A stretch of 64,000 nt of DNA from Teichococcus rhizosphaerae (GTDB lineage: Bacteria; Pseudomonadota; Alphaproteobacteria; Acetobacterales; Acetobacteraceae), in contig NZ_PDNU01000012.1 in assembly GCF_002631185.1 (NCBI RefSeq), positions 62,001 to 126,000 of the forward strand, in the 5' to 3' direction. The number at the start of each line of letters is the position of its first letter. Position 1 is the first letter of the stretch. Made by a program: the position numbers and the translations under genes. Below the pieces are notes generated by a model, which searched no databases, was not told where the DNA came from, and saw only the letters and a program-made list of their open reading frames with translations. Below are positions 1 through 64,000 of the stretch, one piece after another.

Positions 1-365
1 AGTTCTTCGCGCATCTCGCAGGCTACACCACCGCCTTCCAGGAAGCCTTCGGCCATGGCCTGGACCTCGGCTTCAGCCGCATCCTGGTCACCGCCTACGA
101 TCCGACCGACCGCAGCCAGGAAGCCCTGCTCAGCCTGTTGCGGGAGCGCTTCGGCGAGATGGTCCTGCCCGATCCCTTCCTGCACTCGCGCATCATGGGC
201 ACGGCGGGCTTCGGCAAGGAAACCCTCTACGAATACGAGCCCAGCACCGACAGGGCGGCCTACAACCGCGTGCTCGCCAGCGCCAATGCCGTGAGCCGCG
301 CGATCGAGCGGGAGATCTGGCGGTTCTGGGGCCGCGGCCTGCCTGCCAAGGAGACGACACCATGA
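1..365 (+). CDS. parA: ParA-family partition ATPase, C-terminal part only
   Basis: Only the last 120 or so codons are present; the gene enters from the left edge and its Walker motifs lie outside the window. The visible part reads RILVTAYDPTDRSQEALL, then RIMGTAGFGKETLYEYEPS, which is the style of the late region of plasmid ParA/Soj ATPases. By family knowledge it would drive segregation of the replicon by binding DNA and ParB. The TGA stop overlaps the parB ATG in an ATGA arrangement, so the two are translationally coupled. The reading frame extends to the edge with no internal start needed. Confidence 0.85.
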   Translation, partial: FFAHLAGYTTAFQEAFGHGLDLGFSRILVTAYDPTDRSQEALLSLLRERFGEMVLPDPFLHSRIMGTAGFGKETLYEYEPSTDRAAYNRVLASANAVSRAIEREIWRFWGRGLPAKETTP

Positions 366-1471
366 AGCCGCCCGCCTCTCGCTTCGGCGCCCTGGCCCAG
401 GCCGTCCGGGACCGCACGGCCAGCACGGAGGCCGCGCCCGCGCGGCCGGCCATGCCCGAGGGGGCGGGGGTCCACAAGCCCGCCGCTGCCCTGTCGCTCG
501 CCGCCGAAGGACTGCGCGACAGGGTGGCGCGCCTCGAGGGGGAACTGGCGCGGGCCAGCTCCGCCAATGCCGGGCTCGAGCGGGCCCTGGCCCATGCGCG
601 CGAGGCGGCCGGCAGGGCAGGGGACTCGGTGGAGGAGTTCCTGTTCCTGGACGCTTCGCTGATCGAGGATCCGCTTCCCCGCGACAGGCTGCCGGGCGCC
701 TTCGAGGGGCCGGAATTCCTGGCGCTGCTGGAGGACATCCGCCAGAACGGCCAGAACGATGCCATCACCGTCCGCCGGCGGCAGGACGGGCTCTACGAGA
801 TCGCCGCCGGGCGCCGCCGCCTGGAGGCCTGCCGCCGCCTCGGCATCGCTGTCCTGGCCCGGATCCGCGCGCTCAACGATCCGGCGATGCTGCGGGTGCA
901 GTTCTCCGAGAATGAGCGGCGTGAGGACATCTCTGCCCTGGAGCGCGCCCGCTGGTTCGCCGAGGTGCGGTCCCGGCTCGAAGGGCCGGCGCGCGACATC
1001 GCGGCGCAGTTCGGCCTCGATCCCTCGACCTTCAGCCTGTATCTCCGCCTTTCCCGCTTTCCGTCCGAGATCATCGAGCGCCTGGCGGAACCGCGCCGCC
1101 TGGCCGTGCTGCGGGCGCGGCGGGTGATGGAAGCCATCGAGGCCAACCCGGACACCCTGAGCCGCATCCTGGAGGCGCTGGATGCCTACCGGCGCCAGCC
1201 GCAGCCGGGCTTCGATCCGGACGAGCAGATCGCGGTGCTGATGCGGGCGGCGGAAGGGCGCGCCGCCCGGCAGGTCGCGGCGCAGCCCACGCAGCCCGAG
1301 CGGCGGCACATCGTCCATGAGGGGCGCCGGATCGGGACGCTCACGCGCAACGGCGGCCAGTGGGTGTTCCGCTTCGCCACCTCCCTGCCCGATGAGACGG
1401 TGCAAGCCATGGCGGACCGGCTGCCGGAGCTGGTGGGCGGGCCGCAGAAGCCACGCCGGGGCGGCGGCTAG
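362..1471 (+). CDS. parB: ParB/RepB-family centromere-binding partition protein
   Basis: A 369-residue protein with a coiled-coil-prone N-terminus (about residues 45-80), then a ParB-type nuclease-like domain from about residue 100. The ParB boxes are visible: AAGRRRLEACRRLG (degenerate box I) and FSENERREDISALERA (box II). A helix-turn-helix follows around DIAAQFGLDPSTFSLYLRL. It would bind parS-like sites and recruit ParA. It starts within the parA stop (ATGA). No canonical TGTTTCACGTGAAACA-type parS was seen, so the target site is unknown. The C-terminal about 60 residues may be a dimerisation tail, but I see no motif there. Confidence 0.92.
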   Translation: MKPPASRFGALAQAVRDRTASTEAAPARPAMPEGAGVHKPAAALSLAAEGLRDRVARLEGELARASSANAGLERALAHAREAAGRAGDSVEEFLFLDASLIEDPLPRDRLPGAFEGPEFLALLEDIRQNGQNDAITVRRRQDGLYEIAAGRRRLEACRRLGIAVLARIRALNDPAMLRVQFSENERREDISALERARWFAEVRSRLEGPARDIAAQFGLDPSTFSLYLRLSRFPSEIIERLAEPRRLAVLRARRVMEAIEANPDTLSRILEALDAYRRQPQPGFDPDEQIAVLMRAAEGRAARQVAAQPTQPERRHIVHEGRRIGTLTRNGGQWVFRFATSLPDETVQAMADRLPELVGGPQKPRRGGG

Positions 1472-1485
1472 GGCGGCGGCGGCAC

Positions 1486-1504
1486 GGAAGGGTGTGATCC
1501 TTCC
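1486..1504. terminator. Stem-loop between convergent parB and repA
   Basis: A perfect 6-bp inverted repeat, GGAAGG and CCTTCC, with a 7-base loop lies just after the parB stop and before the end of the oppositely oriented repA. A second small stem (GGCGC and GCGCC, 1527-1539) follows. Neither has a T-tract, so termination is inferred from placement only. It could instead be a protein-binding site such as a plasmid-type parS. Confidence 0.3.
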
Positions 1505-1543
1505 CAGCGCCGGCTGAGGAAACAGGGGCGCCTTGCGCCGCGG

Positions 1544-2578
1544 TCAGTGGTGGATGGGGGGAGGGGAGGGCTCCAGCAGCAGGCCGCGGTCGTTCACCCG
1601 CACCTTGGCGTTCTTGTAGGCCGAGAGCGCCAGATGCAGCGGCCCCTCGAACTGGGTCTTGAAGTTCTTGAGCGCCCCCACCTTGGAGCCGAACTGGCGC
1701 CAGAGCCTGTCCCAGCCGATGGGCGTTTCCTTCTGCAGGGAGTGCAGCCGGTAGGCGAGCCACAGATAGATGTCGATGGCCAGCGGGGAGGTGGTCAGGT
1801 CCCGCACGGCGGCGCGGTCCACCAGCACGGGATGGCGCCGCAACTCATCGAAGAAGGCCTGGGACAGGACCACGCGCTCCACCAGCCGCGCCGTCCGCTT
1901 GGAGCGGGGGTCGGGCTCGCCCACATAGCTGAAGGCATCGACCAGGCGCTGGTTGACGATGACGCCCTTCTTGTCGTTGCCGAAGCTGAAATCGACCGTG
2001 CAGGTGGCCAGCCGCTCGAGTTGCTCCGCGACCTTGCCGTTGCTGGGCCCGCCGCGGTTGATGCCGAGCCGCGCCACCACGGCGCTGGCCGAGCGGCCCA
2101 TATGGATCTCGCGGCTGCCACGCTCCAGCGCCTCCGTCTGCCAGTCGATCAGCAGGAGACGGGCATAGCTGCCGAAGGGGACGCCGATATATTCCTGGCT
2201 GTTGTCGTCGCGCAGCCGCACGCCCGGGCGCACCAGGAGCCGCGCGAAATCGGTCTCGATCAGCCAGTTCTGGTCCCTGGGCTGGTCCCGGTGCGGGAGG
2301 CCGGCGAGGCACCAGGCCGAGTAGCTGTAGCCGATCTCGCTGGTGCCTTCGAACTCGCGCACGATGGCCGAGGAGGCGGTGTCGGCGATCTGCCGGCCCA
2401 TGCGTCCCGCCAGCGCTTTCGGCAGGCTGGCCGGCCGGGGCTCGAGGATCGCCGCCTGCGCCGCCTTCAAGGCGCCCTGCGCCCCCTTGGCGGCGACGAT
2501 GCGATGCACGGTGTTGTCCGCGCCGAACAGTTCGCCCTGTCCGGTGCTGCCGCCCGAATTGTCATCTGGCTCGACCAT
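1544..2578 (-). CDS. repA: RepA-type plasmid replication initiator
   Basis: A 344-residue protein from the ATG at 2578, of the kind annotated as plasmid-encoded RepA in alphaproteobacterial plasmids. Recognisable stretches are GYSYSAWCLAGLPHR, YIGVPFGSYARLLLIDWQT, a helical region RSASAVVARLGINRGGPSNG, and SPLAIDIYLWLAYRL with WDRLWRQFG near the C-terminus. By family it should bind the iterons upstream of its own gene and open the origin. The start at 2578 has an AGGG about 9 bases upstream. An in-frame ATG at 2629 is a real alternative: its first codons overlap an iteron-like sequence. The frame stays open back to 2794, but that part crosses the AT-rich origin and is unlikely to be translated. 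Confidence 0.9.
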   Translation of the reverse strand: MVEPDDNSGGSTGQGELFGADNTVHRIVAAKGAQGALKAAQAAILEPRPASLPKALAGRMGRQIADTASSAIVREFEGTSEIGYSYSAWCLAGLPHRDQPRDQNWLIETDFARLLVRPGVRLRDDNSQEYIGVPFGSYARLLLIDWQTEALERGSREIHMGRSASAVVARLGINRGGPSNGKVAEQLERLATCTVDFSFGNDKKGVIVNQRLVDAFSYVGEPDPRSKRTARLVERVVLSQAFFDELRRHPVLVDRAAVRDLTTSPLAIDIYLWLAYRLHSLQKETPIGWDRLWRQFGSKVGALKNFKTQFEGPLHLALSAYKNAKVRVNDRGLLLEPSPPPIHH

Positions 2579-2614
2579 GCGGCGCACCCTGCAACGGCGT
2601 GCTTTCCCCGTCGA

Positions 2615-2671
2615 TGTGAACTTTGCCATCCACTCGGCGCGCCGCCACGCCCTGGCCTGTGAACCTTGCCA
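2615..2671 (-). repeat. Inverted iteron copies in the repA leader
   Basis: On the minus strand, 2658-2671 reads TGGCAAGGTTCACA exactly, matching the origin iterons but in the opposite direction. At 2615-2628 the same strand reads TGGCAAAGTTCACA, one mismatch, and it overlaps the alternative repA start at 2629. Inverted copies by the initiator's own promoter commonly act as an autorepression operator in iteron plasmids; that role is inferred here. Confidence 0.75.
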
Positions 2672-2720
2672 GCCCAGAGCAAGCCAAGGGGTTGGAGAGA
2701 GATTGTTATTGAAGAAGGGC

Positions 2721-2734
2721 TGGCAGGGTTCATG
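2721..2734 (+). repeat. Degenerate iteron copy
   Basis: TGGCAGGGTTCATG matches 11 of 14 iteron positions in the same direction as the main array and abuts the DnaA box. It may be a weak initiator site or a decayed copy. Confidence 0.45.
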
Positions 2735-2741
2735 TGGATAA
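2733..2741 (-). promoter_or_regulatory. DnaA box
   Basis: The minus strand reads TTATCCACA, a perfect match to the consensus TTATNCACA. It sits beside the AT-rich segment and 48 bases from the first direct iteron, the expected place for a host DnaA loading site. Confidence 0.75.
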
Positions 2742-2788
2742 CGCCATAAAGAATTGAAATTGAATGCTTTTCCGGTTTCTGGCGGTTC

Positions 2789-2947
2789 TGGCAAGGTTCA
2801 CAGCCGCGCGCCCGTTCCTCCGTCCAAAAGGCTGGCAAGGTTCACAGTGGGCCGGTGCCGGGTGACGCGGGTGAGCGCTGGCAAGGTTCACAGGACGAAC
2901 ACGAATCGGGCAGCCCGATTCCCCCGCAAAGGCTGGCAAGGTTCACA
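2789..2947 (+). repeat. Four direct iterons
   Basis: TGGCAAGGTTCACA occurs exactly at 2789-2802, 2833-2846, 2879-2892 and 2934-2947. The extended consensus is GCTGGCAAGGTTCACAG; the first copy has TCTGG at the left and the last has T in place of the final G. Start-to-start spacings are 44, 46 and 55 bases, so they are not tightly abutting but lie on roughly comparable helical faces for the first three. Confidence 0.92.
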
Positions 2948-3023
2948 TGGCCGGCCCGAGCGACCGTTCCGGGCGCGCAGCCGGCTTGAGCGTGGGCATC
3001 GGGCCTGCCCTGCGGAGATTTCA

Positions 3024-3061
3024 TTGCTGTGACAGGAACCCACGGTATAGACGGGTATGAC
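3024..3061 (+). promoter_or_regulatory. Promoter and repeat operator of the parDE pair
   Basis: A -35-like TTGCTG (3024-3029) and a -10-like TATAGA (3046-3051) are 16 bases apart. The -10 lies in a short direct repeat, GGTATAGAC then GGTATGAC (3044-3061). Ribbon-helix-helix antitoxins usually repress their own promoter by binding such repeats, so autoregulation is likely. The next gene starts at 3089. Confidence 0.5.
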
Positions 3062-3088
3062 CGAGTGCCACCCCCTGGAGCATGCCTG

Positions 3089-3358
3089 ATGTCGAGCAGC
3101 CTCGCGCTCAAGCTGGATGAGGAGACCCGCAGGCGGCTGCAGGCGCTCGGCCAGCTGCGCGACCGCTCGCCGCACTGGCTGATGAAGCGGGCCGTGCTCG
3201 AATATCTCGAGCGCGAGGAAGGCTACGAGCAGGAGAAGCAGGAGGACCTGGCGCGCTGGGAACGCTACCGCCTGGTGGGCGGCGGCGTGCCGCACGCCTC
3301 GGTGCGCGAATGGCTCGACAGCTTCGGGACGGAGAGCGGGCGCTCCCGCCCTGAGTGA
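3089..3358 (+). CDS. Ribbon-helix-helix antitoxin (ParD/CopG-like)
   Basis: An 89-residue protein. Residues 1-45 (SSSLALKLDEETRRRLQALG, then RSPHWLMKRAVLEYLE) form the beta-strand plus two-helix pattern of CopG/ParD DNA-binding antitoxins. The C-terminal half is charged (EREEGYEQEKQEDLARWERY) and is the expected toxin-binding tail. A GGAG at 3077-3080 stands 8 bases before this ATG, which favours it over the upstream start at 3029. It is followed at once by the toxin gene. It should neutralise that toxin and repress the operon. Confidence 0.85.
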   Translation: MSSSLALKLDEETRRRLQALGQLRDRSPHWLMKRAVLEYLEREEGYEQEKQEDLARWERYRLVGGGVPHASVREWLDSFGTESGRSRPE

Positions 3359-3373
3359 GTGCCGGATCCCCGC

Positions 3374-3661
3374 ATGGCTGTCCTGACCTGGCTGCCGGAG
3401 GCGGTGGGCGCGCTGGAGCGCCTTCTTCTCCTGCTGCACGACAAGAACCCCGAGGCGGCGCGGCGTGCCGCGCACACCGTCGCCCGTGCCGCGGACCGGC
3501 TGGTCGAGGGCTGCATCGGCCGTCCCCTGGCCGACGGCACGGCGCGGCGGGAGCTGGTGGTGCCCTTCGCCGGCGCCGCCTTCGGGCTGCGCTACAGGGT
3601 GGAGGAGACGGGGGCGGTGGTCGTCCTCCGCGTCTGGCATGGCGAGGAGGAGCGCGCATGA
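3374..3661 (+). CDS. parE: ParE/RelE-family toxin
   Basis: A 95-residue protein that begins VLTWLPEAVGALERLLLLL, continues with DKNPEAARRAAHTVARAADR and LVEGCIGRPL, and ends VPFAGAAFGLRYRV..VVVLRVWHGEEER. This is the usual ParE order: a helical hairpin, a GRP(L) turn and a C-terminal sheet. ParE toxins typically poison DNA gyrase; the target here is by family only. A GTG at 3359, directly after the antitoxin stop, could also be the start and would add five residues. The pair beside the origin suggests a plasmid-addiction role. Confidence 0.85.
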   Translation: MAVLTWLPEAVGALERLLLLLHDKNPEAARRAAHTVARAADRLVEGCIGRPLADGTARRELVVPFAGAAFGLRYRVEETGAVVVLRVWHGEEERA

Positions 3662-3963
3662 GCCGGGCAGGTCCCGCGGGCGTCCTGCCGCCGGCCCGCG
3701 GCCCCGCCCTTCGGCCGCATCGCCGCCACCCCTGGCATGCCACCGCATCGCCGCCTTGCGCGGGACGGGGGTTTTGGGAGCCGACGCGGCTCCCTAGATG
3801 AGGCGGACGTTCCGCAGAGAGGAACGACCGGCCTTCCCTTTATTTCGCTGCCTGACGTCGCGCTGCCGCGCGGCGGCAGGCTGCGGCCCGTGGGCCGCCA
3901 GGCGGATGCGATACGAAAATGGGGCCTCCCTGGTCCCCCAGCACGAACGAGACAGGTGAATCG
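3662..3963. other. Intergenic region before the sigma factor gene
   Basis: About 300 bases without a supported gene. It holds two inverted repeats: GGGAGCC and GGCTCCC with a 5-base loop (3776-3794), which may end the toxin-antitoxin transcript although no T-tract follows, and CGTTCC and GGAACG with a 7-base spacer (3808-3826), a possible operator. A sigma factor promoter must lie here, but I could not assign -35 and -10 boxes with confidence. A short open frame from 3658 has no family resemblance. Confidence 0.4.
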
Positions 3964-5802
<1,839 letters not shown>

Positions 5803-5812
5803 GGGCGCGGCG

Positions 5813-5841
5813 GCGCGGGAAGGAGGCTTTCCTCCCCGCGC
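5813..5841. terminator. Bulged hairpin after the sigma factor gene
   Basis: GCGCGG and CCGCGC pair as an outer stem, GGAGG and CCTCC as an inner stem around a CTTT loop, with a three-base bulge. It sits 10 bases past the sigma stop and before the end of the convergent hydratase gene, so it could serve both directions. There is no T-tract. Confidence 0.5.
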
Positions 5842-5859
5842 CTCCTCCTTCGCGCGGCC

Positions 5860-6615
5860 TCAGACGATCGCCGTCTCGACCGTGCCGGCGTTGCGGAAGG
5901 TGGCGCGCACCCGGGTGCCGGGCGGCACCAGCAGCAGGCCCGTGCAGCTGCCCGTGGTGACCACCATGCCGGCCTTCAGCCCGCCAAGGCGCCGCGCGCC
6001 CTCATTGGCCAGCCATTGCAGCAGCCGGATCGGCTCGCCCGCCGTGTTGCCGCCGACATGCTCCACCGCCACCTTGTCGTTGAAGGTGAGGCGCACCGGC
6101 TCGTTCGGCGGGTCGATGTGCCGCCAGGACTCCAGCGCCGGGCCCACCACCAGGGCGCCATGGTTGATCTGGTCCGCCACATGGCTCAGCGGATCGGTGC
6201 TGTTCAGCGCCTTGAAGCGCGTGTCGACGATCTCGATGATGGGGTGCAGGCTGGCCACGGCCGCCATCACCTCCTCCCGGCTGTAGGGCTTCTCGCGGGG
6301 CGGAAGGTCCGCGCCCAGCCGGAAGCCGATCTCCGCCTCGATGCCAGTGATGTTGAAGGCGGCCGCGGAAAAGGGCGTGTCGTCGAAACGCAGGTCGCGG
6401 GTGTTGAGGGGGGCGCAGCCGGGCATCGCCTCGGGCGTCGCGGCGCCCACCTTCCATCCGCCGATCGGCCCCAGCGCCTCGGCGACGAGGGCCTGGATGG
6501 CCACCGCCTCCTCCTGCGTGGCCGGACGCGCGCCCTCGGGCAGCGCCGCCAGCCATTGGCGGCTGCGGCGTGCCTCCAGCAGCGCGGCGGCCGCGGCAGC
6601 CAGATCTGTGGCCAT
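5860..6615 (-). CDS. 2-keto-4-pentenoate hydratase-like enzyme (MhpD/FAH superfamily)
   Basis: A 251-residue protein of the fumarylacetoacetate-hydrolase fold, hydratase branch. Markers are GGWKVGAATPEAM, ITGIEAEIGFRLG (the metal-binding E-x-E of this fold), HPIIEIVDTRF and GMVVTTGSCTGLLLVPPGT. Such enzymes hydrate 2-oxo-4-enoates from meta-cleavage of aromatics, or act on related 2-oxo acids; the substrate is not fixed here. The ATG at 6615 has GGAGA about 8 bases upstream and is preferred over longer in-frame starts. It is alone in orientation, divergent from the chemosensory operon. Confidence 0.85.
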   Translation of the reverse strand: MATDLAAAAAALLEARRSRQWLAALPEGARPATQEEAVAIQALVAEALGPIGGWKVGAATPEAMPGCAPLNTRDLRFDDTPFSAAAFNITGIEAEIGFRLGADLPPREKPYSREEVMAAVASLHPIIEIVDTRFKALNSTDPLSHVADQINHGALVVGPALESWRHIDPPNEPVRLTFNDKVAVEHVGGNTAGEPIRLLQWLANEGARRLGGLKAGMVVTTGSCTGLLLVPPGTRVRATFRNAGTVETAIV

Positions 6616-6752
6616 GGGCGAAATCTCCGGAATGTTATGCCGCATCCTGCCGCGCCCACGCTGCGGGGTCGAGGGGGACAGGTTGGCGGGCGATACAACC
6701 AGTGGTAACCCGGTCCGTGCGGCAAGAACTCTCAATCGTGAATCGGCGTGCC

Positions 6753-7262
6753 ATGGCGGCTCCTCCTGCGGATCATTACGTCGTGATGCGCCTGGGCAGC
6801 AGGCGCTGCGCCCTGACGCGCGCCGCCGTGCGGGAGGTGCTGCCGCTGCCCCGCCTGTGGCGGCCGCCCGGGCTGCCGCGCCCTCTCGCGGGCTTCATGA
6901 ACCTCGCCGGCGAGGCGGTGCCGGTGCTGGACCTGTCCCGCCTCTTCGGCCTCGCCATGGCCGCCGAGGCGGAGGACGCGCTCTACCGCCACCTGCTGCT
7001 GATCGGCGAGGCGGGGGAGGCACCACTGGCCCTGCTGGTGGACCGGGTGCTGGACATGCAGCGCATTCCGGCCGAGCGCCTGCGCCCCGTGCCGCCCGAG
7101 GCGACGCTGAACGGCTGCGCCGTGGCCGAGATCGAGACGCCGGAGGGCTTCATCCACCTGCTGGCGGCCGGCCGCATCCTGCTGGCGCAGGAAGCCGCCG
7201 CGCTGGCCACGCTGCGCGAGGGCGCGCAGTCCCGCCTGGCCGAGTGGGAAGGTGCCGTGTGA
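6753..7262 (+). CDS. cheW: CheW-like coupling protein 1
   Basis: A 169-residue CheW-domain protein: YVVMRLGSRRCALTRAAVRE, then GFMNLAGEAVPVLDLSRLFG, and ALLVDRVLDMQRIP, the three typical segments. It should bridge the chemoreceptor and CheA in the array. It opens an eight-gene operon; its stop overlaps the cheR start (TGATG). Order and neighbours match wspB of Wsp-type systems. No strong ribosome-binding site is visible before 6753, and 6753 is the last ATG before the domain, so the true start might be slightly upstream. Confidence 0.88.
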   Translation: MAAPPADHYVVMRLGSRRCALTRAAVREVLPLPRLWRPPGLPRPLAGFMNLAGEAVPVLDLSRLFGLAMAAEAEDALYRHLLLIGEAGEAPLALLVDRVLDMQRIPAERLRPVPPEATLNGCAVAEIETPEGFIHLLAAGRILLAQEAAALATLREGAQSRLAEWEGAV

Positions 7263-8722
7263 TGGCCGCGCCCGCCGGCCCCTTCGCCGCCACGCTGCTG
7301 CCGGACGCGGATTTCCGGGCGCTGAAGGCCGAGATCGTCGCCCGGACGGGCCACCACTACTACCTGGACAAGGATGACCTGCTCTGGGAGCGGGTACGCC
7401 GCCGCCTGCAGGCCACGGGGCTGGCCGGGGCGGGCGCGTATCTGGCGCGGCTGCGCGACCTGGCGCTCGGGGAGGCGGAGTGGGCGGCGCTCGAGGCCGA
7501 GGTCACCATCGGCGAAACGTTCTTCTTCCGCTACGCCGAGCAGTTCGCGGCGCTGGGCGAGACGATCCTTCCCGCCCTGCTGGAGCAGGCGCGGCCGGAG
7601 GGGCGGCTGCGCATCTGGAGCGCCGGCTGCGCCAGCGGCGCGGAGCCCTATTCCGTGGCGATCCTGCTCGGCCAGTTGCTGGGCGAGGCCCTGCCCGATT
7701 GGCGCCTCTCGATTCTCGGCACCGACCTGAACGAGGCGGTGCTCCGGGCGGCCCGGCAGGCGCGCTTCAGCCGCTGGGCGCTGCGCACCCTCTCGCCCGA
7801 GGCGCTGCAGCGCGACTTCATCCCGTCTGCCGATGGCCGCCACTGGCTGCTGCGCTCCCGGCACCGCGCCATGGTGCGCTTCGAGCGGCACAACCTGCTG
7901 AGCCTGCTGGACGGCAGCTCGCCGCTGCAGTTCACCGACTACGACCTGATCCTTTGCCGCAACGTGCTGATCTACTTCCACCCCGACATGGTGCTGCGGA
8001 TTGTCGAGGCCCTGGCGGAGCGGCTGCGCGAGGGGGGATGGCTGCTGCTGGGCCATGCCGAGCCCAATCCGGAATTCGCCAGGTTCCTGGAGGTGGTGAA
8101 CCTGCCCGGCACCGTGGCCTACCGGCGCCGCGGCGCGGCACCCTTCGCGGAGCCGGCGCCCGGCCCCATGGAAGCCGTGGCGCCGCCCCCGCCCTGGCCG
8201 CCCGGCCCCGCCGCGCCGCTCCCCCCCACCGTGGCCCCGCCGCCGCCGGCCCCGCGCCCGGCGCCCCCCGTCCCGGCCCCGGCGGAAGCGCGGGAGGCGG
8301 CCGGGAAGCCAGCGCCCGACTGGCTGGAGCGCGCCCGCGCGGCGGCGGACCGGGGCGACCTCCTGGTGGCCCGGCAGGCCTGCGAGGCGGGGCTGGCGGA
8401 GCGGCCGCTGGATGCCGCCCTCCACTACTATGAGGGCCTGGTGCAGCGGGGTCTCGGGCAGCGCGCCGCCGCCGGGCAGGCCTTTCGCCGCGCGCTCTAC
8501 CTGCGCGGCGACTTCGCCATGGCGCATTACCAGCTCGGCCTGCTGCTGCTCGACGAGGGTGAGGCGGCGGCCGGGCGGCGCACCCTCGCCGTCGCCTCGC
8601 GCATCGCCCACGCGCTGCCGCCCGACCGCGAAGTGGAGGAGGGCGACGGCATGACCGCCCGGGCGCTGCGCGAGACGGTGCGGCTGTATCTCGGCGGCCT
8701 TTCCGCAACGGGGGCCGGCTGA
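7262..8722 (+). CDS. cheR: CheR methyltransferase with C-terminal TPR domain
   Basis: A 486-residue protein. The N-terminal helical CheR domain spans about residues 15-75, then comes the SAM-dependent glutamate methyltransferase with GETFFFRY (about 83), the SAM loop WSAGCASGAEPYS (about 119) and CRNVLIYFHPDM (about 232). A Pro-Ala linker (about 295-345) leads to TPR-like helices (residues about 350-470, including HYYEGLVQRGLGQRAAAGQA). CheR-TPR fusions are typical of WspC and FrzF-like pathways. It would methylate the receptor encoded two genes downstream. It overlaps both neighbours by a few bases, indicating translational coupling. Confidence 0.93.
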   Translation: MAAPAGPFAATLLPDADFRALKAEIVARTGHHYYLDKDDLLWERVRRRLQATGLAGAGAYLARLRDLALGEAEWAALEAEVTIGETFFFRYAEQFAALGETILPALLEQARPEGRLRIWSAGCASGAEPYSVAILLGQLLGEALPDWRLSILGTDLNEAVLRAARQARFSRWALRTLSPEALQRDFIPSADGRHWLLRSRHRAMVRFERHNLLSLLDGSSPLQFTDYDLILCRNVLIYFHPDMVLRIVEALAERLREGGWLLLGHAEPNPEFARFLEVVNLPGTVAYRRRGAAPFAEPAPGPMEAVAPPPPWPPGPAAPLPPTVAPPPPAPRPAPPVPAPAEAREAAGKPAPDWLERARAAADRGDLLVARQACEAGLAERPLDAALHYYEGLVQRGLGQRAAAGQAFRRALYLRGDFAMAHYQLGLLLLDEGEAAAGRRTLAVASRIAHALPPDREVEEGDGMTARALRETVRLYLGGLSATGAG

Positions 8723-9369
8723 TGCCCAACCGCAACGCCGGCGCGCCGCCGCCCTCGCTGCGCGCCCGGGCCGAGCGCCTGATGGAGGAGCGCACGCGCA
8801 GCCTGGCCAGCCGCGCCCGGGCGGGCGCGGGCCAGGCATCGGCCGGGCCGGTGCTGCCGGTTCTCGCCTGCGCGGTGGGCGGCGAGTTCCATGCCCTGCC
8901 GCTGGGCCTGGCCGTGCAGGTGGTCTCGGCCAGGCCCTGCGCGCCGCTGCCGGGGGCGCCGGCTGCGGTGCTGGGCCTGCTTGGCCGCGCGGGGCAGGTG
9001 TTCAGCGTGCTGGATCTGGGCCTGGCCCTCGGCCGCCCCGGCGCCGCGCCGGACAGGGCGGGCGGCGAGGCCGCGGGCCAGGACAGGATGCTCCAGGGGC
9101 ATGTGGTGCTGCTGCGCCATGCCCCGCGCCGCTTCGCCCTGCGGGTGGACCGCGTGCTGGGCGTGGCCGAGGTCGCGCCGCTCGCCAAGGCGGACCAGCC
9201 GGCCGCGGAGCGGATGGTCACGGGCCACGCCCTGCTGCCCCCCGCCCTGCGCCCCAGGAGCTCCGCGCCCGGTCCGGCGGCCGGCGCGCCGCCCCCGCTG
9301 ATGGGGCTGATCGACCTCGACCGCCTCCTGCAACCCTACCTGTCTTCTCCCGAGACGTCCGGAGCGTGA
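8722..9369 (+). CDS. cheW: CheW-like coupling protein 2
   Basis: A 215-residue protein. After a charged N-terminal extension of about 45 residues, the CheW domain appears: CAVGGEFHALPLGLAVQVVS, VLGLLGRAGQVFSVLDLGLA, RRFALRVDRVLGVAEVAP and MGLIDLDRLL at the end. Two distinct CheW proteins flanking a CheR-TPR is the WspB-WspC-WspD arrangement. The extension could tether it or bind the TPR domain, but that is a guess. The start overlaps the cheR stop. Confidence 0.85.
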   Translation: MPNRNAGAPPPSLRARAERLMEERTRSLASRARAGAGQASAGPVLPVLACAVGGEFHALPLGLAVQVVSARPCAPLPGAPAAVLGLLGRAGQVFSVLDLGLALGRPGAAPDRAGGEAAGQDRMLQGHVVLLRHAPRRFALRVDRVLGVAEVAPLAKADQPAAERMVTGHALLPPALRPRSSAPGPAAGAPPPLMGLIDLDRLLQPYLSSPETSGA

Positions 9370-9373
9370 CGCC

Positions 9374-11041
9374 GTGAACATCGCCAACCGCATCCTCCTG
9401 GGCTTCACTGCCATCACGCTGCTGCTGATTGGCCTCGGCCTCTACAGCCTGAACCAGATCAGCGTGGTCACCCGTTCCTCCGAGGTCATCGTCACCCGCG
9501 ACCTGGCGATGCTGCGCAAGCTGATGGAGCTGCAGGACGCCGAGAGCAGCCTGCAGGACGCCCGCAGCCGCGCCGTGTTGGGCTTCCTGCTGCGCAGCCT
9601 GGGCCGCGAGGCGGAGGGCGACGACGCCCCGCCCCAGGTGCCGCGCCATGCCGGCGAGGCCGAGCGCCTGCTGAACGAGATCCAGGCCCTGGCCAGCCAG
9701 AACCTGGCCAACTCCGTCTCGCAGGAGCGTCGGGAGGGCTGGCAGCGGATCAACCAGATCATCAGCCAGGCCGCGCTGCCCCTGCGGCAGATCCGCGAGC
9801 GCAGCCAGGAGCAGATGCGGCTCATCCAGGGCGGCGGGCTGGAGGCGGTGCAGGGCGTGAGCGCCGCCCTGCTGCCGGTGCGGCAGGACTTCTACCGCCT
9901 CATCACCCAGCTGCAGGACACGCTGAACGAGGTGATCAGCACCGGGCAGCGCCGCAGCAACGAGATCTATCTCGACAGCCGCTTCAACGTGATCCTGGTG
10001 CTGATCAGCGCGGTGCTGCTCGGCATCATCATCACGGTGCTGATCCGCCGCTCCATCGTGCAGCCGCTCTCGGCCTTCATGGGCTTCGTCGAGCGCGTCG
10101 GGCGCGGCGACCTGGGCGGCGCGGCGGCCTCGACCGGGCCCGACGAGCTGGGCCGCCTGGGCGGCACGCTCAACGCCATGGTGGACGGCCTGCGCCAGCT
10201 CGCCCGCCAGAGCCGCGAGGCGACCGAGAACCTGAACGCCGCCGCCGCCGAGATCCGCGCCAGCACCCAGGAACAGGCCGCGAGCGTGGAGGAGCAGCTC
10301 GCCGCCGTGCAGGAAACCGCCGCCACGGTGGACGAGATCACCCATTCCGGGGTCCAGATCGGCAAGCGCGCGCAGGAGGTGATCGCCTCCGCGCAGGCCA
10401 CGGCGCAGACCTCCTCCGCCGGGCTGCGCGCGGTGGACGAGACCGTGCGCGCCATGGACGCCATCCGCGAGCAGGCGGAGGCGGTGGCCACCAACATCGT
10501 CGCGCTTTCGGAGAAGACCCAGGCGATCGGCGAGATCATCGCGACCGTCAACGACATCTCGGAGCGCAGCCACCTGCTGGCGCTGAACGCCGCCATCGAG
10601 GCCGCCGCCGCCGGCGAGCAGGGCCGCAGCTTCGCCATCGTCGCCGCCGAGATGAAGACGCTGGCCGACCAGGCGAAGGAGGCAACCAGCCAGGTGCGCT
10701 CGATCCTGGGCGACATCCAGCGCGGCATCAACGCCTCCGTCATGCTGACCGAGGAGGCGGTGAAGCGCGTGGCCACGGGGCGCGAGCGCACCGACACCAC
10801 CCAGAGCACCATCACCGAGATCAGCGGCCGCATCCAGGAGAGCGTCCACACCTTCCAGCAGATCGTGGCCAGCACCAACCAGCAGCAGCTCGGCATCGAG
10901 CAGGTGATGAGCGCGCTGCAGAACATCCGGCAGGCCAGCCAGCAGACGGCGGCCGGCACGCGGCAGCTCGACACGGCGGCGGCCAACCTGTCGCAGCTGT
11001 CGCAGCAGCTCGTCGCCCTGGCCGACCGCTACCGGCTCTGA
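9374..11041 (+). CDS. mcp: Methyl-accepting chemoreceptor (membrane)
   Basis: A 555-residue receptor with a GTG start 4 bases after the previous stop. TM1 is about residues 7-27, a mainly helical periplasmic domain of about 180 residues follows, TM2 is about 207-229 (VILVLISAVLLGIIITVLI), then HAMP to about 285. The cytoplasmic signalling hairpin carries the conserved tip ISERSHLLALNAAIEAAAAG and EQGRSFAIVAAEMKTLADQA. Gln/Glu pairs for methylation flank it. No C-terminal CheR-tethering pentapeptide is seen; it ends DRYRL. It is the input of this operon; the ligand is unknown. Confidence 0.93.
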   Translation: MNIANRILLGFTAITLLLIGLGLYSLNQISVVTRSSEVIVTRDLAMLRKLMELQDAESSLQDARSRAVLGFLLRSLGREAEGDDAPPQVPRHAGEAERLLNEIQALASQNLANSVSQERREGWQRINQIISQAALPLRQIRERSQEQMRLIQGGGLEAVQGVSAALLPVRQDFYRLITQLQDTLNEVISTGQRRSNEIYLDSRFNVILVLISAVLLGIIITVLIRRSIVQPLSAFMGFVERVGRGDLGGAAASTGPDELGRLGGTLNAMVDGLRQLARQSREATENLNAAAAEIRASTQEQAASVEEQLAAVQETAATVDEITHSGVQIGKRAQEVIASAQATAQTSSAGLRAVDETVRAMDAIREQAEAVATNIVALSEKTQAIGEIIATVNDISERSHLLALNAAIEAAAAGEQGRSFAIVAAEMKTLADQAKEATSQVRSILGDIQRGINASVMLTEEAVKRVATGRERTDTTQSTITEISGRIQESVHTFQQIVASTNQQQLGIEQVMSALQNIRQASQQTAAGTRQLDTAAANLSQLSQQLVALADRYRL

Positions 11042-11111
11042 GCGGAGGGCCGCCCATGCGCATGCCACGGGCCGCCCGGCCATCCATGGCCCGACCCTGG
11101 GGTGGCGCCGC

Positions 11112-13373
11112 ATGAACGAGCTGCGCCAGGAGCTGCTGGCCGCCTTCGCCATCGAGCACCAGGAGCACCTCCAGGCGATCCGCGCCGCGCTGGCGGCCGC
11201 CGAGGCCGGCCAGCCCTTCGACCTGCGCGACATCTTCCGCCGCGCCCACAGCCTGAAGGGCGCCGCCCGCGCCGTGGACCTGCCGGCGGTGGAGGAGCTG
11301 TCCCACCGGCTGGAGGCGGTGTTCATGCGGGTGGGGGAGGGCTCGCTGTCCCTGACGCCCGCGAGCATCGCCACGGTGCAGCTCGGCCTCGACGGCATCG
11401 AGGGCTATGTGGCCGCGCTGGAGGACAACCCGAGCCCGGAGCCGCCCCGGGCCGCGCTCGGGGCGCTGGAGAAGCTGCTGGAGGCCTCGCGCCCACTGGG
11501 GACGGCCACCACCGCCATGCCGGCCGGCACGCCCGCCGCGCCCGAGGCGGAGGCGCCGCCCCCGGGCGGCGGCGCCCACGCCGAGGCGGCGGGGGGCGGG
11601 GTGGAATATCTCCGCGTGCGCGTGGAGCATCTCGAGGAGCTCGCCCGGGCGGTCCACACCCTCTCCGACACCCTGTCGCGGCAGGCCGATGTGGATGCCG
11701 CCCTGCGCGCGCTGGAGGCCGACATGCGCGGCCTGCGGCGGGAATGGGACAGGCTCGGCCAGTCGGCGGCGCTGGCGGGCCGCGCCGAGGCTGCCGGGGG
11801 CGGCGGCAATGGCGGGCGGCTGCGCGACTTCGACCATGAGCTGTCCGCCCTCTTCCGCCAGCTCGGCCACCTCGCGCGGCAGCAGCGCGCCGTGGCGGGA
11901 GCGGCCGAGGCCGCCGCCACCCAGCTCCGCGCGCGGGTCGAGCGCATCGCCCTGGTGCCGGCCGAGGCGGTGCTGGGCTCGCTCGCCCGCATGACGCGCG
12001 ACCTGGTGCGCGAGGCGGGGCAGGACGCCACGGTGCGCATGGAGGGGCTGGAGCTGGAAGCGGACCGCCGGGTGCTCCAGACGCTGAAGGACCCGGTGAC
12101 CCACCTGCTGCGCAACGCGGTCAGCCACGGGCTGGAGGGGGCGGCGGAGCGCGCCGCCCAGGGCAAGCCGCCGCAGGCCGAGATCGGGCTGCGGCTGGCG
12201 GCGCGGGGCGGCCTGCTGGTGCTGACCATATCCGATGACGGCCGCGGCCCGGACCTGGCGCGGATCGAGGCCGTGGCGGTGCAGCGCGGCCTGCTGCCGC
12301 CCCGCCCGGCCGACATGCCGCCGCCGCCCGCCGAGCACCTGCTCTCGCTGGTGTTCGAGCCGGGCTTCTCCACCACCGAGACGGCCGATCACCTTTCCGG
12401 CCGGGGGATCGGCCTGTCTGTGGTGGCGGAGGCCGCGCGCCGGCTGCGCGGCACCGTGGCGCTGCGCCAGCGCCGGCCCTGGGGGGCGGAAGTCGAGATC
12501 GTGGTGCCCTTCTCGGCCGCCCGCCAGCCCCTGCTGCTGGTGGAGGTGGGCGGCGAGACCTATGGCTTGCCGACGCGGGGCGTGGAGCGCCTGCTGCGCC
12601 TGCCGGCCGCGCGCATGGAGAGTGTCGAAGGGCAGCCGGTGACACGCATCGAAATCGGCGGACGTGACGTTATTGCCCCCGTGATCGCGCTGCCCACCCT
12701 TCTCGGCAGGCCTGCCTCCGCCATTCCGGTGGAGGCCGGGCATCTGAGCCTCGTGCTGCTGCGCAGCGGCGAGCGCCGTTGCGCGCTGGCCGTGGACACG
12801 CTGAACGACGTCCGCACCCTGACGGTGGAGGCGCTGGACGCGCCCGGCGCCGAGGCGGAGCTGGTGGCCGGGGTGGCGATGCAGGATGGCGAGCGCCCGA
12901 CCCTGGTGCTGAGCCCGGAAGGGCTGGTGAGCCGCTGGCTGCGCGACGAGGGGCGGCTGGCCTCGGCCGCGCTCGGCCTGGCGCCGGCGCCGCAGCCCCG
13001 CGCCTCGGCGACGATCCTGGTGGTGGACGATTCCATCACCACCCGCACGCTGGAGAAGAGCATCCTGGAGGCACAGGGCTTCCGCGTGGTGCTGAGCGTG
13101 GACGGGCTGGACGCGCTGAACCTGCTGCGCAGCGGCGAGGTGGCGGTCGACCTCGTGGTGGCGGATGTGGAGATGCCGCGGCTGGACGGCTTCGGCCTGC
13201 TGCAGGCGATGAAGAACGATCCGCGCCTGGCGCCGGTGCCGGTGATCCTGATGACCTCCCGCGCCAGCGCCGAGGATGTGCGGCGCGGGCTCGACCTCGG
13301 CGCCGGGGCCTACATCACCAAGCAGAAGTTCGACCAGCGGGAATTGCTGGCGACGATCGGCCAGATGCTCTGA
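11112..13373 (+). CDS. cheA: CheA-type histidine kinase with fused receiver domain
   Basis: A 753-residue hybrid CheA. The HPt domain (1-110) has IFRRAHSLKGAAR with phospho-accepting His46. After a Pro-Ala linker comes a dimerisation region, then the ATPase with LLRNAVSHGLEGAA (N box), ISDDGRGPDLARIE (G1) and SGRGIGLSVV (G2). A CheW-like regulatory domain spans about 465-600. The C-terminal receiver (about 632-753) has VVDDSITTRTLEKS, the acceptor in LVVADVEMPRLDGFG, and a final Lys in YITKQKF. No separate CheY-binding P2 domain is apparent. CheA-REC fusions typify WspE, FrzE and Che3 pathways. It may phosphorylate CheB and the receiver domains of the two downstream kinases. Confidence 0.93.
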   Translation: MNELRQELLAAFAIEHQEHLQAIRAALAAAEAGQPFDLRDIFRRAHSLKGAARAVDLPAVEELSHRLEAVFMRVGEGSLSLTPASIATVQLGLDGIEGYVAALEDNPSPEPPRAALGALEKLLEASRPLGTATTAMPAGTPAAPEAEAPPPGGGAHAEAAGGGVEYLRVRVEHLEELARAVHTLSDTLSRQADVDAALRALEADMRGLRREWDRLGQSAALAGRAEAAGGGGNGGRLRDFDHELSALFRQLGHLARQQRAVAGAAEAAATQLRARVERIALVPAEAVLGSLARMTRDLVREAGQDATVRMEGLELEADRRVLQTLKDPVTHLLRNAVSHGLEGAAERAAQGKPPQAEIGLRLAARGGLLVLTISDDGRGPDLARIEAVAVQRGLLPPRPADMPPPPAEHLLSLVFEPGFSTTETADHLSGRGIGLSVVAEAARRLRGTVALRQRRPWGAEVEIVVPFSAARQPLLLVEVGGETYGLPTRGVERLLRLPAARMESVEGQPVTRIEIGGRDVIAPVIALPTLLGRPASAIPVEAGHLSLVLLRSGERRCALAVDTLNDVRTLTVEALDAPGAEAELVAGVAMQDGERPTLVLSPEGLVSRWLRDEGRLASAALGLAPAPQPRASATILVVDDSITTRTLEKSILEAQGFRVVLSVDGLDALNLLRSGEVAVDLVVADVEMPRLDGFGLLQAMKNDPRLAPVPVILMTSRASAEDVRRGLDLGAGAYITKQKFDQRELLATIGQML

Positions 13374-13375
13374 CC

Positions 13376-14440
13376 ATGCCTTCCCAGCCCGTTCGCGTCA
13401 TGATCGTCGAGGATTCCCTGGTGGTGCGTCGCCTACTCGCCCACATCGTCTCGCGCGATCCGCGCCTGACGCTGGCGGCCGCCGTGGGTTCCGCCGAGGA
13501 GGCGCTGCAGGAGCTGCCGCGCATCCGCCCGGACGTGATCTCCATGGACATCCGCCTCCCCGGCATGGACGGGCTGGAGGCCACGCGGCGGATCATGGCC
13601 GAGCAGCCCACGCCCATCGTCGTCATCGCCGACAGCGTCGAGGACAGCTCGCTGCGCATCTCCATGAACGCGCTGCGCGCCGGCGCGCTTTCGGTGGTGG
13701 AGAAGCCGGTGGGGATGGAGACCGGCGGCCATGAGCGGGTGTCGGAGATGATCTGCACCCAGCTCTACATCATGAGCCAGGTGCCGGTGATCCGGCGCCG
13801 CATGTCGGCCGCGCGCCTTTCGCGGCCGACGCCGGCGCCGGCGCGGCCTGAGCCCGTGGCGCCGCAGGCGCCCGCCATGCTGGGCATCGCCGCCTCCACC
13901 GGCGGGCCGCCGGCGCTGGCCCAGGTGCTGGGCGCGCTCAGCCCGCAATTCCCCCTGCCCGTGCTGCTGGTGCAGCACATGGGCGCCGCCTTCATGGAGG
14001 GCTTCGCCAGCTGGCTGGACGGGGTGGTGCCGCTCCGGGTCGGGATCGCGCAGGATGGCGAGGTGCCGCGTCCGGGCCAGGTCTATGTCGCGCCGGGCAA
14101 CCGCCACCTGCTGCTGGCGCCGAAGGGCGTCCTGCGCGTGACGGCGGACCCGCCGGTGGCCAGCCAGCGGCCGGCGGCCACCTTGCTGTTCCGCTCCATG
14201 GCCGGGGCGCTGGGCCCGCGGGGCCTGGGCGTCCTGCTCACCGGCATGGGCGAGGACGGGGCGCTGGGGCTGGCCGAGATGCGGCAGGCGGGGGCCTTCA
14301 CCATCACCGAGCATGAGAGCACGGCCGTGGTCTATGGCATGCCGGCGGCGGCGGTGCGGCTGGGCGGCTCCGGCCTCAGCCTGCCGCTGCCGCTGATCGG
14401 GCCGCACCTGCAGCAGCTTGCCCTCCGGGCCACGCCCTGA
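13376..14440 (+). CDS. cheB: CheB-type protein-glutamate methylesterase
   Basis: A 354-residue protein with an N-terminal receiver (VMIVEDSLVVRRLL; acceptor in VISMDIRLPGMDGLE; Lys in VVEKPVG) and a C-terminal methylesterase from about residue 160. The catalytic triad positions are visible: Ser in IAASTGGPPAL, His in LLVQHMG and Asp in TGMGEDGALG. It would demethylate or deamidate the receptor, balancing CheR. It starts 2 bases after the cheA stop, and its stop overlaps the next start (TGATG). Confidence 0.93.
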   Translation: MPSQPVRVMIVEDSLVVRRLLAHIVSRDPRLTLAAAVGSAEEALQELPRIRPDVISMDIRLPGMDGLEATRRIMAEQPTPIVVIADSVEDSSLRISMNALRAGALSVVEKPVGMETGGHERVSEMICTQLYIMSQVPVIRRRMSAARLSRPTPAPARPEPVAPQAPAMLGIAASTGGPPALAQVLGALSPQFPLPVLLVQHMGAAFMEGFASWLDGVVPLRVGIAQDGEVPRPGQVYVAPGNRHLLLAPKGVLRVTADPPVASQRPAATLLFRSMAGALGPRGLGVLLTGMGEDGALGLAEMRQAGAFTITEHESTAVVYGMPAAAVRLGGSGLSLPLPLIGPHLQQLALRATP

Positions 14441-16176
14441 TGCCGAACCGGCCCGTTCCCCCCGGCACGCCCGTGCTGCTGGTCGAGGATTCCGAGACCC
14501 AGGCCCTGCAGATGCGCCGGCTGCTGGAAGGCCAGGGCTTCGCCGTGCGCCGCACCGCCACGGCGGAGCTGGCGCTGGAGGCGCTGAACGAGGCGCTGCC
14601 GGCCCTGGTGATCGCCGACTACCACCTGCCCGGCATGAACGGCGACGAGCTGGCCCGGCAGATCCGCCTCAACAGCCGCACCCGCGCCATTCCCGTGCTG
14701 ATGCTGACGGAGGCGCGCGAGGGCGACCTGGAGCGCCAGGGGCTCGAGAGCGGCGCCGACGCCTATGTGCCGAAATCGGCCGACCGGGACCTGCTGCTGC
14801 TGCGCATCAAGGCCCTGCTGCGCCGCCGTGCCGTGGCCGGCCCGGCCGGTCAGGGGCCGGGGGTGGCCGCGTTCCGGCGCGCGCGGATGCTCCTCGTCGA
14901 TGACAGCGTCACCTACCGCACCTACCTCGCCGGGCTGCTGAGCCGCGACGGCTACATGGTGGAGGCCGTGGGCGATGCCGAGGCGGCGGTGGAAGCGGCG
15001 GCCGCGGCGCCGCAGAGCTGGGACTGCGTGGTGCTGAACGCCTTCAGCGCCAGCTTCGACGGCGTCACCCTCTGCGCCCGGCTGAACGCGCTGCGCGCCG
15101 CCGCCTCGGGCGGCGCGGGGGACGGGGCGGGGTTCCAGATCGTCGCCCTCGGCAGCGACAGCCCGGCCGAGCGCGAAACGCTGGCGCATGTCTTCGAGGC
15201 CGGCGCCGACGACCTGATCCCCGCCATGGCGGAGGCCAAGGTGATGAGCGTGCGCATCCGCGCCGCGCTGCGCCGCAAGCTGCTGCAGGACGAGGACCGC
15301 CGCAGCGCCGCCGAGCTGCGCGACCGCGAGCTGGCCATGGAGCGCGCCCAGGCGGAGGCCGCCGCCGCCCAGGCCAAGGCCGCCCTGGCCGAGGCGCTGG
15401 CCCGCGCCAACGGGGAACTGGAGGACGCCAACCGCCAGCTGCGCGAAACCCAGACCAAGCTGGTGCAGGCCGCCAAGATGGCCTCTCTGGGCGAGCTGGT
15501 GGCCGGCATCGCGCATGAGATCAACAACCCGCTCGCCTTCATCATCGCCCACCAGGGAACGGTGGACCGGCTGCTGGGGCAGATCCAGGCGGGCCTCGGC
15601 GAGGACCAGGCGGCGCAGCCTCTGGTCAGCCGCTGCCGCGACCGCTCGCGGTCCATGGCGCTGGGGCTCGGACGGATCCAGGACCTGGTGCTGAAGCTGC
15701 GCAAGTTCTCCCGCCAGGACGACGCCTTCCAGCGCGTCAATGTGCCCGACGCGCTGGACACGGTGCTGGCGCTGCTGGCGCACAAGCTGGGCGAGCGCAT
15801 CATTGTGGAGCGCCGCTACGAGGCGGTGCCGGAGCTGCGCTGCTCGCCCGCGCTGCTGAACCAGGTGGTGATGAACATCGTCAGCAACGCCGCCGACGCC
15901 ATCCCCGACCAGGGCCGCATCCGCATCGCCACCTCGAACGACGGGGAATTCTATCGCATCGCCGTGACCGACAGCGGCCCGGGCGTGCCGGACGCGCTGC
16001 GCGAGCGTATCTTCGAGCCCTTCTTCACCACCAAGCCGGTGGGTTCCGGCACCGGGCTGGGCCTGGCCATTGCCTACAACGTCATCCAGGCGCATGAGGG
16101 CACCATCTCGGTCGAGAACGAACCGGCGGGCGGCGCGACCTTCACGGTCAGCGTGCCGATGAAAGCGGGACGCTAA
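14440..16176 (+). CDS. Histidine kinase with two N-terminal receivers (CheS3-like)
   Basis: A 578-residue protein. Receiver 1 (about 10-128) is complete: LLVEDSETQ, acceptor in [12 protein letters not shown], Lys in AYVPKS. Receiver 2 (about 147-275) keeps the acidic pair LLVDDSVTY but has Asn at the acceptor site ([13 protein letters not shown]) and no conserved Lys, so it looks like a pseudo-receiver. A coiled coil (about 285-345) leads to the HisKA domain [12 protein letters not shown] and an ATPase ending [12 protein letters not shown]. The layout matches what I recall of CheS3, the output kinase of the cyst-related Che3 pathway of Rhodospirillum centenum. It may take phosphate from CheA on receiver 1. 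Its own downstream partner is unclear. Confidence 0.88.
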
Positions 16177-16179
16177 GTT

Positions 16180-18069
16180 GTGCAGGCGATGAACTTGAAC
16201 CCACCCGCCACCCTGCTGCTCGTCGATGACGAGCCGGAGATCCTGGTCGCGCTCTCCGATCTGTTCGAGGACGAGTTCCGCGTGCTGACCGCCTCCTCCG
16301 GCGCGCGGGGGCTGGAGATCCTGGCGGCCGAGCCGGACGTTCACGTCATCATCTCCGACCAGCGCATGCCGGAGATGACGGGCGACGTCTTTCTCGGCCG
16401 CGCGCGGCAGGTCAGCCGGTCCGAGGCCCTGCTGCTCACCGGCTATGCCGACCTCGAGGCGGTGATCAACGCGCTGAACCATGGCCGCATCGCCGGCTAC
16501 GCGCCGAAGCCGTGGGAGCCGGCGGCGCTGCTGAGCATGGTGCGCAACGCCGCCGAGCGCTTCCGCCTCGCCCGCGCGCTGGAGACGGAGCAGGCGCTGC
16601 TCCAGGGCCTGCTGGAATCCTCGGCCGATCCGCTCAGCTTCAAGGATGCGCAGGGCCGCTTCGTGCGGCTGAACGCGGCCAAGGCGGCGGCGCTGTCCTG
16701 CCCACTGAACGATTGCCTCGGCCGCGAGGAGGCGGGGATGCTGGAGGGCGTGGCGGCGGCCGCGGCCCTGCGGAGCGCCGATGCGGAGGCGATGGCCCGC
16801 CGCCGGGCGGTGGAGACGCTGGAGCAGCGGCAGGAGCCGGGCGGCCCGCCGCGCTGGGTGCGGGTCAGCCGCATCCCGATCCTGGACGGCGAGGGCCGGG
16901 CGACGCACCTGGCCACGGTCGAGCACGACATGACCGAGCAGCGCGCGCTGGAGGAGCGGCTGCACCAGGCCGAGAAGATGCAGGCGCTGGGCACCATGGC
17001 CGGCGGCGTCGCGCATGACTTCAACAACCTGCTGACGGCGATCCTCGGCAGCCTGGAGCTGCTGCTGCACACCGGCCTGGCGCAGCCGCGGCAGGAGAGG
17101 CTGGTGAAGAACGCCATCATGGCGGCCGAGCGCGGCTCCACCCTGACGCAGCGCCTCCTCAGCTTCAGCCGCAAGCGCGAGCTGCAGCTCCGCGCCTCGG
17201 ACGTGAACCAGCTGGTGGCGGATGTGGAGGACCTGCTGCTGCGCAGCCTGGGCGATGCCTTCACCCTGCACCGCCACCTGGATGAGGGGCTGTGGCCCGC
17301 CATGGTGGACCCGGAGCAGTTCGGCCTGGCGCTGCTGAACCTCTGCATCAACAGCCGCGACGCCATGCCGGAGGGCGGCGAGATCTCCATCCGCACCCGC
17401 AACGTGACGGTGAGGGAGGAGGAGGTCGGCGATCTCACGGGGGGCGACTATGTGGCCATCGCCGTGTCCGACACCGGCAGCGGCATGCCGCCCGAGGTGA
17501 TGGCGCAGGCCTTCGAGCCCTTCTTCACCACCAAGGAGGTGGGCAAGGGGACGGGGCTTGGCCTGTCCATGGTGTATGGGCTGACGCGCCAATCGGGCGG
17601 CACCACCGTCATCACCAGCGCGCCGGGGGAGGGCACCACGGTGGAGCTGTTCCTGCCGCGGGCGCGGCGGCCGGCGGAGATGCCGGCGCGCCAGGATGGC
17701 GCGCCGCAGCCTACCGCCCATCCCGTGACGGTGCTGGTGGTGGATGACGACCCGGCGGTCCGCCGCGTCACCGCCACCTTCCTGTCCGATCTCGGGCACC
17801 GGGTGGTGGAGGTGCCGGACGGGGAGGCGGCCCTGCGCATGCTGCGCGAGGAGCCGGGAATCCGGCTGATGGTCTCCGACCTGGTGATGCCGCGCATGAG
17901 CGGCGTGGAGCTGACCGAAGGCGCGCGCAGCCTGCGCCCCGCCCTGCCGATCCTGCTGCTGACCGGCTATGCCGATCCCGCCCGCGTGCCCGAGGGCTAC
18001 CCCGTGCTGCGCAAGCCCTTCCGCCGCGCCGACCTGGCGCAATGGGTGGCCGAGCTGTTGCAGGACTGA
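16180..18069 (+). CDS. Hybrid histidine kinase, REC-PAS-HisKA-HATPase-REC
   Basis: A 629-residue protein, last gene of the chemosensory operon. The N-terminal receiver has LLVDDEPEILVAL, acceptor in IISDQRMPEMTGD, and Lys in YAPKPWEP. A PAS-like region (about 130-250, QALLQGLLESSADPLSFKDA) has no visible cofactor site. HisKA shows MAGGVAHDFNNLLTAILG; the ATPase has NLCINSRDAMPEGG and GTGLGLSMVYGL. A complete C-terminal receiver follows (LVVDDDPAVRRVT; LMVSDLVMPRMSG; VLRKPF). No DNA-binding or GGDEF domain exists, so signal must pass onward to an unlinked protein. GTG at 16180 is taken as start; ATG at 16189 is an alternative. Confidence 0.88.
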   Translation: MQAMNLNPPATLLLVDDEPEILVALSDLFEDEFRVLTASSGARGLEILAAEPDVHVIISDQRMPEMTGDVFLGRARQVSRSEALLLTGYADLEAVINALNHGRIAGYAPKPWEPAALLSMVRNAAERFRLARALETEQALLQGLLESSADPLSFKDAQGRFVRLNAAKAAALSCPLNDCLGREEAGMLEGVAAAAALRSADAEAMARRRAVETLEQRQEPGGPPRWVRVSRIPILDGEGRATHLATVEHDMTEQRALEERLHQAEKMQALGTMAGGVAHDFNNLLTAILGSLELLLHTGLAQPRQERLVKNAIMAAERGSTLTQRLLSFSRKRELQLRASDVNQLVADVEDLLLRSLGDAFTLHRHLDEGLWPAMVDPEQFGLALLNLCINSRDAMPEGGEISIRTRNVTVREEEVGDLTGGDYVAIAVSDTGSGMPPEVMAQAFEPFFTTKEVGKGTGLGLSMVYGLTRQSGGTTVITSAPGEGTTVELFLPRARRPAEMPARQDGAPQPTAHPVTVLVVDDDPAVRRVTATFLSDLGHRVVEVPDGEAALRMLREEPGIRLMVSDLVMPRMSGVELTEGARSLRPALPILLLTGYADPARVPEGYPVLRKPFRRADLAQWVAELLQD

Positions 18070-18127
18070 GCCGCCGGACGGCGGGCGGCGGCCTGGAGGG
18101 CGCGGTTCCCCTCCCTTCCGGCCCGGT

Positions 18128-19726
18128 TCACCGGCCGGTCCGGATCAGCTCCGCCGCGCGTTCCGCCACCATGATGACGGCGGGCTGGATGTTGGTGGAG
18201 GGCACCAGCGGCATCACCGAGGCATCCGCCACGCGCAGCCCGTCCACGCCACGCAGGCGGAGCTGCGGGTCGAGCACGGCGGCATCGTCGGTGCCCATGC
18301 GGCAGGTGCCGCAGGGATGATAGACGGTGGTGCCGGCGGCGCGGATATGGGCCAGCAGCGTCTCGTCGTCGTCCTGCCCGTGGGGGGGCGCGAGCTCCTC
18401 CTCCACCAGCGCGGCGAAGGGCGGGGTGCGGCCGATGCGGCGGCCGAGGCGCGCGGCCTCCAGCATCACCCGCTGGTCGTTCGGCGCGGTGAGATAGTTG
18501 GCGACGATGAGCGGCCTGTCCTCCGGCGCGGGGCTGCGCAGCCGGATCTCGCCCCGGCTGTCGGGGCGGCACTGGCCGAAATTGATCATCATCCCCGGCG
18601 TCTTGGGCAGCACGTAGCCCGTGGTGGCGAGGCTGAAGTTGATGAACTGGTACTGCACCTCGGCCTCCTCCGCGCCCGGCGTCACCCGGGCGAAGGCGGT
18701 GGCCTCGGTGGCGCCCACCGCCAGGGGCCCGTCGCGCCGCAGGGCGTAGCCCAGCGCCGTCCAGCCCAGCCGCAGGGGGTTCGCCATGATCTCGTTCACC
18801 GTGCCGGCCGGGCGGGTGCGGAAGGCGAGGCGCGCGATCAGGTGGTCCTGCAGGTTCCTGCCGACGCCGGGGCTGTGCACCCGCGTCTCGATGCCGAAAC
18901 CGCCGAGCGCGGCGCCGTCGCCGATGCCGGAGAGCATGAGCAGCTTCGGCGTGGCGATGGCGCCGGCGCAGAGCACCACCTCGCGTGCCGCGTGGAACTC
19001 CACCTCGCCCGCGACGCCCTCGCGCCGCGCGGCGACGCCAATGGCGCGGCCATCCCGCAGCAGCACCCGGCGCACGTCGATGCCGGTCAGCACGCGCAGG
19101 TTGGGCCGGCTCCGCGCGGGCTGCAGGAAGGCGCGCGCCGTGCTCATGCGCCGGCCGCCGCGCACGTTCATCTGGATCGGCATGACACCGTCGATCGGGC
19201 CGTCATTCATGTCGGCGTTGCGCGGCAGGCCGAGCGCGGCGCAGCTCTCGATGAAGGCGGCGGCGCCCTGCGACAGCCTGCGCACCTGGCCCACCGGCAG
19301 CGGCCCGCCCCGGCCGCGCGTCTCGCCGGGAGGCCCTTGCCAGTCCTCCATGCGGCGGAAATAGGGAAGCACCTCGTCATAGGACCAGCCGCGCGCGCCG
19401 GCCTGGGCCCAGCGGTCGTAGTCGCGCGGCGAGCCGCGCAGAAAGACCAGCCCGTTCACCGAGCCCGAGCCGCCCAGCACGCGGCCGCGCGGCCAGTTGA
19501 TGCTGCGGCCGTTCAGCTCCGCCTCCGGCTCGGTCGCGAACTTGCAGTCGTAGCGGCCGCTGGCGAACAGCCGCGCATAGCCGGCGGGCACATGGATCCA
19601 GATGTCGCGGTCCTCCGGCCCCGCCTCCAGCAGCAGCACCCTGTTGGCCGGGTCCTCGGAAAGCCGTGCCGCCAGCACGCAGCCGGCGGAGCCGCCGCCG
19701 ACGATGATGTAATCCGCCTCGTCCAC
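18128..19726 (-). CDS. GMC-family FAD oxidoreductase (choline dehydrogenase-like)
   Basis: A 532-residue flavoenzyme. The N-terminal FAD motif is YIIVGGGSAGCVLAARL with LLLEAGPEDRD; GMC signature regions are RGRVLGGSGSVNGLVFLRG and AGAIATPKLLMLSGIG; the C-terminal active-site region reads VYHPCGTCRMG and VADASVMPLVPSTNIQPAVI. The His in YHPCG and the Asn in STN are the usual catalytic positions. Such enzymes oxidise alcohols, choline or sugar alcohols to aldehydes. It is the last gene of the ADH-Liv operon, 11 bases after the SDR, so it probably acts on the transported substrate or its product. Confidence 0.9.
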   Translation of the reverse strand: MDEADYIIVGGGSAGCVLAARLSEDPANRVLLLEAGPEDRDIWIHVPAGYARLFASGRYDCKFATEPEAELNGRSINWPRGRVLGGSGSVNGLVFLRGSPRDYDRWAQAGARGWSYDEVLPYFRRMEDWQGPPGETRGRGGPLPVGQVRRLSQGAAAFIESCAALGLPRNADMNDGPIDGVMPIQMNVRGGRRMSTARAFLQPARSRPNLRVLTGIDVRRVLLRDGRAIGVAARREGVAGEVEFHAAREVVLCAGAIATPKLLMLSGIGDGAALGGFGIETRVHSPGVGRNLQDHLIARLAFRTRPAGTVNEIMANPLRLGWTALGYALRRDGPLAVGATEATAFARVTPGAEEAEVQYQFINFSLATTGYVLPKTPGMMINFGQCRPDSRGEIRLRSPAPEDRPLIVANYLTAPNDQRVMLEAARLGRRIGRTPPFAALVEEELAPPHGQDDDETLLAHIRAAGTTVYHPCGTCRMGTDDAAVLDPQLRLRGVDGLRVADASVMPLVPSTNIQPAVIMVAERAAELIRTGR

Positions 19727-19737
19727 GCTGCCGTTCC

Positions 19738-20526
19738 TCAGGTCATCATCATGCCGCCGGCCACGTCGACGACCTGGCCGGTGACGAAGGAAGCCTCCTC
19801 CGAGGCGAGATAGAGCGCAAGGTCCGCCACCTCATCGGGGCGGCCGAGGCGGCGGAGCGGCGTCGCGGCCACCTGCGCCGCGTTGACCGCATCGTCCACC
19901 GTGCGGATCAGCGGCGTGTCGATCCGCCCGGGCGCGATGGCGTTGACGCGGATGCCAAAGGGGCCGAGCTCGCCGGCCAGGTGCTTCGTCAACCCGATCA
20001 GCGCCGCCTTGGTGGCGGCGTAATGCGCCCCCACCACCGGGGAATAGGTGCGCCCCGCGACGGAGGACATGTTGACGATGCTGCCGCCCCCGGCCTCGCG
20101 CATCGCCGGCACCAGCAGGCGGATGGCGTTGAAGCAGCCATTGAGGTTAACGCCGACGACGTGCTGCCATTCCTCCGGCGCCATCTCCCACACCGCGTGC
20201 GCGCGGCCCGCATGCTTGGGCGAGATGCCGGCATTGTTCACCAGCGTGTCGAACGGCCCCCCGAGCGAGGCTTCCAGCGCGACGACGGCCTCGGCGAGCG
20301 CGGCATGGTCGGCCACATCCGCGCGGGCCGGCGCGGCGCGGCCGCCGGCGGCGCGGATGCGCTCCGCCATGGCGCCGGCCCGCCCCGCATCGGCGTCCAG
20401 CACGCCGACATGCGCGCCACGGCGGGCGAAGGCCTCGGCGATGGCGCCGCCGATGCCCTGGCCCGCGCCGGTGACGAGCACGCGGCGCCCCGCATGGCTC
20501 GGCCGGCGGGCGAGGTCCTGCTCCAT
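19738..20526 (-). CDS. Short-chain dehydrogenase/reductase (SDR)
   Basis: A 262-residue classical SDR. The cofactor motif VLVTGAGQGIGGAIAEAF, acidic residues after strand 2 (VGVLDADAGR, favouring NAD), NNAGISPKHAG, the catalytic Ser in NMSSVAG and Tyr-Lys in HYAATKAAL are all present, with GRIDTPL after. It should oxidise a secondary alcohol or reduce a ketone. The start at 20526 is preferred; an upstream in-frame ATG would overlap livF. It lies 10 bases from livF and 11 from the GMC gene in one operon. Confidence 0.9.
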   Translation of the reverse strand: MEQDLARRPSHAGRRVLVTGAGQGIGGAIAEAFARRGAHVGVLDADAGRAGAMAERIRAAGGRAAPARADVADHAALAEAVVALEASLGGPFDTLVNNAGISPKHAGRAHAVWEMAPEEWQHVVGVNLNGCFNAIRLLVPAMREAGGGSIVNMSSVAGRTYSPVVGAHYAATKAALIGLTKHLAGELGPFGIRVNAIAPGRIDTPLIRTVDDAVNAAQVAATPLRRLGRPDEVADLALYLASEEASFVTGQVVDVAGGMMMT

Positions 20527-20536
20527 GCCCCGCGCC

Positions 20537-21241
20537 TCAGATGCCGAGATAGGCGCGGCGCACATGGTCGTCCCTCAGCAGGGTCGCGCCCGTGTCGGTC
20601 ATGACGATCTCTCCATTCTCCAGCACATAGCCGCGGTCGGCGATGCTGAGGGTGCGGAAGACGTTCTGCTCGACGATCAGCACGGTGACGCCGGTGGCCA
20701 CGATGCGCTCCACCACGTCGAACACCTGTTTGACGATGATGGGGGCGAGGCCGAGCGAGGGCTCGTCGAACATCAGCAGCTTCGGCCGCGACATCAGCCC
20801 GCGCGCGATCGCCACCATCTGCTGCTCGCCGCCCGAGAGCGAGCCGGCATGCTGCTCCAGCTTCTCCCGCACGCGCGGGAAGAGGTCCAGCACCTCGTCC
20901 ATCGTCCGCGCCATGCGGTCGCGCGCATGCGGCGTGTAGGCGCCCATGCGGAGGTTGTCGCGCACCGTCATGAAGGGAAAGAGCTGCCGGCCCTCGGGGA
21001 TCAGCGTGATGCCGCGGGCCACCACCTCGTGCGGCGGGAGGCGGCCGATATCCTCGCCCTCGAAGGTGATGCGGCCGGCGGTGGGCCGCACCAGGCCGGC
21101 AATGGTGCGCAGCGTGGTGGTCTTGCCCGCGCCATTGGCGCCGACGATGGTGACGACCTCGCCCGCGCCCACGGTGATGCCGATGCCGTGCAGGATGGTG
21201 GTGCGGCCATAGCCCGCATGCACCTCATGCAGAGTGAGCAT
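20537..21241 (-). CDS. livF: LivF-type ABC transporter ATPase
   Basis: A 234-residue ATPase: Walker A VGANGAGKTTTLR, signature LSGGEQQMVAIARGL, Walker B LLMFDEPSLGLAP, and the family's VLIVEQN switch. It belongs to the branched-chain amino-acid uptake family (HAAT), whose members also carry amides, urea and aromatic acids. Its first 17 bases overlap the end of the upstream livMG gene. With the LivG half it forms the ATPase pair of this importer. Confidence 0.93.
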   Translation of the reverse strand: MLTLHEVHAGYGRTTILHGIGITVGAGEVVTIVGANGAGKTTTLRTIAGLVRPTAGRITFEGEDIGRLPPHEVVARGITLIPEGRQLFPFMTVRDNLRMGAYTPHARDRMARTMDEVLDLFPRVREKLEQHAGSLSGGEQQMVAIARGLMSRPKLLMFDEPSLGLAPIIVKQVFDVVERIVATGVTVLIVEQNVFRTLSIADRGYVLENGEIVMTDTGATLLRDDHVRRAYLGI

Positions 21242-23042
21242 GGACGAAATCCTCCCCCAGATAGGCCTCGATCACCACCGGGTCGCGCACCACCTCCTGC
21301 GGCCGCCCCTCGGCGATGACGCGGCCCGAGTTGAGCACCACCACGCGGTCCGAGAGCGCCATGATGGCCTGCATCACATGCTCGATCGCGATGACGCTGA
21401 CGCCGCTGTCGCGGATCGCCTCGACCAGCCGGATGGCGCGCTGCACGTCGGTCTGGTTGAGGCCGGCCATCACCTCGTCGAGCAGCAGGATGCGCGGCTC
21501 CATGGCCATGACGCGGGCGATCTCCAGCCGCTTCAGCCCGCCGATGGTGAGGCTGCGCGCCTCCATGTCCTGCTGCGCCCAGAGGCCCATGGCGTGCGCC
21601 GTCTCCAGCGCCTTCTCGCGCGCCGCCGCGCGGCCGGGATGGTTGTGGAAGGCGCCGATCATGATGTTCTCCAGCACCGTCATCGCCGCGAAGGGCTGCA
21701 CGATCTGGAAGGTGCGGCCGACGCCCGCGCGGGCGAAGGCGTGCGGTGTCGCCGGGCGGATGAAGCCCTCGCCCTCGACGCGCACGCGCACCGTGCCGCT
21801 CGCCGGCGCCAGGAAGCCGGAAAGCTGGTTGAACAGCGTGGTCTTGCCCGCGCCGTTGGGGCCGATGATGCCGAGCACCTCGCCCTGGCGCAGGGTGAGG
21901 CTGACATCCTGCGTCACCGCCAGCCCGCCGAAATGCTTGTGCAGGTGCTCGGCCACCAGGATCGGCTCGCCGATCCGGCGGCGGCCCGCCTCGCGCGGGG
22001 CGGCCGGCACGGAAGCGGGGGCGGCGGAGCCGGCTGTCTCGCCACGCTCCTCCGCCCCTCCCGCGGCGGGCGCCCGGCGGAACAGGCCCACCAGCCCGTC
22101 CGGCACGAAGAGCACGATCAGCACCAGCACCGTGCCATAAACGAAGCCGTGCAGCCCGAGCGCGGAGGCGCCGAGCCAGCCGCGCGCCAGTTCCGTCAGC
22201 GGCACCACCAGCAAGGTGCCGATCAGCGGGCCCATCACCGTGCCGATGCCGCCGATCAGCGCGAACATCGCGATCTGCACCGAGAAGGCGAGGGAGAACA
22301 TCGCCTCCGGCTCGATGAAGGTGAGATACATGCCGTGGAAGGTGCCCACCATGGAGGTGAGCGCCGCCGAAAGGGCTACGGCCTGCAGCCGGACCCGCAG
22401 CGTGTCGACGCCCGCCGCCGCCGCCGCCGGCTCCCGCTCGCACGTCGCGACGAGGTAGTAGCCGAAGCGCGCATGGCGCAGCCAAGCGGTGACGCCGAGG
22501 GTCAGCGCGAGCAGGCCGAAGGCGATCAGCAGCGAGGGCCAGCGCTCGAAGAAGATCATCCACTCCCAGCCCGTCTGCAGCGGCACCATCAGCCCCACCG
22601 CGCCGCCGGTGAGGCCGGTGAAGTGCAGCGCCAGCAGCCGGATGACCTGCAGGAAGGCGATGGTGGCGAGCGCGAAGAAGGGCCCGCGCAGCCGGAAGCA
22701 GGGCAGGCCGATGGCGACCCCCACCATGGCCGATAGGGCGGCGCCCCCCAGCATGCCGAGCCAGGGCGAGATGCCGAGCGGCACCAGCAGCCCCGCCGTG
22801 TAGGCGCCGATGCCGTAGAAGATGGCGTGCCCGAGCGAAAGCTGCCCGGCGAAGCCGCCGACGATGTTCCAGGCCGTGGCGAGCGCGCCATAGAGGCAGA
22901 TGGTGATGAAGACGTGGAAGACGAAGTCGTCGCCGATCAGCAGCGGCACGACGAAGAGCAGCGGCAGCAGCGCCAGGCTGGCCAGCATGCCGGGGCTCGG
23001 CCGGTGCTGCGCGCGGCGGGTGGGGAGGGCGCGGTCGCTCAT
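21225..23042 (-). CDS. livM-livG: Fused LivM permease and LivG ATPase
   Basis: A 605-residue fusion. Residues about 15-325 are a LivM permease with eight or nine hydrophobic segments and motifs GFAGQLSLGHAIFYGIGAYT and FALIGGIGTVMGPLIG. A linker rich in Ala, Gly and Glu (about 325-350) joins a LivG ATPase with GPNGAGKTTLFNQLSG, VGRTFQIVQPF, signature LTIGGLKRLEIARVM and Walker B LLLDEVMAGLNQ. Fused LivMG proteins are known in proteobacteria but less common than separate genes. The signature has GGLK in place of the frequent GQQ. It follows livH by 10 bases. Confidence 0.92.
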   Translation of the reverse strand: MSDRALPTRRAQHRPSPGMLASLALLPLLFVVPLLIGDDFVFHVFITICLYGALATAWNIVGGFAGQLSLGHAIFYGIGAYTAGLLVPLGISPWLGMLGGAALSAMVGVAIGLPCFRLRGPFFALATIAFLQVIRLLALHFTGLTGGAVGLMVPLQTGWEWMIFFERWPSLLIAFGLLALTLGVTAWLRHARFGYYLVATCEREPAAAAAGVDTLRVRLQAVALSAALTSMVGTFHGMYLTFIEPEAMFSLAFSVQIAMFALIGGIGTVMGPLIGTLLVVPLTELARGWLGASALGLHGFVYGTVLVLIVLFVPDGLVGLFRRAPAAGGAEERGETAGSAAPASVPAAPREAGRRRIGEPILVAEHLHKHFGGLAVTQDVSLTLRQGEVLGIIGPNGAGKTTLFNQLSGFLAPASGTVRVRVEGEGFIRPATPHAFARAGVGRTFQIVQPFAAMTVLENIMIGAFHNHPGRAAAREKALETAHAMGLWAQQDMEARSLTIGGLKRLEIARVMAMEPRILLLDEVMAGLNQTDVQRAIRLVEAIRDSGVSVIAIEHVMQAIMALSDRVVVLNSGRVIAEGRPQEVVRDPVVIEAYLGEDFVHAHSA

Positions 23043-23052
23043 GCGGGTTTCC

Positions 23053-23928
23053 TCATTCCGAGCCGCGGCCCAGGCCGAACAGGCCGGTCGGCCGGAACAG
23101 CAGGATCAGGATGAACAGCGCGAAGATCACCACCTCCTTGAGATCGGGGGCGATGTAGAAGGCGCTGAGGCTGTCCACGAGCCCGATCAGCAGCGCGCCG
23201 ATGAAGGCGCCGTGCAGGCTGCCCATGCCGCCCAGCACCACCACCACGAAGGCGGTGAGCACGAAATAGGTGCCGACGGTGGGGGAGGCGGGGTAGATCG
23301 GCGCCACCAGCGCCGCCGCCAGCCCGACGCAGGCGGCGCCGATGCCGAAGGTGACGATGTAGATGCGCTTCACATCCACGCCCATCAGCTGCGCGGCGGC
23401 GCGGTGCTGCGCCGTGGCGCGGATGGCGCGGCCGAGATAGGTGCGCTCCATGAACAGGTGCAGCGCGGCCACGACGACGATGCCGCAGACGAACATGACG
23501 AGCTGCCCGATCAGGATGCGGAAGGGGCCGAGGGTGATCGATTCGCGCACGCCGCTCGCGGGCGTCGCGTAGAGATCGGCGCCGAACACCAGGAGGGCCA
23601 GGTTGATCAGCGCGGTGGAAAGGCCCACCGTCGCGAAGATCTGCACATGCGCGTCCCGCGCGTCGAGCAGCGGCTGCAGGATGAAGCGCTGGATCAGCAC
23701 GCCGATGACGAACAGCACCAGCACCAGCGGTGGGGCCAGCACATAGGGGTGCAGGCCAAGCTTCACCGTGCCCAGCCACGTCAGGTACATGCCGACCATC
23801 AGCAGCTCGCCATGCGCGAAGTTGACCAGCCGGATGATGCCGAAGATCAGCGTCAGCCCGACGCTGATGATGGCGAACAGCCCGCCCAGCATCAGCCCGT
23901 TGATGACGAGCTGCACGAAGGTTTCCAT
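23053..23928 (-). CDS. livH: LivH-type ABC permease
   Basis: A 291-residue membrane protein starting METFVQLVINGLMLGGLFA, with FGIIRLVNFAHGELLMVGMY, the hallmark LivH segment, and VVLGGMGSLHGAFIGALLIG near the C-terminus. Seven or eight transmembrane helices are evident. It would pair with the LivM half of the next protein to form the channel. The start at 23928 begins the first helix; the longer open frame upstream is low-complexity and has no support. Confidence 0.92.
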   Translation of the reverse strand: METFVQLVINGLMLGGLFAIISVGLTLIFGIIRLVNFAHGELLMVGMYLTWLGTVKLGLHPYVLAPPLVLVLFVIGVLIQRFILQPLLDARDAHVQIFATVGLSTALINLALLVFGADLYATPASGVRESITLGPFRILIGQLVMFVCGIVVVAALHLFMERTYLGRAIRATAQHRAAAQLMGVDVKRIYIVTFGIGAACVGLAAALVAPIYPASPTVGTYFVLTAFVVVVLGGMGSLHGAFIGALLIGLVDSLSAFYIAPDLKEVVIFALFILILLFRPTGLFGLGRGSE

Positions 23929-23989
23929 GGACGCTCCTCTGGCCGTCGGGTGCGGGTGCGGGCGCCCTGATAGGCGCCCGCGGCCTTTC

Positions 23990-25204
23990 TCAGCGGCGCA
24001 GGCGCAGCTCGGATACCGCCGCCTCGGGCGGATAGACGGTGACGAGGCGCCCATCCTGCCATTGCAGGCCCATCATCTTGGCGCGCTCGTTCTGCCCGTC
24101 GGGGCCGAACTTCACGCCCCAGCCCTCCGGCGTGGTGCCGTCCGGCACGTCCACCGCCACGACGGCGGCGCGGATGTCGTCCGCGGCGAGGGACTTCGCG
24201 GCGGCGATGGCGTCGAGGAATACCTTGGCGCCGACATAGTTGCCCAGGCTGTGCCCGGAGCGCGGCTCCATGCTGTACTTCGCGCGATAGGCCGCGACGA
24301 ACTCCTCGATGCCCGGCGCCGCCTTGGGGTTGATGGCGTACTGGGTGAAGTCGACGTTCAGCACGCCATCCATCACCTCCTGGCCCACCGCCTGCATCGT
24401 CTCGCGCAGCGAGTAGCCGCCGCCGCCGCCGATGATGGCGCGCGGCCTGAAATTCGCCTCGCGCGCCTGGCGGAAGAACAGCACCGTGTCGTTCTGGTAG
24501 GAGGTCTGCAGCACCACGTCGGCCTTCGCCGCCTGGAGCCGCAGGATCAGCGCCGACATGTCCACGATGTTGGCGGGGTAGGGCAGGGTCTCGACGATGT
24601 TCAGCCCCTGCTCCTTGGCGAAGCCCGCCTGGTAGCGGCCGACCGTGGTGCCGTAGAGGCTGTCCTCGTGGATGATGGCGACCCGCAGGTCCTTCGGCTC
24701 CACCGAGAAGGCGGGCGCGACGGACTTCACCACCATCTCGATCGAGCGCGCCGCCATGTCGCGCGCCGTGGGGTTGGTGCGGAACAGGTAGCGGAACTTG
24801 CGCTCGGTGATCGAATCCGAAACCGCGCCCAGTTCGAAATAGGGGATGCGCGCCAGCTCCGCCACCTGGCTCGCCACCTGGCTGCGGGCGGAGGAATAGG
24901 TGCCGAAGATGGCCTTCACCTGCGCCACCGAGATCAGCCGCCGCGCCTCGGCCACCGCCTGGTTGTTGTCCACCGCGTCGCCGCGCACCAGGGTGATCTT
25001 CTCGCCCCGGATGCCGCCCGCGGCGTTGCGCTCCTCCACGGCCAGCTCCAGCCCGCGCCAGCTCTCGTCGCCCAGCACGGCGAGCTCGCCGCTGAACGGA
25101 TAGAGCGCGCCGAGCCGGATCTCCGCCTGCGCCGCGCCCGCCCCGAGGCCGATGCCGAGCCCGGCCACGAGGCCGAGCGCCATCCTGCGTGTCGTCCTGA
25201 ACAT
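23990..25204 (-). CDS. livK: LivK-type periplasmic substrate-binding protein
   Basis: A 404-residue binding protein with a signal peptide (MFRTTRRMALGLVAGLGIG to AAQA, about residues 1-28). The mature start EIRLGALYPFSGELAVLG and the segments ARRLISVAQVKAIFGTYSS, LRVAIIHEDSLYGTTVGRY and DVVLQTSYQNDTVLFFRQA follow the type I periplasmic-binding (Peripla_BP_6) fold. A GGGGAGGA sequence lies about 9 bases before the start. The ligand is not determined; the linked oxidoreductases suggest an alcohol, ketone or related compound rather than an amino acid. Confidence 0.9.
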   Translation of the reverse strand: MFRTTRRMALGLVAGLGIGLGAGAAQAEIRLGALYPFSGELAVLGDESWRGLELAVEERNAAGGIRGEKITLVRGDAVDNNQAVAEARRLISVAQVKAIFGTYSSARSQVASQVAELARIPYFELGAVSDSITERKFRYLFRTNPTARDMAARSIEMVVKSVAPAFSVEPKDLRVAIIHEDSLYGTTVGRYQAGFAKEQGLNIVETLPYPANIVDMSALILRLQAAKADVVLQTSYQNDTVLFFRQAREANFRPRAIIGGGGGYSLRETMQAVGQEVMDGVLNVDFTQYAINPKAAPGIEEFVAAYRAKYSMEPRSGHSLGNYVGAKVFLDAIAAAKSLAADDIRAAVVAVDVPDGTTPEGWGVKFGPDGQNERAKMMGLQWQDGRLVTVYPPEAAVSELRLRR

Positions 25205-25244
25205 TGTCGTTGTCCTCCCCATTCGTTGCGGCCCGCCGCGCGCT

Positions 25245-26288
25245 TCAGCCGTCGCCGGGCCGCAGCAGGATCTTCACGGCGTCGCGGCGGCGGGCCATCT
25301 CGAAGCCGCGCAGCCCCTCGCGCAGGGGCAGCCGGTGCGTGACCATCAGCCCGAGCTGCGCGCGGTGGCCAGGGTCGGCCAGCAGCGCCAGCACGCGCGG
25401 CCAGGCGGCCCATGTCGTGTCATGCGCGGCGCGGAGCTGGTGCTTGTTGCGCACCATGGCCGTCACCGGCAGCTCCAGCGGGCGGGAATGAATGCCGGTG
25501 ATCACCAGCACGCCGCTGGAGCGCAGCACCGAAAGGCCGTCCGTGATCGAGGCGGTGACGCCGGTGGCCTCGATGACGCGGTCCGCCTTCTCGCCGAAGC
25601 AGGACCGCACCGCCTCGGCCATGCTCGTCTCGGCCAGATCGGCGGTGTGGGCGATGCCCATCCGGCGGGCGCAGTCCAGGCGCCGCGCATCGCCGAAGCC
25701 GGCGAGCAGCACCCGCGCGCCGCGCTGCTGCGCGATCCAGGCGATGCCGAGGCCGATCGGGCCTGGGCCCAGCACCAGCACGGCGTCGCCCGGCGTGATG
25801 GCGGCCACCTCCACGGCGTTGTCGGCGATGCTGAGCGGCTCGGACAGCGCGCCCATCTCGGCATCCACCCCTTCCGGCAGGCGGAAGCAATGCGAGGCGG
25901 GCGCCACCACCTGCGCGGCGAAGCCGCCATCGCAGTGCAGGCCGAGGATGCGCCGCGCCTGGCAATCCTGGTTGCGCCCCTCGCGGCAGGCGCGGCACCG
26001 GCCGCAGCCGATGGTGGGCCAGGCGGTGACCGCGTCGCCGATGGCGAAGCCCTCCACCCCCTCGCCCAGCGCCGCCACATGCCCGGCGAATTCGTGCCCC
26101 AGGGTGAGGGGCATGTGGGGGGCCATGAACTCGTAGCCCGGCGTCCACTCATAGGCGTGGATGTCGCTGCCGCAAATCCCGGCGGCGGCGACCCGGATGC
26201 CGATCTCGCCCGGGCCGGGCGGGGCGGGAGGGGGGATCTGGAGCGCTTCCAGCCCCGGGGCGGCGTTCGTCTTGCGCAGCGCCAGCAT
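25245..26288 (-). CDS. Zinc-dependent medium-chain alcohol dehydrogenase
   Basis: A 347-residue MDR enzyme. Catalytic zinc ligands appear in GICGSDIHAYEW (Cys) and LGHEFAGHV (His-Glu); the four structural-zinc Cys are in GCGRCRACREGRNQDC. The nucleotide-binding loop is VLVLGPGPIGLGIAWIA. It resembles threonine, sorbitol and butanediol dehydrogenases without pointing to one. It is the first gene of the operon with livK-H-MG-F, SDR and GMC, and is divergent from a GntR regulator that probably controls it. Confidence 0.9.
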   Translation of the reverse strand: MLALRKTNAAPGLEALQIPPPAPPGPGEIGIRVAAAGICGSDIHAYEWTPGYEFMAPHMPLTLGHEFAGHVAALGEGVEGFAIGDAVTAWPTIGCGRCRACREGRNQDCQARRILGLHCDGGFAAQVVAPASHCFRLPEGVDAEMGALSEPLSIADNAVEVAAITPGDAVLVLGPGPIGLGIAWIAQQRGARVLLAGFGDARRLDCARRMGIAHTADLAETSMAEAVRSCFGEKADRVIEATGVTASITDGLSVLRSSGVLVITGIHSRPLELPVTAMVRNKHQLRAAHDTTWAAWPRVLALLADPGHRAQLGLMVTHRLPLREGLRGFEMARRRDAVKILLRPGDG

Positions 26289-26428
26289 GGTTCAGCGGGA
26301 TGAGGAGGTGGCGGCCGGCATGCCGGGCCGCCGCCCTTGGCGGCGCGGAACCATGCGGGGGGCGGCCTTCCGCGTGCCCGGCCTGATGCGCGGGACGATC
26401 CCCATGGACTTCTTCCTTCCCTGGTCAC

Positions 26429-26458
26429 GACGCTTGTTATGCGTCATTTGATATAACA
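26429..26458. promoter_or_regulatory. Overlapping inverted repeats in the divergent ADH-gntR promoter region
   Basis: GACGC and GCGTC flank TTGTTAT (26429-26445), and TGTTAT and ATAACA form a second inverted repeat across 26435-26458. The patch is strikingly AT-rich in a GC-rich intergenic region of about 200 bases, and lies 30 bases before the regulator start. It is a good candidate operator for the GntR protein and the promoter area of both directions. Confidence 0.5.
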
Positions 26459-26487
26459 GTGGAGACGTTACGCGGGGCGTGTCAATC

Positions 26488-27189
26488 ATGAACACCATGC
26501 GGGACCGGCCCATGGCTCCGGCGCCTGCCGCGGAGGGCCCCTTCCGCCGCATCTCGCGCGACAGCCTCAGCGAGCGCGCCTACCAGGAAGTTCGCTCGGC
26601 GCTGATGCTCAGCCGGCTGCGGCCGGGAGAGAGGCTGCTGCTGCGGCCCCTGGCGGCGCGGCTCGGCATCAGCGCCACGCCGGTGCGGGAGGCGCTGCTG
26701 CGGCTGGTCTCGGAACAGGCGCTGCTGATGGACGAGCGCGGAACGGTGGTGGTGCCCAGCATCGACCGCACGCGCTTCCTCGAGATCCGCGCGCTGCGCT
26801 GCCAGCTCGAGGGCCAGGCCGGGGCCGCCGCGGCCGCGCGCGCCGGGCCGGCCGAGATCGCGGCGCTGGGCGCGATCCATGCGCGGCTGGTGGAGGCCGA
26901 GGCGCGCGGCGACTTCCCCGCCGCCCTGCAATGCAACGAGCAGTTCCATTTCGGCCTGTGCCGGCTGGCCGGCCTGCCGGTGCTGCTGGGGCTTGTCGAG
27001 ATTTTGTGGATGCAGTGCGGGCCGCTGCTCAGCCACCTCTATGCGGAGGGGGCGCGGAACCTGCCGCGGCATGGCCATCTGGAGGCGCTGGAAGGGCTGC
27101 GGCGGCGTGACGCGGCGATGGTGCGTGCCGCGGTGGTGCGGGACATCGAGGAGGGCGGCCGGCCGCTGCTGGACTTCCTCCGCCGATGA
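26488..27189 (+). CDS. GntR-family regulator, FCD (FadR) subgroup
   Basis: A 233-residue regulator. The winged helix (about 20-85) contains RAYQEVRSALMLSRLRPGER and LAARLGISATPVREALLRL; the C-terminal helical FCD ligand domain includes EIRALRCQLEGQAGAAAA and the metal-site-like FHFGLCRLAG. FCD members usually release DNA on binding an organic acid or sugar acid. It is divergent from the ADH-Liv operon and likely its repressor. Starts at 26479 (GTG) and 26497 (ATG) are also possible; 26488 is chosen for a GGGG at good distance. Confidence 0.88.
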   Translation: MNTMRDRPMAPAPAAEGPFRRISRDSLSERAYQEVRSALMLSRLRPGERLLLRPLAARLGISATPVREALLRLVSEQALLMDERGTVVVPSIDRTRFLEIRALRCQLEGQAGAAAAARAGPAEIAALGAIHARLVEAEARGDFPAALQCNEQFHFGLCRLAGLPVLLGLVEILWMQCGPLLSHLYAEGARNLPRHGHLEALEGLRRRDAAMVRAAVVRDIEEGGRPLLDFLRR

Positions 27190-27226
27190 GGCCACCCCGC
27201 CCGCGCCTGGCGGACGGGGCGACGGC

Positions 27227-27538
27227 TCAGGCCTTGGCGGCCTTGCGCTTGTTCTTCTTCATCGCCGTGAAGGCGGCGTCGCGCAGCGCGGGGGAGGGCT
27301 TGAAGCGCACCGTGGCGCCGGCCTTCACCGCCACCTTCTCGCCCGTGCGCGGGTTCATCGCGGTGCGCTTCGGGGTTTCGCGCACGATGAAGGCGCCGAA
27401 ATCGGGAATCGTGAAACGGCCGTTCTTCACGATCTCGCTCTTCATCGCTTCGATGATGTCGCCGGCCAGGGCATTCGCGCCCACGCCGGTGATCTCGATC
27501 GAATTCTGGATGGTATCGGCCAGAAACTTCTTCGACAT
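27227..27538 (-). CDS. HU/IHF-family DNA-binding protein
   Basis: A 103-residue histone-like protein. It begins MSKKFLADTIQNSIEITGVG and carries the family core GRFTIPDFGAFIVRETPKR, TAMNPRTGEKVAVKAGATVR and FKPSPALRDAA, then a Lys-rich tail (KKNKRKAAKA). The DNA-inserting arm with N-P-R-T-G is intact. The tail is longer and more basic than in E. coli HU. An AAAGGG about 6 bases upstream supports this start. It stands alone, convergent with gntR and divergent from the dihydroxyacetone kinase gene. Confidence 0.9.
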   Translation of the reverse strand: MSKKFLADTIQNSIEITGVGANALAGDIIEAMKSEIVKNGRFTIPDFGAFIVRETPKRTAMNPRTGEKVAVKAGATVRFKPSPALRDAAFTAMKKNKRKAAKA

Positions 27539-27683
27539 TGGCTGCCCTTTCGCGGAAGGACCCACCCAAAGCACAGGCGGCGCCCGGCGTGAAGTCCTCA
27601 TTGTGGCTGTTCCACAAAGAAACCGTCTTGATGGCGGTGCCGGCGCCGCCCAACCTTCGCCGCGCATGGAGGAGGGCCGCCCG

Positions 27684-29366
27684 ATGAGGAAACTGATCAA
27701 CGATCCGCGCCGCGTCGTGCGCGAGATGCTGGAGGGGCTGGTCGCGCTCTGTCCCGGGCAGGCGCTGCTGGCCGAGGCGGACGTGGTGGTGCGGGCCGTC
27801 CGCGCCGCGCCCGGCGCGCGTCCCGTGGCGGTGCTCTCGGGCGGCGGCGCCGGGCATGAGCCGGCCCATGCGGGCTATGTCGGGCCCGGCCTCCTGGATG
27901 CGGCGGTGACGGGCGATGTCTTCACCTCGCCCAGCACGGATGCGGTGCTGGCGGCGCTGCGCGCCGTGGCGGGGCCGGCGGGCGCGCTGCTGGTGGTCAA
28001 GAACTACACGGGCGACCGGCTGAACTTCGGCCTCGCCGCCGAGCTGGCGCGCGCTGAGGGCATTCCCGCCGAGATCGTCGTGGTGGCCGACGATGTCGCG
28101 CTCAGCGAAACCGTTCCGCCGGAGCGGCGGCGCGGCATCGCCGGCACGGTGCTGGTGCACAAGGTGGCCGGCGCCGCCGCGGCGCGGGGCCTGCCGCTGG
28201 CGGAGGTGGCGGCGGAGGCGCGGGCGGCGACCTCCGCCCTGGGCTCGATGGGTGTGGCGCTCGGCGCCTGCACCGTGCCCGCCGCCGGCCGCCCCGGCTT
28301 CGTGCTGGAGGAGGGCGCGGTGGAGCTCGGCCTCGGCATCCATGGCGAGCAGGGCGTCAGCCGCGAGACGCTGCGGCCGGCCGACGCGCTGGTGGAGACG
28401 ATGCTGGAGCGGATCCTGGCCGATCTCGGCCTGGGGCGGGGCGCGCGGGTGGCGCTGCTGGTCAACGGCCTCGGCGGCACGCCGCCGATGGAGCTGGCGA
28501 TCGTCGCCCGCGCCGCGCTGGCGGGGCTGCGCGCGCGCGGCCTCGTGGTGGAGCGCGCCTGGTGCGGCAACCATCTCACTGCCATCGAGATGCCGGGCTG
28601 CTCCCTTTCCGTCATGGCGGTGGACGATGCGCGGCTGGCGCTGCTCGATGCTCCGGCCAACGCCCCGGCCTGGACGGGCGATGGCCGCATCGGCCCGCCC
28701 GTCATCCTGCCCGCGCCGCCGCCCGCGGCCAGTGCGCCACCCGCCGCGCCCGGCCCGCTGGCGCCGGCGATCGCCGCGGCCATCGGCCGCGTCGCGGCGG
28801 CGCTGGAGGCGGCCGAGGACAGCCTGACGGAGCTGGACAGCGCGGCCGGCGACGGCGACCTCGGCATCAGCATGGCACGGGGCGCGGCGGCGCTGCGCGC
28901 CCTGCCGGACGGAGCCCATGCCAATCCCGCCGACGCGCTGGCCGGGGCGGGTCAGGCGCTGCGCCGCGCCATCGCCGGGAGCTCCGGGCCGTTCTACGCG
29001 GTGGGGCTGCTGCGGGCCTCGCGCCTCCTGGAAGGCCGGCCCAGCCCGGAGGCCGCCGAATGGGCCGCGGCCTTCCGCGCGGCGGTCGATGCCGTGGGCG
29101 AGCTGGGCGGCGCGCGGGCAGGGGACCGCACCATGCTGGATGCGCTGCTGCCGGCGGCCGAGGCCTTCGAGCGGTCGGCGGGGCAGGGCCTCGCCCAAGC
29201 CTGGGCCGCCGCGCTGGAGGCGGGCGAGGCGGGCCTGCGCGCCACGCGGGAGATGGCGCCGCGCCTTGGCCGCGCCTCCTATCTCGGCGCCCGGGCGGTG
29301 GGCACGCCCGATGCCGGCGCGGCGGCGGCGATGGTGTGGATGCGCGCCCTGGCGCGCCGGGACTGA
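27684..29366 (+). CDS. dhaKL: Dihydroxyacetone kinase, one-chain DhaK-DhaL type
   Basis: A 560-residue ATP-dependent kinase. The DhaK half (about 1-330) has VLSGGGAGHEPAHAGYVGPG, VVKNYTGDRLNFGLA, and GLGIHGEQG with the His that binds substrate covalently. A Pro-Ala linker (about 350-370) joins the DhaL half with DSAAGDGDLGISMARGA (Asp ligands for Mg-ATP) and GSSGPFYAVGLL. It phosphorylates dihydroxyacetone to the glycolytic triose phosphate. ATGGAGGAGGG (27666-27676) is a strong ribosome-binding site. GDGDLG has Leu where many family members have His or Thr. GlpK and GlpD in this window act in the same area of metabolism. Confidence 0.92.
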   Translation: MRKLINDPRRVVREMLEGLVALCPGQALLAEADVVVRAVRAAPGARPVAVLSGGGAGHEPAHAGYVGPGLLDAAVTGDVFTSPSTDAVLAALRAVAGPAGALLVVKNYTGDRLNFGLAAELARAEGIPAEIVVVADDVALSETVPPERRRGIAGTVLVHKVAGAAAARGLPLAEVAAEARAATSALGSMGVALGACTVPAAGRPGFVLEEGAVELGLGIHGEQGVSRETLRPADALVETMLERILADLGLGRGARVALLVNGLGGTPPMELAIVARAALAGLRARGLVVERAWCGNHLTAIEMPGCSLSVMAVDDARLALLDAPANAPAWTGDGRIGPPVILPAPPPAASAPPAAPGPLAPAIAAAIGRVAAALEAAEDSLTELDSAAGDGDLGISMARGAAALRALPDGAHANPADALAGAGQALRRAIAGSSGPFYAVGLLRASRLLEGRPSPEAAEWAAAFRAAVDAVGELGGARAGDRTMLDALLPAAEAFERSAGQGLAQAWAAALEAGEAGLRATREMAPRLGRASYLGARAVGTPDAGAAAAMVWMRALARRD

Positions 29367-29544
29367 CCGGCGCGGCGGCGCGCGCCTTGCGCCGGGCGTG
29401 TTAAGCCGAACCTCCGGGTCAACCGGCACGCCCGCGCGCCGTTATGGTGAAGGGGGCGCGCCGGGCCGTTCTTTCCCGGTCCGCCCCCTCGGTCCGTCCC
29501 ACCGATCCGCCGGGCCAGCAGCCTTGTTTCCGGAGCGCCGCATC

Positions 29545-30294
29545 GTGCCAATCCAGCCTTGTCCGGTCAGCCGTCCCGCCTGGCCGCCCGCCATGTTCCT
29601 TTCCCTGGTCCTGACCCTTCCCGGCCTGCCCGCGCTGGCGCAGGAGGCGGAAACGGCGAACGCGCCGCCGGCGGAACGCGAGACGCTTGCCAAGGGCACC
29701 ACCTTCCGCCTGCTCGGGCAGGACGTGAAGGGGGCCACCGGCATCGTCGTCGGCCAGATGGTGAACGTGCTGGTGGACGAGGCGGGCCGGCCGCGCGCCG
29801 CCGTGCTGGACTATGGCGGCTTCCTGGGCGTGGGGCGGCGGCGCATCGCGGTGTCCTGGTCGGTGCTGCGCTTCACGGCGGGCGGCATCCACCTTTCGCT
29901 GAACCGCGATCAGCTGCGCAACTTCCCCGAATACAAGGAAGGGGAGGCGGTGCAGATGGCCCTGCCGCCCGCCGCCCCGGTCGCGGTGCCTCCCCCCGCC
30001 GCGCCACCGGCCGAGGCGGAAGCGCCCGCTCCGGCACCAGCCCCCGCACCAGCCCCCGCACCATCTCAGGCACCGGCCCCGGAGCCCGCCTTGGAAGCCG
30101 CCCCGCCGGCGGCTCAGCAGCCGGCGCCTGTTCCCGAGCCAGCGCCAGCGCCAGCGCCAGCGCCGGCGCCGCAGCCCGGCGGAGCGCAGGAGCGCGGCGA
30201 GGCGCGGGAGCCTGCCCCTGCCCCTGCCCCTGCCCCTGCCCCTGCCCCTGCCCCTGCCCCTGCCGCGCCGCCCGGCACCGGCAGGGCGGAATAG
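29545..30294 (+). CDS. Secreted PRC-barrel protein with Ala-Pro-rich tail
   Basis: A 249-residue protein with a GTG start, CGGAG 9 bases upstream, and an N-terminal signal-like segment ending PALAQEAE (about residue 33). Residues about 45-120 form a PRC-barrel-like domain (FRLLGQDVKGATGIVVGQMV, VLDYGGFLGVGRRRIAVSW). The rest is low-complexity Ala-Pro (about 130-249), encoded by hexanucleotide repeats. PRC barrels occur in ribosome and photosynthetic proteins and in many small periplasmic proteins of unknown role. The tail might span the periplasm or the cell wall. The next gene starts 6 bases later. Confidence 0.75.
   Translation: MPIQPCPVSRPAWPPAMFLSLVLTLPGLPALAQEAETANAPPAERETLAKGTTFRLLGQDVKGATGIVVGQMVNVLVDEAGRPRAAVLDYGGFLGVGRRRIAVSWSVLRFTAGGIHLSLNRDQLRNFPEYKEGEAVQMALPPAAPVAVPPPAAPPAEAEAPAPAPAPAPAPAPSQAPAPEPALEAAPPAAQQPAPVPEPAPAPAPAPAPQPGGAQERGEAREPAPAPAPAPAPAPAPAPAAPPGTGRAE
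30211..30264 (+). repeat. Hexanucleotide tandem repeat CCTGCC x9
   Basis: Nine perfect head-to-tail copies of CCTGCC, coding for Pro-Ala repeats near the C-terminus of the PRC-barrel protein. Because the unit is 6 bases, gain or loss of copies would change tail length without shifting the frame. Less regular related runs lie at about 30035-30065 and 30140-30175. Confidence 0.95.
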
Positions 30295-30300
30295 CCCCGC

Positions 30301-31512
30301 ATGGCTGCCGAACGCAGCAGGCGCGGCCTGGACTGGCTGAACTTCTTCGTCGCGGACGTGCAAACAGGCTTCGGCCCCTTTGTGGCCGTCTACCTGACGA
30401 CGCAGGCCTGGACCGAGGTACAGATCGGCTTCGCCCTCAGCCTGGGCACGCTCACGGCCATGATCAGCCAGGTGCCGGCGGGCGCCCTGGTGGATGCCGT
30501 GCGCGACAAGCGGCGCACCGCCATGCTGGCGCTGCTGGCCATCGCCATGGCCGCCATCCTGCTGGCGGCCTTGCCCTCCACCCTGCCCGTGCTGCTCTCG
30601 GAGGTGCTGCACGGCTTCGCCAGCTGCGTGCTGACGCCCTCCATCGCCGCCATCAGCCTGGCGCTGGTGGGCCGCGCGCGGCTGGGCGAGCGGCTCGGGC
30701 GCAACACGCGCTTCGCCGCGTTGGGCGGCGCCATCGCCGCGGGCGTGATGGGGCTGGTCGGCACCTACCTTTCTCCGGCCGCGGTGTTCTGGCTGACCGC
30801 GGCGCTGACGGTGCCGAGCCTGATCTGCCTCTCCAGCATCCGCCCCGACGATCTCTCCAGGCAGGTGGCGGCGGCGCGGGCCGAGCAGCAGGCGAAGGGG
30901 CGGGGGCTCGTGGATCTGCTGAAGGACCGCGGCATCCTGGTCTTCGCCGCCTGCTGCGCGCTGTTCACCCTGTCCAACGCGGCGATGCTGCCGCTGGCGG
31001 GCACGGCCGTCACGCGCCAGTCCGGCGACGAGGCGAGCCTGATCATCGCCGCCTCCATCGTGGTGCCCCAACTGGTGGTGGTGGCCATCTCGCCATCCGT
31101 CGGCTGGCTGGCGGAGGCGCGCGGCAGGCGGCTGGTGCTGCTGGCGGGCTTCAGCATGCTGCCGCTGCGCGGCGCGCTGCTGGCGCTGGTGGATGCCCCG
31201 ATCGGGCTGGTCTTCGTGCAGGCGCTGGACGGCATCAGCGCCGCGACGCTGAACGTGATGCTGCCGCTGATCGCCGCCGACCTGACGCGCGGCACCAACC
31301 GCTTCAATCTCTGCATGGGCCTCTTCGGCCTGGCGGTGGGGATCGGCGGCACCATCAGCACCAGCCTGGCCGGCGCCGTGGCAAGCTGGATCAGCCCCGG
31401 CGTCGCCTTTGCCATGCTGGGCGTGATCGGCCTCCTGAACGTGCTGCTGGTGTGGCTGGCAATGCCCGAGACGCGGGAGGAGCTTCCCGAGGGCGCCGTT
31501 TCCCCCGCCTGA
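30301..31512 (+). CDS. Major facilitator superfamily transporter
   Basis: A 403-residue membrane protein with about 11 or 12 hydrophobic segments. The loop between helices 2 and 3 reads GALVDAVRDKRRTAML, a version of the MFS motif A (G-x-x-x-D-x-x-x-x-R-R). The N-terminus NFFVADVQTGFGPFVAVYL is typical of a subgroup seen in alphaproteobacteria. The substrate is unknown; an exporter is likely by family. It follows the PRC-barrel gene by 6 bases and ends before a strong hairpin. Confidence 0.88.
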   Translation: MAAERSRRGLDWLNFFVADVQTGFGPFVAVYLTTQAWTEVQIGFALSLGTLTAMISQVPAGALVDAVRDKRRTAMLALLAIAMAAILLAALPSTLPVLLSEVLHGFASCVLTPSIAAISLALVGRARLGERLGRNTRFAALGGAIAAGVMGLVGTYLSPAAVFWLTAALTVPSLICLSSIRPDDLSRQVAAARAEQQAKGRGLVDLLKDRGILVFAACCALFTLSNAAMLPLAGTAVTRQSGDEASLIIAASIVVPQLVVVAISPSVGWLAEARGRRLVLLAGFSMLPLRGALLALVDAPIGLVFVQALDGISAATLNVMLPLIAADLTRGTNRFNLCMGLFGLAVGIGGTISTSLAGAVASWISPGVAFAMLGVIGLLNVLLVWLAMPETREELPEGAVSPA

Positions 31513-31532
31513 ACGGGCGGCGGGCACGGAAA

Positions 31533-31559
31533 GGCCGGGAGGGAAAAACCCTCCCGGCC
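31533..31559. terminator. Perfect hairpin terminator between convergent genes
   Basis: GGCCGGGAGGG and CCCTCCCGGCC form a perfect 11-bp stem around an AAAAA loop, 20 bases past the MFS stop and 6 bases before the end of the convergent small gene. Without a T-tract it is best read as a bidirectional, GC-rich terminator. Confidence 0.75.
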
Positions 31560-31565
31560 GCTCCG

Positions 31566-31730
31566 CTACTTCTCCTTCTGGTTCTTCAGAAGGTTTCCCA
31601 CCTCGCCCGCGCCATGGTTCTTGCTGCCCGGCCGCGTCGTCTCGGCATCCTTGGTCTCGTTGCCGGTCAGCATGCTGGTCATCTCGCCGATCTTCGGCGC
31701 CGCGTCGGTCTTCTTGTCCTGCTCGGCCAT
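31566..31730 (-). CDS. Small hydrophilic protein of unknown function
   Basis: A 54-residue protein starting MAEQDKKTDAAPKIGEMTSM and ending VGNLLKNQKEK. It is preceded by AAAGGAGG at ideal distance, which is the main evidence that it is real. It has no Cys and is rich in Lys, Glu, Thr and Gly, suggesting a soluble and perhaps disordered protein. I do not recognise a family. It lies between a terminator and a long gene-poor region, so it is a stand-alone transcription unit. Confidence 0.6.
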   Translation of the reverse strand: MAEQDKKTDAAPKIGEMTSMLTGNETKDAETTRPGSKNHGAGEVGNLLKNQKEK

Positions 31731-32184
31731 GCGGGCCTCCTTTGCCAAGGGGTTGCGGAAGGAGAACCCGCGCGGCGGCTGGCCGGTTGCGGGCCGGAAA
31801 GCCAGGCCCTGACCCGGGCCTTGCTGCCCAGGCACCATTGTTGCCTACGGGAACAGGCTGACGCCGCAGCTTCCGCCATGCCGCCTGAGGGGAAGCGCTC
31901 AATAACGCAATTTCTGCCGTTGAATAACTTGAAAAAACGATCCTCATGTGTTGAATATGGGGGCGTCACCGGGCGGACTGGCCGCCCCGCGGGGATTTGA
32001 CCCATGCAGCTTGCACCGCGTCACCAAACGCTAAAGCGCCCATCCTTCTCCGTTCTCGCCTGTGGCGAGCGGGCCGGGGCGCGCCGAATGCGCCGCTGTT
32101 GTCGCTGAACACGGCGGCACGGCCCGTTCCACCCGCTTCCACAGATGCATCGGGCGCCGCCGCCGCGCGGCGCGGAGAACACCC
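31731..32184. other. Gene-poor region with an AT-rich island
   Basis: About 450 bases without a supported gene. The segment about 31,898-31,960 is unusually AT-rich for this replicon. It contains TTGAAA (31929-31934) and, 17 bases later, TGAATA (31952-31957), which could be a promoter reading to the right. The remainder is GC-rich and featureless to my reading. Confidence 0.4.
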
Positions 32185-32442
32185 ATGATCACTTCCCGTC
32201 CCGTCGACATCGCCGGCCGCTTCGTCGGCGTCGCCGTTTCTGGTCTCGATGGCTGGCACTTCAGGGCCGTCGATCCGCAGCTGGACGACATCGACGGTGC
32301 CCGCTTCAGCAGCCCGGCCGAGGCGGCCCGCGTCGCGCGCCTGCTGCTGGAGCGCGACCGTGGCGGCCATCGCCCGGCCGGCTCGCCGGCCACCGCGCCT
32401 GGCGCCGGCCCGCGGAAGGCCACGCCGCGCCCGGCTTGCTGA
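32185..32442 (+). CDS. Small protein of unknown function
   Basis: An 85-residue protein. The first 60 residues (VDIAGRFVGVAVSGLDGWHF, RAVDPQLDDIDGARFSSPAE, AARVARLLLERDR) have a strand-rich then helical pattern; the tail is Ala-Pro-Gly rich. GGAG lies 7 bases upstream. I cannot name a family with certainty. It is the first gene after the AT-rich island and about 215 bases before the next gene. Confidence 0.55.
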   Translation: MITSRPVDIAGRFVGVAVSGLDGWHFRAVDPQLDDIDGARFSSPAEAARVARLLLERDRGGHRPAGSPATAPGAGPRKATPRPAC

Positions 32443-32658
32443 ACGCGCCGGGCGCGGCCGGCGGCCGGGCCCGGGGGCTGGGCTCGGGGGCTGGGCATCG
32501 CGCACGCTCCGGGCTACCTGCCACCGGGCACCGCCCCCTGGCGCACCGGCGCAGGCCGCGGCCTTGGGGCACGCCGGATGTCGCGCAGGGCCGCGGGCCG
32601 CTGCGCCGTTGAGCAGGACGCGGGGTGCCCTGGCACCCCCGCGCCCGGAGGACGAAGC

Positions 32659-33843
32659 ATGCGCCCCGCAACCCTGGCCATCCATGCCGCGGCACCCGCG
32701 CGCGAGATCGGCACGCCCGTCACGCCGCCGCTGGTCACCGCCACCAGCTTCCACACCGACCCCGACGCGATCGGCTTTTCCGCCAACGACCTCGGCGCGG
32801 AGGCGCCGCTGTTCTACACGCGCTGGGGCAACCCCACCGTGGCGCTGCTGGAGCAGCGCCTCGCGGCCCTTGAGGGCGGCGAGGCGGCGCTGGCCTTCGC
32901 CAGCGGCATGGCCGCCGCCGCCGGGCTGCTGCTGCACCGCCTCTCGCCCGGCAGCCACCTGCTGCTGGGCGATGTGTGCTATGCGGGCGTCGCCGAGTTC
33001 GCGCAGGAGACGCTGGCGCGCTACGGCGTGTCCGTCAGCACGGTGGACATGTCGGACCCTGGCGCCGTCGCCGCCGCCATGCGCCCCGAGACGCGGCTGC
33101 TGCATGTCGAGACGCCCGCCAATCCCATCCTGAAGCTGGCCGACATCACGGCGCTGGCCGGGATCGCCCATGCGGGCGGGGCGGAGCTTTCGGTGGATTC
33201 CACCCTGGCGACCCCGGTCGCCACGCGGCCGCTGGAGCTGGGCGCGGACTGGGTGGTGCATTCCCTCACCAAATACGCCTGCGGTCATGGCGACGCGCTG
33301 GGCGGCGCCGTCATCGGCCGCGCGGGCGGCATCGATGCGCTGCGCAAGGAGGCGGTGATCCATCTCGGTGGCGCCATCAGCCCCTTCGCCGCCTGGCTGA
33401 TCCTGCGCGGGCTGGAAACGCTGCCCGCCCGCATGGCGCTGCACGAGGCCAATGCCGGCGCGGTGGCCCGCTTCCTGGAAGGGCATCCGCGCATCCGCCG
33501 CGTCTACTGGCCGGGGCTGGAGAGCCACCCGCACCACGCCCTGGCGCGGCGGCAGATGCGCAACTTCTCCGGCATGGTCAGCTTCTCGGCCGATGGCGAC
33601 AAGGCGCTGGCCCGCCAGCTCGCCGCCCGACTGAAGGTCTGGACCTATGCCGTGTCGCTCGGCAAGGCGCAGAGCCTCGCCTTCCACATCCCGAGCGAGG
33701 ACGTGCTGCGCGCCTCCTTCCGGCTGGAGGGGAAGGCCGCGCAGGCCTACCGGGACTGGACGGGGGAGGGGACCTTCCGGCTCTCGGTGGGGCTGGAGGA
33801 CCCTCGGGACCTCATCGAGGATCTGGAGCGGGCGCTGGGCTGA
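32659..33843 (+). CDS. PLP-dependent Cys/Met metabolism enzyme (methionine gamma-lyase/cystathionine family)
   Basis: A 394-residue member of the transsulfuration enzyme family. It has YTRWGNPTVALLEQRLAALE near the N-terminus, ALAFASGMAAAAGLL, the substrate or PLP region VETPANPILKLADI, and the PLP-binding Lys in VVHSLTKYACGHGDALGG. It could be a gamma-synthase, gamma-lyase or sulfhydrylase; the motifs do not decide. CGGAGGAC (32646-32653) places the start. PLP could come from the pdxJ and pdxA products in this window. No methionine transporter or regulator sits beside it. Confidence 0.88.
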   Translation: MRPATLAIHAAAPAREIGTPVTPPLVTATSFHTDPDAIGFSANDLGAEAPLFYTRWGNPTVALLEQRLAALEGGEAALAFASGMAAAAGLLLHRLSPGSHLLLGDVCYAGVAEFAQETLARYGVSVSTVDMSDPGAVAAAMRPETRLLHVETPANPILKLADITALAGIAHAGGAELSVDSTLATPVATRPLELGADWVVHSLTKYACGHGDALGGAVIGRAGGIDALRKEAVIHLGGAISPFAAWLILRGLETLPARMALHEANAGAVARFLEGHPRIRRVYWPGLESHPHHALARRQMRNFSGMVSFSADGDKALARQLAARLKVWTYAVSLGKAQSLAFHIPSEDVLRASFRLEGKAAQAYRDWTGEGTFRLSVGLEDPRDLIEDLERALG

Positions 33844-33858
33844 GAACAGGAAAGGGCA

Positions 33859-33874
33859 GGGGAAGGAATTCCCC
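33859..33874. terminator. Short hairpin between convergent genes
   Basis: GGGGAA and TTCCCC form a perfect 6-bp stem with a GGAA loop, between the ends of the PLP enzyme and esterase genes. A CTTTTT run follows about 11 bases later on the plus strand, too far for a classic terminator. Confidence 0.35.
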
Positions 33875-33894
33875 CGCACCCCATCCTTTTTCTG

Positions 33895-34860
33895 TCAGTT
33901 CGACGTGGGGAAAGTTTCGCGCAGCGCGGCGACCAGCTCGCGGCGGGCGGCGTTCGCCTTGGTCAGCAGCGCCGTCTGGCCGATGAAGCCGTGCGGCACC
34001 CCGGCATAGACGGTCATGCCGTGCGGCACGCCGGCCTCGGCCAGGCGCCTGCCGAGGTTCACCGTGTCGTCCAGCAGCGGGTCCAGCGCGGCGGCCTGCA
34101 GCAGCAGCCGCGGCAGGCCCCGCAGCTCGGCATGCAGCGGCGCGGCGCCGGCATCCTCGCGCGACGCGGGGTCCGGCAGGTAGCGCGACCAGAACCACTC
34201 CAGCCTCTCGGTGGACAGGCCGAAGCGGCCATCGCCCCGGTCGCGGTGCGAGGGCGTGTCGTGCCGGGCCGAGAGCATGCCGTAGATGACGACGCCCAGG
34301 GCGGGCAGGGGCTCGCCTGCGTCGCGCAGCCGCAGCAGCGCGTTCAGCGCCAGGTTGCCGCCGGCGGAGTCGCCGCCCACCGCCAGCCGCGCGCCGTCGA
34401 TGCCGTGCGCGGCGCCGTTCTCCCGCAGCCAGCGCAGCGCTGCCAGCACCTGGTGGATGGCGGTGGGATAGGGGTGCTCCGGCGCCAGCGCGTAGTCCAG
34501 CCCGACCACCACCATGTCCGCCTCGTCGGCGATCTCGCGCTTCCAGCGGTCGAGCGAATCCAGGCTGCCCAAGGCGAAGCCGCCGCCATGGATGTGCAGG
34601 TAGACCGGGCGCGGCGCCGTGCCGCCACGCGGATGGTAGAGGCGCAGCCGCAGCGGCGGGGTGGCATTCTCCAGCACCACCTCCTCCAGCCGCTCCATCT
34701 GCGGCCCGCCCGCGTTGAGGAAGGCCTGGAAGGCCTGGGTGCTGGCCCGCGCCGCCTCGACCGGCTGCGTCAGCACGTCGCCGCTCGCCACCCCCGCCTC
34801 GCGGCAGCGGGCCTGGGCGGCGGCGACCTCGGCATCGGGCACAAGGCTGGTGGCGCTCAT
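33895..34860 (-). CDS. Alpha/beta hydrolase, hormone-sensitive-lipase-type esterase
   Basis: A 321-residue esterase. The oxyanion motif HIHGGGFALGSLDS, the nucleophile elbow AVGGDSAGGNLALN, the acid in AALDPLLDDT and the His in GVPHGFIG are all visible, the layout of the bacterial HSL (family IV) esterases. No signal peptide, so it is cytoplasmic. It would cleave short-chain esters or lactones. It is followed by no co-directional gene and lies 43 bases beyond the LysR gene stop, possibly co-transcribed with it. Confidence 0.9.
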   Translation of the reverse strand: MSATSLVPDAEVAAAQARCREAGVASGDVLTQPVEAARASTQAFQAFLNAGGPQMERLEEVVLENATPPLRLRLYHPRGGTAPRPVYLHIHGGGFALGSLDSLDRWKREIADEADMVVVGLDYALAPEHPYPTAIHQVLAALRWLRENGAAHGIDGARLAVGGDSAGGNLALNALLRLRDAGEPLPALGVVIYGMLSARHDTPSHRDRGDGRFGLSTERLEWFWSRYLPDPASREDAGAAPLHAELRGLPRLLLQAAALDPLLDDTVNLGRRLAEAGVPHGMTVYAGVPHGFIGQTALLTKANAARRELVAALRETFPTSN

Positions 34861-34903
34861 CGGGCTCTCCTCGCATCCGGGGCATTCGGCGCCCCCTTTC
34901 CGC

Positions 34904-35854
34904 TCAGCCTGCCGTGGATGCGCCCGGCTGGAAAGACGTGTCCCATGCGAAGGGCTCGCGGATGCGCGCGGCGAGATAGTCGAGCAGCCGGCGCGTCTTC
35001 AGCGGCAAGGCGGGCGTGGGCGGATAGACGAGCTGGATCACGTCCGGCACCGGCTCCCAGCCGGGGATCTCCACCCGCACCAGCGCTCCGCGCCGCAGCG
35101 CGTCGTGCAGCAGGAAGGTGGGCAGCACCACAAGCCCGATCCCCGCAATGGAGGCATCCAGCAGCGCCTCGCCGCTGTTGGCGGTGAGCCGGCCGCGCAG
35201 GATCAGCGAGCGCGGCTCGCCCTCCGCCTCCCCCGCGGGGGCGAAGCGCCAGAGATGCCCCACCGTGGAATTGGCGTAGCCGAGGCAGGAATGCCCGGAA
35301 AGATCGTCCAGCACCGCCGGCAGCCCGTGCCGCGCCGCGTAGTCCGGGCTGCAGCAGAGGGCCCGGCGGCTCAGCCCCAGCCGCCGGGCCCGCAGCGCCG
35401 AATCCGCCAGCCGCCCGATGCGCAGCGCCAGGTCGTAGCCGCCGCCGAGCAGGTCCACCTGCCGGTCATCGAGGTCGAGCGACACCTCGATGCGCGGATA
35501 CTCGGCCATGAAGGCGGCGACCAGCGGCCCGAGCTGCCGGCTGCCGAAGCTCAGCGGCGCGGCGAGCCGCAGCAGCCCCTGCAGGGCGCCGGATTGCGCC
35601 ATCACCGCATCGGCCACCGTGTCGAGCTGCGCCAGGACGGCGCGGGCGCGCTCAGCCAGCAGGGCACCCGCCTCGGTAGGCGAGACGTGGCGCGGCGCGC
35701 GGTGCAACAAAGGGGTGGCGAGCTGCGCTTCCAGCTGCGTCACCCGCTTGCTGACCACCGACTTGGCCAGGCCGAGCCGGGCCGCGGCGGCGGTGACCGA
35801 ACCGCTGTCCACCACCTGCACGAAGGTGGCGAGGGCATCCACATCAGGGCGCAT
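34904..35854 (-). CDS. LysR-family transcriptional regulator
   Basis: A 316-residue regulator. The N-terminal helix-turn-helix reads [20 protein letters not shown] then [20 protein letters not shown], and the effector domain follows ([20 protein letters not shown]). The start at 35854 leaves only about 5 residues before the HTH helices, as usual for the family. It is divergent from wrbA with 95 bases between, the standard place for a LysR target promoter, so it probably regulates wrbA and the dioxygenase, perhaps in response to quinones. Confidence 0.92.
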
Positions 35855-35949
35855 CGTTCGCGGATAGCGAACGGAGCGTTTCCCGGCAAGCCGTTGCCGT
35901 CCCGGCCGCGCGAACGCAACTTGGGGCCAACGCAAAGGAGCACCACGCG

Positions 35950-36564
35950 ATGAGCAAGATCCTGGTCCTGTACTACTCGACCTACGGCCACATCGAGACC
36001 CTGGCCGGCGCCATCGCCGAGGGCGCGCGGCAGGTGCCCGGCACCGAGGTGGTGGTCAAGCGCGTGCCCGAGACGGCGCCGATGGAGGTCGCCAAGGCCG
36101 CCCACTTCAAGCTGGACCAGGCGGCCCCCATCGCGACCGTGCAAGAGCTGCCGGAGTACGACGCCATCATCATCGGCACCCCCACCCGCTATGGCCGCAT
36201 GGCCTCGCAGATGGCGAGCTTCCTCGACCAGACGGGCGGGCTGTGGTTCCAGGACAAGCTGGTGGGCAAGGTGGGCTCGGTCTTCACCTCCACCGCCAGC
36301 CAGCATGGCGGGCAGGAGACGACCATCATCTCCACCATCGTCAACCTGATGCATTTCGGCATGACGATCGTGGGCCTGCCCTACAGCGAGAAGCGCCTGA
36401 CGGATGTCACCACCGTGAATGGCGGCACGCCCTACGGCGCCTCCACCATCGCCAATGGCGACGGCTCCCGCCAGCCCAGCGAGGCCGAGCTGGAGATGGC
36501 CAAGTTCCAGGGCCGCCACGTGGCCGAGGTGACGGGCGCTCTGGTGCGCGGCCGCGCCGGCTGA
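35950..36564 (+). CDS. wrbA: WrbA-type NAD(P)H:quinone oxidoreductase
   Basis: A 204-residue flavodoxin-like enzyme. FMN loop motifs are [39 protein letters not shown] and [14 protein letters not shown], all diagnostic of WrbA. It reduces quinones by two electrons and so avoids semiquinone radicals. AAAGGAG lies about 8 bases before the ATG. The neighbouring gene is an MhqO/MhqA-like dioxygenase, and the divergent gene is LysR, together a quinone or electrophile stress unit. Confidence 0.95.
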
Positions 36565-36681
36565 ACCGAACGGCCCGCCAGGGGCAACTCCCCCCCCCGC
36601 GCCTCTGGCGGGCCACATCCCACCCTCGCCCCCCCTCCGGCCCGCGACCGGAGGCCGTGACAGCGGAAAGGAACCCCCACC

Positions 36682-37626
36682 ATGCAACTGCACGGCATCC
36701 ACCACCTGACCGCCGTCTCGGCCGATGCCCGGGGCAACCACGCCTTCTACACCGGCCCCATGGGCATGCGGCTGGTGAAGAAGACCGTGAACCAGGACGA
36801 CACCAGCGCCTACCACCTGTTCTATGCCGATGGCGAGGCGAGCCCCGGCACCGACCTCACCTTCTTCGAATGGCCGGTGGAGCGCGAGCGGCGCGGCACC
36901 GCCAGCGTCACCCGCACCGGGCTGAGGGTGAATGGCGAGGCGGCGCTGGCCTACTGGGCCGAGCGGCTGGCGCGGAACGGCGCGACGCCGGGTGCGGTGC
37001 GCCAGATCGACGGCCGGCTGCAGCTCGACTTCGAGGATTTCGAGGGGCAGCGCCTGGCGCTGGTCGATGACGGCGGCGCCGGCCCCGCCCACCCCTGGGC
37101 GCGCAGCCCCGTGCCGGCGGAGCACCAGATCCGCGGCCTCGGGCCCATCACCATGAGCGTGGCGGAGCTCGCCCCCTCCGAGGCCTTCGCGACGGAGGTG
37201 ATGGGCATGCGCCGCGCCCGCGCCTACCAGTCGGACGACGCCGATCCCGTCACGGTGCATGTGTTCGAGATGGGCGAGGGCGGCCCCGCCGCCGAGCTGC
37301 ACATGCGGGTGGAGCCGCATCTGCCGCGCGCCCGGCAGGGTGCCGGCGCCGTGCACCATGTGGCCTTCCGCATCCCCGATGCCGATTACGGCGCCTGGGT
37401 GGACCGCTTCAACCGCTACCGCCTGCGCTCCAGCGGCCCGGTGGACCGCTTCTACTTCCGCAGCCTCTACATCCGCGAGCCGGGCGGCATCCTCTACGAG
37501 ATCGCGACCGACGGCCCGGGCTTCGACGCGGACGAGCCGAAGGAGGCGCTGGGCGAGCGCCTAGCCCTGCCGCCCTTCCTGGAGCCGCGGCGCGCCGACA
37601 TCGAGCGCGGCCTGAAGCCGCTCTGA
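36682..37626 (+). CDS. VOC-family ring-cleaving dioxygenase (MhqO-like)
   Basis: A 314-residue protein with two tandem vicinal-oxygen-chelate domains. It begins [20 protein letters not shown] and has [18 protein letters not shown] and [15 protein letters not shown] in the second half; His, His and Glu positions for metal are present. Relatives are glyoxalase-like enzymes and hydroquinone dioxygenases. AAAGGAA lies about 10 bases upstream. It is 117 bases after wrbA in the same direction; reduced hydroquinone from WrbA is a plausible substrate by analogy with the Firmicutes mhq genes. Confidence 0.88.
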
Positions 37627-37647
37627 TCCTGGCGCGGCGGCGGCCGG

Positions 37648-38640
37648 TCAGCCGCCGAACCGGTCTCGCCATGAAGGTTGCGCGCCCGCCCAGGGCAGCG
37701 CCGTGGCCGCGTGGACGCCGCGCGCGATGGCCCGCGCCATCACCAGCGTCGCCAGGTGGCCCAGCGCGGCGAGGTCCGCGCCGGGCCGCGCGCCGGTGGC
37801 CGCGGCGAAGACCGTGTCCCCGTCCGTGGGAGCGTGGGCGGGCAGCACGGCGCGCGCCAGCCCGTCATCGGCCATGATGGCCAGCCGCTTGGCCTGGGCC
37901 TTGCTCAGCACCGCGTCCGTCACCACCAGCCCGATGGTGGTGGCGGTGGGCGCGCCGCCCTTCAGGCGCGGCCGCAGGTCATCGGGCGTGAAGCGCCGCG
38001 GCAGGCCAAGGCCGCCGAACTCCGCCCCCTCCTCGAAGGGCGCCGCCCAGAAATGCGGGCCGTCCCCCACCAGCGGCGAGCCCACCGCGTTGACCGCCAC
38101 GATGGCCGCCACGCGGTGCCCGCTGGCGGTGACGCCGCTGGCCGAGCCGAGGCCGCCCTTCACCGTGGCGGTGGTGGCGCCCGTGCCGGCGCCGACGCTG
38201 CCGAGCGCGAAGCCGCCCGGCGCCGCCGCCCGCGCCGCCGCGTAGCCGAGGTCGCGATAGGGCGGGAAGCGGCCCCAGTCCTTGTCGCCGCCATTGAGCA
38301 GGTCGAACAGGATGGCCTGCGGCGCCAGCGGAATGGGCAGCCCGGCGAAGACCTGCCCGCGCCCCTGCTCGCGCAGCCAGGCCTGCACCCCGCCCGCCGC
38401 GTCCAGCCCGAAGGTGGAGCCGCCGGAAAGCACGATGGCATCGACCCGCTCCACCGTGGCGTCGCCGCCGAGCAGGGCGGTATCCCGCGTGCCGGGGGCG
38501 CCGCCGCCCACATGCACGGCGGCGATGGTGGGGCGGTCGAACAGCACCGCGGTGACGCCCGAGCCGAGCCGCTGGTCGGTGGCGTGGCCCACGGCCAGGC
38601 CGGGGATGTCGGTCAGCAGGTTCAGGGCGGAAGCGGTCAT
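37648..38640 (-). CDS. P1/S58-family N-terminal-nucleophile peptidase (DmpA-like)
   Basis: A 330-residue protein. It has DIPGLAVGHATDQRLGSGVT, VDAIVLSGGSTFGLDAAGGV, and GSVGAGTGATTATVKGGLGS followed by SASG, where the family self-cleaves before its nucleophile. Members are aminopeptidases or beta-peptidases (DmpA, BapA). The start at 38640 follows the family N-terminus; a longer open frame upstream runs through the divergent permease gene and is spurious. It is divergent from the Pot-type operon and may share its promoter region (141 bases). Confidence 0.88.
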   Translation of the reverse strand: MTASALNLLTDIPGLAVGHATDQRLGSGVTAVLFDRPTIAAVHVGGGAPGTRDTALLGGDATVERVDAIVLSGGSTFGLDAAGGVQAWLREQGRGQVFAGLPIPLAPQAILFDLLNGGDKDWGRFPPYRDLGYAAARAAAPGGFALGSVGAGTGATTATVKGGLGSASGVTASGHRVAAIVAVNAVGSPLVGDGPHFWAAPFEEGAEFGGLGLPRRFTPDDLRPRLKGGAPTATTIGLVVTDAVLSKAQAKRLAIMADDGLARAVLPAHAPTDGDTVFAAATGARPGADLAALGHLATLVMARAIARGVHAATALPWAGAQPSWRDRFGG

Positions 38641-38781
38641 GGCGGCATGATGGCGCGCGCGGCGCGGCTTGCAAACCGGCGCAATGTCTGCGACGTCGCG
38701 GCGACCATGGCCGGCACGGATGCGGCGCCCTCGACGCGGGGGGCCCGATCCGGGCAGGTTATGGCCTGGAGGTCCAACCGC

Positions 38782-39591
38782 ATGCTTCTGCCCGCTCCCC
38801 GCCGCCTGCTGTTCCACGCAGCGATCGGTGCGGCCTTTCTGCTGATGCTGGCGCCGGTCGCGATGGTGATGATCATCAGCGTGTTCCGGCAGGAGATCGT
38901 CAGCTTTCCGCCGCCCGGCCTGACGCTGGAATGGTACGTGAACGCATGGGCGCGGCAGGAATTCGCACGCGGCTTCCTCACCAGCCTGCAGGTGGCGCTG
39001 CTGGCCACCGCCATCGGCGTGCCGCTGGGCACGGCGGCGGCGCTGGCCCTGCAGCGCAGCGCCATCAAGGGCAAGGGCGCGCTCAACACCCTGCTGCTGG
39101 GGCCGCTCGCGGTGCCCGGCGTGGTGGCGGGCACCGCGCTCTACATGTTCTACCTGCGCGCGGAGTTCTGGCTGGACCGCGACCTGACGGCGACGCTGGA
39201 AGGCCTCGTCGCCGCGCATGTGCTGCTCACCATTCCCTGGACGGTGCGGCTGGTCTCGGCCAGCCTGCAGGGGCTGGACCGCACGGCGGAGGAGGCGGCG
39301 GCCAATCTCGGCGCGCGGCCGCTCACCGTGTTCCGCCGCGTGACGCTGCCGATGCTGCGGCCGGGCATCGTCGCCGCCGCGCTGTTCTCCTTCATCCAGA
39401 GCTTCGAGAACCTGGAGCTGACGCTGCTGCTGGTGGGGCCGGGCCGCACCACCCTGCCCGTCGCCATGCTGAGCTACCTCGAGTTCCGCATCGACCCGAC
39501 GCTCGCCGCCGTGGCCACGGTGCAGATCCTGCTGGTAGCCGGGCTGATGCTGATCACCGATCGCTTCGTGAAACTGTCGAGGGTCGTCTGA
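38782..39591 (+). CDS. potC: PotC-type ABC transporter permease
   Basis: A 269-residue membrane protein with six hydrophobic helices and the permease loop EEAAANLGARPLTVFRRVTL (EAA motif). It belongs to the spermidine/putrescine importer family. GGAGG at 38768-38772 favours the ATG at 38782 over one at 38761. It opens an operon with the ATPase, binding protein and second permease, then an amidohydrolase and a COG0523 protein. The cargo is not known. Confidence 0.9.
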   Translation: MLLPAPRRLLFHAAIGAAFLLMLAPVAMVMIISVFRQEIVSFPPPGLTLEWYVNAWARQEFARGFLTSLQVALLATAIGVPLGTAAALALQRSAIKGKGALNTLLLGPLAVPGVVAGTALYMFYLRAEFWLDRDLTATLEGLVAAHVLLTIPWTVRLVSASLQGLDRTAEEAAANLGARPLTVFRRVTLPMLRPGIVAAALFSFIQSFENLELTLLLVGPGRTTLPVAMLSYLEFRIDPTLAAVATVQILLVAGLMLITDRFVKLSRVV

Positions 39592-39622
39592 CCGTGCCAC
39601 ACCACGCCGAGGATAATCACTG

Positions 39623-40669
39623 ATGGGCAGCCTGGTGCTGGAGGCGCTGAGCAAGCGCTATGGCTCATCCACCGCGGTGGAGCGGGTCGATCTGGAGGTG
39701 GCGCAGGGCGAGATGGTGGCGCTGCTCGGCCCCTCGGGCTGCGGCAAGACGACGACGCTGCGCATGGTGGCGGGCTTCATCCCGCCGAGCGGCGGCCGCG
39801 TCCTCATCGGCGGCCAGGACGTGACGCGGGCGCCGCCCTATGCGCGCGACACGGGCATGGTGTTCCAGTCCTACGCGCTGTTTCCGCATATGAGCGTGGC
39901 GCAGAACGTCGCCTTCGGGCTGGAGATGCGCAAGGTGGGCCGCGCCGAGCGCGATGAGCGGGTGATGGAGGCGCTGCGGCTGGTGCGGCTCGACCACCTG
40001 GCCGACCGGCTGCCGCGCCAGCTCTCGGGCGGGCAGCAGCAGCGCGTGGCGCTGGCCCGCGCGCTGGTGGTGAACCCGGCCGTGTTCCTGCTTGACGAGC
40101 CGCTCTCCAACCTCGACGCCAAGCTACGCGGCGAGGTGCGGATGGAGATCCGCGCGCTGCAGCAGCGCCTGGGCCTGACCACCCTGATCGTGACGCACGA
40201 CCAGGAGGAGGCGCTGACCATGGCCGACCGGCTGGTGGTGATGGAGCGCGGCCGGGTGCGGCAGGTGGGCACGGCCGAGGAGCTCTACGAGCATCCGGCC
40301 GATCCCTTCGTCGCCGGCTTCGTCGGCCGCTGCAACCTGGTTTCCGGCCGGCTGGAGGGGGGTGGCTTCCGGGCCGAGAGCGGCGCGCTGCTGCGCTGCG
40401 ACAGCACGGGCGCGCCGGCCGATGCCGCGCTGCTGGCGCTGCGGCCGGAGCGGATCCGCCTCGATCCGGACCCGGCGGGCGAGGCGCGTATCACGGCCGT
40501 GACCTATCTCGGCGCGCAGACGGAGTATCATGTCGAGCAGCGCGGCACGACGCTGCTGGTGACGCGCCCCACGCCGCCGCTTGGCGACCCGATGCGGCGC
40601 CTTGCCGTGGGCGATGCCGTGGTGCTGAGCTGGGACGCCGCCGCGGTGCGGCTGCTGCCGGCCGCCTGA
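39623..40669 (+). CDS. potA: PotA-type ABC transporter ATPase
   Basis: A 348-residue ATPase with Walker A LLGPSGCGKTTTLRMV, Q-loop VFQSYALFPHMSV, signature LSGGQQQRVALARAL, Walker B VFLLDEPLSNLDA and His switch IVTHDQEEALTMA. The C-terminal TOBE-like domain (about 240-348) is present. It powers the importer together with the flanking permeases. It begins 31 bases after potC. Confidence 0.94.
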   Translation: MGSLVLEALSKRYGSSTAVERVDLEVAQGEMVALLGPSGCGKTTTLRMVAGFIPPSGGRVLIGGQDVTRAPPYARDTGMVFQSYALFPHMSVAQNVAFGLEMRKVGRAERDERVMEALRLVRLDHLADRLPRQLSGGQQQRVALARALVVNPAVFLLDEPLSNLDAKLRGEVRMEIRALQQRLGLTTLIVTHDQEEALTMADRLVVMERGRVRQVGTAEELYEHPADPFVAGFVGRCNLVSGRLEGGGFRAESGALLRCDSTGAPADAALLALRPERIRLDPDPAGEARITAVTYLGAQTEYHVEQRGTTLLVTRPTPPLGDPMRRLAVGDAVVLSWDAAAVRLLPAA

Positions 40670-40716
40670 TGGATCGGCAGAACGACACGATGTCCACGAA
40701 CAACGGGAGACAAGGC

Positions 40717-41757
40717 ATGACGATGACCCGCCGCGCGGCGCTGACCGGCAGCGCCGCCGCCCTCGCATCCATCACCGCCGGCCTGCCGGGCCTCGCCCAC
40801 GCGCAGTCGAAGCAGGTGGTCGTCGGCACCTGGGGCGGCGACTATGGCGAGCTGCTGCGCCAGAACATCGACCAGCCGCTGATGGCGCCCCAGGGCATCG
40901 AGGTGCTCCAGGACGTGGCCAACGCCGACCCGCGCAAGACCAAGCTGCTGGCCGAGCGCCAGGCGCGGCGCGGCACCTACGACATCGCCTGCCTGTCGGA
41001 CACCGACATGCACATGATCTCCGCGCAGAACGCGTTCGACACGCTGGAGACGGGCCGGCTGAAGCGCGGGGGCGCGATCCTGCCGGCGCTGGCCAAGACC
41101 TACGCGGTGCCGCACATCTATTCGGCGCTGGTGCTGCTCTACAATCCGAGCAAGGTGACCACGCCGCCCACCGGCTTCGCCGACATGTGGGACCCGAAGT
41201 ATCGCGGCCGCGTCGGCTTCTCCGACATCCTCTACAGCACCAACACCTTCGCGGCCGCCATGGCCGGCGGCGGCGGCTTCAGCGACTACGAGCCCGCCAA
41301 GAAGAAGCTGATGGAGATGCGCTCGCTCGACGGCCGCATCTACCCTTCGAACGAGGCGCTGGCCGCGGCGCTGAAGTCCGAGGAGGTGTGGATGACGCCG
41401 ATGTGGCTGGCGCGCGGCTTCATGTGGCAGAAGGCCGGCATCCCGGTGAAGCATGTGGTGCCGAAGGAAGGCGCCTACGCCATCGTCTTCGAGGCGGCGG
41501 TGCCGAGGAACAGCCGCAACAAGGACAATGCCTACGCCTATCTCGACGCCATGCTGGACCCCAAGGCGCAGGTCGCCTTCGCCGACCGCATGGGCTACCT
41601 GCCGACGGTGAAGGATGCCCAGCTCCCGGCCGAGATCGCCCGGCAGATCAGCCTGAGCGAGGCCGAGCAGGAGCGGCTGCGCGCCCCGGACTACGACTAC
41701 CTGCTGAAGTCGCACGGCGAGATCCTCGACTTCTGGAACAAGCAGTTCAAGGCATAA
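40717..41757 (+). CDS. potD: PotD-type periplasmic binding protein
   Basis: A 346-residue extracellular solute-binding protein. The N-terminus MTMTRRAALTGSAAALASI with a later AHAQS has twin arginines, so export by Tat is possible. The mature part starts VVVGTWGGDYGELLRQNI and has YNPSKVTTPPTGFADMWDPK and YLPTVKDA, as in the polyamine/opine-binding group. GGGAGACAAGG (40705-40714) supports this start over 40669. The ligand could be a polyamine, opine or amide; the linked amidohydrolase suggests an amide or cyclic amide. Confidence 0.88.
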   Translation: MTMTRRAALTGSAAALASITAGLPGLAHAQSKQVVVGTWGGDYGELLRQNIDQPLMAPQGIEVLQDVANADPRKTKLLAERQARRGTYDIACLSDTDMHMISAQNAFDTLETGRLKRGGAILPALAKTYAVPHIYSALVLLYNPSKVTTPPTGFADMWDPKYRGRVGFSDILYSTNTFAAAMAGGGGFSDYEPAKKKLMEMRSLDGRIYPSNEALAAALKSEEVWMTPMWLARGFMWQKAGIPVKHVVPKEGAYAIVFEAAVPRNSRNKDNAYAYLDAMLDPKAQVAFADRMGYLPTVKDAQLPAEIARQISLSEAEQERLRAPDYDYLLKSHGEILDFWNKQFKA

Positions 41758-41760
41758 GCG

Positions 41761-42591
41761 ATGGCCGCGCTCGTCCTTCCCGCCGGGTTGCTGGTGGTCA
41801 TGCTGCTGGTGGCGCCGATGCTGCTGCTGGCGCGTATCTCGCTGAACCGCTTCAGCCCGACCGAACTGATGGTGGAGGCGACGACTGCGGAGAACTACTG
41901 GCGTGCGGTGCAGGACCCCTATTACCAGCAGGTGCTCGGCACCACGCTGGGCGTGGCGCTGGGCTGCACCGTGCTGGCCCTCGCCCTCGGCTTTCCCGCC
42001 GCCTACTGGCTGGCGCGGATGGAAAGCCGCTGGAAGAGCCTCGCCACCATCCTGGTGCTGTTCCCGCTGCTGGTGGGCAATGTCGTCCGCTCGGCGGGGT
42101 GGATGGCGCTGCTCGGCAATGAGGGCGCGATCAACGCCGCCCTGATGGGGATGGGCATCACCAGCCGGCCGCTGCCGCTGCTCTACAACACCGGCTCGGT
42201 GGTGGTGGGCATCGTCGCGGTCGTGCTGCCCTACATGATCCTGACGCTGGCCGCCGTCATCGAGGGCATCCCGCGCCAGGCGGAGGAGGCGGCCGCCAAT
42301 CTGGGCGGGCGGCCGATGACGGTGTTCCGCCGCGTGGTGCTGCCGCTCGCGCTGCCCGGCGTGGTGGCGGGCTCGGTGCTGGTGTTCATCCTGTGCATGA
42401 ACGCCTACGCGACACCCGTGCTGCTGGGCGGGCCGCAGTTCAAGATGATGGCGCCCGCCGTCTATGACCAGTTCGTGCGCGGCAACAACTGGCCCTTCGG
42501 CGCCGCGCTCGCCTTCATCCTGCTGGCGGTGACGCTGGTGCTGACGGTGGTCGGCAGCACGCTGCTCGGGCGCCGCTACCGCGCGGCGTGA
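41761..42591 (+). CDS. potB: PotB-type ABC transporter permease
   Basis: A 276-residue membrane protein with six hydrophobic helices and the EAA loop EEAAANLGGRPMTVFRRVVL. It completes the Pot-type importer. It starts 3 bases after the binding-protein stop. Unusually, the two permease genes are not adjacent: the order is C-A-D-B. Confidence 0.9.
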   Translation: MAALVLPAGLLVVMLLVAPMLLLARISLNRFSPTELMVEATTAENYWRAVQDPYYQQVLGTTLGVALGCTVLALALGFPAAYWLARMESRWKSLATILVLFPLLVGNVVRSAGWMALLGNEGAINAALMGMGITSRPLPLLYNTGSVVVGIVAVVLPYMILTLAAVIEGIPRQAEEAAANLGGRPMTVFRRVVLPLALPGVVAGSVLVFILCMNAYATPVLLGGPQFKMMAPAVYDQFVRGNNWPFGAALAFILLAVTLVLTVVGSTLLGRRYRAA

Positions 42592-42647
42592 CGGGGGCGC
42601 CGCTCCCGCCGCCCTTTTCCCGCCCCATCAAGAAAGGAAGCCTCCCC

Positions 42648-44258
42648 ATGGCGGAGACCGTCGAGATCGGTGAGGAAATCACCGCGCACAACCTGAAGAT
42701 GGGCATGCCGCCCGTGCCGGCGGCCACCGCGCGCGACCGGGGGCAGGGGCCCTACGGCCGCATGGTGCTGCGTGGCGCCACGATCATCGACGGCACCGGC
42801 GCGCCGCCCTGGGGCCCGGCCGACATCGTCATCGAGCGCGACCGCATCGCCGCCATCGTCGCGGTGGGCGTCCCCGGCAAGCCGATCAGCCCTTCCCGCC
42901 GCCCGCCCGAGGGCGAGGTGGAGATCGACTGCCACGGCAGGTTCGTGACGCCCGGCCTGATCGACTGCCACACCCACACCGGCGTGCCCTACCACGCGCT
43001 GCACGGCACGCCCGCGCCGGCCGACTACGTGTACAAGCTGTGGCTGGCGCATGGCGTCACCACCATCCGCGAGATGGGCAGCTTCAGCGGCCTCGGCTGG
43101 ATGCTGGAGCAGAAGGCGGCCTCGGCGGCCAACCGCATCGCCGCGCCCAACATCGTGGCGCATTCCTACTTCCCCGCCGTCAACGACATGCTCAAGACCA
43201 TCCACACGCCGGAGGAAGGGCGCGCCTGGCTGCGCCGCCTGGCCGAGCGCGGCGCGGATGGCGTGAAGTTCTTCGGCGCGCCCCCCGCCATCATGAAGGC
43301 GGCGCTGGAGGAGTGCCGCGCGCTCGGCCTGCGCACCGGCTGCCACCACGCGCAGCAGGCGGTGACGCGGATGAACGCGCTGACCACCGCCGAATGGGGC
43401 CTGACCAGCGCCGAGCACTATTACGGCCTGCCCGAGGCGCTCTACGACAGCCGCATCGTCCAGAGCTACCCGAGCGGCTACAACTACAACGACGAGTATT
43501 TCCGCTTCTCCTCCGCCGGCCAGACCTTCCAGCAGGCGGCCGAGCCGGGAAGTGCCAAGTGGAACGCGGTGATGCAGCGTTTCCTCGACCTCGACTTCAC
43601 CTTCGTGCCCACCTTCAGCATCTACGACGCCAACCGCGACGTGATGCGCACCCGCCGGGCCGACTGGCACGACGACTACACCTGGCCCAGCATGTGGCGC
43701 TTCTTCCAGCCGGCGCGCGGCGGCCACGGCTCCTACTGGTTCCGCTGGGGCACGGCCAACGAGATCGACTGGAAGACGCATTACCGGCTCTGGATGGCCT
43801 TCATCAACGAATACAAGAACCGCGGCGGCCGGGTCTGCACCGGCAGCGATTCCGGCTTCATCTTCCAGACCTTCGGCTTCGGCTATGTGCGCGAGCTGGA
43901 GCTGCTGCAGGAGGCGGGCTTCAACCCGCTGGAGGTGCTGCGCTCCGCCACGCTGCAGGGCGCCGAGCTGCTCGGCATCGACGGCGAGACGGGCAGCGTC
44001 GAGGTCGGCAAGCGCGCCGACCTGCTGGTGCTGGACGAGAACCCGCTGGAGGACTTCAAGCTGCTCTACGGCACCGGCGCGCTGCGGCTGAACGACGCGA
44101 CCGGCAAGCCGGAATGGCGCCAGGCGCTGCGCCACACCATCCGCGCCGGGCTGGTGCTGGACGTGCCGGAGCTGCTGGCCGACCTGCGCCGCATGGTCGC
44201 CGCGCAGAAGGACGCCGAGGCGGAGACGGAGAGGGCCGGGGCGCCCGCGCCGGCATGA
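42648..44258 (+). CDS. Metal-dependent amidohydrolase
   Basis: A 536-residue amidohydrolase. Metal-site features appear in order: LIDCHTHTGVPYHALHG (His-x-His), a likely carbamylated Lys in GADGVKFFGAP, His in TGCHHAQQAVTRMN and SAEHYYG, and Asp in CTGSDSGF. The N-terminal beta sandwich starts VLRGATIIDGTGAPPWG. Family members hydrolyse imides, ureides, prolidase-type or N-acyl substrates. GAAAGGAAG lies about 6 bases before the start. Its stop overlaps the start of a COG0523 metallochaperone gene, which suggests assisted metal insertion. Confidence 0.9.
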   Translation: MAETVEIGEEITAHNLKMGMPPVPAATARDRGQGPYGRMVLRGATIIDGTGAPPWGPADIVIERDRIAAIVAVGVPGKPISPSRRPPEGEVEIDCHGRFVTPGLIDCHTHTGVPYHALHGTPAPADYVYKLWLAHGVTTIREMGSFSGLGWMLEQKAASAANRIAAPNIVAHSYFPAVNDMLKTIHTPEEGRAWLRRLAERGADGVKFFGAPPAIMKAALEECRALGLRTGCHHAQQAVTRMNALTTAEWGLTSAEHYYGLPEALYDSRIVQSYPSGYNYNDEYFRFSSAGQTFQQAAEPGSAKWNAVMQRFLDLDFTFVPTFSIYDANRDVMRTRRADWHDDYTWPSMWRFFQPARGGHGSYWFRWGTANEIDWKTHYRLWMAFINEYKNRGGRVCTGSDSGFIFQTFGFGYVRELELLQEAGFNPLEVLRSATLQGAELLGIDGETGSVEVGKRADLLVLDENPLEDFKLLYGTGALRLNDATGKPEWRQALRHTIRAGLVLDVPELLADLRRMVAAQKDAEAETERAGAPAPA

Positions 44259-45250
44259 GCGGCGCGGGCATGGAGGACGCCGCCGAGTTCATCCTGCTCG
44301 CCGGCTTCCTGGGCAGCGGCAAGACGACGCTGCTGGTGGACTGGCTGCGGCTGCCCGAGGCGGCGGACACGGCGGTGATCGTCAACGAGGCGGGGCAGAT
44401 CGACGTGGACGGCGCCGTCATCGCCACGGGCGGCACCCTGCCCATGGCGCTGCTGAGCAATGGCTGCGTCTGCTGCTCGCTGACCAACGACCTCGTCTTC
44501 ACCGTCGAGGCGCTGCTGCGGCAGCGGATGGAGACGGGCAAGCCGCCCTTCCGCCGCATCGTGCTGGAATGCAGCGGCCTGTCCAGGCCGGGGCCGATCC
44601 TGCGCTCCCTCGGGCCGCTGGCGCCGCTCGGGCTGCGGGTGCGGGTGGTGGCCACCTGCGACGCCGCCCAGGCGGCCGAGCGCGCGGCGCATTTCGAGGA
44701 GTTCGCGGCCCAGCTCGCCGCCGCCGACACGGTGGTGTTCACCAAGCTGGACCAGACTTCGCCCGAGGCCGCGCAGGCGCTGGCCGCCTCCATCAACCCG
44801 CTGGCCCGGGCGGTGGTGGAGCCGGACCGCGCCGCCCGCGCCCTGGCGGCCTTCACCGCGCCTCCGGGCCGTGCCTCCAGCCTGCCGGAAGGGGAGGCGG
44901 GCGCGCATCCCCGCGTCTCGGTGCTGCTGGCAAGGTTCACACCGGAGGCGAGCTGGGAGGACCGGCTGGACTGGCTGGAGAACCTGGCCGCCTTCGCTGG
45001 CGAGCGCCTGTTGCGCGTGAAGGGCTTCCTGCACCCGCCCGAGCAGCCCGGCCTTGCCGTGCTGGTGCAGGGGGTCGGCACGCTGTTCAGCCCCATGGTG
45101 CCGATGCCGCGCGGCGAGCGCACGCCCGAGGCGCTGGTGGTGATCCTGCGAGACCTGGAACTGGAGGCGGTGCGGCAGATGATGCCGGAGGCGCCGGCCT
45201 GGATCAGCCGCCTTTCCGGCAACCGCCTGCACTGCGCCGGCGTGGGCTGA
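44255..45250 (+). CDS. COG0523 (CobW/P47K) metal-handling GTPase
   Basis: A 331-residue GTPase: Walker A LLAGFLGSGKTTLLVDW, the metal-binding SNGCVCCSL (C-x-C-C), a switch region VLECSGLSRPGPIL, and VVFTKLD for guanine recognition. The C-terminal CobW-type domain is present (about 235-331). COG0523 proteins deliver Zn, Co or other metals to client enzymes. ATGA overlap with the amidohydrolase gene implies it serves that enzyme. The gene contains an exact 16-base copy of the replication iteron (44926-44941), using the rare codons GCA, AGG and ACA. Confidence 0.9.
   Translation: MSGAGMEDAAEFILLAGFLGSGKTTLLVDWLRLPEAADTAVIVNEAGQIDVDGAVIATGGTLPMALLSNGCVCCSLTNDLVFTVEALLRQRMETGKPPFRRIVLECSGLSRPGPILRSLGPLAPLGLRVRVVATCDAAQAAERAAHFEEFAAQLAAADTVVFTKLDQTSPEAAQALAASINPLARAVVEPDRAARALAAFTAPPGRASSLPEGEAGAHPRVSVLLARFTPEASWEDRLDWLENLAAFAGERLLRVKGFLHPPEQPGLAVLVQGVGTLFSPMVPMPRGERTPEALVVILRDLELEAVRQMMPEAPAWISRLSGNRLHCAGVG
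44926..44941 (+). repeat. Distant iteron copy inside the COG0523 gene
   Basis: GCTGGCAAGGTTCACA matches the first 16 of 17 bases of the origin iteron, about 42 kb away. It encodes Leu-Ala-Arg-Phe-Thr in frame with the gene. It may bind RepA. The match is seen directly; the function is inferred. Confidence 0.6.
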
Positions 45251-45269
45251 ACAGCCCCGGGAGGGGCGG

Positions 45270-45303
45270 GGCGCCCGGGAGGCGGAAACGCCCCCCGGAC
45301 GCC
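45270..45303. terminator. Long hairpin between convergent genes
   Basis: GGCG and CGCC around a GAAA loop, extended by CCGGG and CCCGG and an outer GGCG/CGCC with two mismatches, lie between the COG0523 stop and the glpD stop. It reads as a bidirectional terminator without a T-tract. Confidence 0.6.
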
Positions 45304-45304
45304 T

Positions 45305-46813
45305 TCAGGCCGCCTGCCGGACCTCGGGGAAGGCCTGCGCGAAGTTCCTGCGCTCCGCTTCGGTCATGTGCAGCCCGCGCTTGGTGCGCCGCCACAGCGC
45401 GTCCTCCGGCGCGCGCACCCATTCCTCGCGCATCATCCAGGCCAGCTCGCGCTCGGTGATGCCGCCGCCCAGGTCGCGCCCGAGATCGGCGAGGCTGCCG
45501 GCATGGCCCAGCACCGCGTCCAGCTCGCCGCCATAGCAGTGGAACAGGCGGCGCAGCTGCGGCGGCGGCAGGAAGGGGTAGCGCCGCTCCGCCTCGGCCA
45601 GGAAGGCCTCGCTGGAAAGGCCGCCGAGATCGCCGCCGGGCAGGGTGGCGCCCGCCGTCCAGGCGCCGCCGCCATGGCCGAGCGCCGCCGCGATCTGCCC
45701 CGCCGCATCCTCGGCGAGGCGGCGATAGGTGGTGATCTTGCCGCCGAAGACGGAAAGCAGCGGCGCGCCCCCGCGGCCCGCCGGGCGGTCCATCTTCAGC
45801 ACATAGTCGCGCGTCACGGCCGAGGGGTTCTCGGCGCCGTCATCGTGCAGCGGGCGGACGCCGGAATAGCTCCAGACGATGTCCTCCGGCGTCACCGGCC
45901 TGCGGAACTGGCGCGAGACGGCGCGGCAGAGATAGGCCGCCTCCTCCGGCGTGCAGCGCGGCGGGCCGCTGGCGGGGTCGTGCGGCACGTCGGTGGTGCC
46001 GATCAGGGTGAAGCGGCCCTCATAGGGAATGACGAAGACCACGCGGCGGTCGTCGTTCTGCAGGATGTAGGCCTGGTCGCCTTCATAGAGGGCCGGCACG
46101 ACGATGTGGCTGCCGCGCACGAGGCGGATGCGGTCCTTCGTCGTCACGCCGGTTTCGCCCAGCGCCTCCATCACCCAGGGGCCGGCGGCGTTGGCGATGG
46201 CGCGGGCGCGCACCACGCGCTCCTGGCCGTTCTCCTCGCGCAGCGTGGCCGTCCAGCCCTCCGCGTCGCGCGTGGCGCCGGTGAAGGCGGTGCGGACCAG
46301 GATGGTGGCGCCGCGCGCCGCCGCGTCCCGCGCGTTCAGGATGACGAGGCGCGCATCCTCGACCCAGGCATCGGAATAGGCGAAGCCGTGGCGGGACTGG
46401 CCGTTCAGCGGCCCGCCCCAGGGATGGGCGCGGAAATCCAGCGCCTGGCTGGCCGGCAGGGTCACGCGGCGGGCCAGGTTGTCGTAGAGGAACAGGCCCG
46501 CGCGCAGCATCCAGCGCGGCCGCATGCCCTCGACATGCGGCAGCACGAAGCGCATCGGCCAGACGATGTGCGGGGCGAGGCGCAGCAGCACCTCGCGCTC
46601 GCCCAGCGCCTCGCGCACCAGGCGGAACTCGTAGTGCTCCAGGTAGCGCAGGCCGCCATGCACCAGCTTGGAGGAGGCGGAGGAGGTCGCCCCGCCCAGG
46701 TCGCCGCGCTCGGCGAGCAGGACGGAAAGCCCCCGCCCCGCTGCGTCGCGCGCGATGCCGGCGCCATTGGCGCCGCCGCCGATCACCAGCAGATCGACAT
46801 TGTCGTGAGCCAT
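45305..46813 (-). CDS. glpD: Aerobic glycerol-3-phosphate dehydrogenase
   Basis: A 502-residue FAD enzyme, close to the usual length of 500. The FAD motif is LLVIGGGANGAGIARDAAGR, followed by SSKLVHGGLRYLEHYEFRLV and NAAGPWVMEALG; the substrate domain has FTLIGTTDVPHD and VWSYSGVRPLHDD. It oxidises glycerol-3-phosphate to dihydroxyacetone phosphate and feeds electrons to ubiquinone at the membrane. It is the last gene of an operon with DeoR, a HAD phosphatase and a phosphonate-type ABC importer, overlapping the second permease gene by one base. Confidence 0.94.
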   Translation of the reverse strand: MAHDNVDLLVIGGGANGAGIARDAAGRGLSVLLAERGDLGGATSSASSKLVHGGLRYLEHYEFRLVREALGEREVLLRLAPHIVWPMRFVLPHVEGMRPRWMLRAGLFLYDNLARRVTLPASQALDFRAHPWGGPLNGQSRHGFAYSDAWVEDARLVILNARDAAARGATILVRTAFTGATRDAEGWTATLREENGQERVVRARAIANAAGPWVMEALGETGVTTKDRIRLVRGSHIVVPALYEGDQAYILQNDDRRVVFVIPYEGRFTLIGTTDVPHDPASGPPRCTPEEAAYLCRAVSRQFRRPVTPEDIVWSYSGVRPLHDDGAENPSAVTRDYVLKMDRPAGRGGAPLLSVFGGKITTYRRLAEDAAGQIAAALGHGGGAWTAGATLPGGDLGGLSSEAFLAEAERRYPFLPPPQLRRLFHCYGGELDAVLGHAGSLADLGRDLGGGITERELAWMMREEWVRAPEDALWRRTKRGLHMTEAERRNFAQAFPEVRQAA

Positions 46814-47649
46814 CAGAGAAGCCTCGACCGAAGGCGGGTGACGATGACCTCGGCGACCAGCACCACGGCCAGGATCGCCAGCAGCACGATGGAAACGCGG
46901 TCCCACTGGAAGAAGTTGATGGCGTCGTCCAGCACCAGCCCGATGCCGCCGGCACCCACCAGCCCCAGCACGGCGCTCTCGCGCACATTGATGTCCCAGT
47001 GGAACAGCGCGATGCCCCAGAAGGCCGGCTGTACCTGCGGCCAGACGCCCTTCAGCATCTCCGCGCCCCAGGAGGCGCCGGCGGCGCGCAGCGCCTCGCG
47101 CGGGCCGTGACTGGTCTCCTCCAGCGCTTCCGACAGCAGCTTGCCCACGAAGCCCACGGAGCGGAAGGCGATGGCGAAGACGCCCGCCGCGGCGCCGGGG
47201 CCGAAGATCGCCACGAAAAGCAGCGCCCAGACCAGCGAGTTGACCGAGCGCGAGGCGACGAGGCTGAACTGCGCCGCCACGTTGAGCGGCCTGATGGTGC
47301 AGACGTTGCGCGCCGCCATCAGCGCCAGCGGCACGGCCAGGACGAAGCAGAACAGCGTGCCGAGCGTCGCGATGTGCAGCGTCTCGATCAGCGCGTGGTG
47401 CACCTCGGGATAATAGTGCGCGACATTGGGCGGCCACATGCGGATCAGCAGGTCGGCCATCTGTTCCGGCGCGTCTGCCAGGAACTCGGGGATGATGTCG
47501 ATGCTGCGCACGGCCCAAACGACGGCCGCGACGCAGCACAGCCACACCGCGAAGCGCGACAGGCGCTGGCCCGGCGTGTGGCGGGTCCATTCGCGCCGCA
47601 GCGGCGCCACGGGATCGCCGCTGAAGGAGGGGGAGGTCATGCTGTTCAT
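46813..47649 (-). CDS. phnE: PhnE-type ABC permease 2
   Basis: A 278-residue membrane protein. A hydrophobic N-terminal helix follows TPGQRLSRFAVWLCCVAAVV; the permease core has LALMAARNVCTIRPLN, SRSVNSLVWALLFVAIFGPG, and ESAVLGLVGAGGIGLVLDDA, the PhnE hallmark. It pairs with PhnE 1. Its ATGA start overlaps the stop of phnE 1, and its stop overlaps glpD. Confidence 0.9.
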   Translation of the reverse strand: MNSMTSPSFSGDPVAPLRREWTRHTPGQRLSRFAVWLCCVAAVVWAVRSIDIIPEFLADAPEQMADLLIRMWPPNVAHYYPEVHHALIETLHIATLGTLFCFVLAVPLALMAARNVCTIRPLNVAAQFSLVASRSVNSLVWALLFVAIFGPGAAAGVFAIAFRSVGFVGKLLSEALEETSHGPREALRAAGASWGAEMLKGVWPQVQPAFWGIALFHWDINVRESAVLGLVGAGGIGLVLDDAINFFQWDRVSIVLLAILAVVLVAEVIVTRLRSRLL

Positions 47650-48455
47650 CGCAGGGCGGCCCGGACGCGGCCGGAGATAATCTCGGCCAGGAAGATGAGG
47701 GCGATGATGGCGAGGAGGATGGCGGCGACGAAGTCGTAGTCGAAGCGCTTGAACGCCGCGAACAGCGTGCCGCCGATGCCGCCCGCGCCGACGATGCCGA
47801 CCAGGGTGGAGTTCCGCAGGTTGCTGTCGAGCTGATAGAGGCAGAAGCCGATGAAGCGCGAGGCCACCTGCGGCAGCACCGCGTAGGCCAGGACCTTCAT
47901 CACGCCCGCGCCCGTGGCGCGGATCGCCTCCACCTGCTTCATCGAGATCTCCTCGATGGCCTCGGCGAAGAGCTTGGCGATGAAGCCGATCGAGGCCACC
48001 ACCAGCGCCGCCGTGCCGGCCAGCGCGCCGAAGCCGATCGCCTTGACGAACAGGATGGCGACGATGACGTAGTGCAGCGAGCGGCATACGGCGATCACCG
48101 CCCGCACCGGACCCGAGATCCACCAGGGCGAGAGGTTGCGCGCCGCCAGCACGCCGAGCGGCAGGGACAGCGCGATGCCGACGGCCGAGGCCAGCACGGC
48201 GATCTGCAGGCTTTCCAGCAGCCCTTCCAGCAGCAGGCCCCAGCGCTCGAAATTGGGCGGCACCATGCGGCCGAGGAGCTGACCGCCCTCGCCGAGCCCG
48301 TGCGCCAGGCGGCCCCAGCTCAGCCCGAGCTGGCTGCTGGCCCAGACGGCATAGGCGGCGAGCGCCAGCAGCGCGAGGCGCATCGGCCAGTTCGGCGCGA
48401 AGGCGACGCGGCGCGCCGCATCGGCCGAGGAGGGCGGGGCGGAGGTCGCGCTCAC
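47646..48455 (-). CDS. phnE: PhnE-type ABC permease 1
   Basis: A 269-residue permease with [40 protein letters not shown] and [20 protein letters not shown]. About six helices. Together with the next gene it gives a heterodimeric channel, as in several phosphonate and phosphite importers. The start overlaps the phnC stop by 4 bases. Confidence 0.9.
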
Positions 48456-49249
48456 AGCCAGTCCTCGCCGCCATAGATGGCCTGGAGGTGGTGCGTGCGC
48501 AGATCCTCGGGCGGGCCGTCGAAGATCACGCTGCCGCCCGACATGCCGACGATGCGGCGCGCATAGCGCTTGGCCAGCTCCACATTGTGGATGTTGATGA
48601 TGACAGGCACGTTCTCCGCCGCCGTCAGCCTGGCCAGCAGCTCCAGCACCTCGACAGCCGTGCGCGGGTCGAGCGAGGAGGTGGGCTCGTCGGCGAGCAG
48701 GATCTCGGGCCGCTGCATCAGCGCGCGGGCGATGCCCACGCGCTGGCGCTGGCCGCCCGAGAGCGCGTCGGCGCGCCGGGTGGCGTGCTCGGGCAGGCCC
48801 ACCGCGTCCAGCAGCATGAAGGCGCGCTGGATGTCGGCCTCGGGGTATTTGCGGAGCCAGGCGCGCCAGAGCGGGACGTAGCCGAGCCGGCCGCTCAGCA
48901 CGTTCTCCATCACCGTCAGGCGCTCCACCAGGTTGTATTCCTGGAACACCATGCCGATGCGCCGGCGCGCCAGCCGCAGCTCCTTGCCGCGCAGCCCGGT
49001 CAGTTCCGTGCCGCGCAGGCGGATCTCGCCCCGCGTCGGCTCGACCAGCCGGTTGATGCAGCGCAGCAGGGTGGACTTGCCGGTGCCGGAGGGGCCGATG
49101 ATGGCGGTGATCCCCTCGGCCGCGACCGACAGGTCGATGCCCTTCAGCACCGGCTTGCCGGCGGCGTATTCCTTGACGAGGCCCCGGATTTCCAGGGCGT
49201 TGCCAAGGTTGTTGGCCGTCGGCGCGGCGGCGGTCAGCGTGGCGGACAT
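48452..49249 (-). CDS. phnC: PhnC-type ABC transporter ATPase
   Basis: A 265-residue ATPase with Walker [21 protein letters not shown]-loop [18 protein letters not shown], signature [17 protein letters not shown], Walker [14 protein letters not shown] and [31 protein letters not shown] is typical of PhnC. The start at 49249 has GGAAGG 8 bases upstream and removes a basic leader present in the longer frame. It energises the PhnDCEE importer. Confidence 0.93.
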
Positions 49250-49268
49250 GGTGTTGGCCTTCCGGCGC

Positions 49269-50357
49269 TCAGCGTGCCGCGGGAGCGGCACCCGTGGGCG
49301 CGACATGGGTGGGGGCGGCGGGCTGCTGCTGCTGCGCCCGCTTGCGGGCCTCGGCCTCCAGCTCGCGGCGGCTCTCGGCGTCGAAGGCGGCGCGGTTGTA
49401 GGGGGCGTTCACCGCATCGGCCACGGCGCGCACGGGGGCCCACTGCTCGGCATAGGTCGCGGGCCAGAAGCGGTCGTTGCCGCCGAGGTCCTTGGCCATC
49501 TGCTCGGGAAAGCGGTAGTCGAGGAAGCACTGGCGGATCTTGGTGGCCAGCTCCGGCTTCAGGTCGTGGGCGAGCGCGAAGCCGCTGGTGGGGAAGGGCT
49601 CGCTTTCCCAGATGACGCGGAAGTTCTCGCGCTTCACCTGGCCGCGCGCCACCATGCGGGTCCAGACGTCGGAGGCGACGGGCGCGGCATCGTAGTCGCC
49701 GGCATTGACGCCCATGACGCTGCGGTCATGCCCGCCGGAATAGACCACCTGGTAGTCCTCGTCCGGCTTCAGGCCGAGGCCGGGGAAGAAGGCGCGCGGC
49801 GCCAGGTTGCCGGAGTTGGAGGTGGCGGAGGTGTGCGCCACGCGCTTGCCCTTCAGGTCCGCCAGCGTCTTGTAGGGGCTGTCGGCCCGCACCAGCATGG
49901 CGACCTTGTAGCTCTCATAGCCTTCCGCGTTGCCCTTCACGGCGAAAGGCACGGCGCCGGCAAGGTTCACCGCGAAGGCGGTGGGGCCGGTGGAGAAGCC
50001 CGCCACATGCAGCCGGCCGGAGCGCATCGCCTCCACCTGCGCCGCGTTCGACGTCACCTGGAAGTACACGGCGCGCTTGCCGGTGCACTTGCCGAGATAC
50101 TCCAGAAACGGCCGGAACTGGCTGGAATAGAGCGCGGGATCTTCCACCGGCGTGTAGGTGAAGACGATGGTGGAAGGGTCGCGCAGCTTGGACGGGTCGG
50201 TCGGCGCGTCGGCCACCATGTCGCGGTTGGCGTCGCAATAGGCCTCGTCGAGCGAGCCGCGGAAGGCGCAGCCTTCCTGCGCGGCGGCGGGCGCCGCGCC
50301 GGGGATGGCCCACAGGGTAAGGGCGAGCGCGGTGCTCGCCAGGATCGCGTTCTTCAT
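49269..50357 (-). CDS. phnD: PhnD-type periplasmic phosphonate/phosphate-ester binding protein
   Basis: A 362-residue binding protein with a signal peptide ([19 protein letters not shown] to AAAQ). The core has [39 protein letters not shown] and [20 protein letters not shown], where Ser/Thr side chains usually hold the phosphonate group. The C-terminal 30 residues are Gln-, Pro- and Ala-rich. The ligand is uncertain: the linked phosphatase and GlpD suggest a glycerol-phosphate compound. Within the gene, GGCAAGGTTCAC (49959-49970) matches 12 iteron bases. Confidence 0.88.
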
Positions 50358-51193
50358 GCGGCCGTTTCCTCTTGCATCGCGCCGCGCGCCTTGAGCAGCG
50401 CATCGGCGAACTCGGCAAAGCCCGCGCCGCCCTCGGCGCGGGTGATGAAGGCCGGCGGCGTCGCCATGCCGGCCAGGAAGGGGGCGACATTGGCCACCCC
50501 CACGGAACAGGGTACCGCGCCGAACAGCGGCGCGTCATTGCCGCTGTCGCCCACGAAGGCCACGCTGTCGCGCAGCGCGGCGAAGGGGGCGAAGCGGGCG
50601 GCGAACAGCGCCTCGATCCCGGCGCGCTTGTCCCAGCCGCCGATCCAGGCATTGACGTGGATGGAGGAGACCTTCGCCTCGGCGCCGCCGGCATGGAAGA
50701 TCCCGGCGATGCGCCACGCCGCGTCAAGATCGAGCGGGCCGGCATCCTCGCAGAAATCCACCGCCACATCGAACAGGCGGAAGGGCTGGTCGGCGGCGAT
50801 GGCGGCGCCCGGCACGGCGGCCAGGGCGGCATCGGCAAGCGCCATCAGCCGCGCGCGGTTGGCCAGGCGCTCGGCCTCGGGCTGGGCCTGCCAGCGCAGC
50901 ATGCGGCGCGCCCGCCGGTCCAGCGCGAACCACAGCGCGCCGTTCTCGCCGACCACGCCGGCCACCGGCCAGTGGCGGGCGATGGCGTCGCACCATCCCG
51001 CCGGGCGGCCGGTGACGGGGATCACCGCGATGCCCGCGGCGTCCAGCGCCTGCAGCGCCGAATAGGCCTCGGCCGGCAGGCGGCCATCGGTGGTCAGGGT
51101 GTCGTCGATATCGGTCAGCACATAGCGCAGCCCCGCCAGCTGGGCGGCGGAGGCGGCGGCGAGCGGCCGGGGTGGGACGGATTCTTGTGTCAT
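50354..51193 (-). CDS. HAD-family (Cof/mannosyl-phosphoglycerate phosphatase-like) hydrolase
   Basis: A 279-residue HAD hydrolase. Motif I is VLTDIDDTLTTDG (nucleophile Asp and acid Asp), motif II IPVTGRPAGWCDA, a Lys in WDKRAGIEALF, and motif IV VAFVGDSGNDAPLFG. The cap is of the C2 (HAD-IIB) type. It would remove phosphate from a small sugar or glycerol phosphate. It overlaps phnD by 4 bases. The start at 51193 is chosen from two in-frame ATGs (51199 also possible); no strong ribosome-binding site is seen. Confidence 0.88.
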   Translation of the reverse strand: MTQESVPPRPLAAASAAQLAGLRYVLTDIDDTLTTDGRLPAEAYSALQALDAAGIAVIPVTGRPAGWCDAIARHWPVAGVVGENGALWFALDRRARRMLRWQAQPEAERLANRARLMALADAALAAVPGAAIAADQPFRLFDVAVDFCEDAGPLDLDAAWRIAGIFHAGGAEAKVSSIHVNAWIGGWDKRAGIEALFAARFAPFAALRDSVAFVGDSGNDAPLFGAVPCSVGVANVAPFLAGMATPPAFITRAEGGAGFAEFADALLKARGAMQEETAA

Positions 51194-51207
51194 ATACATG
51201 TTGCACT

Positions 51208-51227
51208 TGCCACGTCCCAATGTGGCA
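51208..51227. promoter_or_regulatory. Inverted repeat before the HAD-phn-glpD genes
   Basis: TGCCAC and GTGGCA with an 8-base spacer lie in the 48-base gap between the deoR stop and the HAD start. It could be an operator for the DeoR protein or a weak attenuator. Confidence 0.35.
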
Positions 51228-51241
51228 GGTCAAACAGCTTT

Positions 51242-52033
51242 TCAGCCCTCCGGAGCAATTGTGAGACGGATTCCACATCGCCCCAGCGCCGCTTCCAGCG
51301 GTGCGGGGGGCGCGGCCTCCGTCACCACCTCGGTGAGGCCGCCCAGGGGGCAGAGCACCTCCAGAAAGGGGCGGCCGAACTTGGAAGAGTCCACAAGAAG
51401 CAGGCGCCGCTCCGCGCGCTCCAACATGGCGCGCTTCACCCAGGCGGCGCGGCTTTCCGCCTCGCCAGGGCCTTCCTCGGTCAGGCCCGAGGCGCCGATC
51501 ACCGCCATGTCCACGTTGAAGCGGCGCAGGAAGGCGCTCGTCTCCGGGCCGTAGAGGCCGCGCTCCACCACGCTGAGCTCGCCCGGTGCCACCAGCACGC
51601 GAAGCGCCTCGGAGCTGCCGGCGGCGAGGGCTGCGTCCAGGCTGTTGGTCAGCAGCGTGGCGCGCACGCCGCGCGCCGCCAGGGCGCGGGCGAAATGCGT
51701 GGTGGTGCTGCCCGCGTCCAGCATCACCACCGCCCCCTCCTCGACCAGCCCCGCCGCTTCCCGCCCGATGCGCGAGCGCTCGGCCACCAGGACGCGCTCG
51801 CGCTCGCCAAGGCCCGGCTGCACGGCAGGGTGGGAGGCGGAGGCGCCGCCATAGGTGCGCCGCACCATGCCGCGGGCGGAAAGCTCCTCCACGTCGCGCC
51901 GCACCGTCTCGCCGGAAACGTTGAAGTGCTCCGCGAGCGTGCTGATACGCACCGTCGGATCGGTCGCGAGCGCTTCGAGGATCGCCGCGTGGCGGGCGGC
52001 TTTCCCGAGCGCGTTCTTGCTGCGTCTGGCCAT
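51242..52033 (-). CDS. DeoR/GlpR-family transcriptional regulator
   Basis: A 263-residue regulator. The N-terminal HTH reads ISTLAEHFNVSGETVRRDVE then ELSARGMVRRTYGGA, the DeoR signature; the effector domain has VVMLDAGSTTTHFARAL and LLLVDSSKFGRP. DeoR proteins sense phosphorylated sugars or glycerol-3-phosphate. It is the first gene of the HAD-phnDCEE-glpD direction, so a GlpR-like response to glycerol-3-phosphate would fit. It is divergent from the DapA-family gene with 116 bases between. Confidence 0.92.
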   Translation of the reverse strand: MARRSKNALGKAARHAAILEALATDPTVRISTLAEHFNVSGETVRRDVEELSARGMVRRTYGGASASHPAVQPGLGERERVLVAERSRIGREAAGLVEEGAVVMLDAGSTTTHFARALAARGVRATLLTNSLDAALAAGSSEALRVLVAPGELSVVERGLYGPETSAFLRRFNVDMAVIGASGLTEEGPGEAESRAAWVKRAMLERAERRLLLVDSSKFGRPFLEVLCPLGGLTEVVTEAAPPAPLEAALGRCGIRLTIAPEG

Positions 52034-52149
52034 GCCGCCAGCCTGCCACAGCGCCGCCCGCCCGCAAGGGCGCCCCGGCCCGGGCGCCAGCTTTGCGCGC
52101 CACGGCTTCTCGGCTAAAGGAAGCCCACCGTTACGGAGGAACCACCGGA

Positions 52150-53088
52150 ATGCCGCTCGATCACACCGCCAAAGGCGTCTACCCGATCGCGCCCACCCCG
52201 TTTCACGCCGATGGCCAGGTGGACTACGCCTCGATCGACCGGATGACGGATTTCTACCGCGAGGTCGGCAGCACCGGCATGACGGTGCTCGGCGTGATGG
52301 GCGAGGCGCCCAAGCTCGAGGCCGCCGAGGCGCTGGAGATCGCCAGCCGCTTCATCCGCCGCGCCGAGGGGCTGCCGGTGATCGTGGGCGTCTCCGCCCC
52401 CGGCTTCGCCGCCATGCGCAGCCTGGCGCGCAACGCCATGGACCGTGGCGCGGCCGGCGTGATGATCGCGCCGCCCAACACGCTGCGCACGGACGACCAG
52501 ATCACCACCTATTACCGCCAGGCCTCCGAGGCGATCGGCGAGGACGTCCCCTTCGTCATCCAGGACTTCCCGCAGACCTTCTCCGTGGTCATGACGAACG
52601 CGGTGATCCGCCGCATCGTGCAGGAGAACAAGGCCTGCGTGATGCTGAAGCACGAGGACTGGCCCGGCCTCGAGAAGATCTCCGCGCTGCGCGGCTTCCA
52701 GGCGGATGGCTCGATGCGGCCGATCTCGATCCTGTGCGGCAATGGCGGCCTGTTCCTCGACTTCGAGGTGGAGCGCGGCGCCGATGGCGCGATGACCGGC
52801 TACGCCTTCCCCGACATGCTGTGCGACGTGGTCCGCCTCCAGGCCGAGGGCCAGCGCGACGCGGCGCACGACCTGTTCGACGCGCACCTGCCGCTGCTCC
52901 GCTACGAGCAGCAGCAGGGCCCGACGGGCCTCGCCGTGCGCAAATACGTCATGGCGCGCCGCGGCATCATCGCCTCCGACGCGCAGCGCAAGCCGGGCGC
53001 CAGCCTGACCGCCACGGCCAAGGCCGAGGTGGAGTACCTGCTCTCCCGCGTGGCCCGGCACGACCCGCGCGCCGGCACGCTGGGCTGA
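52150..53088 (+). CDS. Dihydrodipicolinate synthase-family aldolase/dehydratase
   Basis: A 312-residue (beta/alpha)8 lyase of the DapA family. The Schiff-base Lys lies in CVMLKHEDWPG. Two DapA landmarks are changed: the usual Thr-Thr-Gly-Glu reads VMGEAPKL, and the proton-relay Tyr of YNxP is replaced (VIQDFPQT). It is therefore unlikely to make lysine; a sugar-acid or hydroxy-oxo-acid aldolase or dehydratase is more likely. GGAGGA lies about 9 bases upstream. A 2-hydroxyacid dehydrogenase gene follows 19 bases later, suggesting a two-step pathway. Confidence 0.88.
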   Translation: MPLDHTAKGVYPIAPTPFHADGQVDYASIDRMTDFYREVGSTGMTVLGVMGEAPKLEAAEALEIASRFIRRAEGLPVIVGVSAPGFAAMRSLARNAMDRGAAGVMIAPPNTLRTDDQITTYYRQASEAIGEDVPFVIQDFPQTFSVVMTNAVIRRIVQENKACVMLKHEDWPGLEKISALRGFQADGSMRPISILCGNGGLFLDFEVERGADGAMTGYAFPDMLCDVVRLQAEGQRDAAHDLFDAHLPLLRYEQQQGPTGLAVRKYVMARRGIIASDAQRKPGASLTATAKAEVEYLLSRVARHDPRAGTLG

Positions 53089-53107
53089 GGGAAACGGAGG
53101 CCGTCCG

Positions 53108-54097
53108 TTGAAAGTCTTCCTGACCCACACCGAGACGGCCTTCGCCAACTACTATGGCGAGCGCCCGCTGGCGGCGCTGCGCCAGCACGCCGAGGTGGTG
53201 CGCAACCCCACCGGCCGCGTGCTGCAGGGCGCTGCCCTGGCCGAGGCGGCGGCGGGGTGCGACGCCATCATCGCCGACCGCGCGACCCCGGGCCTGGCCG
53301 AGACCTTCGCCGCCGCGCCCGACCTTGCGGCCTTCCTGCGCTGCGCCGTGGACATCGGCACCATCGACGTGCCGGCCGCCTCGGCGGCGGGCGTGTTGGT
53401 GACGCGCGCCACGCCGGGCTTCACCGATTCCGTGGCCGAGCTTGGCATGGGGCTGGTGATCGACCTGGCGCGCGGCGTTTCCGCCGGCGTGCAGGCGGCG
53501 CGCGCGGGGCGGGCCATGGTGCCGGCCATGGGCACGCAGCTGCGCGGCGCCACGCTGGGGCTGGTCGGCTATGGGCGCATCGCGCAGCGCATGGCCGCGC
53601 TGGCGCGTGCCTTCGGCATGGAGGTGCTGGCCAACGATCCCAGCCCGCCGGCGGCGGCGGAGGGCGTGGCCTTCCTGCCCCTGCGGGATGTGCTGGCCGG
53701 AGCCGATTTCGTCGTCTGCCTCGCCCCCGCCACGCCGGACACGCGCGACCTGATGGATGCCGGCGCCTTCGCGGCGATGCGGCGCGGTGCCTTCTTCGTC
53801 AATCTCGCGCGCGGCGAGCTGGTGGACGAGGCAGCCCTGGCGGCGGCGCTGGACAGCGGGCATCTCGGCGGCGCCGCGCTCGATGTCGGCCGCGCGCCGG
53901 ACCAGATGCCGAGCCCCGCTCTCGCCCACCGGCCCGATGTGGTGGCGACCCCTCATATCGGCGGCCTGACCCGCATGGCGACCGAGCACCAGGCGATGGA
54001 CACGGTGCGGCAGGTGGCCGCCCTGGCCGCCGGCACCCTGCCGGAAGGCGCGGTGAACGCCGAAGCCGCCCACCGCCTGTCCCGCCTCGGCCGCTAG
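53108..54097 (+). CDS. D-2-hydroxyacid dehydrogenase (phosphoglycerate-dehydrogenase-like)
   Basis: A 329-residue NAD-dependent enzyme with a TTG start and GGAGG 7 bases upstream. The nucleotide-binding motif is LGLVGYGRIAQRMAALA; the catalytic Arg lies in NLARGELVDEAAL and the His in VVATPHIGGLTRMA. It reduces a 2-oxo acid or oxidises a 2-hydroxyacid. Operonic with the DapA-family gene. Its TAG stop falls inside a palindromic element (54094-54201), so the present C-terminus (RLSRLGR) may result from an insertion. Confidence 0.88.
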   Translation: MKVFLTHTETAFANYYGERPLAALRQHAEVVRNPTGRVLQGAALAEAAAGCDAIIADRATPGLAETFAAAPDLAAFLRCAVDIGTIDVPAASAAGVLVTRATPGFTDSVAELGMGLVIDLARGVSAGVQAARAGRAMVPAMGTQLRGATLGLVGYGRIAQRMAALARAFGMEVLANDPSPPAAAEGVAFLPLRDVLAGADFVVCLAPATPDTRDLMDAGAFAAMRRGAFFVNLARGELVDEAALAAALDSGHLGGAALDVGRAPDQMPSPALAHRPDVVATPHIGGLTRMATEHQAMDTVRQVAALAAGTLPEGAVNAEAAHRLSRLGR

Positions 54098-54201
54098 AGC
54101 AGATCCCAATCAGATGGAAGCATCTGATCGGGTGAAGATGCTCGCAAGAACAGAAAGCTAGAGTAGCAGACGTGGGCCAAGGCGAACGGAAACTGCTCTA
54201 G
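54094..54201. mobile_element. Short palindromic MITE/REP-like element
   Basis: A 108-base element bounded by perfect 9-base inverted repeats, CTAGAGCAG and CTGCTCTAG. Inside, ATCAGATG and CATCTGAT form an 8-bp stem around GAAG (54109-54128), extendable by CCC/GGG, and an imperfect end-like CTAGAGTAGCAG lies at about 54161. It has no coding capacity and is more AT-rich than its surroundings. No target duplication could be made out. Similar short intergenic palindromes are common in alphaproteobacteria; class assignment is inference. Confidence 0.65.
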
Positions 54202-54217
54202 CCGCCCCCCACCCTCC

Positions 54218-54958
54218 TCAGTGGCCGGTTTCGGAACGGCCCGTGGCGATGGCGGCGCGCATCCGCGACACCGCGCCCGGCAGCCCCTCGAACACCGAGG
54301 CCCCGATCAGGAAGTGGCCGATGCTCACCTCCTCCACCTGCGGAATGGCGGCGATGCCGACGACGCTCCCGTAATCCAGCCCGTGCCCGGCATGGCAGGC
54401 GAGACCAAGGCGGGAGGCGTGCTCGGCGGCGGCCCGCAGCCGGGCCAGCAGGGGCGCGCGTGCCTCGGGGGCGGCGTCCGCATAGGTGCCGGTGTGCAGC
54501 TCAATCGCCTGGGCGCCCAGCGCCGCCACGGCATCGATCTGCGCCGGGTCCGGCTCCACGAAGAGCGAGACCTCGATGCCGGCGCCGGCGAGCTGGCGCA
54601 CCGCCTCGGCGAGGTAGGGGCCGGCGCCCTTCACGTCGAGCCCCCCCTCGGTGGTCAGCTCGGCGCGCTTCTCGGGCACCAGGCAGCAGGCGGCGGGGGC
54701 GAGGGAGAGCGCGATGCGCACCATCTCCTCGGTGGCCGCCATCTCGAAGTTCAGGCGCAGCCCGGGCTCGGCCGCCATGCGGCGGGCATCCTCGTCGCGG
54801 ATGTGGCGGCGGTCCTCGCGCAGATGGATGGTGATGCCGTCGGCCCCGGCGGCGAGACAGGCGCGCGCCGCCTCCACCGGGCAGGGGAAGCGGCCGCCGC
54901 GGGCGTTCCGCAGCGTCGCGACATGATCGACATTGACCGACAGGCGCAGCGGCGTCAC
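54218..54958 (-). CDS. pdxJ: Pyridoxine 5-phosphate synthase
   Basis: A 246-residue PdxJ of normal length. Family motifs are [72 protein letters not shown] and HAGHGLDY with [10 protein letters not shown] at the end. It condenses 1-deoxyxylulose 5-phosphate with the PdxA product to make pyridoxine 5-phosphate. ATGA overlap with pdxA upstream shows coupling. pdxJ beside pdxA is not the common arrangement in alphaproteobacteria. Confidence 0.95.
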
Positions 54959-55965
54959 GGACTCTCTCTCCTGCGATGAGCGGCAAGCTCGGCGGCCAGC
55001 CGCAGGGCGGCGACCAGGCTGCCCGGATCGGCCCGGCCCTGGCCGGCGATGTCGAGCGCGGTGCCATGATCGGGGCTGGTGCGCACGACGGCGAGGCCCA
55101 GGGTGACGTTCACCCCGCCATGCATGTCGAGCGTCTTCACCGGGATCAGCGCCTGGTCGTGATACATGCCAAGCGCCGCGTCATAGCCGGCGCGGGCCTG
55201 GGGGGTGAACAGCGTGTCGGCCGGGTAGGGGCCGCGCGCGTCGATCCCCTCCGCGCGCAGCGCGGCGATGGCGGGGGCTATGATGTCCCGCTCCTCGGTG
55301 CCCATGGTGCCGTCCTCGCCGGCATGCGGGTTCAGCCCGGCCAGCGCCAGCCGCGGCGCGGCGATGCCGAAATCCCGCCGCAGCCCCTCCGCCGTGGCGC
55401 GGCCCGTGGTCACGATCCGCTCCACCGTCAGGCTCTCGATGGCGCTGCGCAGCGACTGGTGGATGGTGACCGGCACGGCGCGCAGCCCGGCGGCCGTCAG
55501 CATCATCACCGGAGGCCCCCCGCCGGGCGCCAGGGCGGCGAGGAACTCGGTGTGGCCGGGATGCGGGAAGCCCGTGGCGGTGAGCACCGATTTCTGGATC
55601 GGGTTGGTGACCACCGCGCCCACCTCCCCCGCGCGCGCCAGCGCCACGGCGCGCTCGATGGCGGCGATGACGGGGGGCGCGTTGCGCGGGTCCGGCCGGC
55701 CGGGCCGCACGGGCGCCGCCAGCGGCAGCGGCAGCACCGGCAGGGCTGCGGGGAAGATGGCCGTGGCCGCGGCCGGGCTTTCCACCACCTGGTGGGGCAC
55801 GCCGCCCAGAAGGGAGGGATCGCCGAGAAAGAGAAAGGCCGGGCCGGTCTCGCGCAGGGCGGCCCAGGCGCGCGCCGCGATCTCGCCGCCGATCCCGGCG
55901 GGTTCGCCCATGGTCAGCGCCAGCGGAGGAGCCGGGGGAAGGGCCGGAAGCGGCGATGCGGTCAT
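54955..55965 (-). CDS. pdxA: 4-hydroxythreonine-4-phosphate dehydrogenase
   Basis: A 336-residue PdxA. It shows [20 protein letters not shown] at the N-terminus and the three metal-binding His in [26 protein letters not shown] and [14 protein letters not shown]. It oxidises 4-phosphohydroxythreonine for the PdxJ step that the next gene encodes. The N-terminal motif reads GEPAGIG where E. coli has GDPAGIG. No ksgA or surA neighbour is present. Confidence 0.94.
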
Positions 55966-56038
55966 GCGGGAGTCGGTGTCCGGCAGGTGGCGTGAGCATG
56001 GGCCACCACCTGCCGGCGGGCGTCAAGGCCGCGCGTGT

Positions 56039-56923
56039 TCAGCGCAGCCCGGCGAAGGTGTCGCAGGCGGCCAGCTCGCCGCGCTCCAGCCCGGTGCGGA
56101 ACCAGCGCACCCGGTCCTGCGACGAGCCATGGGTGAAGCTTTCCGGCTGCACGCGGCCTTGCGCGCGCCGTTGCAGGCGGTCGTCGCCCACGGCGGCGGC
56201 GGCGTTCAGCCCTTCCTCCACGTCGCCCCGCTCCAGGATGGCGCGGGCCTGGTCGGCCTGCTTCGCCCAGAGGCCGGCGAAGCAGTCCGCCTGCAATTCG
56301 ACCCGCACCTGGATGGCATTGGCCTCGGCCGGATTGCCGGTCTGCCGCTGCAGGGAGCGCGTCAGCTCCAGGACGCCGAGCTGCTGCTGCACATGGTGCC
56401 CCACCTCGTGCGCGATGATGTAGGCGGCGGCGAAGTCGCCATTGGCGCCGAGCTGCCGCTGCAGCTGCGCCATGAAGTCGAGGTCGATGTAGATGCGCTG
56501 GTCGTTCGGGCAGTAGAACGGGCCGACCTGGGACTGCGCCGCGCCGCAGCCGGACTGCACGGCGCCGTTGAACAGCACCAGCACCGGGTCCTGGTAGGGC
56601 CGGCCCAACTGGCGGAACTGCGCCTTCCACACCAGCTCCGTGTCGCCCAGCACCTGCGCGACGAAGCGGCGCTCCGCGTCGCCGCCCGTGATCTCGCTGC
56701 CGCCCGAGCCAACGCCGGGGCGGGCCTGCTCCGTCCGCTGCGCCGGCATGCCGCCATCCTCGGTGAGCAGCACGGACGGGTCGATGCCGAGCGCCAGGAG
56801 GATCACCACCAGCACCACGCCGCCCAGGCCACCGCCCACCGCGATGCCACGGCCCCCGCCGCGACCACCGCCGCGGCCCCGCCGGTCCTCGACATTCCTG
56901 CTTTCCGGGCCATCGAGCCGCAT
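56039..56923 (-). CDS. Membrane-anchored neutral zinc metallopeptidase (YpfJ family)
   Basis: A 294-residue protein. An N-terminal Gly/Arg-rich stretch leads to one transmembrane helix (about 35-55, GGVVLVVILLALGIDPS), then a zinc peptidase domain with AYIIAHEVGHHVQQQLGVLE (His-Glu-x-x-His) and LQADCFAGLWA (third ligand region). Cys residues in SGCGAAQ and YCPNDQ may form a disulphide in the periplasm. Family members are called putative neutral zinc metallopeptidase, with substrates unknown. It is monocistronic by spacing. Confidence 0.9.
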   Translation of the reverse strand: MRLDGPESRNVEDRRGRGGGRGGGRGIAVGGGLGGVVLVVILLALGIDPSVLLTEDGGMPAQRTEQARPGVGSGGSEITGGDAERRFVAQVLGDTELVWKAQFRQLGRPYQDPVLVLFNGAVQSGCGAAQSQVGPFYCPNDQRIYIDLDFMAQLQRQLGANGDFAAAYIIAHEVGHHVQQQLGVLELTRSLQRQTGNPAEANAIQVRVELQADCFAGLWAKQADQARAILERGDVEEGLNAAAAVGDDRLQRRAQGRVQPESFTHGSSQDRVRWFRTGLERGELAACDTFAGLR

Positions 56924-57011
56924 TGTCGTTCATCCTTGTTGCGCCGGCGGCATACTGGCCCTGGCAACGCGCGGCCATGGCCCCGGTTGCTGGGCAGGTC
57001 AAGGGCGGCGG

Positions 57012-58379
57012 TCAGCCGCCCCGCGCGGCCTGCTCCCCGCCGCCCTTTGCGCCGCCCGTTGCGCCGCCCGTCGCGCCGGCCAGCGGGGCGCCCCGCGCGC
57101 AGGCCTCGCCCAGCAGCAGCAGGGCCGGCCCATCCTCCACCCAGCCACCCGCCCGGCGCGCCACCTCGGCGAAGCTGCCGCGCAGCACGCGCTGCCGGGG
57201 CGTGCCGCCGCGCTCGATGAAGGCGGCCGGCTGCGCGGGGTCGCCGCCCGCCGCGACGATGCCCTCGAACAGCAGGGGCAGGGTGGTGACGCCCATATAG
57301 ACCGCCACGGTCTGGCCGGGCTGGGCCAGGCTGGCAAAGTTCACATCCAGCCGGCCATCCCGCGTGTGGCCGGTGACGAGGGTCAGGCTGCGGGCCGCGT
57401 CGCGGTGCGTCAGGGGGATGCCGGCCTGCGCCGCGCAGGCCAGGGCCGCGGTGATGCCGGGCACCACCTCGCAGGCGATGCCGGCGGCCTCCACCGCCTC
57501 CTTCTCCTCGCCGCCCCGGCCGAAGATGAAGGGATCGCCGCCCTTGAGCCGCACCACCTTCAGCCCCTCCCGCGCCAGGCGGACCAGCAGCGCGTTGATC
57601 TCGCCCTGCGGCACGCAGTGATGCGCGCGCACCTTGCCGACATAGATGCGCCGCGCGTCGCGCCGCGCCAGCGCCAGCACCTCATCCGGCACCAGCCGGT
57701 CATGCACGACGACATCCGCCTCGCCCAGCAGCCGCAGCGCCCGCAGGGTGAGCAGGTCGGCCGCGCCGGGGCCGGCGCCCACCAGATGCACGCTGCCCGC
57801 GGGCGCCGCCTCGGCCCGTTCCAGCGCGGCCGCGAAGGCGGCGTGCGCCTCCGCCTCGCGCCCCTCCTCGGCGAGGCGGGCGGCGGGGCCGGAAAGGGCG
57901 GCGTCGAGGAAGCGGCGGCGGGCGGCGAGGCCGGGCAGGCGCGCGCGCACGGCCTGCCGGAAGTGCCGCGCCATCGCCGCCACCCGGCCGAGCCCCGGTG
58001 CCAGCACGGTTTCGACGCGCTGCCGCGCCATGCGCGCCAGCACCGGCGCCGCGCCCCCCGTGCCGATGGCGATGGTGATGGGGTCGCGGTCGACGATGGC
58101 GGGGGTGACGAAGCCGCACAGCTCCGGCCGGTCCACCACGTTCACCGGAATGCCGCGGGCGCGGCAGGCGTCGTGAAGGGCGCGGAGATCCTCCTCCGGC
58201 GCGCCGGCGGCGCAGGCCAGCGCGATGCCTTCCAGCAGGTCCGGCGCGAAGCGCGCGGCGCGGCGCGGGCGCGCGCCGGCCTCCTCCAGCAGCGCGGCCT
58301 TGGCCTCCAGCGCCTCGCCGCCGCCCAGCAGCAGCACGTCGCGGCCCTGAAGGTCCAGGAAGATGGGGAAGTGGCGCAT
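57012..58379 (-). CDS. cysG: Siroheme synthase (precorrin-2 dehydrogenase/ferrochelatase and SUMT)
   Basis: A 455-residue bifunctional enzyme, near the 457 of E. coli CysG. The N-terminal CysG-B domain starts FPIFLDLQGRDVLLLGGGEA with RPELCGFVTPAIVDRDPITI; the SUMT domain starts about residue 195 with VHLVGAGPGAADLLTLRALR, LVPDEVLALA and RLKGGDPFIFGRGGEE. It converts uroporphyrinogen III to siroheme for sulfite and nitrite reductases. The last 20 or so residues are Gly-Ala repeats. An iteron-like TGGCAAAGTTCACA lies within it (57332-57345). Confidence 0.94.
   Translation of the reverse strand: MRHFPIFLDLQGRDVLLLGGGEALEAKAALLEEAGARPRRAARFAPDLLEGIALACAAGAPEEDLRALHDACRARGIPVNVVDRPELCGFVTPAIVDRDPITIAIGTGGAAPVLARMARQRVETVLAPGLGRVAAMARHFRQAVRARLPGLAARRRFLDAALSGPAARLAEEGREAEAHAAFAAALERAEAAPAGSVHLVGAGPGAADLLTLRALRLLGEADVVVHDRLVPDEVLALARRDARRIYVGKVRAHHCVPQGEINALLVRLAREGLKVVRLKGGDPFIFGRGGEEKEAVEAAGIACEVVPGITAALACAAQAGIPLTHRDAARSLTLVTGHTRDGRLDVNFASLAQPGQTVAVYMGVTTLPLLFEGIVAAGGDPAQPAAFIERGGTPRQRVLRGSFAEVARRAGGWVEDGPALLLLGEACARGAPLAGATGGATGGAKGGGEQAARGG
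57332..57345 (+). repeat. Iteron-like sequence inside cysG
   Basis: TGGCAAAGTTCACA differs from the origin iteron at one base and is identical to the copy at the alternative repA start (2615-2628, minus strand). Flanking GGC on the left extends the match to the iteron consensus. Confidence 0.45.
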
Positions 58380-58523
58380 CGCGTCTGTCCATACGCGCGC
58401 TGGACGAGGCGGGGCAACAGGGCGCCGGCCAGCCGGCGGCGGAGACCGGCCTTCGCCGCCCGGCGCTTCCCGCCGCCGCCATTCGGCCGGGCACCAGGCC
58501 GGATGCCCGGCCGGGGCCCTGGC

Positions 58524-60029
<1,506 letters not shown>

Positions 60030-60108
60030 GCGGTGTGGTGTCCTCGCGGAAGCATGGGCGGCCACCATGTCGGCTTCCGGCCGGTTCGTCGAGGCGGGGA
60101 GGGCGGGG

Positions 60109-60693
60109 TCAGCCCGGCAGGCGCCAGCGGCCCAGCACGCTGCTGTCGGCCCGCAGCACCGCCACCTCGCCCGGGGCGGGGAAGATGCCCGTCAGCGCCG
60201 TGACGTTCACCTGGTGCGTCACCAGGACGGCGGCGCCGCGCGGCGCCTGGTCCGCGATCCAGCGGCGCAGCGCGGCGGTGGCCGCTTCCCGCTCGCCGCC
60301 ATTCCCGAAGAAGGAGTTGAGCGCCGGCAGCGGCGCCACCGGGCCGAGGCCGAGCAGGCGGGCCGTTTCCAGGCAGCGGCACCACTGGCTGGAGAACACC
60401 GGCAGCGCCGCCAGCCCCGCCGCGCGGAACGCCCCGCCGATGCGCGCCGCCTCCGCCCGCCCGGCATCGGGCAGGTTGCGCTGCGTCCCGCAGGCATCTA
60501 GGCGGAAGCCGGGCGGGTCGCCCCCGCCCGGAGCGGTGGCATGGCGCATCAGCGCCACATGACCGCCGCCGCGCAGCGCGCCCCACGGATCGGGCGCCTG
60601 GGCCGCCGCCGGTGGGGATGAGGGCAGCGCCACGGCCGGAAGGACCAGAGCTGGGAGGACCAAGCCAGGCAGCAGGGCGCGGCGGCTCACCAT
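60109..60693 (-). CDS. Exported histidine phosphatase (SixA/PGAM superfamily)
   Basis: A 194-residue protein with an N-terminal signal ([19 protein letters not shown] to AAAQA), whose SRRALL makes Tat export possible. The phosphatase core has [11 protein letters not shown] (first catalytic His with Arg), [15 protein letters not shown] (Arg) and [14 protein letters not shown] (second His). It would dephosphorylate a periplasmic substrate that is not identifiable. It overlaps the DUF427 gene by 7 bases. Confidence 0.85.
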
Positions 60694-61184
60694 CCGCGCG
60701 TTTCCGGCGCGCCCTTGAAGGGGCCGACGACACGATCCGTCACCCAGCCGCCATAGAAATCGCCGGGCTGCGGGCGGACCCGCTCCTCGCCCACCCAGCA
60801 GGCATCGACGCGCCCGGCATAGAAGGCGAGGCAGCCGGCGATGGCGCGGAAGGCCGGCACGGGATCGGGGTAGCTCCAGGCGGCGTTGGGCGCGATGCGG
60901 CCGTCCAGCTCCAGCGTCCAGTAGGCGGCGCGGCCCTTCCATTCGCACCAGGAGCCGCCGGGGGCGGGGCGCAGTGCATCCAGCCGGATATCCTGCGGCG
61001 GGATGTAGTAGGCGGGCGGGTGGCTGGTTTCCAGCACGCGCCATCCGGCGCGGCTGTCGGCGATCAGCTGCCCGGCGAAGGCCACGCGCAGGCGCTCGGC
61101 CACCGGCTCCAGCCGGGGCGGGCGGGGGTAGTCCCACACGGATTCCTGCCCCGGTCCCGGCTCGGCACGTTGCGGATGGGCCAT
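60687..61184 (-). CDS. DUF427-family protein
   Basis: A 165-residue soluble protein. RVAFAGQLIADSRAGWRVLE, SHPPAYYIPPQDIRLD, WCEWKGRAAYWTLEL, AAWSYPDPVPAFRAIAGCLA and YAGRVDACWVGEERV follow the DUF427 pattern, with a conserved Cys-Glu-Trp-Lys core. Function is unknown. It precedes the histidine phosphatase with coding overlap. Confidence 0.88.
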   Translation of the reverse strand: MAHPQRAEPGPGQESVWDYPRPPRLEPVAERLRVAFAGQLIADSRAGWRVLETSHPPAYYIPPQDIRLDALRPAPGGSWCEWKGRAAYWTLELDGRIAPNAAWSYPDPVPAFRAIAGCLAFYAGRVDACWVGEERVRPQPGDFYGGWVTDRVVGPFKGAPETRGW

Positions 61185-61259
61185 GATCCCGCTCCCTGGC
61201 TGCTCCCATGCGGCATCTGGGGGCGAGGCGCGGCCTGAACAGGGGCGGCGCGCCGCCCT

Positions 61260-62459
61260 TCAGGGTGCCCGCGGCAGCGCCACGCCGTCGCGCGCCACCA
61301 CTTGGCCGCGCTTGACCACCAGCCGGCGCGGTGGATGCGCCACCACCGCCTCGGCCAGCGTTTCCGCCTGCACCAGCACCACATCGGCGCAATCGCCGAC
61401 GCGCAGCCCGTAATGCGGCAGCCGCATCACCGCGGCGCCCCCCTCGGTGCAGACGGAGAGCGCCATCTCCAGCTCGTCGTCGCGGCGGAAGTTGTTGCGC
61501 AGGCCGAGCAGCATGGCGCGCTCCAGCATGTCCGCGTCGCCATAGGGGCCCCAGGTGTCGCGGATGCCGTCCGAGCCGGAGCAGACGCGGATGCCGCGGG
61601 CGCGCAGCTTCGCCACGGGCGGCACGGGGCGGCTGGCGGAGCCCGTGGTCATGATGCCGATGTCGAGCGCCGCGATCTGGTCGAGCAGCCCGTCCACCAT
61701 GGCGGTGTCGGCGTCGCCCAGGCAGAAGGCGTGGCTGATCACGACCTGGCCCTGCATGCCGAGCGCCAGGGTGCGCTCGAAGATCAGCTCCATGCTGAAG
61801 GCGCCGAGCAGGCCGGGCTCGTGCAGGTGGATGTCCACCGGCCTGCCGAAGCGCTGGGCGAGGCCGAACACGGCATCGAGCTGCCCGGCCGGGTCGCGGT
61901 CGATGGCGCAGGGGTCGAGGCCGCCCACCACGTCGGCACCCAGGCGCAACCCCGCCTCCAGCAGCGCCAGCGTGCCCGGCCGCGCCAGCAGGCCGGACTG
62001 GGGGAAGGCCACGATCTCGATGTCGATCACGTCGCGGTAGGCGTCGCGCGTGGCCATCACCCCTTCCAGCCCGGACAGGCCGAGCTCGGTGTCGATGTCC
62101 ACATGGGTGCGGATATGCGTGGTGCCGTGGCCGATCGACTGCACCACCTGCCGGGCCGACTGCCGGCGGGGGTCGATGCCCCATTCCCGCTTCAGCCGCC
62201 GCTCGGTGTCGATCTTGTCGATCAGCCGGGGCCCTGCCTGGTGCGGCCGCCAGCCCATGCCGAGCAGGGACTTGTCGAGATGGGTGTGGGCTTCCACGAG
62301 GCCCGGGATCAGCAGCGCGCCGCCGCCGGGCTCCACCGGCACGCCGGGCGGCGCCTCGACCTCGGGGCCAAGGCCCGCGATGCGGCCGCGCCGGATCAGC
62401 AGGGCGGAGGGCGCGCCGCCCATCGGGCGGATGTCGGTGATCAGCAGGTCCTGGGTCAT
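61260..62459 (-). CDS. Cytosine deaminase-like amidohydrolase
   Basis: A 399-residue amidohydrolase of the cytosine deaminase type. Metal and active-site residues are visible: LVEAHTHLDKSLLG (His-x-His), VDIHLHEPGLLG (His), GQVVISHAFCLG (His) and RVCSGSDGIRDTWGPYG (Asp). It could deaminate cytosine, isoguanine, creatinine or another N-heterocycle. The start at 62459 precedes MTQDLLITDIRPMGG. It is divergent from the flavin reductase gene across a 288-base region with a candidate operator. Confidence 0.87.
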   Translation of the reverse strand: MTQDLLITDIRPMGGAPSALLIRRGRIAGLGPEVEAPPGVPVEPGGGALLIPGLVEAHTHLDKSLLGMGWRPHQAGPRLIDKIDTERRLKREWGIDPRRQSARQVVQSIGHGTTHIRTHVDIDTELGLSGLEGVMATRDAYRDVIDIEIVAFPQSGLLARPGTLALLEAGLRLGADVVGGLDPCAIDRDPAGQLDAVFGLAQRFGRPVDIHLHEPGLLGAFSMELIFERTLALGMQGQVVISHAFCLGDADTAMVDGLLDQIAALDIGIMTTGSASRPVPPVAKLRARGIRVCSGSDGIRDTWGPYGDADMLERAMLLGLRNNFRRDDELEMALSVCTEGGAAVMRLPHYGLRVGDCADVVLVQAETLAEAVVAHPPRRLVVKRGQVVARDGVALPRAP

Positions 62460-62747
62460 GGCTGTCTCCCGCGCCGCCGGCGGCCCTGGCGCCCACCCTC
62501 GGCGGGATCGGCACGAGACGGTATACAAATCCGCCGGAAGCTGCCAAGCCCAGGCAAGGTGCCCGCGGCCCCTGGCCCGGCTCCTGCCCCGGCCCTTGTC
62601 CCGGCCCCTGCGAGGAGGACTTCATGCCCTGGCCTGCCCGATGAGCGGGACGCGCGTGACCGCCCGGCCCGGCGCGAGCGCGGGAGGCGCCGCCGCGCCC
62701 GGGCCCCGGCGTCCTCCTGGCCGCCCCCTCCGAGACAGAGTTGCCGA
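62460..62747. promoter_or_regulatory. Divergent intergenic region with GntR-like half operator
   Basis: CGGTATACAA at 62519-62528 matches 8 of 10 bases of the TTGTATACAA-type operator used by several FCD GntR regulators, and is AT-rich against its surroundings. The rest of the region is GC-rich and includes a 12-base tandem repeat. Promoter boxes could not be assigned. Confidence 0.35.
62567..62614 (+). repeat. Degenerate 12-base tandem repeat, four copies
   Basis: GGCCCCTGGCCC, GGCTCCTGCCCC, GGCCCTTGTCCC and GGCCCCTGCGAG run head to tail upstream of the flavin reductase gene. An open frame reading Gly-Pro-Gly-Gln across it on the minus strand continues antisense to the deaminase and is not taken as real. 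Confidence 0.7.
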
Positions 62748-63398
62748 ATGACCGAGACGCGAGAGTTCGACTTCGCCACGCTGACGCCGCGCGAGCGCTA
62801 CAAGCTGCTGATCGGCACGGTGGTGCCGCGCCCCATCGCCTGGGTGGTGACGGTGGATGCCGCCGGCCGCCCGAACGCCGCGCCCTACAGCTTCTTCAAC
62901 TGCCTCTCGGCGGACCCGGCGATCGTGGCGCTGGGCATCGAGTTCCGCGCCGGCGGCGCGCCCAAGGACACGGGACGCAACATCCGCGAGACCGGCTGCT
63001 TCACCGTCAACATCGTCTCCGACGCGCTGGTGGAAGCGATGAATGTCTGCGCCGTGCCCTTCGCGCCGGAGGTGGACGAGCTGGAGCGCGCCGGGCTGGA
63101 GCTGCTGCCGGGCACGGCCGTGGCCAGCCCGCGCATCGCCCGCTCGCCGGCGGCGCTGGAATGCCGGCTGCACTCCTTCCTGGAGATCGGCGCCTCCCGG
63201 GAGATCGTGCTGGGCGAGGTGGTGCACGCGCATCTGCACGCCGGGCTGGTCAACGACAGCCTGCATGTGGACCCCGTGGCGCTGGACGCAGTGGGCCGCA
63301 TGGGGGGCCATGGCTATGCCCGGACGCGCGACCGCTTCGACCTGCCGACCATGGACGCGGCGCGCTTCGATTCCGGCGACTGGCCGCGCAGGAGCTGA
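62748..63398 (+). CDS. Flavin reductase-like FMN-binding protein
   Basis: A 216-residue protein with REFDFATLTPRERYKLLIGT, VVPRPIAWVVTVDAAGRPNA, APYSFFNCLSADPAIVALGI, DTGRNIRETGCFTVNIVSDA and VVHAHLH, the split-barrel flavin reductase pattern. Many relatives supply reduced FMN to oxygenases or act directly on small substrates. The SDR gene follows 25 bases later. Confidence 0.88.
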   Translation: MTETREFDFATLTPRERYKLLIGTVVPRPIAWVVTVDAAGRPNAAPYSFFNCLSADPAIVALGIEFRAGGAPKDTGRNIRETGCFTVNIVSDALVEAMNVCAVPFAPEVDELERAGLELLPGTAVASPRIARSPAALECRLHSFLEIGASREIVLGEVVHAHLHAGLVNDSLHVDPVALDAVGRMGGHGYARTRDRFDLPTMDAARFDSGDWPRRS

Positions 63399-63423
63399 AA
63401 CCCGGTCAAAGAAGGAGGACGCG

Positions 63424-64000
63424 ATGGATTTCACCCAGGAACTGAAGGGACGGCGCGTGGTCGTGACCGGCGCCTGCGGCGTGGTCGGCGGCTGGATCGT
63501 GGACACCTTCGCGCGGGCCGGCGCCACGCTCTGCCTGACCGATGGGAACGCGCAGGCCCTGGAGGCGCTCGCCGCCACGGTGCCGCTCGGGGCGGAGGGC
63601 TTCGCCCGCGCCGTGGACCTGACCAACGCCGCCGCCATCGAGGCGCTGGCCGGCGAGGTGGGCGCGCGCTGGGGAGCGGCCGAGGTGCTGGTGAACAATG
63701 CCGGCGTCTATCCGAGCGGCTTCCTGCTCGACATCGACGCGGCGGAATGGGACCGCGTCATGGGCGTCAACCTGCGCGCGCCCTTCCTGCTGACGCGCGC
63801 CCTGGCGCGGCAGATGGTGGCGAAGGGCGTGAAGGGCAGCATCATCAACATCTCCTCCGGCGCTTCCCGCCGGATGCGCCGCACCGTGGTGCCCTACTGC
63901 GTCTCCAAGACGGCGCTGGACCGGCTGACCAAGGGCTTCGCCATCGAGCTGGCGGAATACGGCATCCGGGTGAACGCGCTGGAGCCTGGCTTCGCTCCCG
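63424..64000 (+). CDS. Short-chain dehydrogenase/reductase, cut by the window edge
   Basis: The first 192 codons of a classical SDR: cofactor motif VVVTGACGVVGGWIVDTF (Val-Gly in place of Ile-Gly), Asp after strand 2 (LCLTDGNAQ, favouring NAD), NNAGVYPSG, the catalytic Ser in INISSGASRR and Tyr-Lys in YCVSKTALDRL. The remaining C-terminal part lies beyond position 64000. GAAGGAGGA about 5 bases upstream marks the start. Operonic with the flavin reductase. Confidence 0.9.
   Translation, partial: MDFTQELKGRRVVVTGACGVVGGWIVDTFARAGATLCLTDGNAQALEALAATVPLGAEGFARAVDLTNAAAIEALAGEVGARWGAAEVLVNNAGVYPSGFLLDIDAAEWDRVMGVNLRAPFLLTRALARQMVAKGVKGSIINISSGASRRMRRTVVPYCVSKTALDRLTKGFAIELAEYGIRVNALEPGFAP

Follow-up and report, generated by a model that had tools for sequence, protein, structure and literature searches.

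The window, that is, the whole 64,000-nucleotide stretch of DNA analysed here, forms part of a 156,304-base contig (C18) within a 4.65-Mb draft genome (G000). At its left end, a ParB/RepB-type partition gene and the gene of a RepA_C replication initiator converge, with iterons between and beside them (Table 1); a PF04796 initiator together with a direct-repeat iteron array adjoining its gene assigns the origin to the RepA_C iteron replicons, and the inverted and direct iterons that accompany the RepA gene resemble those of RepA_C (PF04796) iteron plasmids. An rpoD-type sigma-70 gene (window 3919-5802) adjoins the origin, and the same neighbour is found in the complete pL11-C of P. cervicalis (194,559 bases, circular, non-mobilizable), in which an AAA ATPase gene, parB, repA and rpoD follow one another in the order seen in C18. 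Because this gene order is common to C18 and a circular plasmid, we infer a chromid-like replicon, belonging to a Pseudoroseomonas/Roseomonas family that is driven by RepA_C and carries parAB and an rpoD-type gene. The eight closest relatives of the RepA in named genomes all come from Pseudoroseomonas or Roseomonas, and no sequence match to it was found among solved structures. The end of C18 and the start of contig C19 have 316 identical bases in common, including part of a cupin gene, and the two contigs may join there.

Table 1. Origin features, distal iterons and host genes (window coordinates unless prefixed by the contig name C18)
Feature	Position	Strand	Remarks
ParB/RepB-type partition gene	362..1471	+	adjoins origin
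Iteron variant between convergent parB and repA	1493..1508	-	2 mismatches
RepA_C replication initiator gene (PF04796)	1544..2578	-	E 9.9e-19, 68.7 bits, cut-off 26
Origin iteron, repA-proximal, inverted	2615..2630	-	2 mismatches
Origin iteron, repA-proximal, inverted	2658..2673	-	exact GCTGGCAAGGTTCACA
Origin iteron variant	2719..2734	+	3 mismatches
Origin iteron	2787..2802	+	1 mismatch
Origin iteron	2831..2846	+	exact GCTGGCAAGGTTCACA
Origin iteron	2877..2892	+	exact GCTGGCAAGGTTCACA
Origin iteron	2932..2947	+	exact GCTGGCAAGGTTCACA
COG0523 (CobW-type) GTPase gene, hosts distal iteron	44255..45250	+	cobW and CobW_C domains; start assigned here
Distal iteron in COG0523 gene	44926..44941	+	exact 16-mer GCTGGCAAGGTTCACA, identical to four origin iterons
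Siroheme synthase gene cysG, hosts second distal iteron	57096..58379	-	host gene
Second distal iteron in window, antisense inside cysG	57330..57345	+	1 mismatch
Permease gene	C18:26544-27473		PF00528; hosts exact site C18:27101
Cupin gene	C18:155872-156303		PF07883; hosts 1-mismatch site C18:156043

Dispersed iterons in excess of chance

The initial annotation had equated a 16-mer inside the COG0523 gene with the origin iteron, and the identity is indeed exact, at 44926-44941 as at four origin positions. Two patterns were used throughout, namely the 16-mer GCTGGCAAGGTTCACA and a 19-column profile built from 95 origin iterons of 11 sequences (the genome G005/L056 being present twice), all of which score at least 20.2 bits. 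Away from the origin, C18 carries exact matches to the 16-mer at 27101 and 106926 (window 44926) and 1-mismatch matches at 119330 (window 57330), 150156 and 156043; these five strong distal copies score 24.9 to 30.3 bits, and four of them lie within coding sequence. Further matches with at most one mismatch occur on other contigs of the same genome (C39:15603 and C55:18544), and that at C19:66 repeats the end of C18. A few additional distal matches of 12 to 19 bits were left out of the counts; the match at window 49956 (2 mismatches, only 12 bits) is probably due to chance.

That such a recurrence would hardly arise by chance, as first supposed, is borne out by 11 matches with at most three mismatches in the window against a shuffle mean of 0.42. 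A replicon-wide scan against codon shuffles, proposed at the same time, was carried out on seven replicon contigs with 120 shuffles, in which codons were exchanged among identical residues of each called gene and dinucleotides were shuffled between genes; the gene caller is crude, and the COG0523 gene was missed by it and hence shuffled as intergenic. Distal sites of at least 20 bits numbered 17 against a null mean of 0.36, and those of at least 24 bits numbered 15 against a null mean of 0.09 (maximum 2 in 120 shuffles at either threshold), although the genomes share ancestry and the 15 sites do not represent 15 independent events. At the lower threshold, the contigs contribute five (G000), four (G016), four (G008), two (G014), one (G009), one (G011) and no sites (G005).

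In a sample of 78 genomes, which included that of the window, seven further genomes encode a RepA that is 87-95% identical. Each of the seven has off-origin matches with at most one mismatch; those of G005 and G010 all lie away from the contig that bears repA (in G010 it measures just 11.7 kb), and those of the five-contig G014 are confined to its RepA contig, C3. The comparison set of nine genomes, made up of seven congeners without a matching RepA, a congener at 58% and a family member at 62%, yielded one such match in total. Some 1-mismatch matches in genomes other than G014 lie on contigs of unassigned replicon and may be incidental. The reversed 16-mer gave no match in the window's own genome or in the compared genomes; chance as the source was rejected on the strength of the shuffles, the reversed pattern and the genomes without a matching RepA.

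In three other RepA_C iteron families, the sole off-origin match with at most one mismatch was G000:C56:11920, with a background at two mismatches in most genomes; in five named plasmids that are more distantly related, iterons were inspected in the neighbourhood of the RepA gene. The near-absence in the three families speaks against dispersal as a general RepA_C property, and the dispersed iterons look particular to the group with RepA at 87-95%.

Several further copies were noted in passing. The distal iteron at C18:150156 and its counterpart at G016:C85:122890 each precede an Lrp/AsnC-type gene by about 50-60 bp. An identical 96-base stretch with a 1-mismatch iteron, in what we take to be a monooxygenase-like gene, is found at G000:C39:15603 and G010:C555:37317, two species, which suggests a recent transfer. 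One-mismatch matches within the same type of gene, presumably VirB1-like, occur on other contigs at G000:C55:18544, G016:C23:52615 and G016:C24:4661; the peptide probably dictates them. An extra iteron-like site precedes the cupin site by about 275 bp in P. vastitatis and P. oryzae (L061:14610 and L062:14668). Two copies in facing orientation at the end of G010:C105 were treated as an assembly artefact.

Codon choice at the distal sites

The COG0523 site lies in frame and is read as CTG GCA AGG TTC ACA, in which GCA, AGG and ACA, correctly singled out as rare by the initial annotation, account for 3.4%, 4.4% and 3.2% of the codons in their respective families on the contig. It is the top scorer among 27648 synonymous encodings of LLARFTP, and the probability of reaching 20 bits under contig codon usage is 1.1e-3. 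In a comparison of 16 COG0523 genes (E up to 1e-40), the site is present only in the window's own genome (30.2) and in G016 (32.7); it is missing from the six other orthologues from genomes with a matching RepA (scores at most -3.1) and from eight from genomes without one (at most 4.7), none of which keeps the 16 bases, as the proposed dependence on RepA had implied. The peptide at the site differs in five of the six site-less orthologues from genomes with a matching RepA, and the sixth (G008) keeps LARFTP, spelled with common codons and without the site. The COG0523 site is probably recent and common to two sister species. The proposal that it is the DNA, and not the protein, that is preserved has strong support where the set of sites is concerned. 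The COG0523 site is confined to those two species, and the bulk of the evidence comes from the cupin and permease sites, outside the window. Similarly, the cysG site is the best of 4608 encodings of DVNFASL but, with a probability of 0.037 of reaching 20 bits from codon usage alone, is weak evidence when taken alone; of the six rows compared, those of G000 and G016 alone have it. Four cysG rows (G011, G010, G033 and G003) fell outside the peptide search pattern and contribute no site peptide.

The permease peptide LARFT is constant in all 18 genes compared (the G012 match ends before the site and was left out of the counts). It is encoded as CTG GCA AGG TTC ACA in four of the seven genes from genomes with a matching RepA (G000, G016, G010 and G011) and with commoner codons in G005, G009, G014 and all 11 genes from genomes without a matching RepA; the best scores are 28.8 bits with the iteron codons versus at most 2.6 without them. 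The site ranks third of 27648 synonymous encodings, with a probability of 2.5e-4 of reaching 20 bits under contig codon usage. Within the region covered by all four site-bearing genomes, which is limited by a G010 copy cut by a contig end, the seven site codons are identical, compared with 63 of 109 comparable codons overall. The permease tree requires two changes, either one gain and one loss or two gains.

In the cupin gene, AGTVHI is coded GCT GGC AC(G or A) GTT CAC ATC in nine of ten genomes with a matching RepA (seven of eight in the genome sample, P. vastitatis and P. oryzae), six of the sites having one mismatch (24.9 bits) and three having ACA and two mismatches (21.2 bits); the same site is found inside the annotated cupin gene of pL11-C (24.9 bits). 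None of 18 cupin loci from genomes without a matching RepA has the site or scores above 7.4 bits, and the peptide is unchanged in 15 of them, namely those whose site region fitted the search pattern (G018, G028 and G030 fell outside it and were still scored among the 18); two weak rows (G019 and G027) and the C19 cupin fragment were left out. The site is the best of 1536 synonymous encodings, with a probability of 1.6e-4 of reaching 20 bits under contig codon usage, and the 1-mismatch form is the best that the protein allows, because threonine forces ACN. The cupin tree requires four changes and is poorly resolved, with 9 of its 19 inner branches open.

All five C18 distal sites recur in G016, and that at C18:150156, situated in a diverged intergenic region, forms an island of about 20 bases identical to G016. 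The cupin gene of G005 groups with those of the site-bearing G009 and G014 (96/87), yet is without the site. In this genome, the cupin and permease genes form a block on contig C127 (L252-L255) in which both sites are missing, whereas the repA-parAB module (L115, L159-L161) lies on C11, which has little else in common with the other replicons; C127 is likely another replicon, and the loss of the sites seems to have gone hand in hand with that of the linkage to RepA. G005 also encodes a second RepA relative, at 60%, on C146. In G009 and G014, the permease gene is on the repA contig, yet lacks the permease site, which counts against the explanation favoured below.

The rare synonymous codons occur in bacteria with the matching initiator, and this suggests that protein-coding genes carry DNA sites serving replication control. 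The choice of codons for an unchanging peptide would then be a comparative signature of a plasmid-type origin possibly gaining chromosome-like control; the same peptides with and without the site in related species offer ready test cases, and synonymous recoding would remove the sites while leaving the protein intact.

Predicted reader and role of the distal iterons

The iterons beside paralogous repA genes have a similar layout and a different sequence, and iteron sequence varies along with RepA across paralogous replicons. This combination points to RepA as the reader of the iterons, and its binding to the distal copies is predicted with good confidence. Sites of the parS type are typically conserved, dispersed and located inside genes, and the distal iterons resemble them in this; even so, a centromere-like or nucleoid-organising function, with ParB or another protein as the reader, is improbable, as the 16-mer is not palindromic, which a parS would be, and a separate palindrome, TTGGATGCATCCAA, lies near repA and parA. 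Clusters of two or three copies of this palindrome occur about 2.4-2.7 kb from repA in 12 of 12 sequences scanned, exact in 11 and represented in G011 by two 1-mismatch copies, with no exact copy and a single 1-mismatch copy (in G016) elsewhere in these sequences. The cluster stands directly upstream of a parA-like gene in C18 and pL11-C, and is likely to be the ParB site (parS); the 16-mer was set aside as a ParB site on account of it. The paired copies of C18 lie just left of the window, at 61057 and 61090, and are conserved in related replicons.

As far as sequences can tell, the distal sites exist, exceed chance, accompany a matching RepA and are favoured at the DNA level, and their selection at this level is very probable. 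The explanation that is slightly favoured for the distal 16-mers is that they are RepA-binding iterons kept by DNA selection, which would restrain initiation by titration or handcuffing; a restraining role, the likeliest of those considered, is by itself evenly balanced. The initial annotation had proposed a decoy, a handcuffing site or a timing site, roles that stay conjectural. The replicon family, whose repA contigs carry up to five single distal iterons each (that of G005 carries none), several of them written into protein genes by rare synonymous codons, would hold RepA at the distal iterons or bridge them through RepA to the origin iterons; upon duplication of the replicon, less RepA would be free for the origin, and re-initiation would be restrained. 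The odds are about even that a network of initiator-binding sites in unrelated genes of a secondary replicon, spelled by rare synonymous codons, arises, persists and decays according to the linkage of its host genes to a matching RepA origin, in which case the replicon would mark its own DNA for replication control while its proteins are changed little or not at all. Against titration, the few distal sites face about seven or more origin iterons and have little titrating capacity, all the more so in pL11-C, where nothing but the cupin site exceeds 20 bits away from the origin; fewer sites would suffice for handcuffing or for a timing signal. Moreover, a need for distal sites is not general, because the three other RepA_C iteron families show almost none.

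A timing or checkpoint signal, in which replication of the distal iteron rather than mere binding would signal the origin in the manner of crtS and V. cholerae chromosome 2, would fit a single cupin site that is kept in nine of ten genomes with a matching RepA and is alone above 20 bits off the origin of the complete pL11-C, but the reading is unlikely, given that this site lies anywhere between about 5 kb and about 100 kb away from repA and that the G014 matches are all on the RepA contig and none on other contigs. A shade less probable still is RepA acting as a local transcription regulator or roadblock at the host genes: the site before the Lrp/AsnC-type gene in two species and the extra site before the cupin site in P. 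vastitatis and P. oryzae would suit it, whereas all but one of the five C18 sites fall within coding sequence, no relation is apparent among the host genes, the sites come and go among species, and RctB appears to regulate its own transcription only (PMC11711613). The least probable explanation is that near-matches in conserved peptides arose by chance or as neutral codons, were fixed once and were kept by descent; a permease tree with just two changes, a cysG site that is not improbable alone and the incidental look of the VirB1-like and monooxygenase-like matches are compatible with it, but the excess over the shuffle null, the identity of the permease site codons, the codon-usage probabilities of three sites (1.6e-4 to 1.1e-3) and the absence of both sites from the G005 block, which lies off the repA contig, are not what it predicts.

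In the literature searched, which most subscription journals lay outside, distal initiator sites were found only for V. cholerae chromosome 2, and a search combining Pseudoroseomonas, plasmid and replication found nothing. The initiator RctB is different from RepA_C. In V. cholerae chromosome 2, iterons and a 39-mer within about 74 kb, some 40 kb from ori2, bind RctB, and these distal sites measurably reduce the copy number of mini-chrII, according to PMC3937223 and a review (PMC6090056). The C18 arrangement is alike in having initiator-type iterons on its own secondary replicon, tens of kilobases from the origin; it differs in that binding and mini-chrII inhibition were measured there, while the present sites are single iterons known from sequence, with a selection that is visible through synonymous codons. 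On V. cholerae Chr1, the inactivation of newly found RctB sites, some of them inside coding sequences, barely affected Chr2 replication, apart from a single weak negative effect on copy number (PMC11711613), and this result counts against a restraining role of distal iterons.

The datA locus acts on DnaA of the main chromosome. As in a datA-like case, initiator-type sequences were found outside the origin beyond chance, and the idea that non-origin DNA binding the initiator limits initiation is similar; the present sites differ in being isolated and mostly inside coding genes. E. coli datA, a DnaA titration locus, serves as a comparison case in PMC3937223 and PMC6090056. Likewise, crtS is described in PMC11711613 and PMC3937223 as a site on Vibrio chromosome 1 that enhances replication of the other chromosome. 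It is comparable in being a distant DNA site read by the initiator of a secondary replicon (a reading by RepA that is predicted here), but the conserved sites have the look of plain iterons and belong to the RepA contig, and a location on the main chromosome was not found among the off-origin matches of G014. A title cited in PMC11711613 states that Vibrio crtS depends on Lrp; the link with the Lrp/AsnC-type neighbour of one distal iteron is probably a coincidence.
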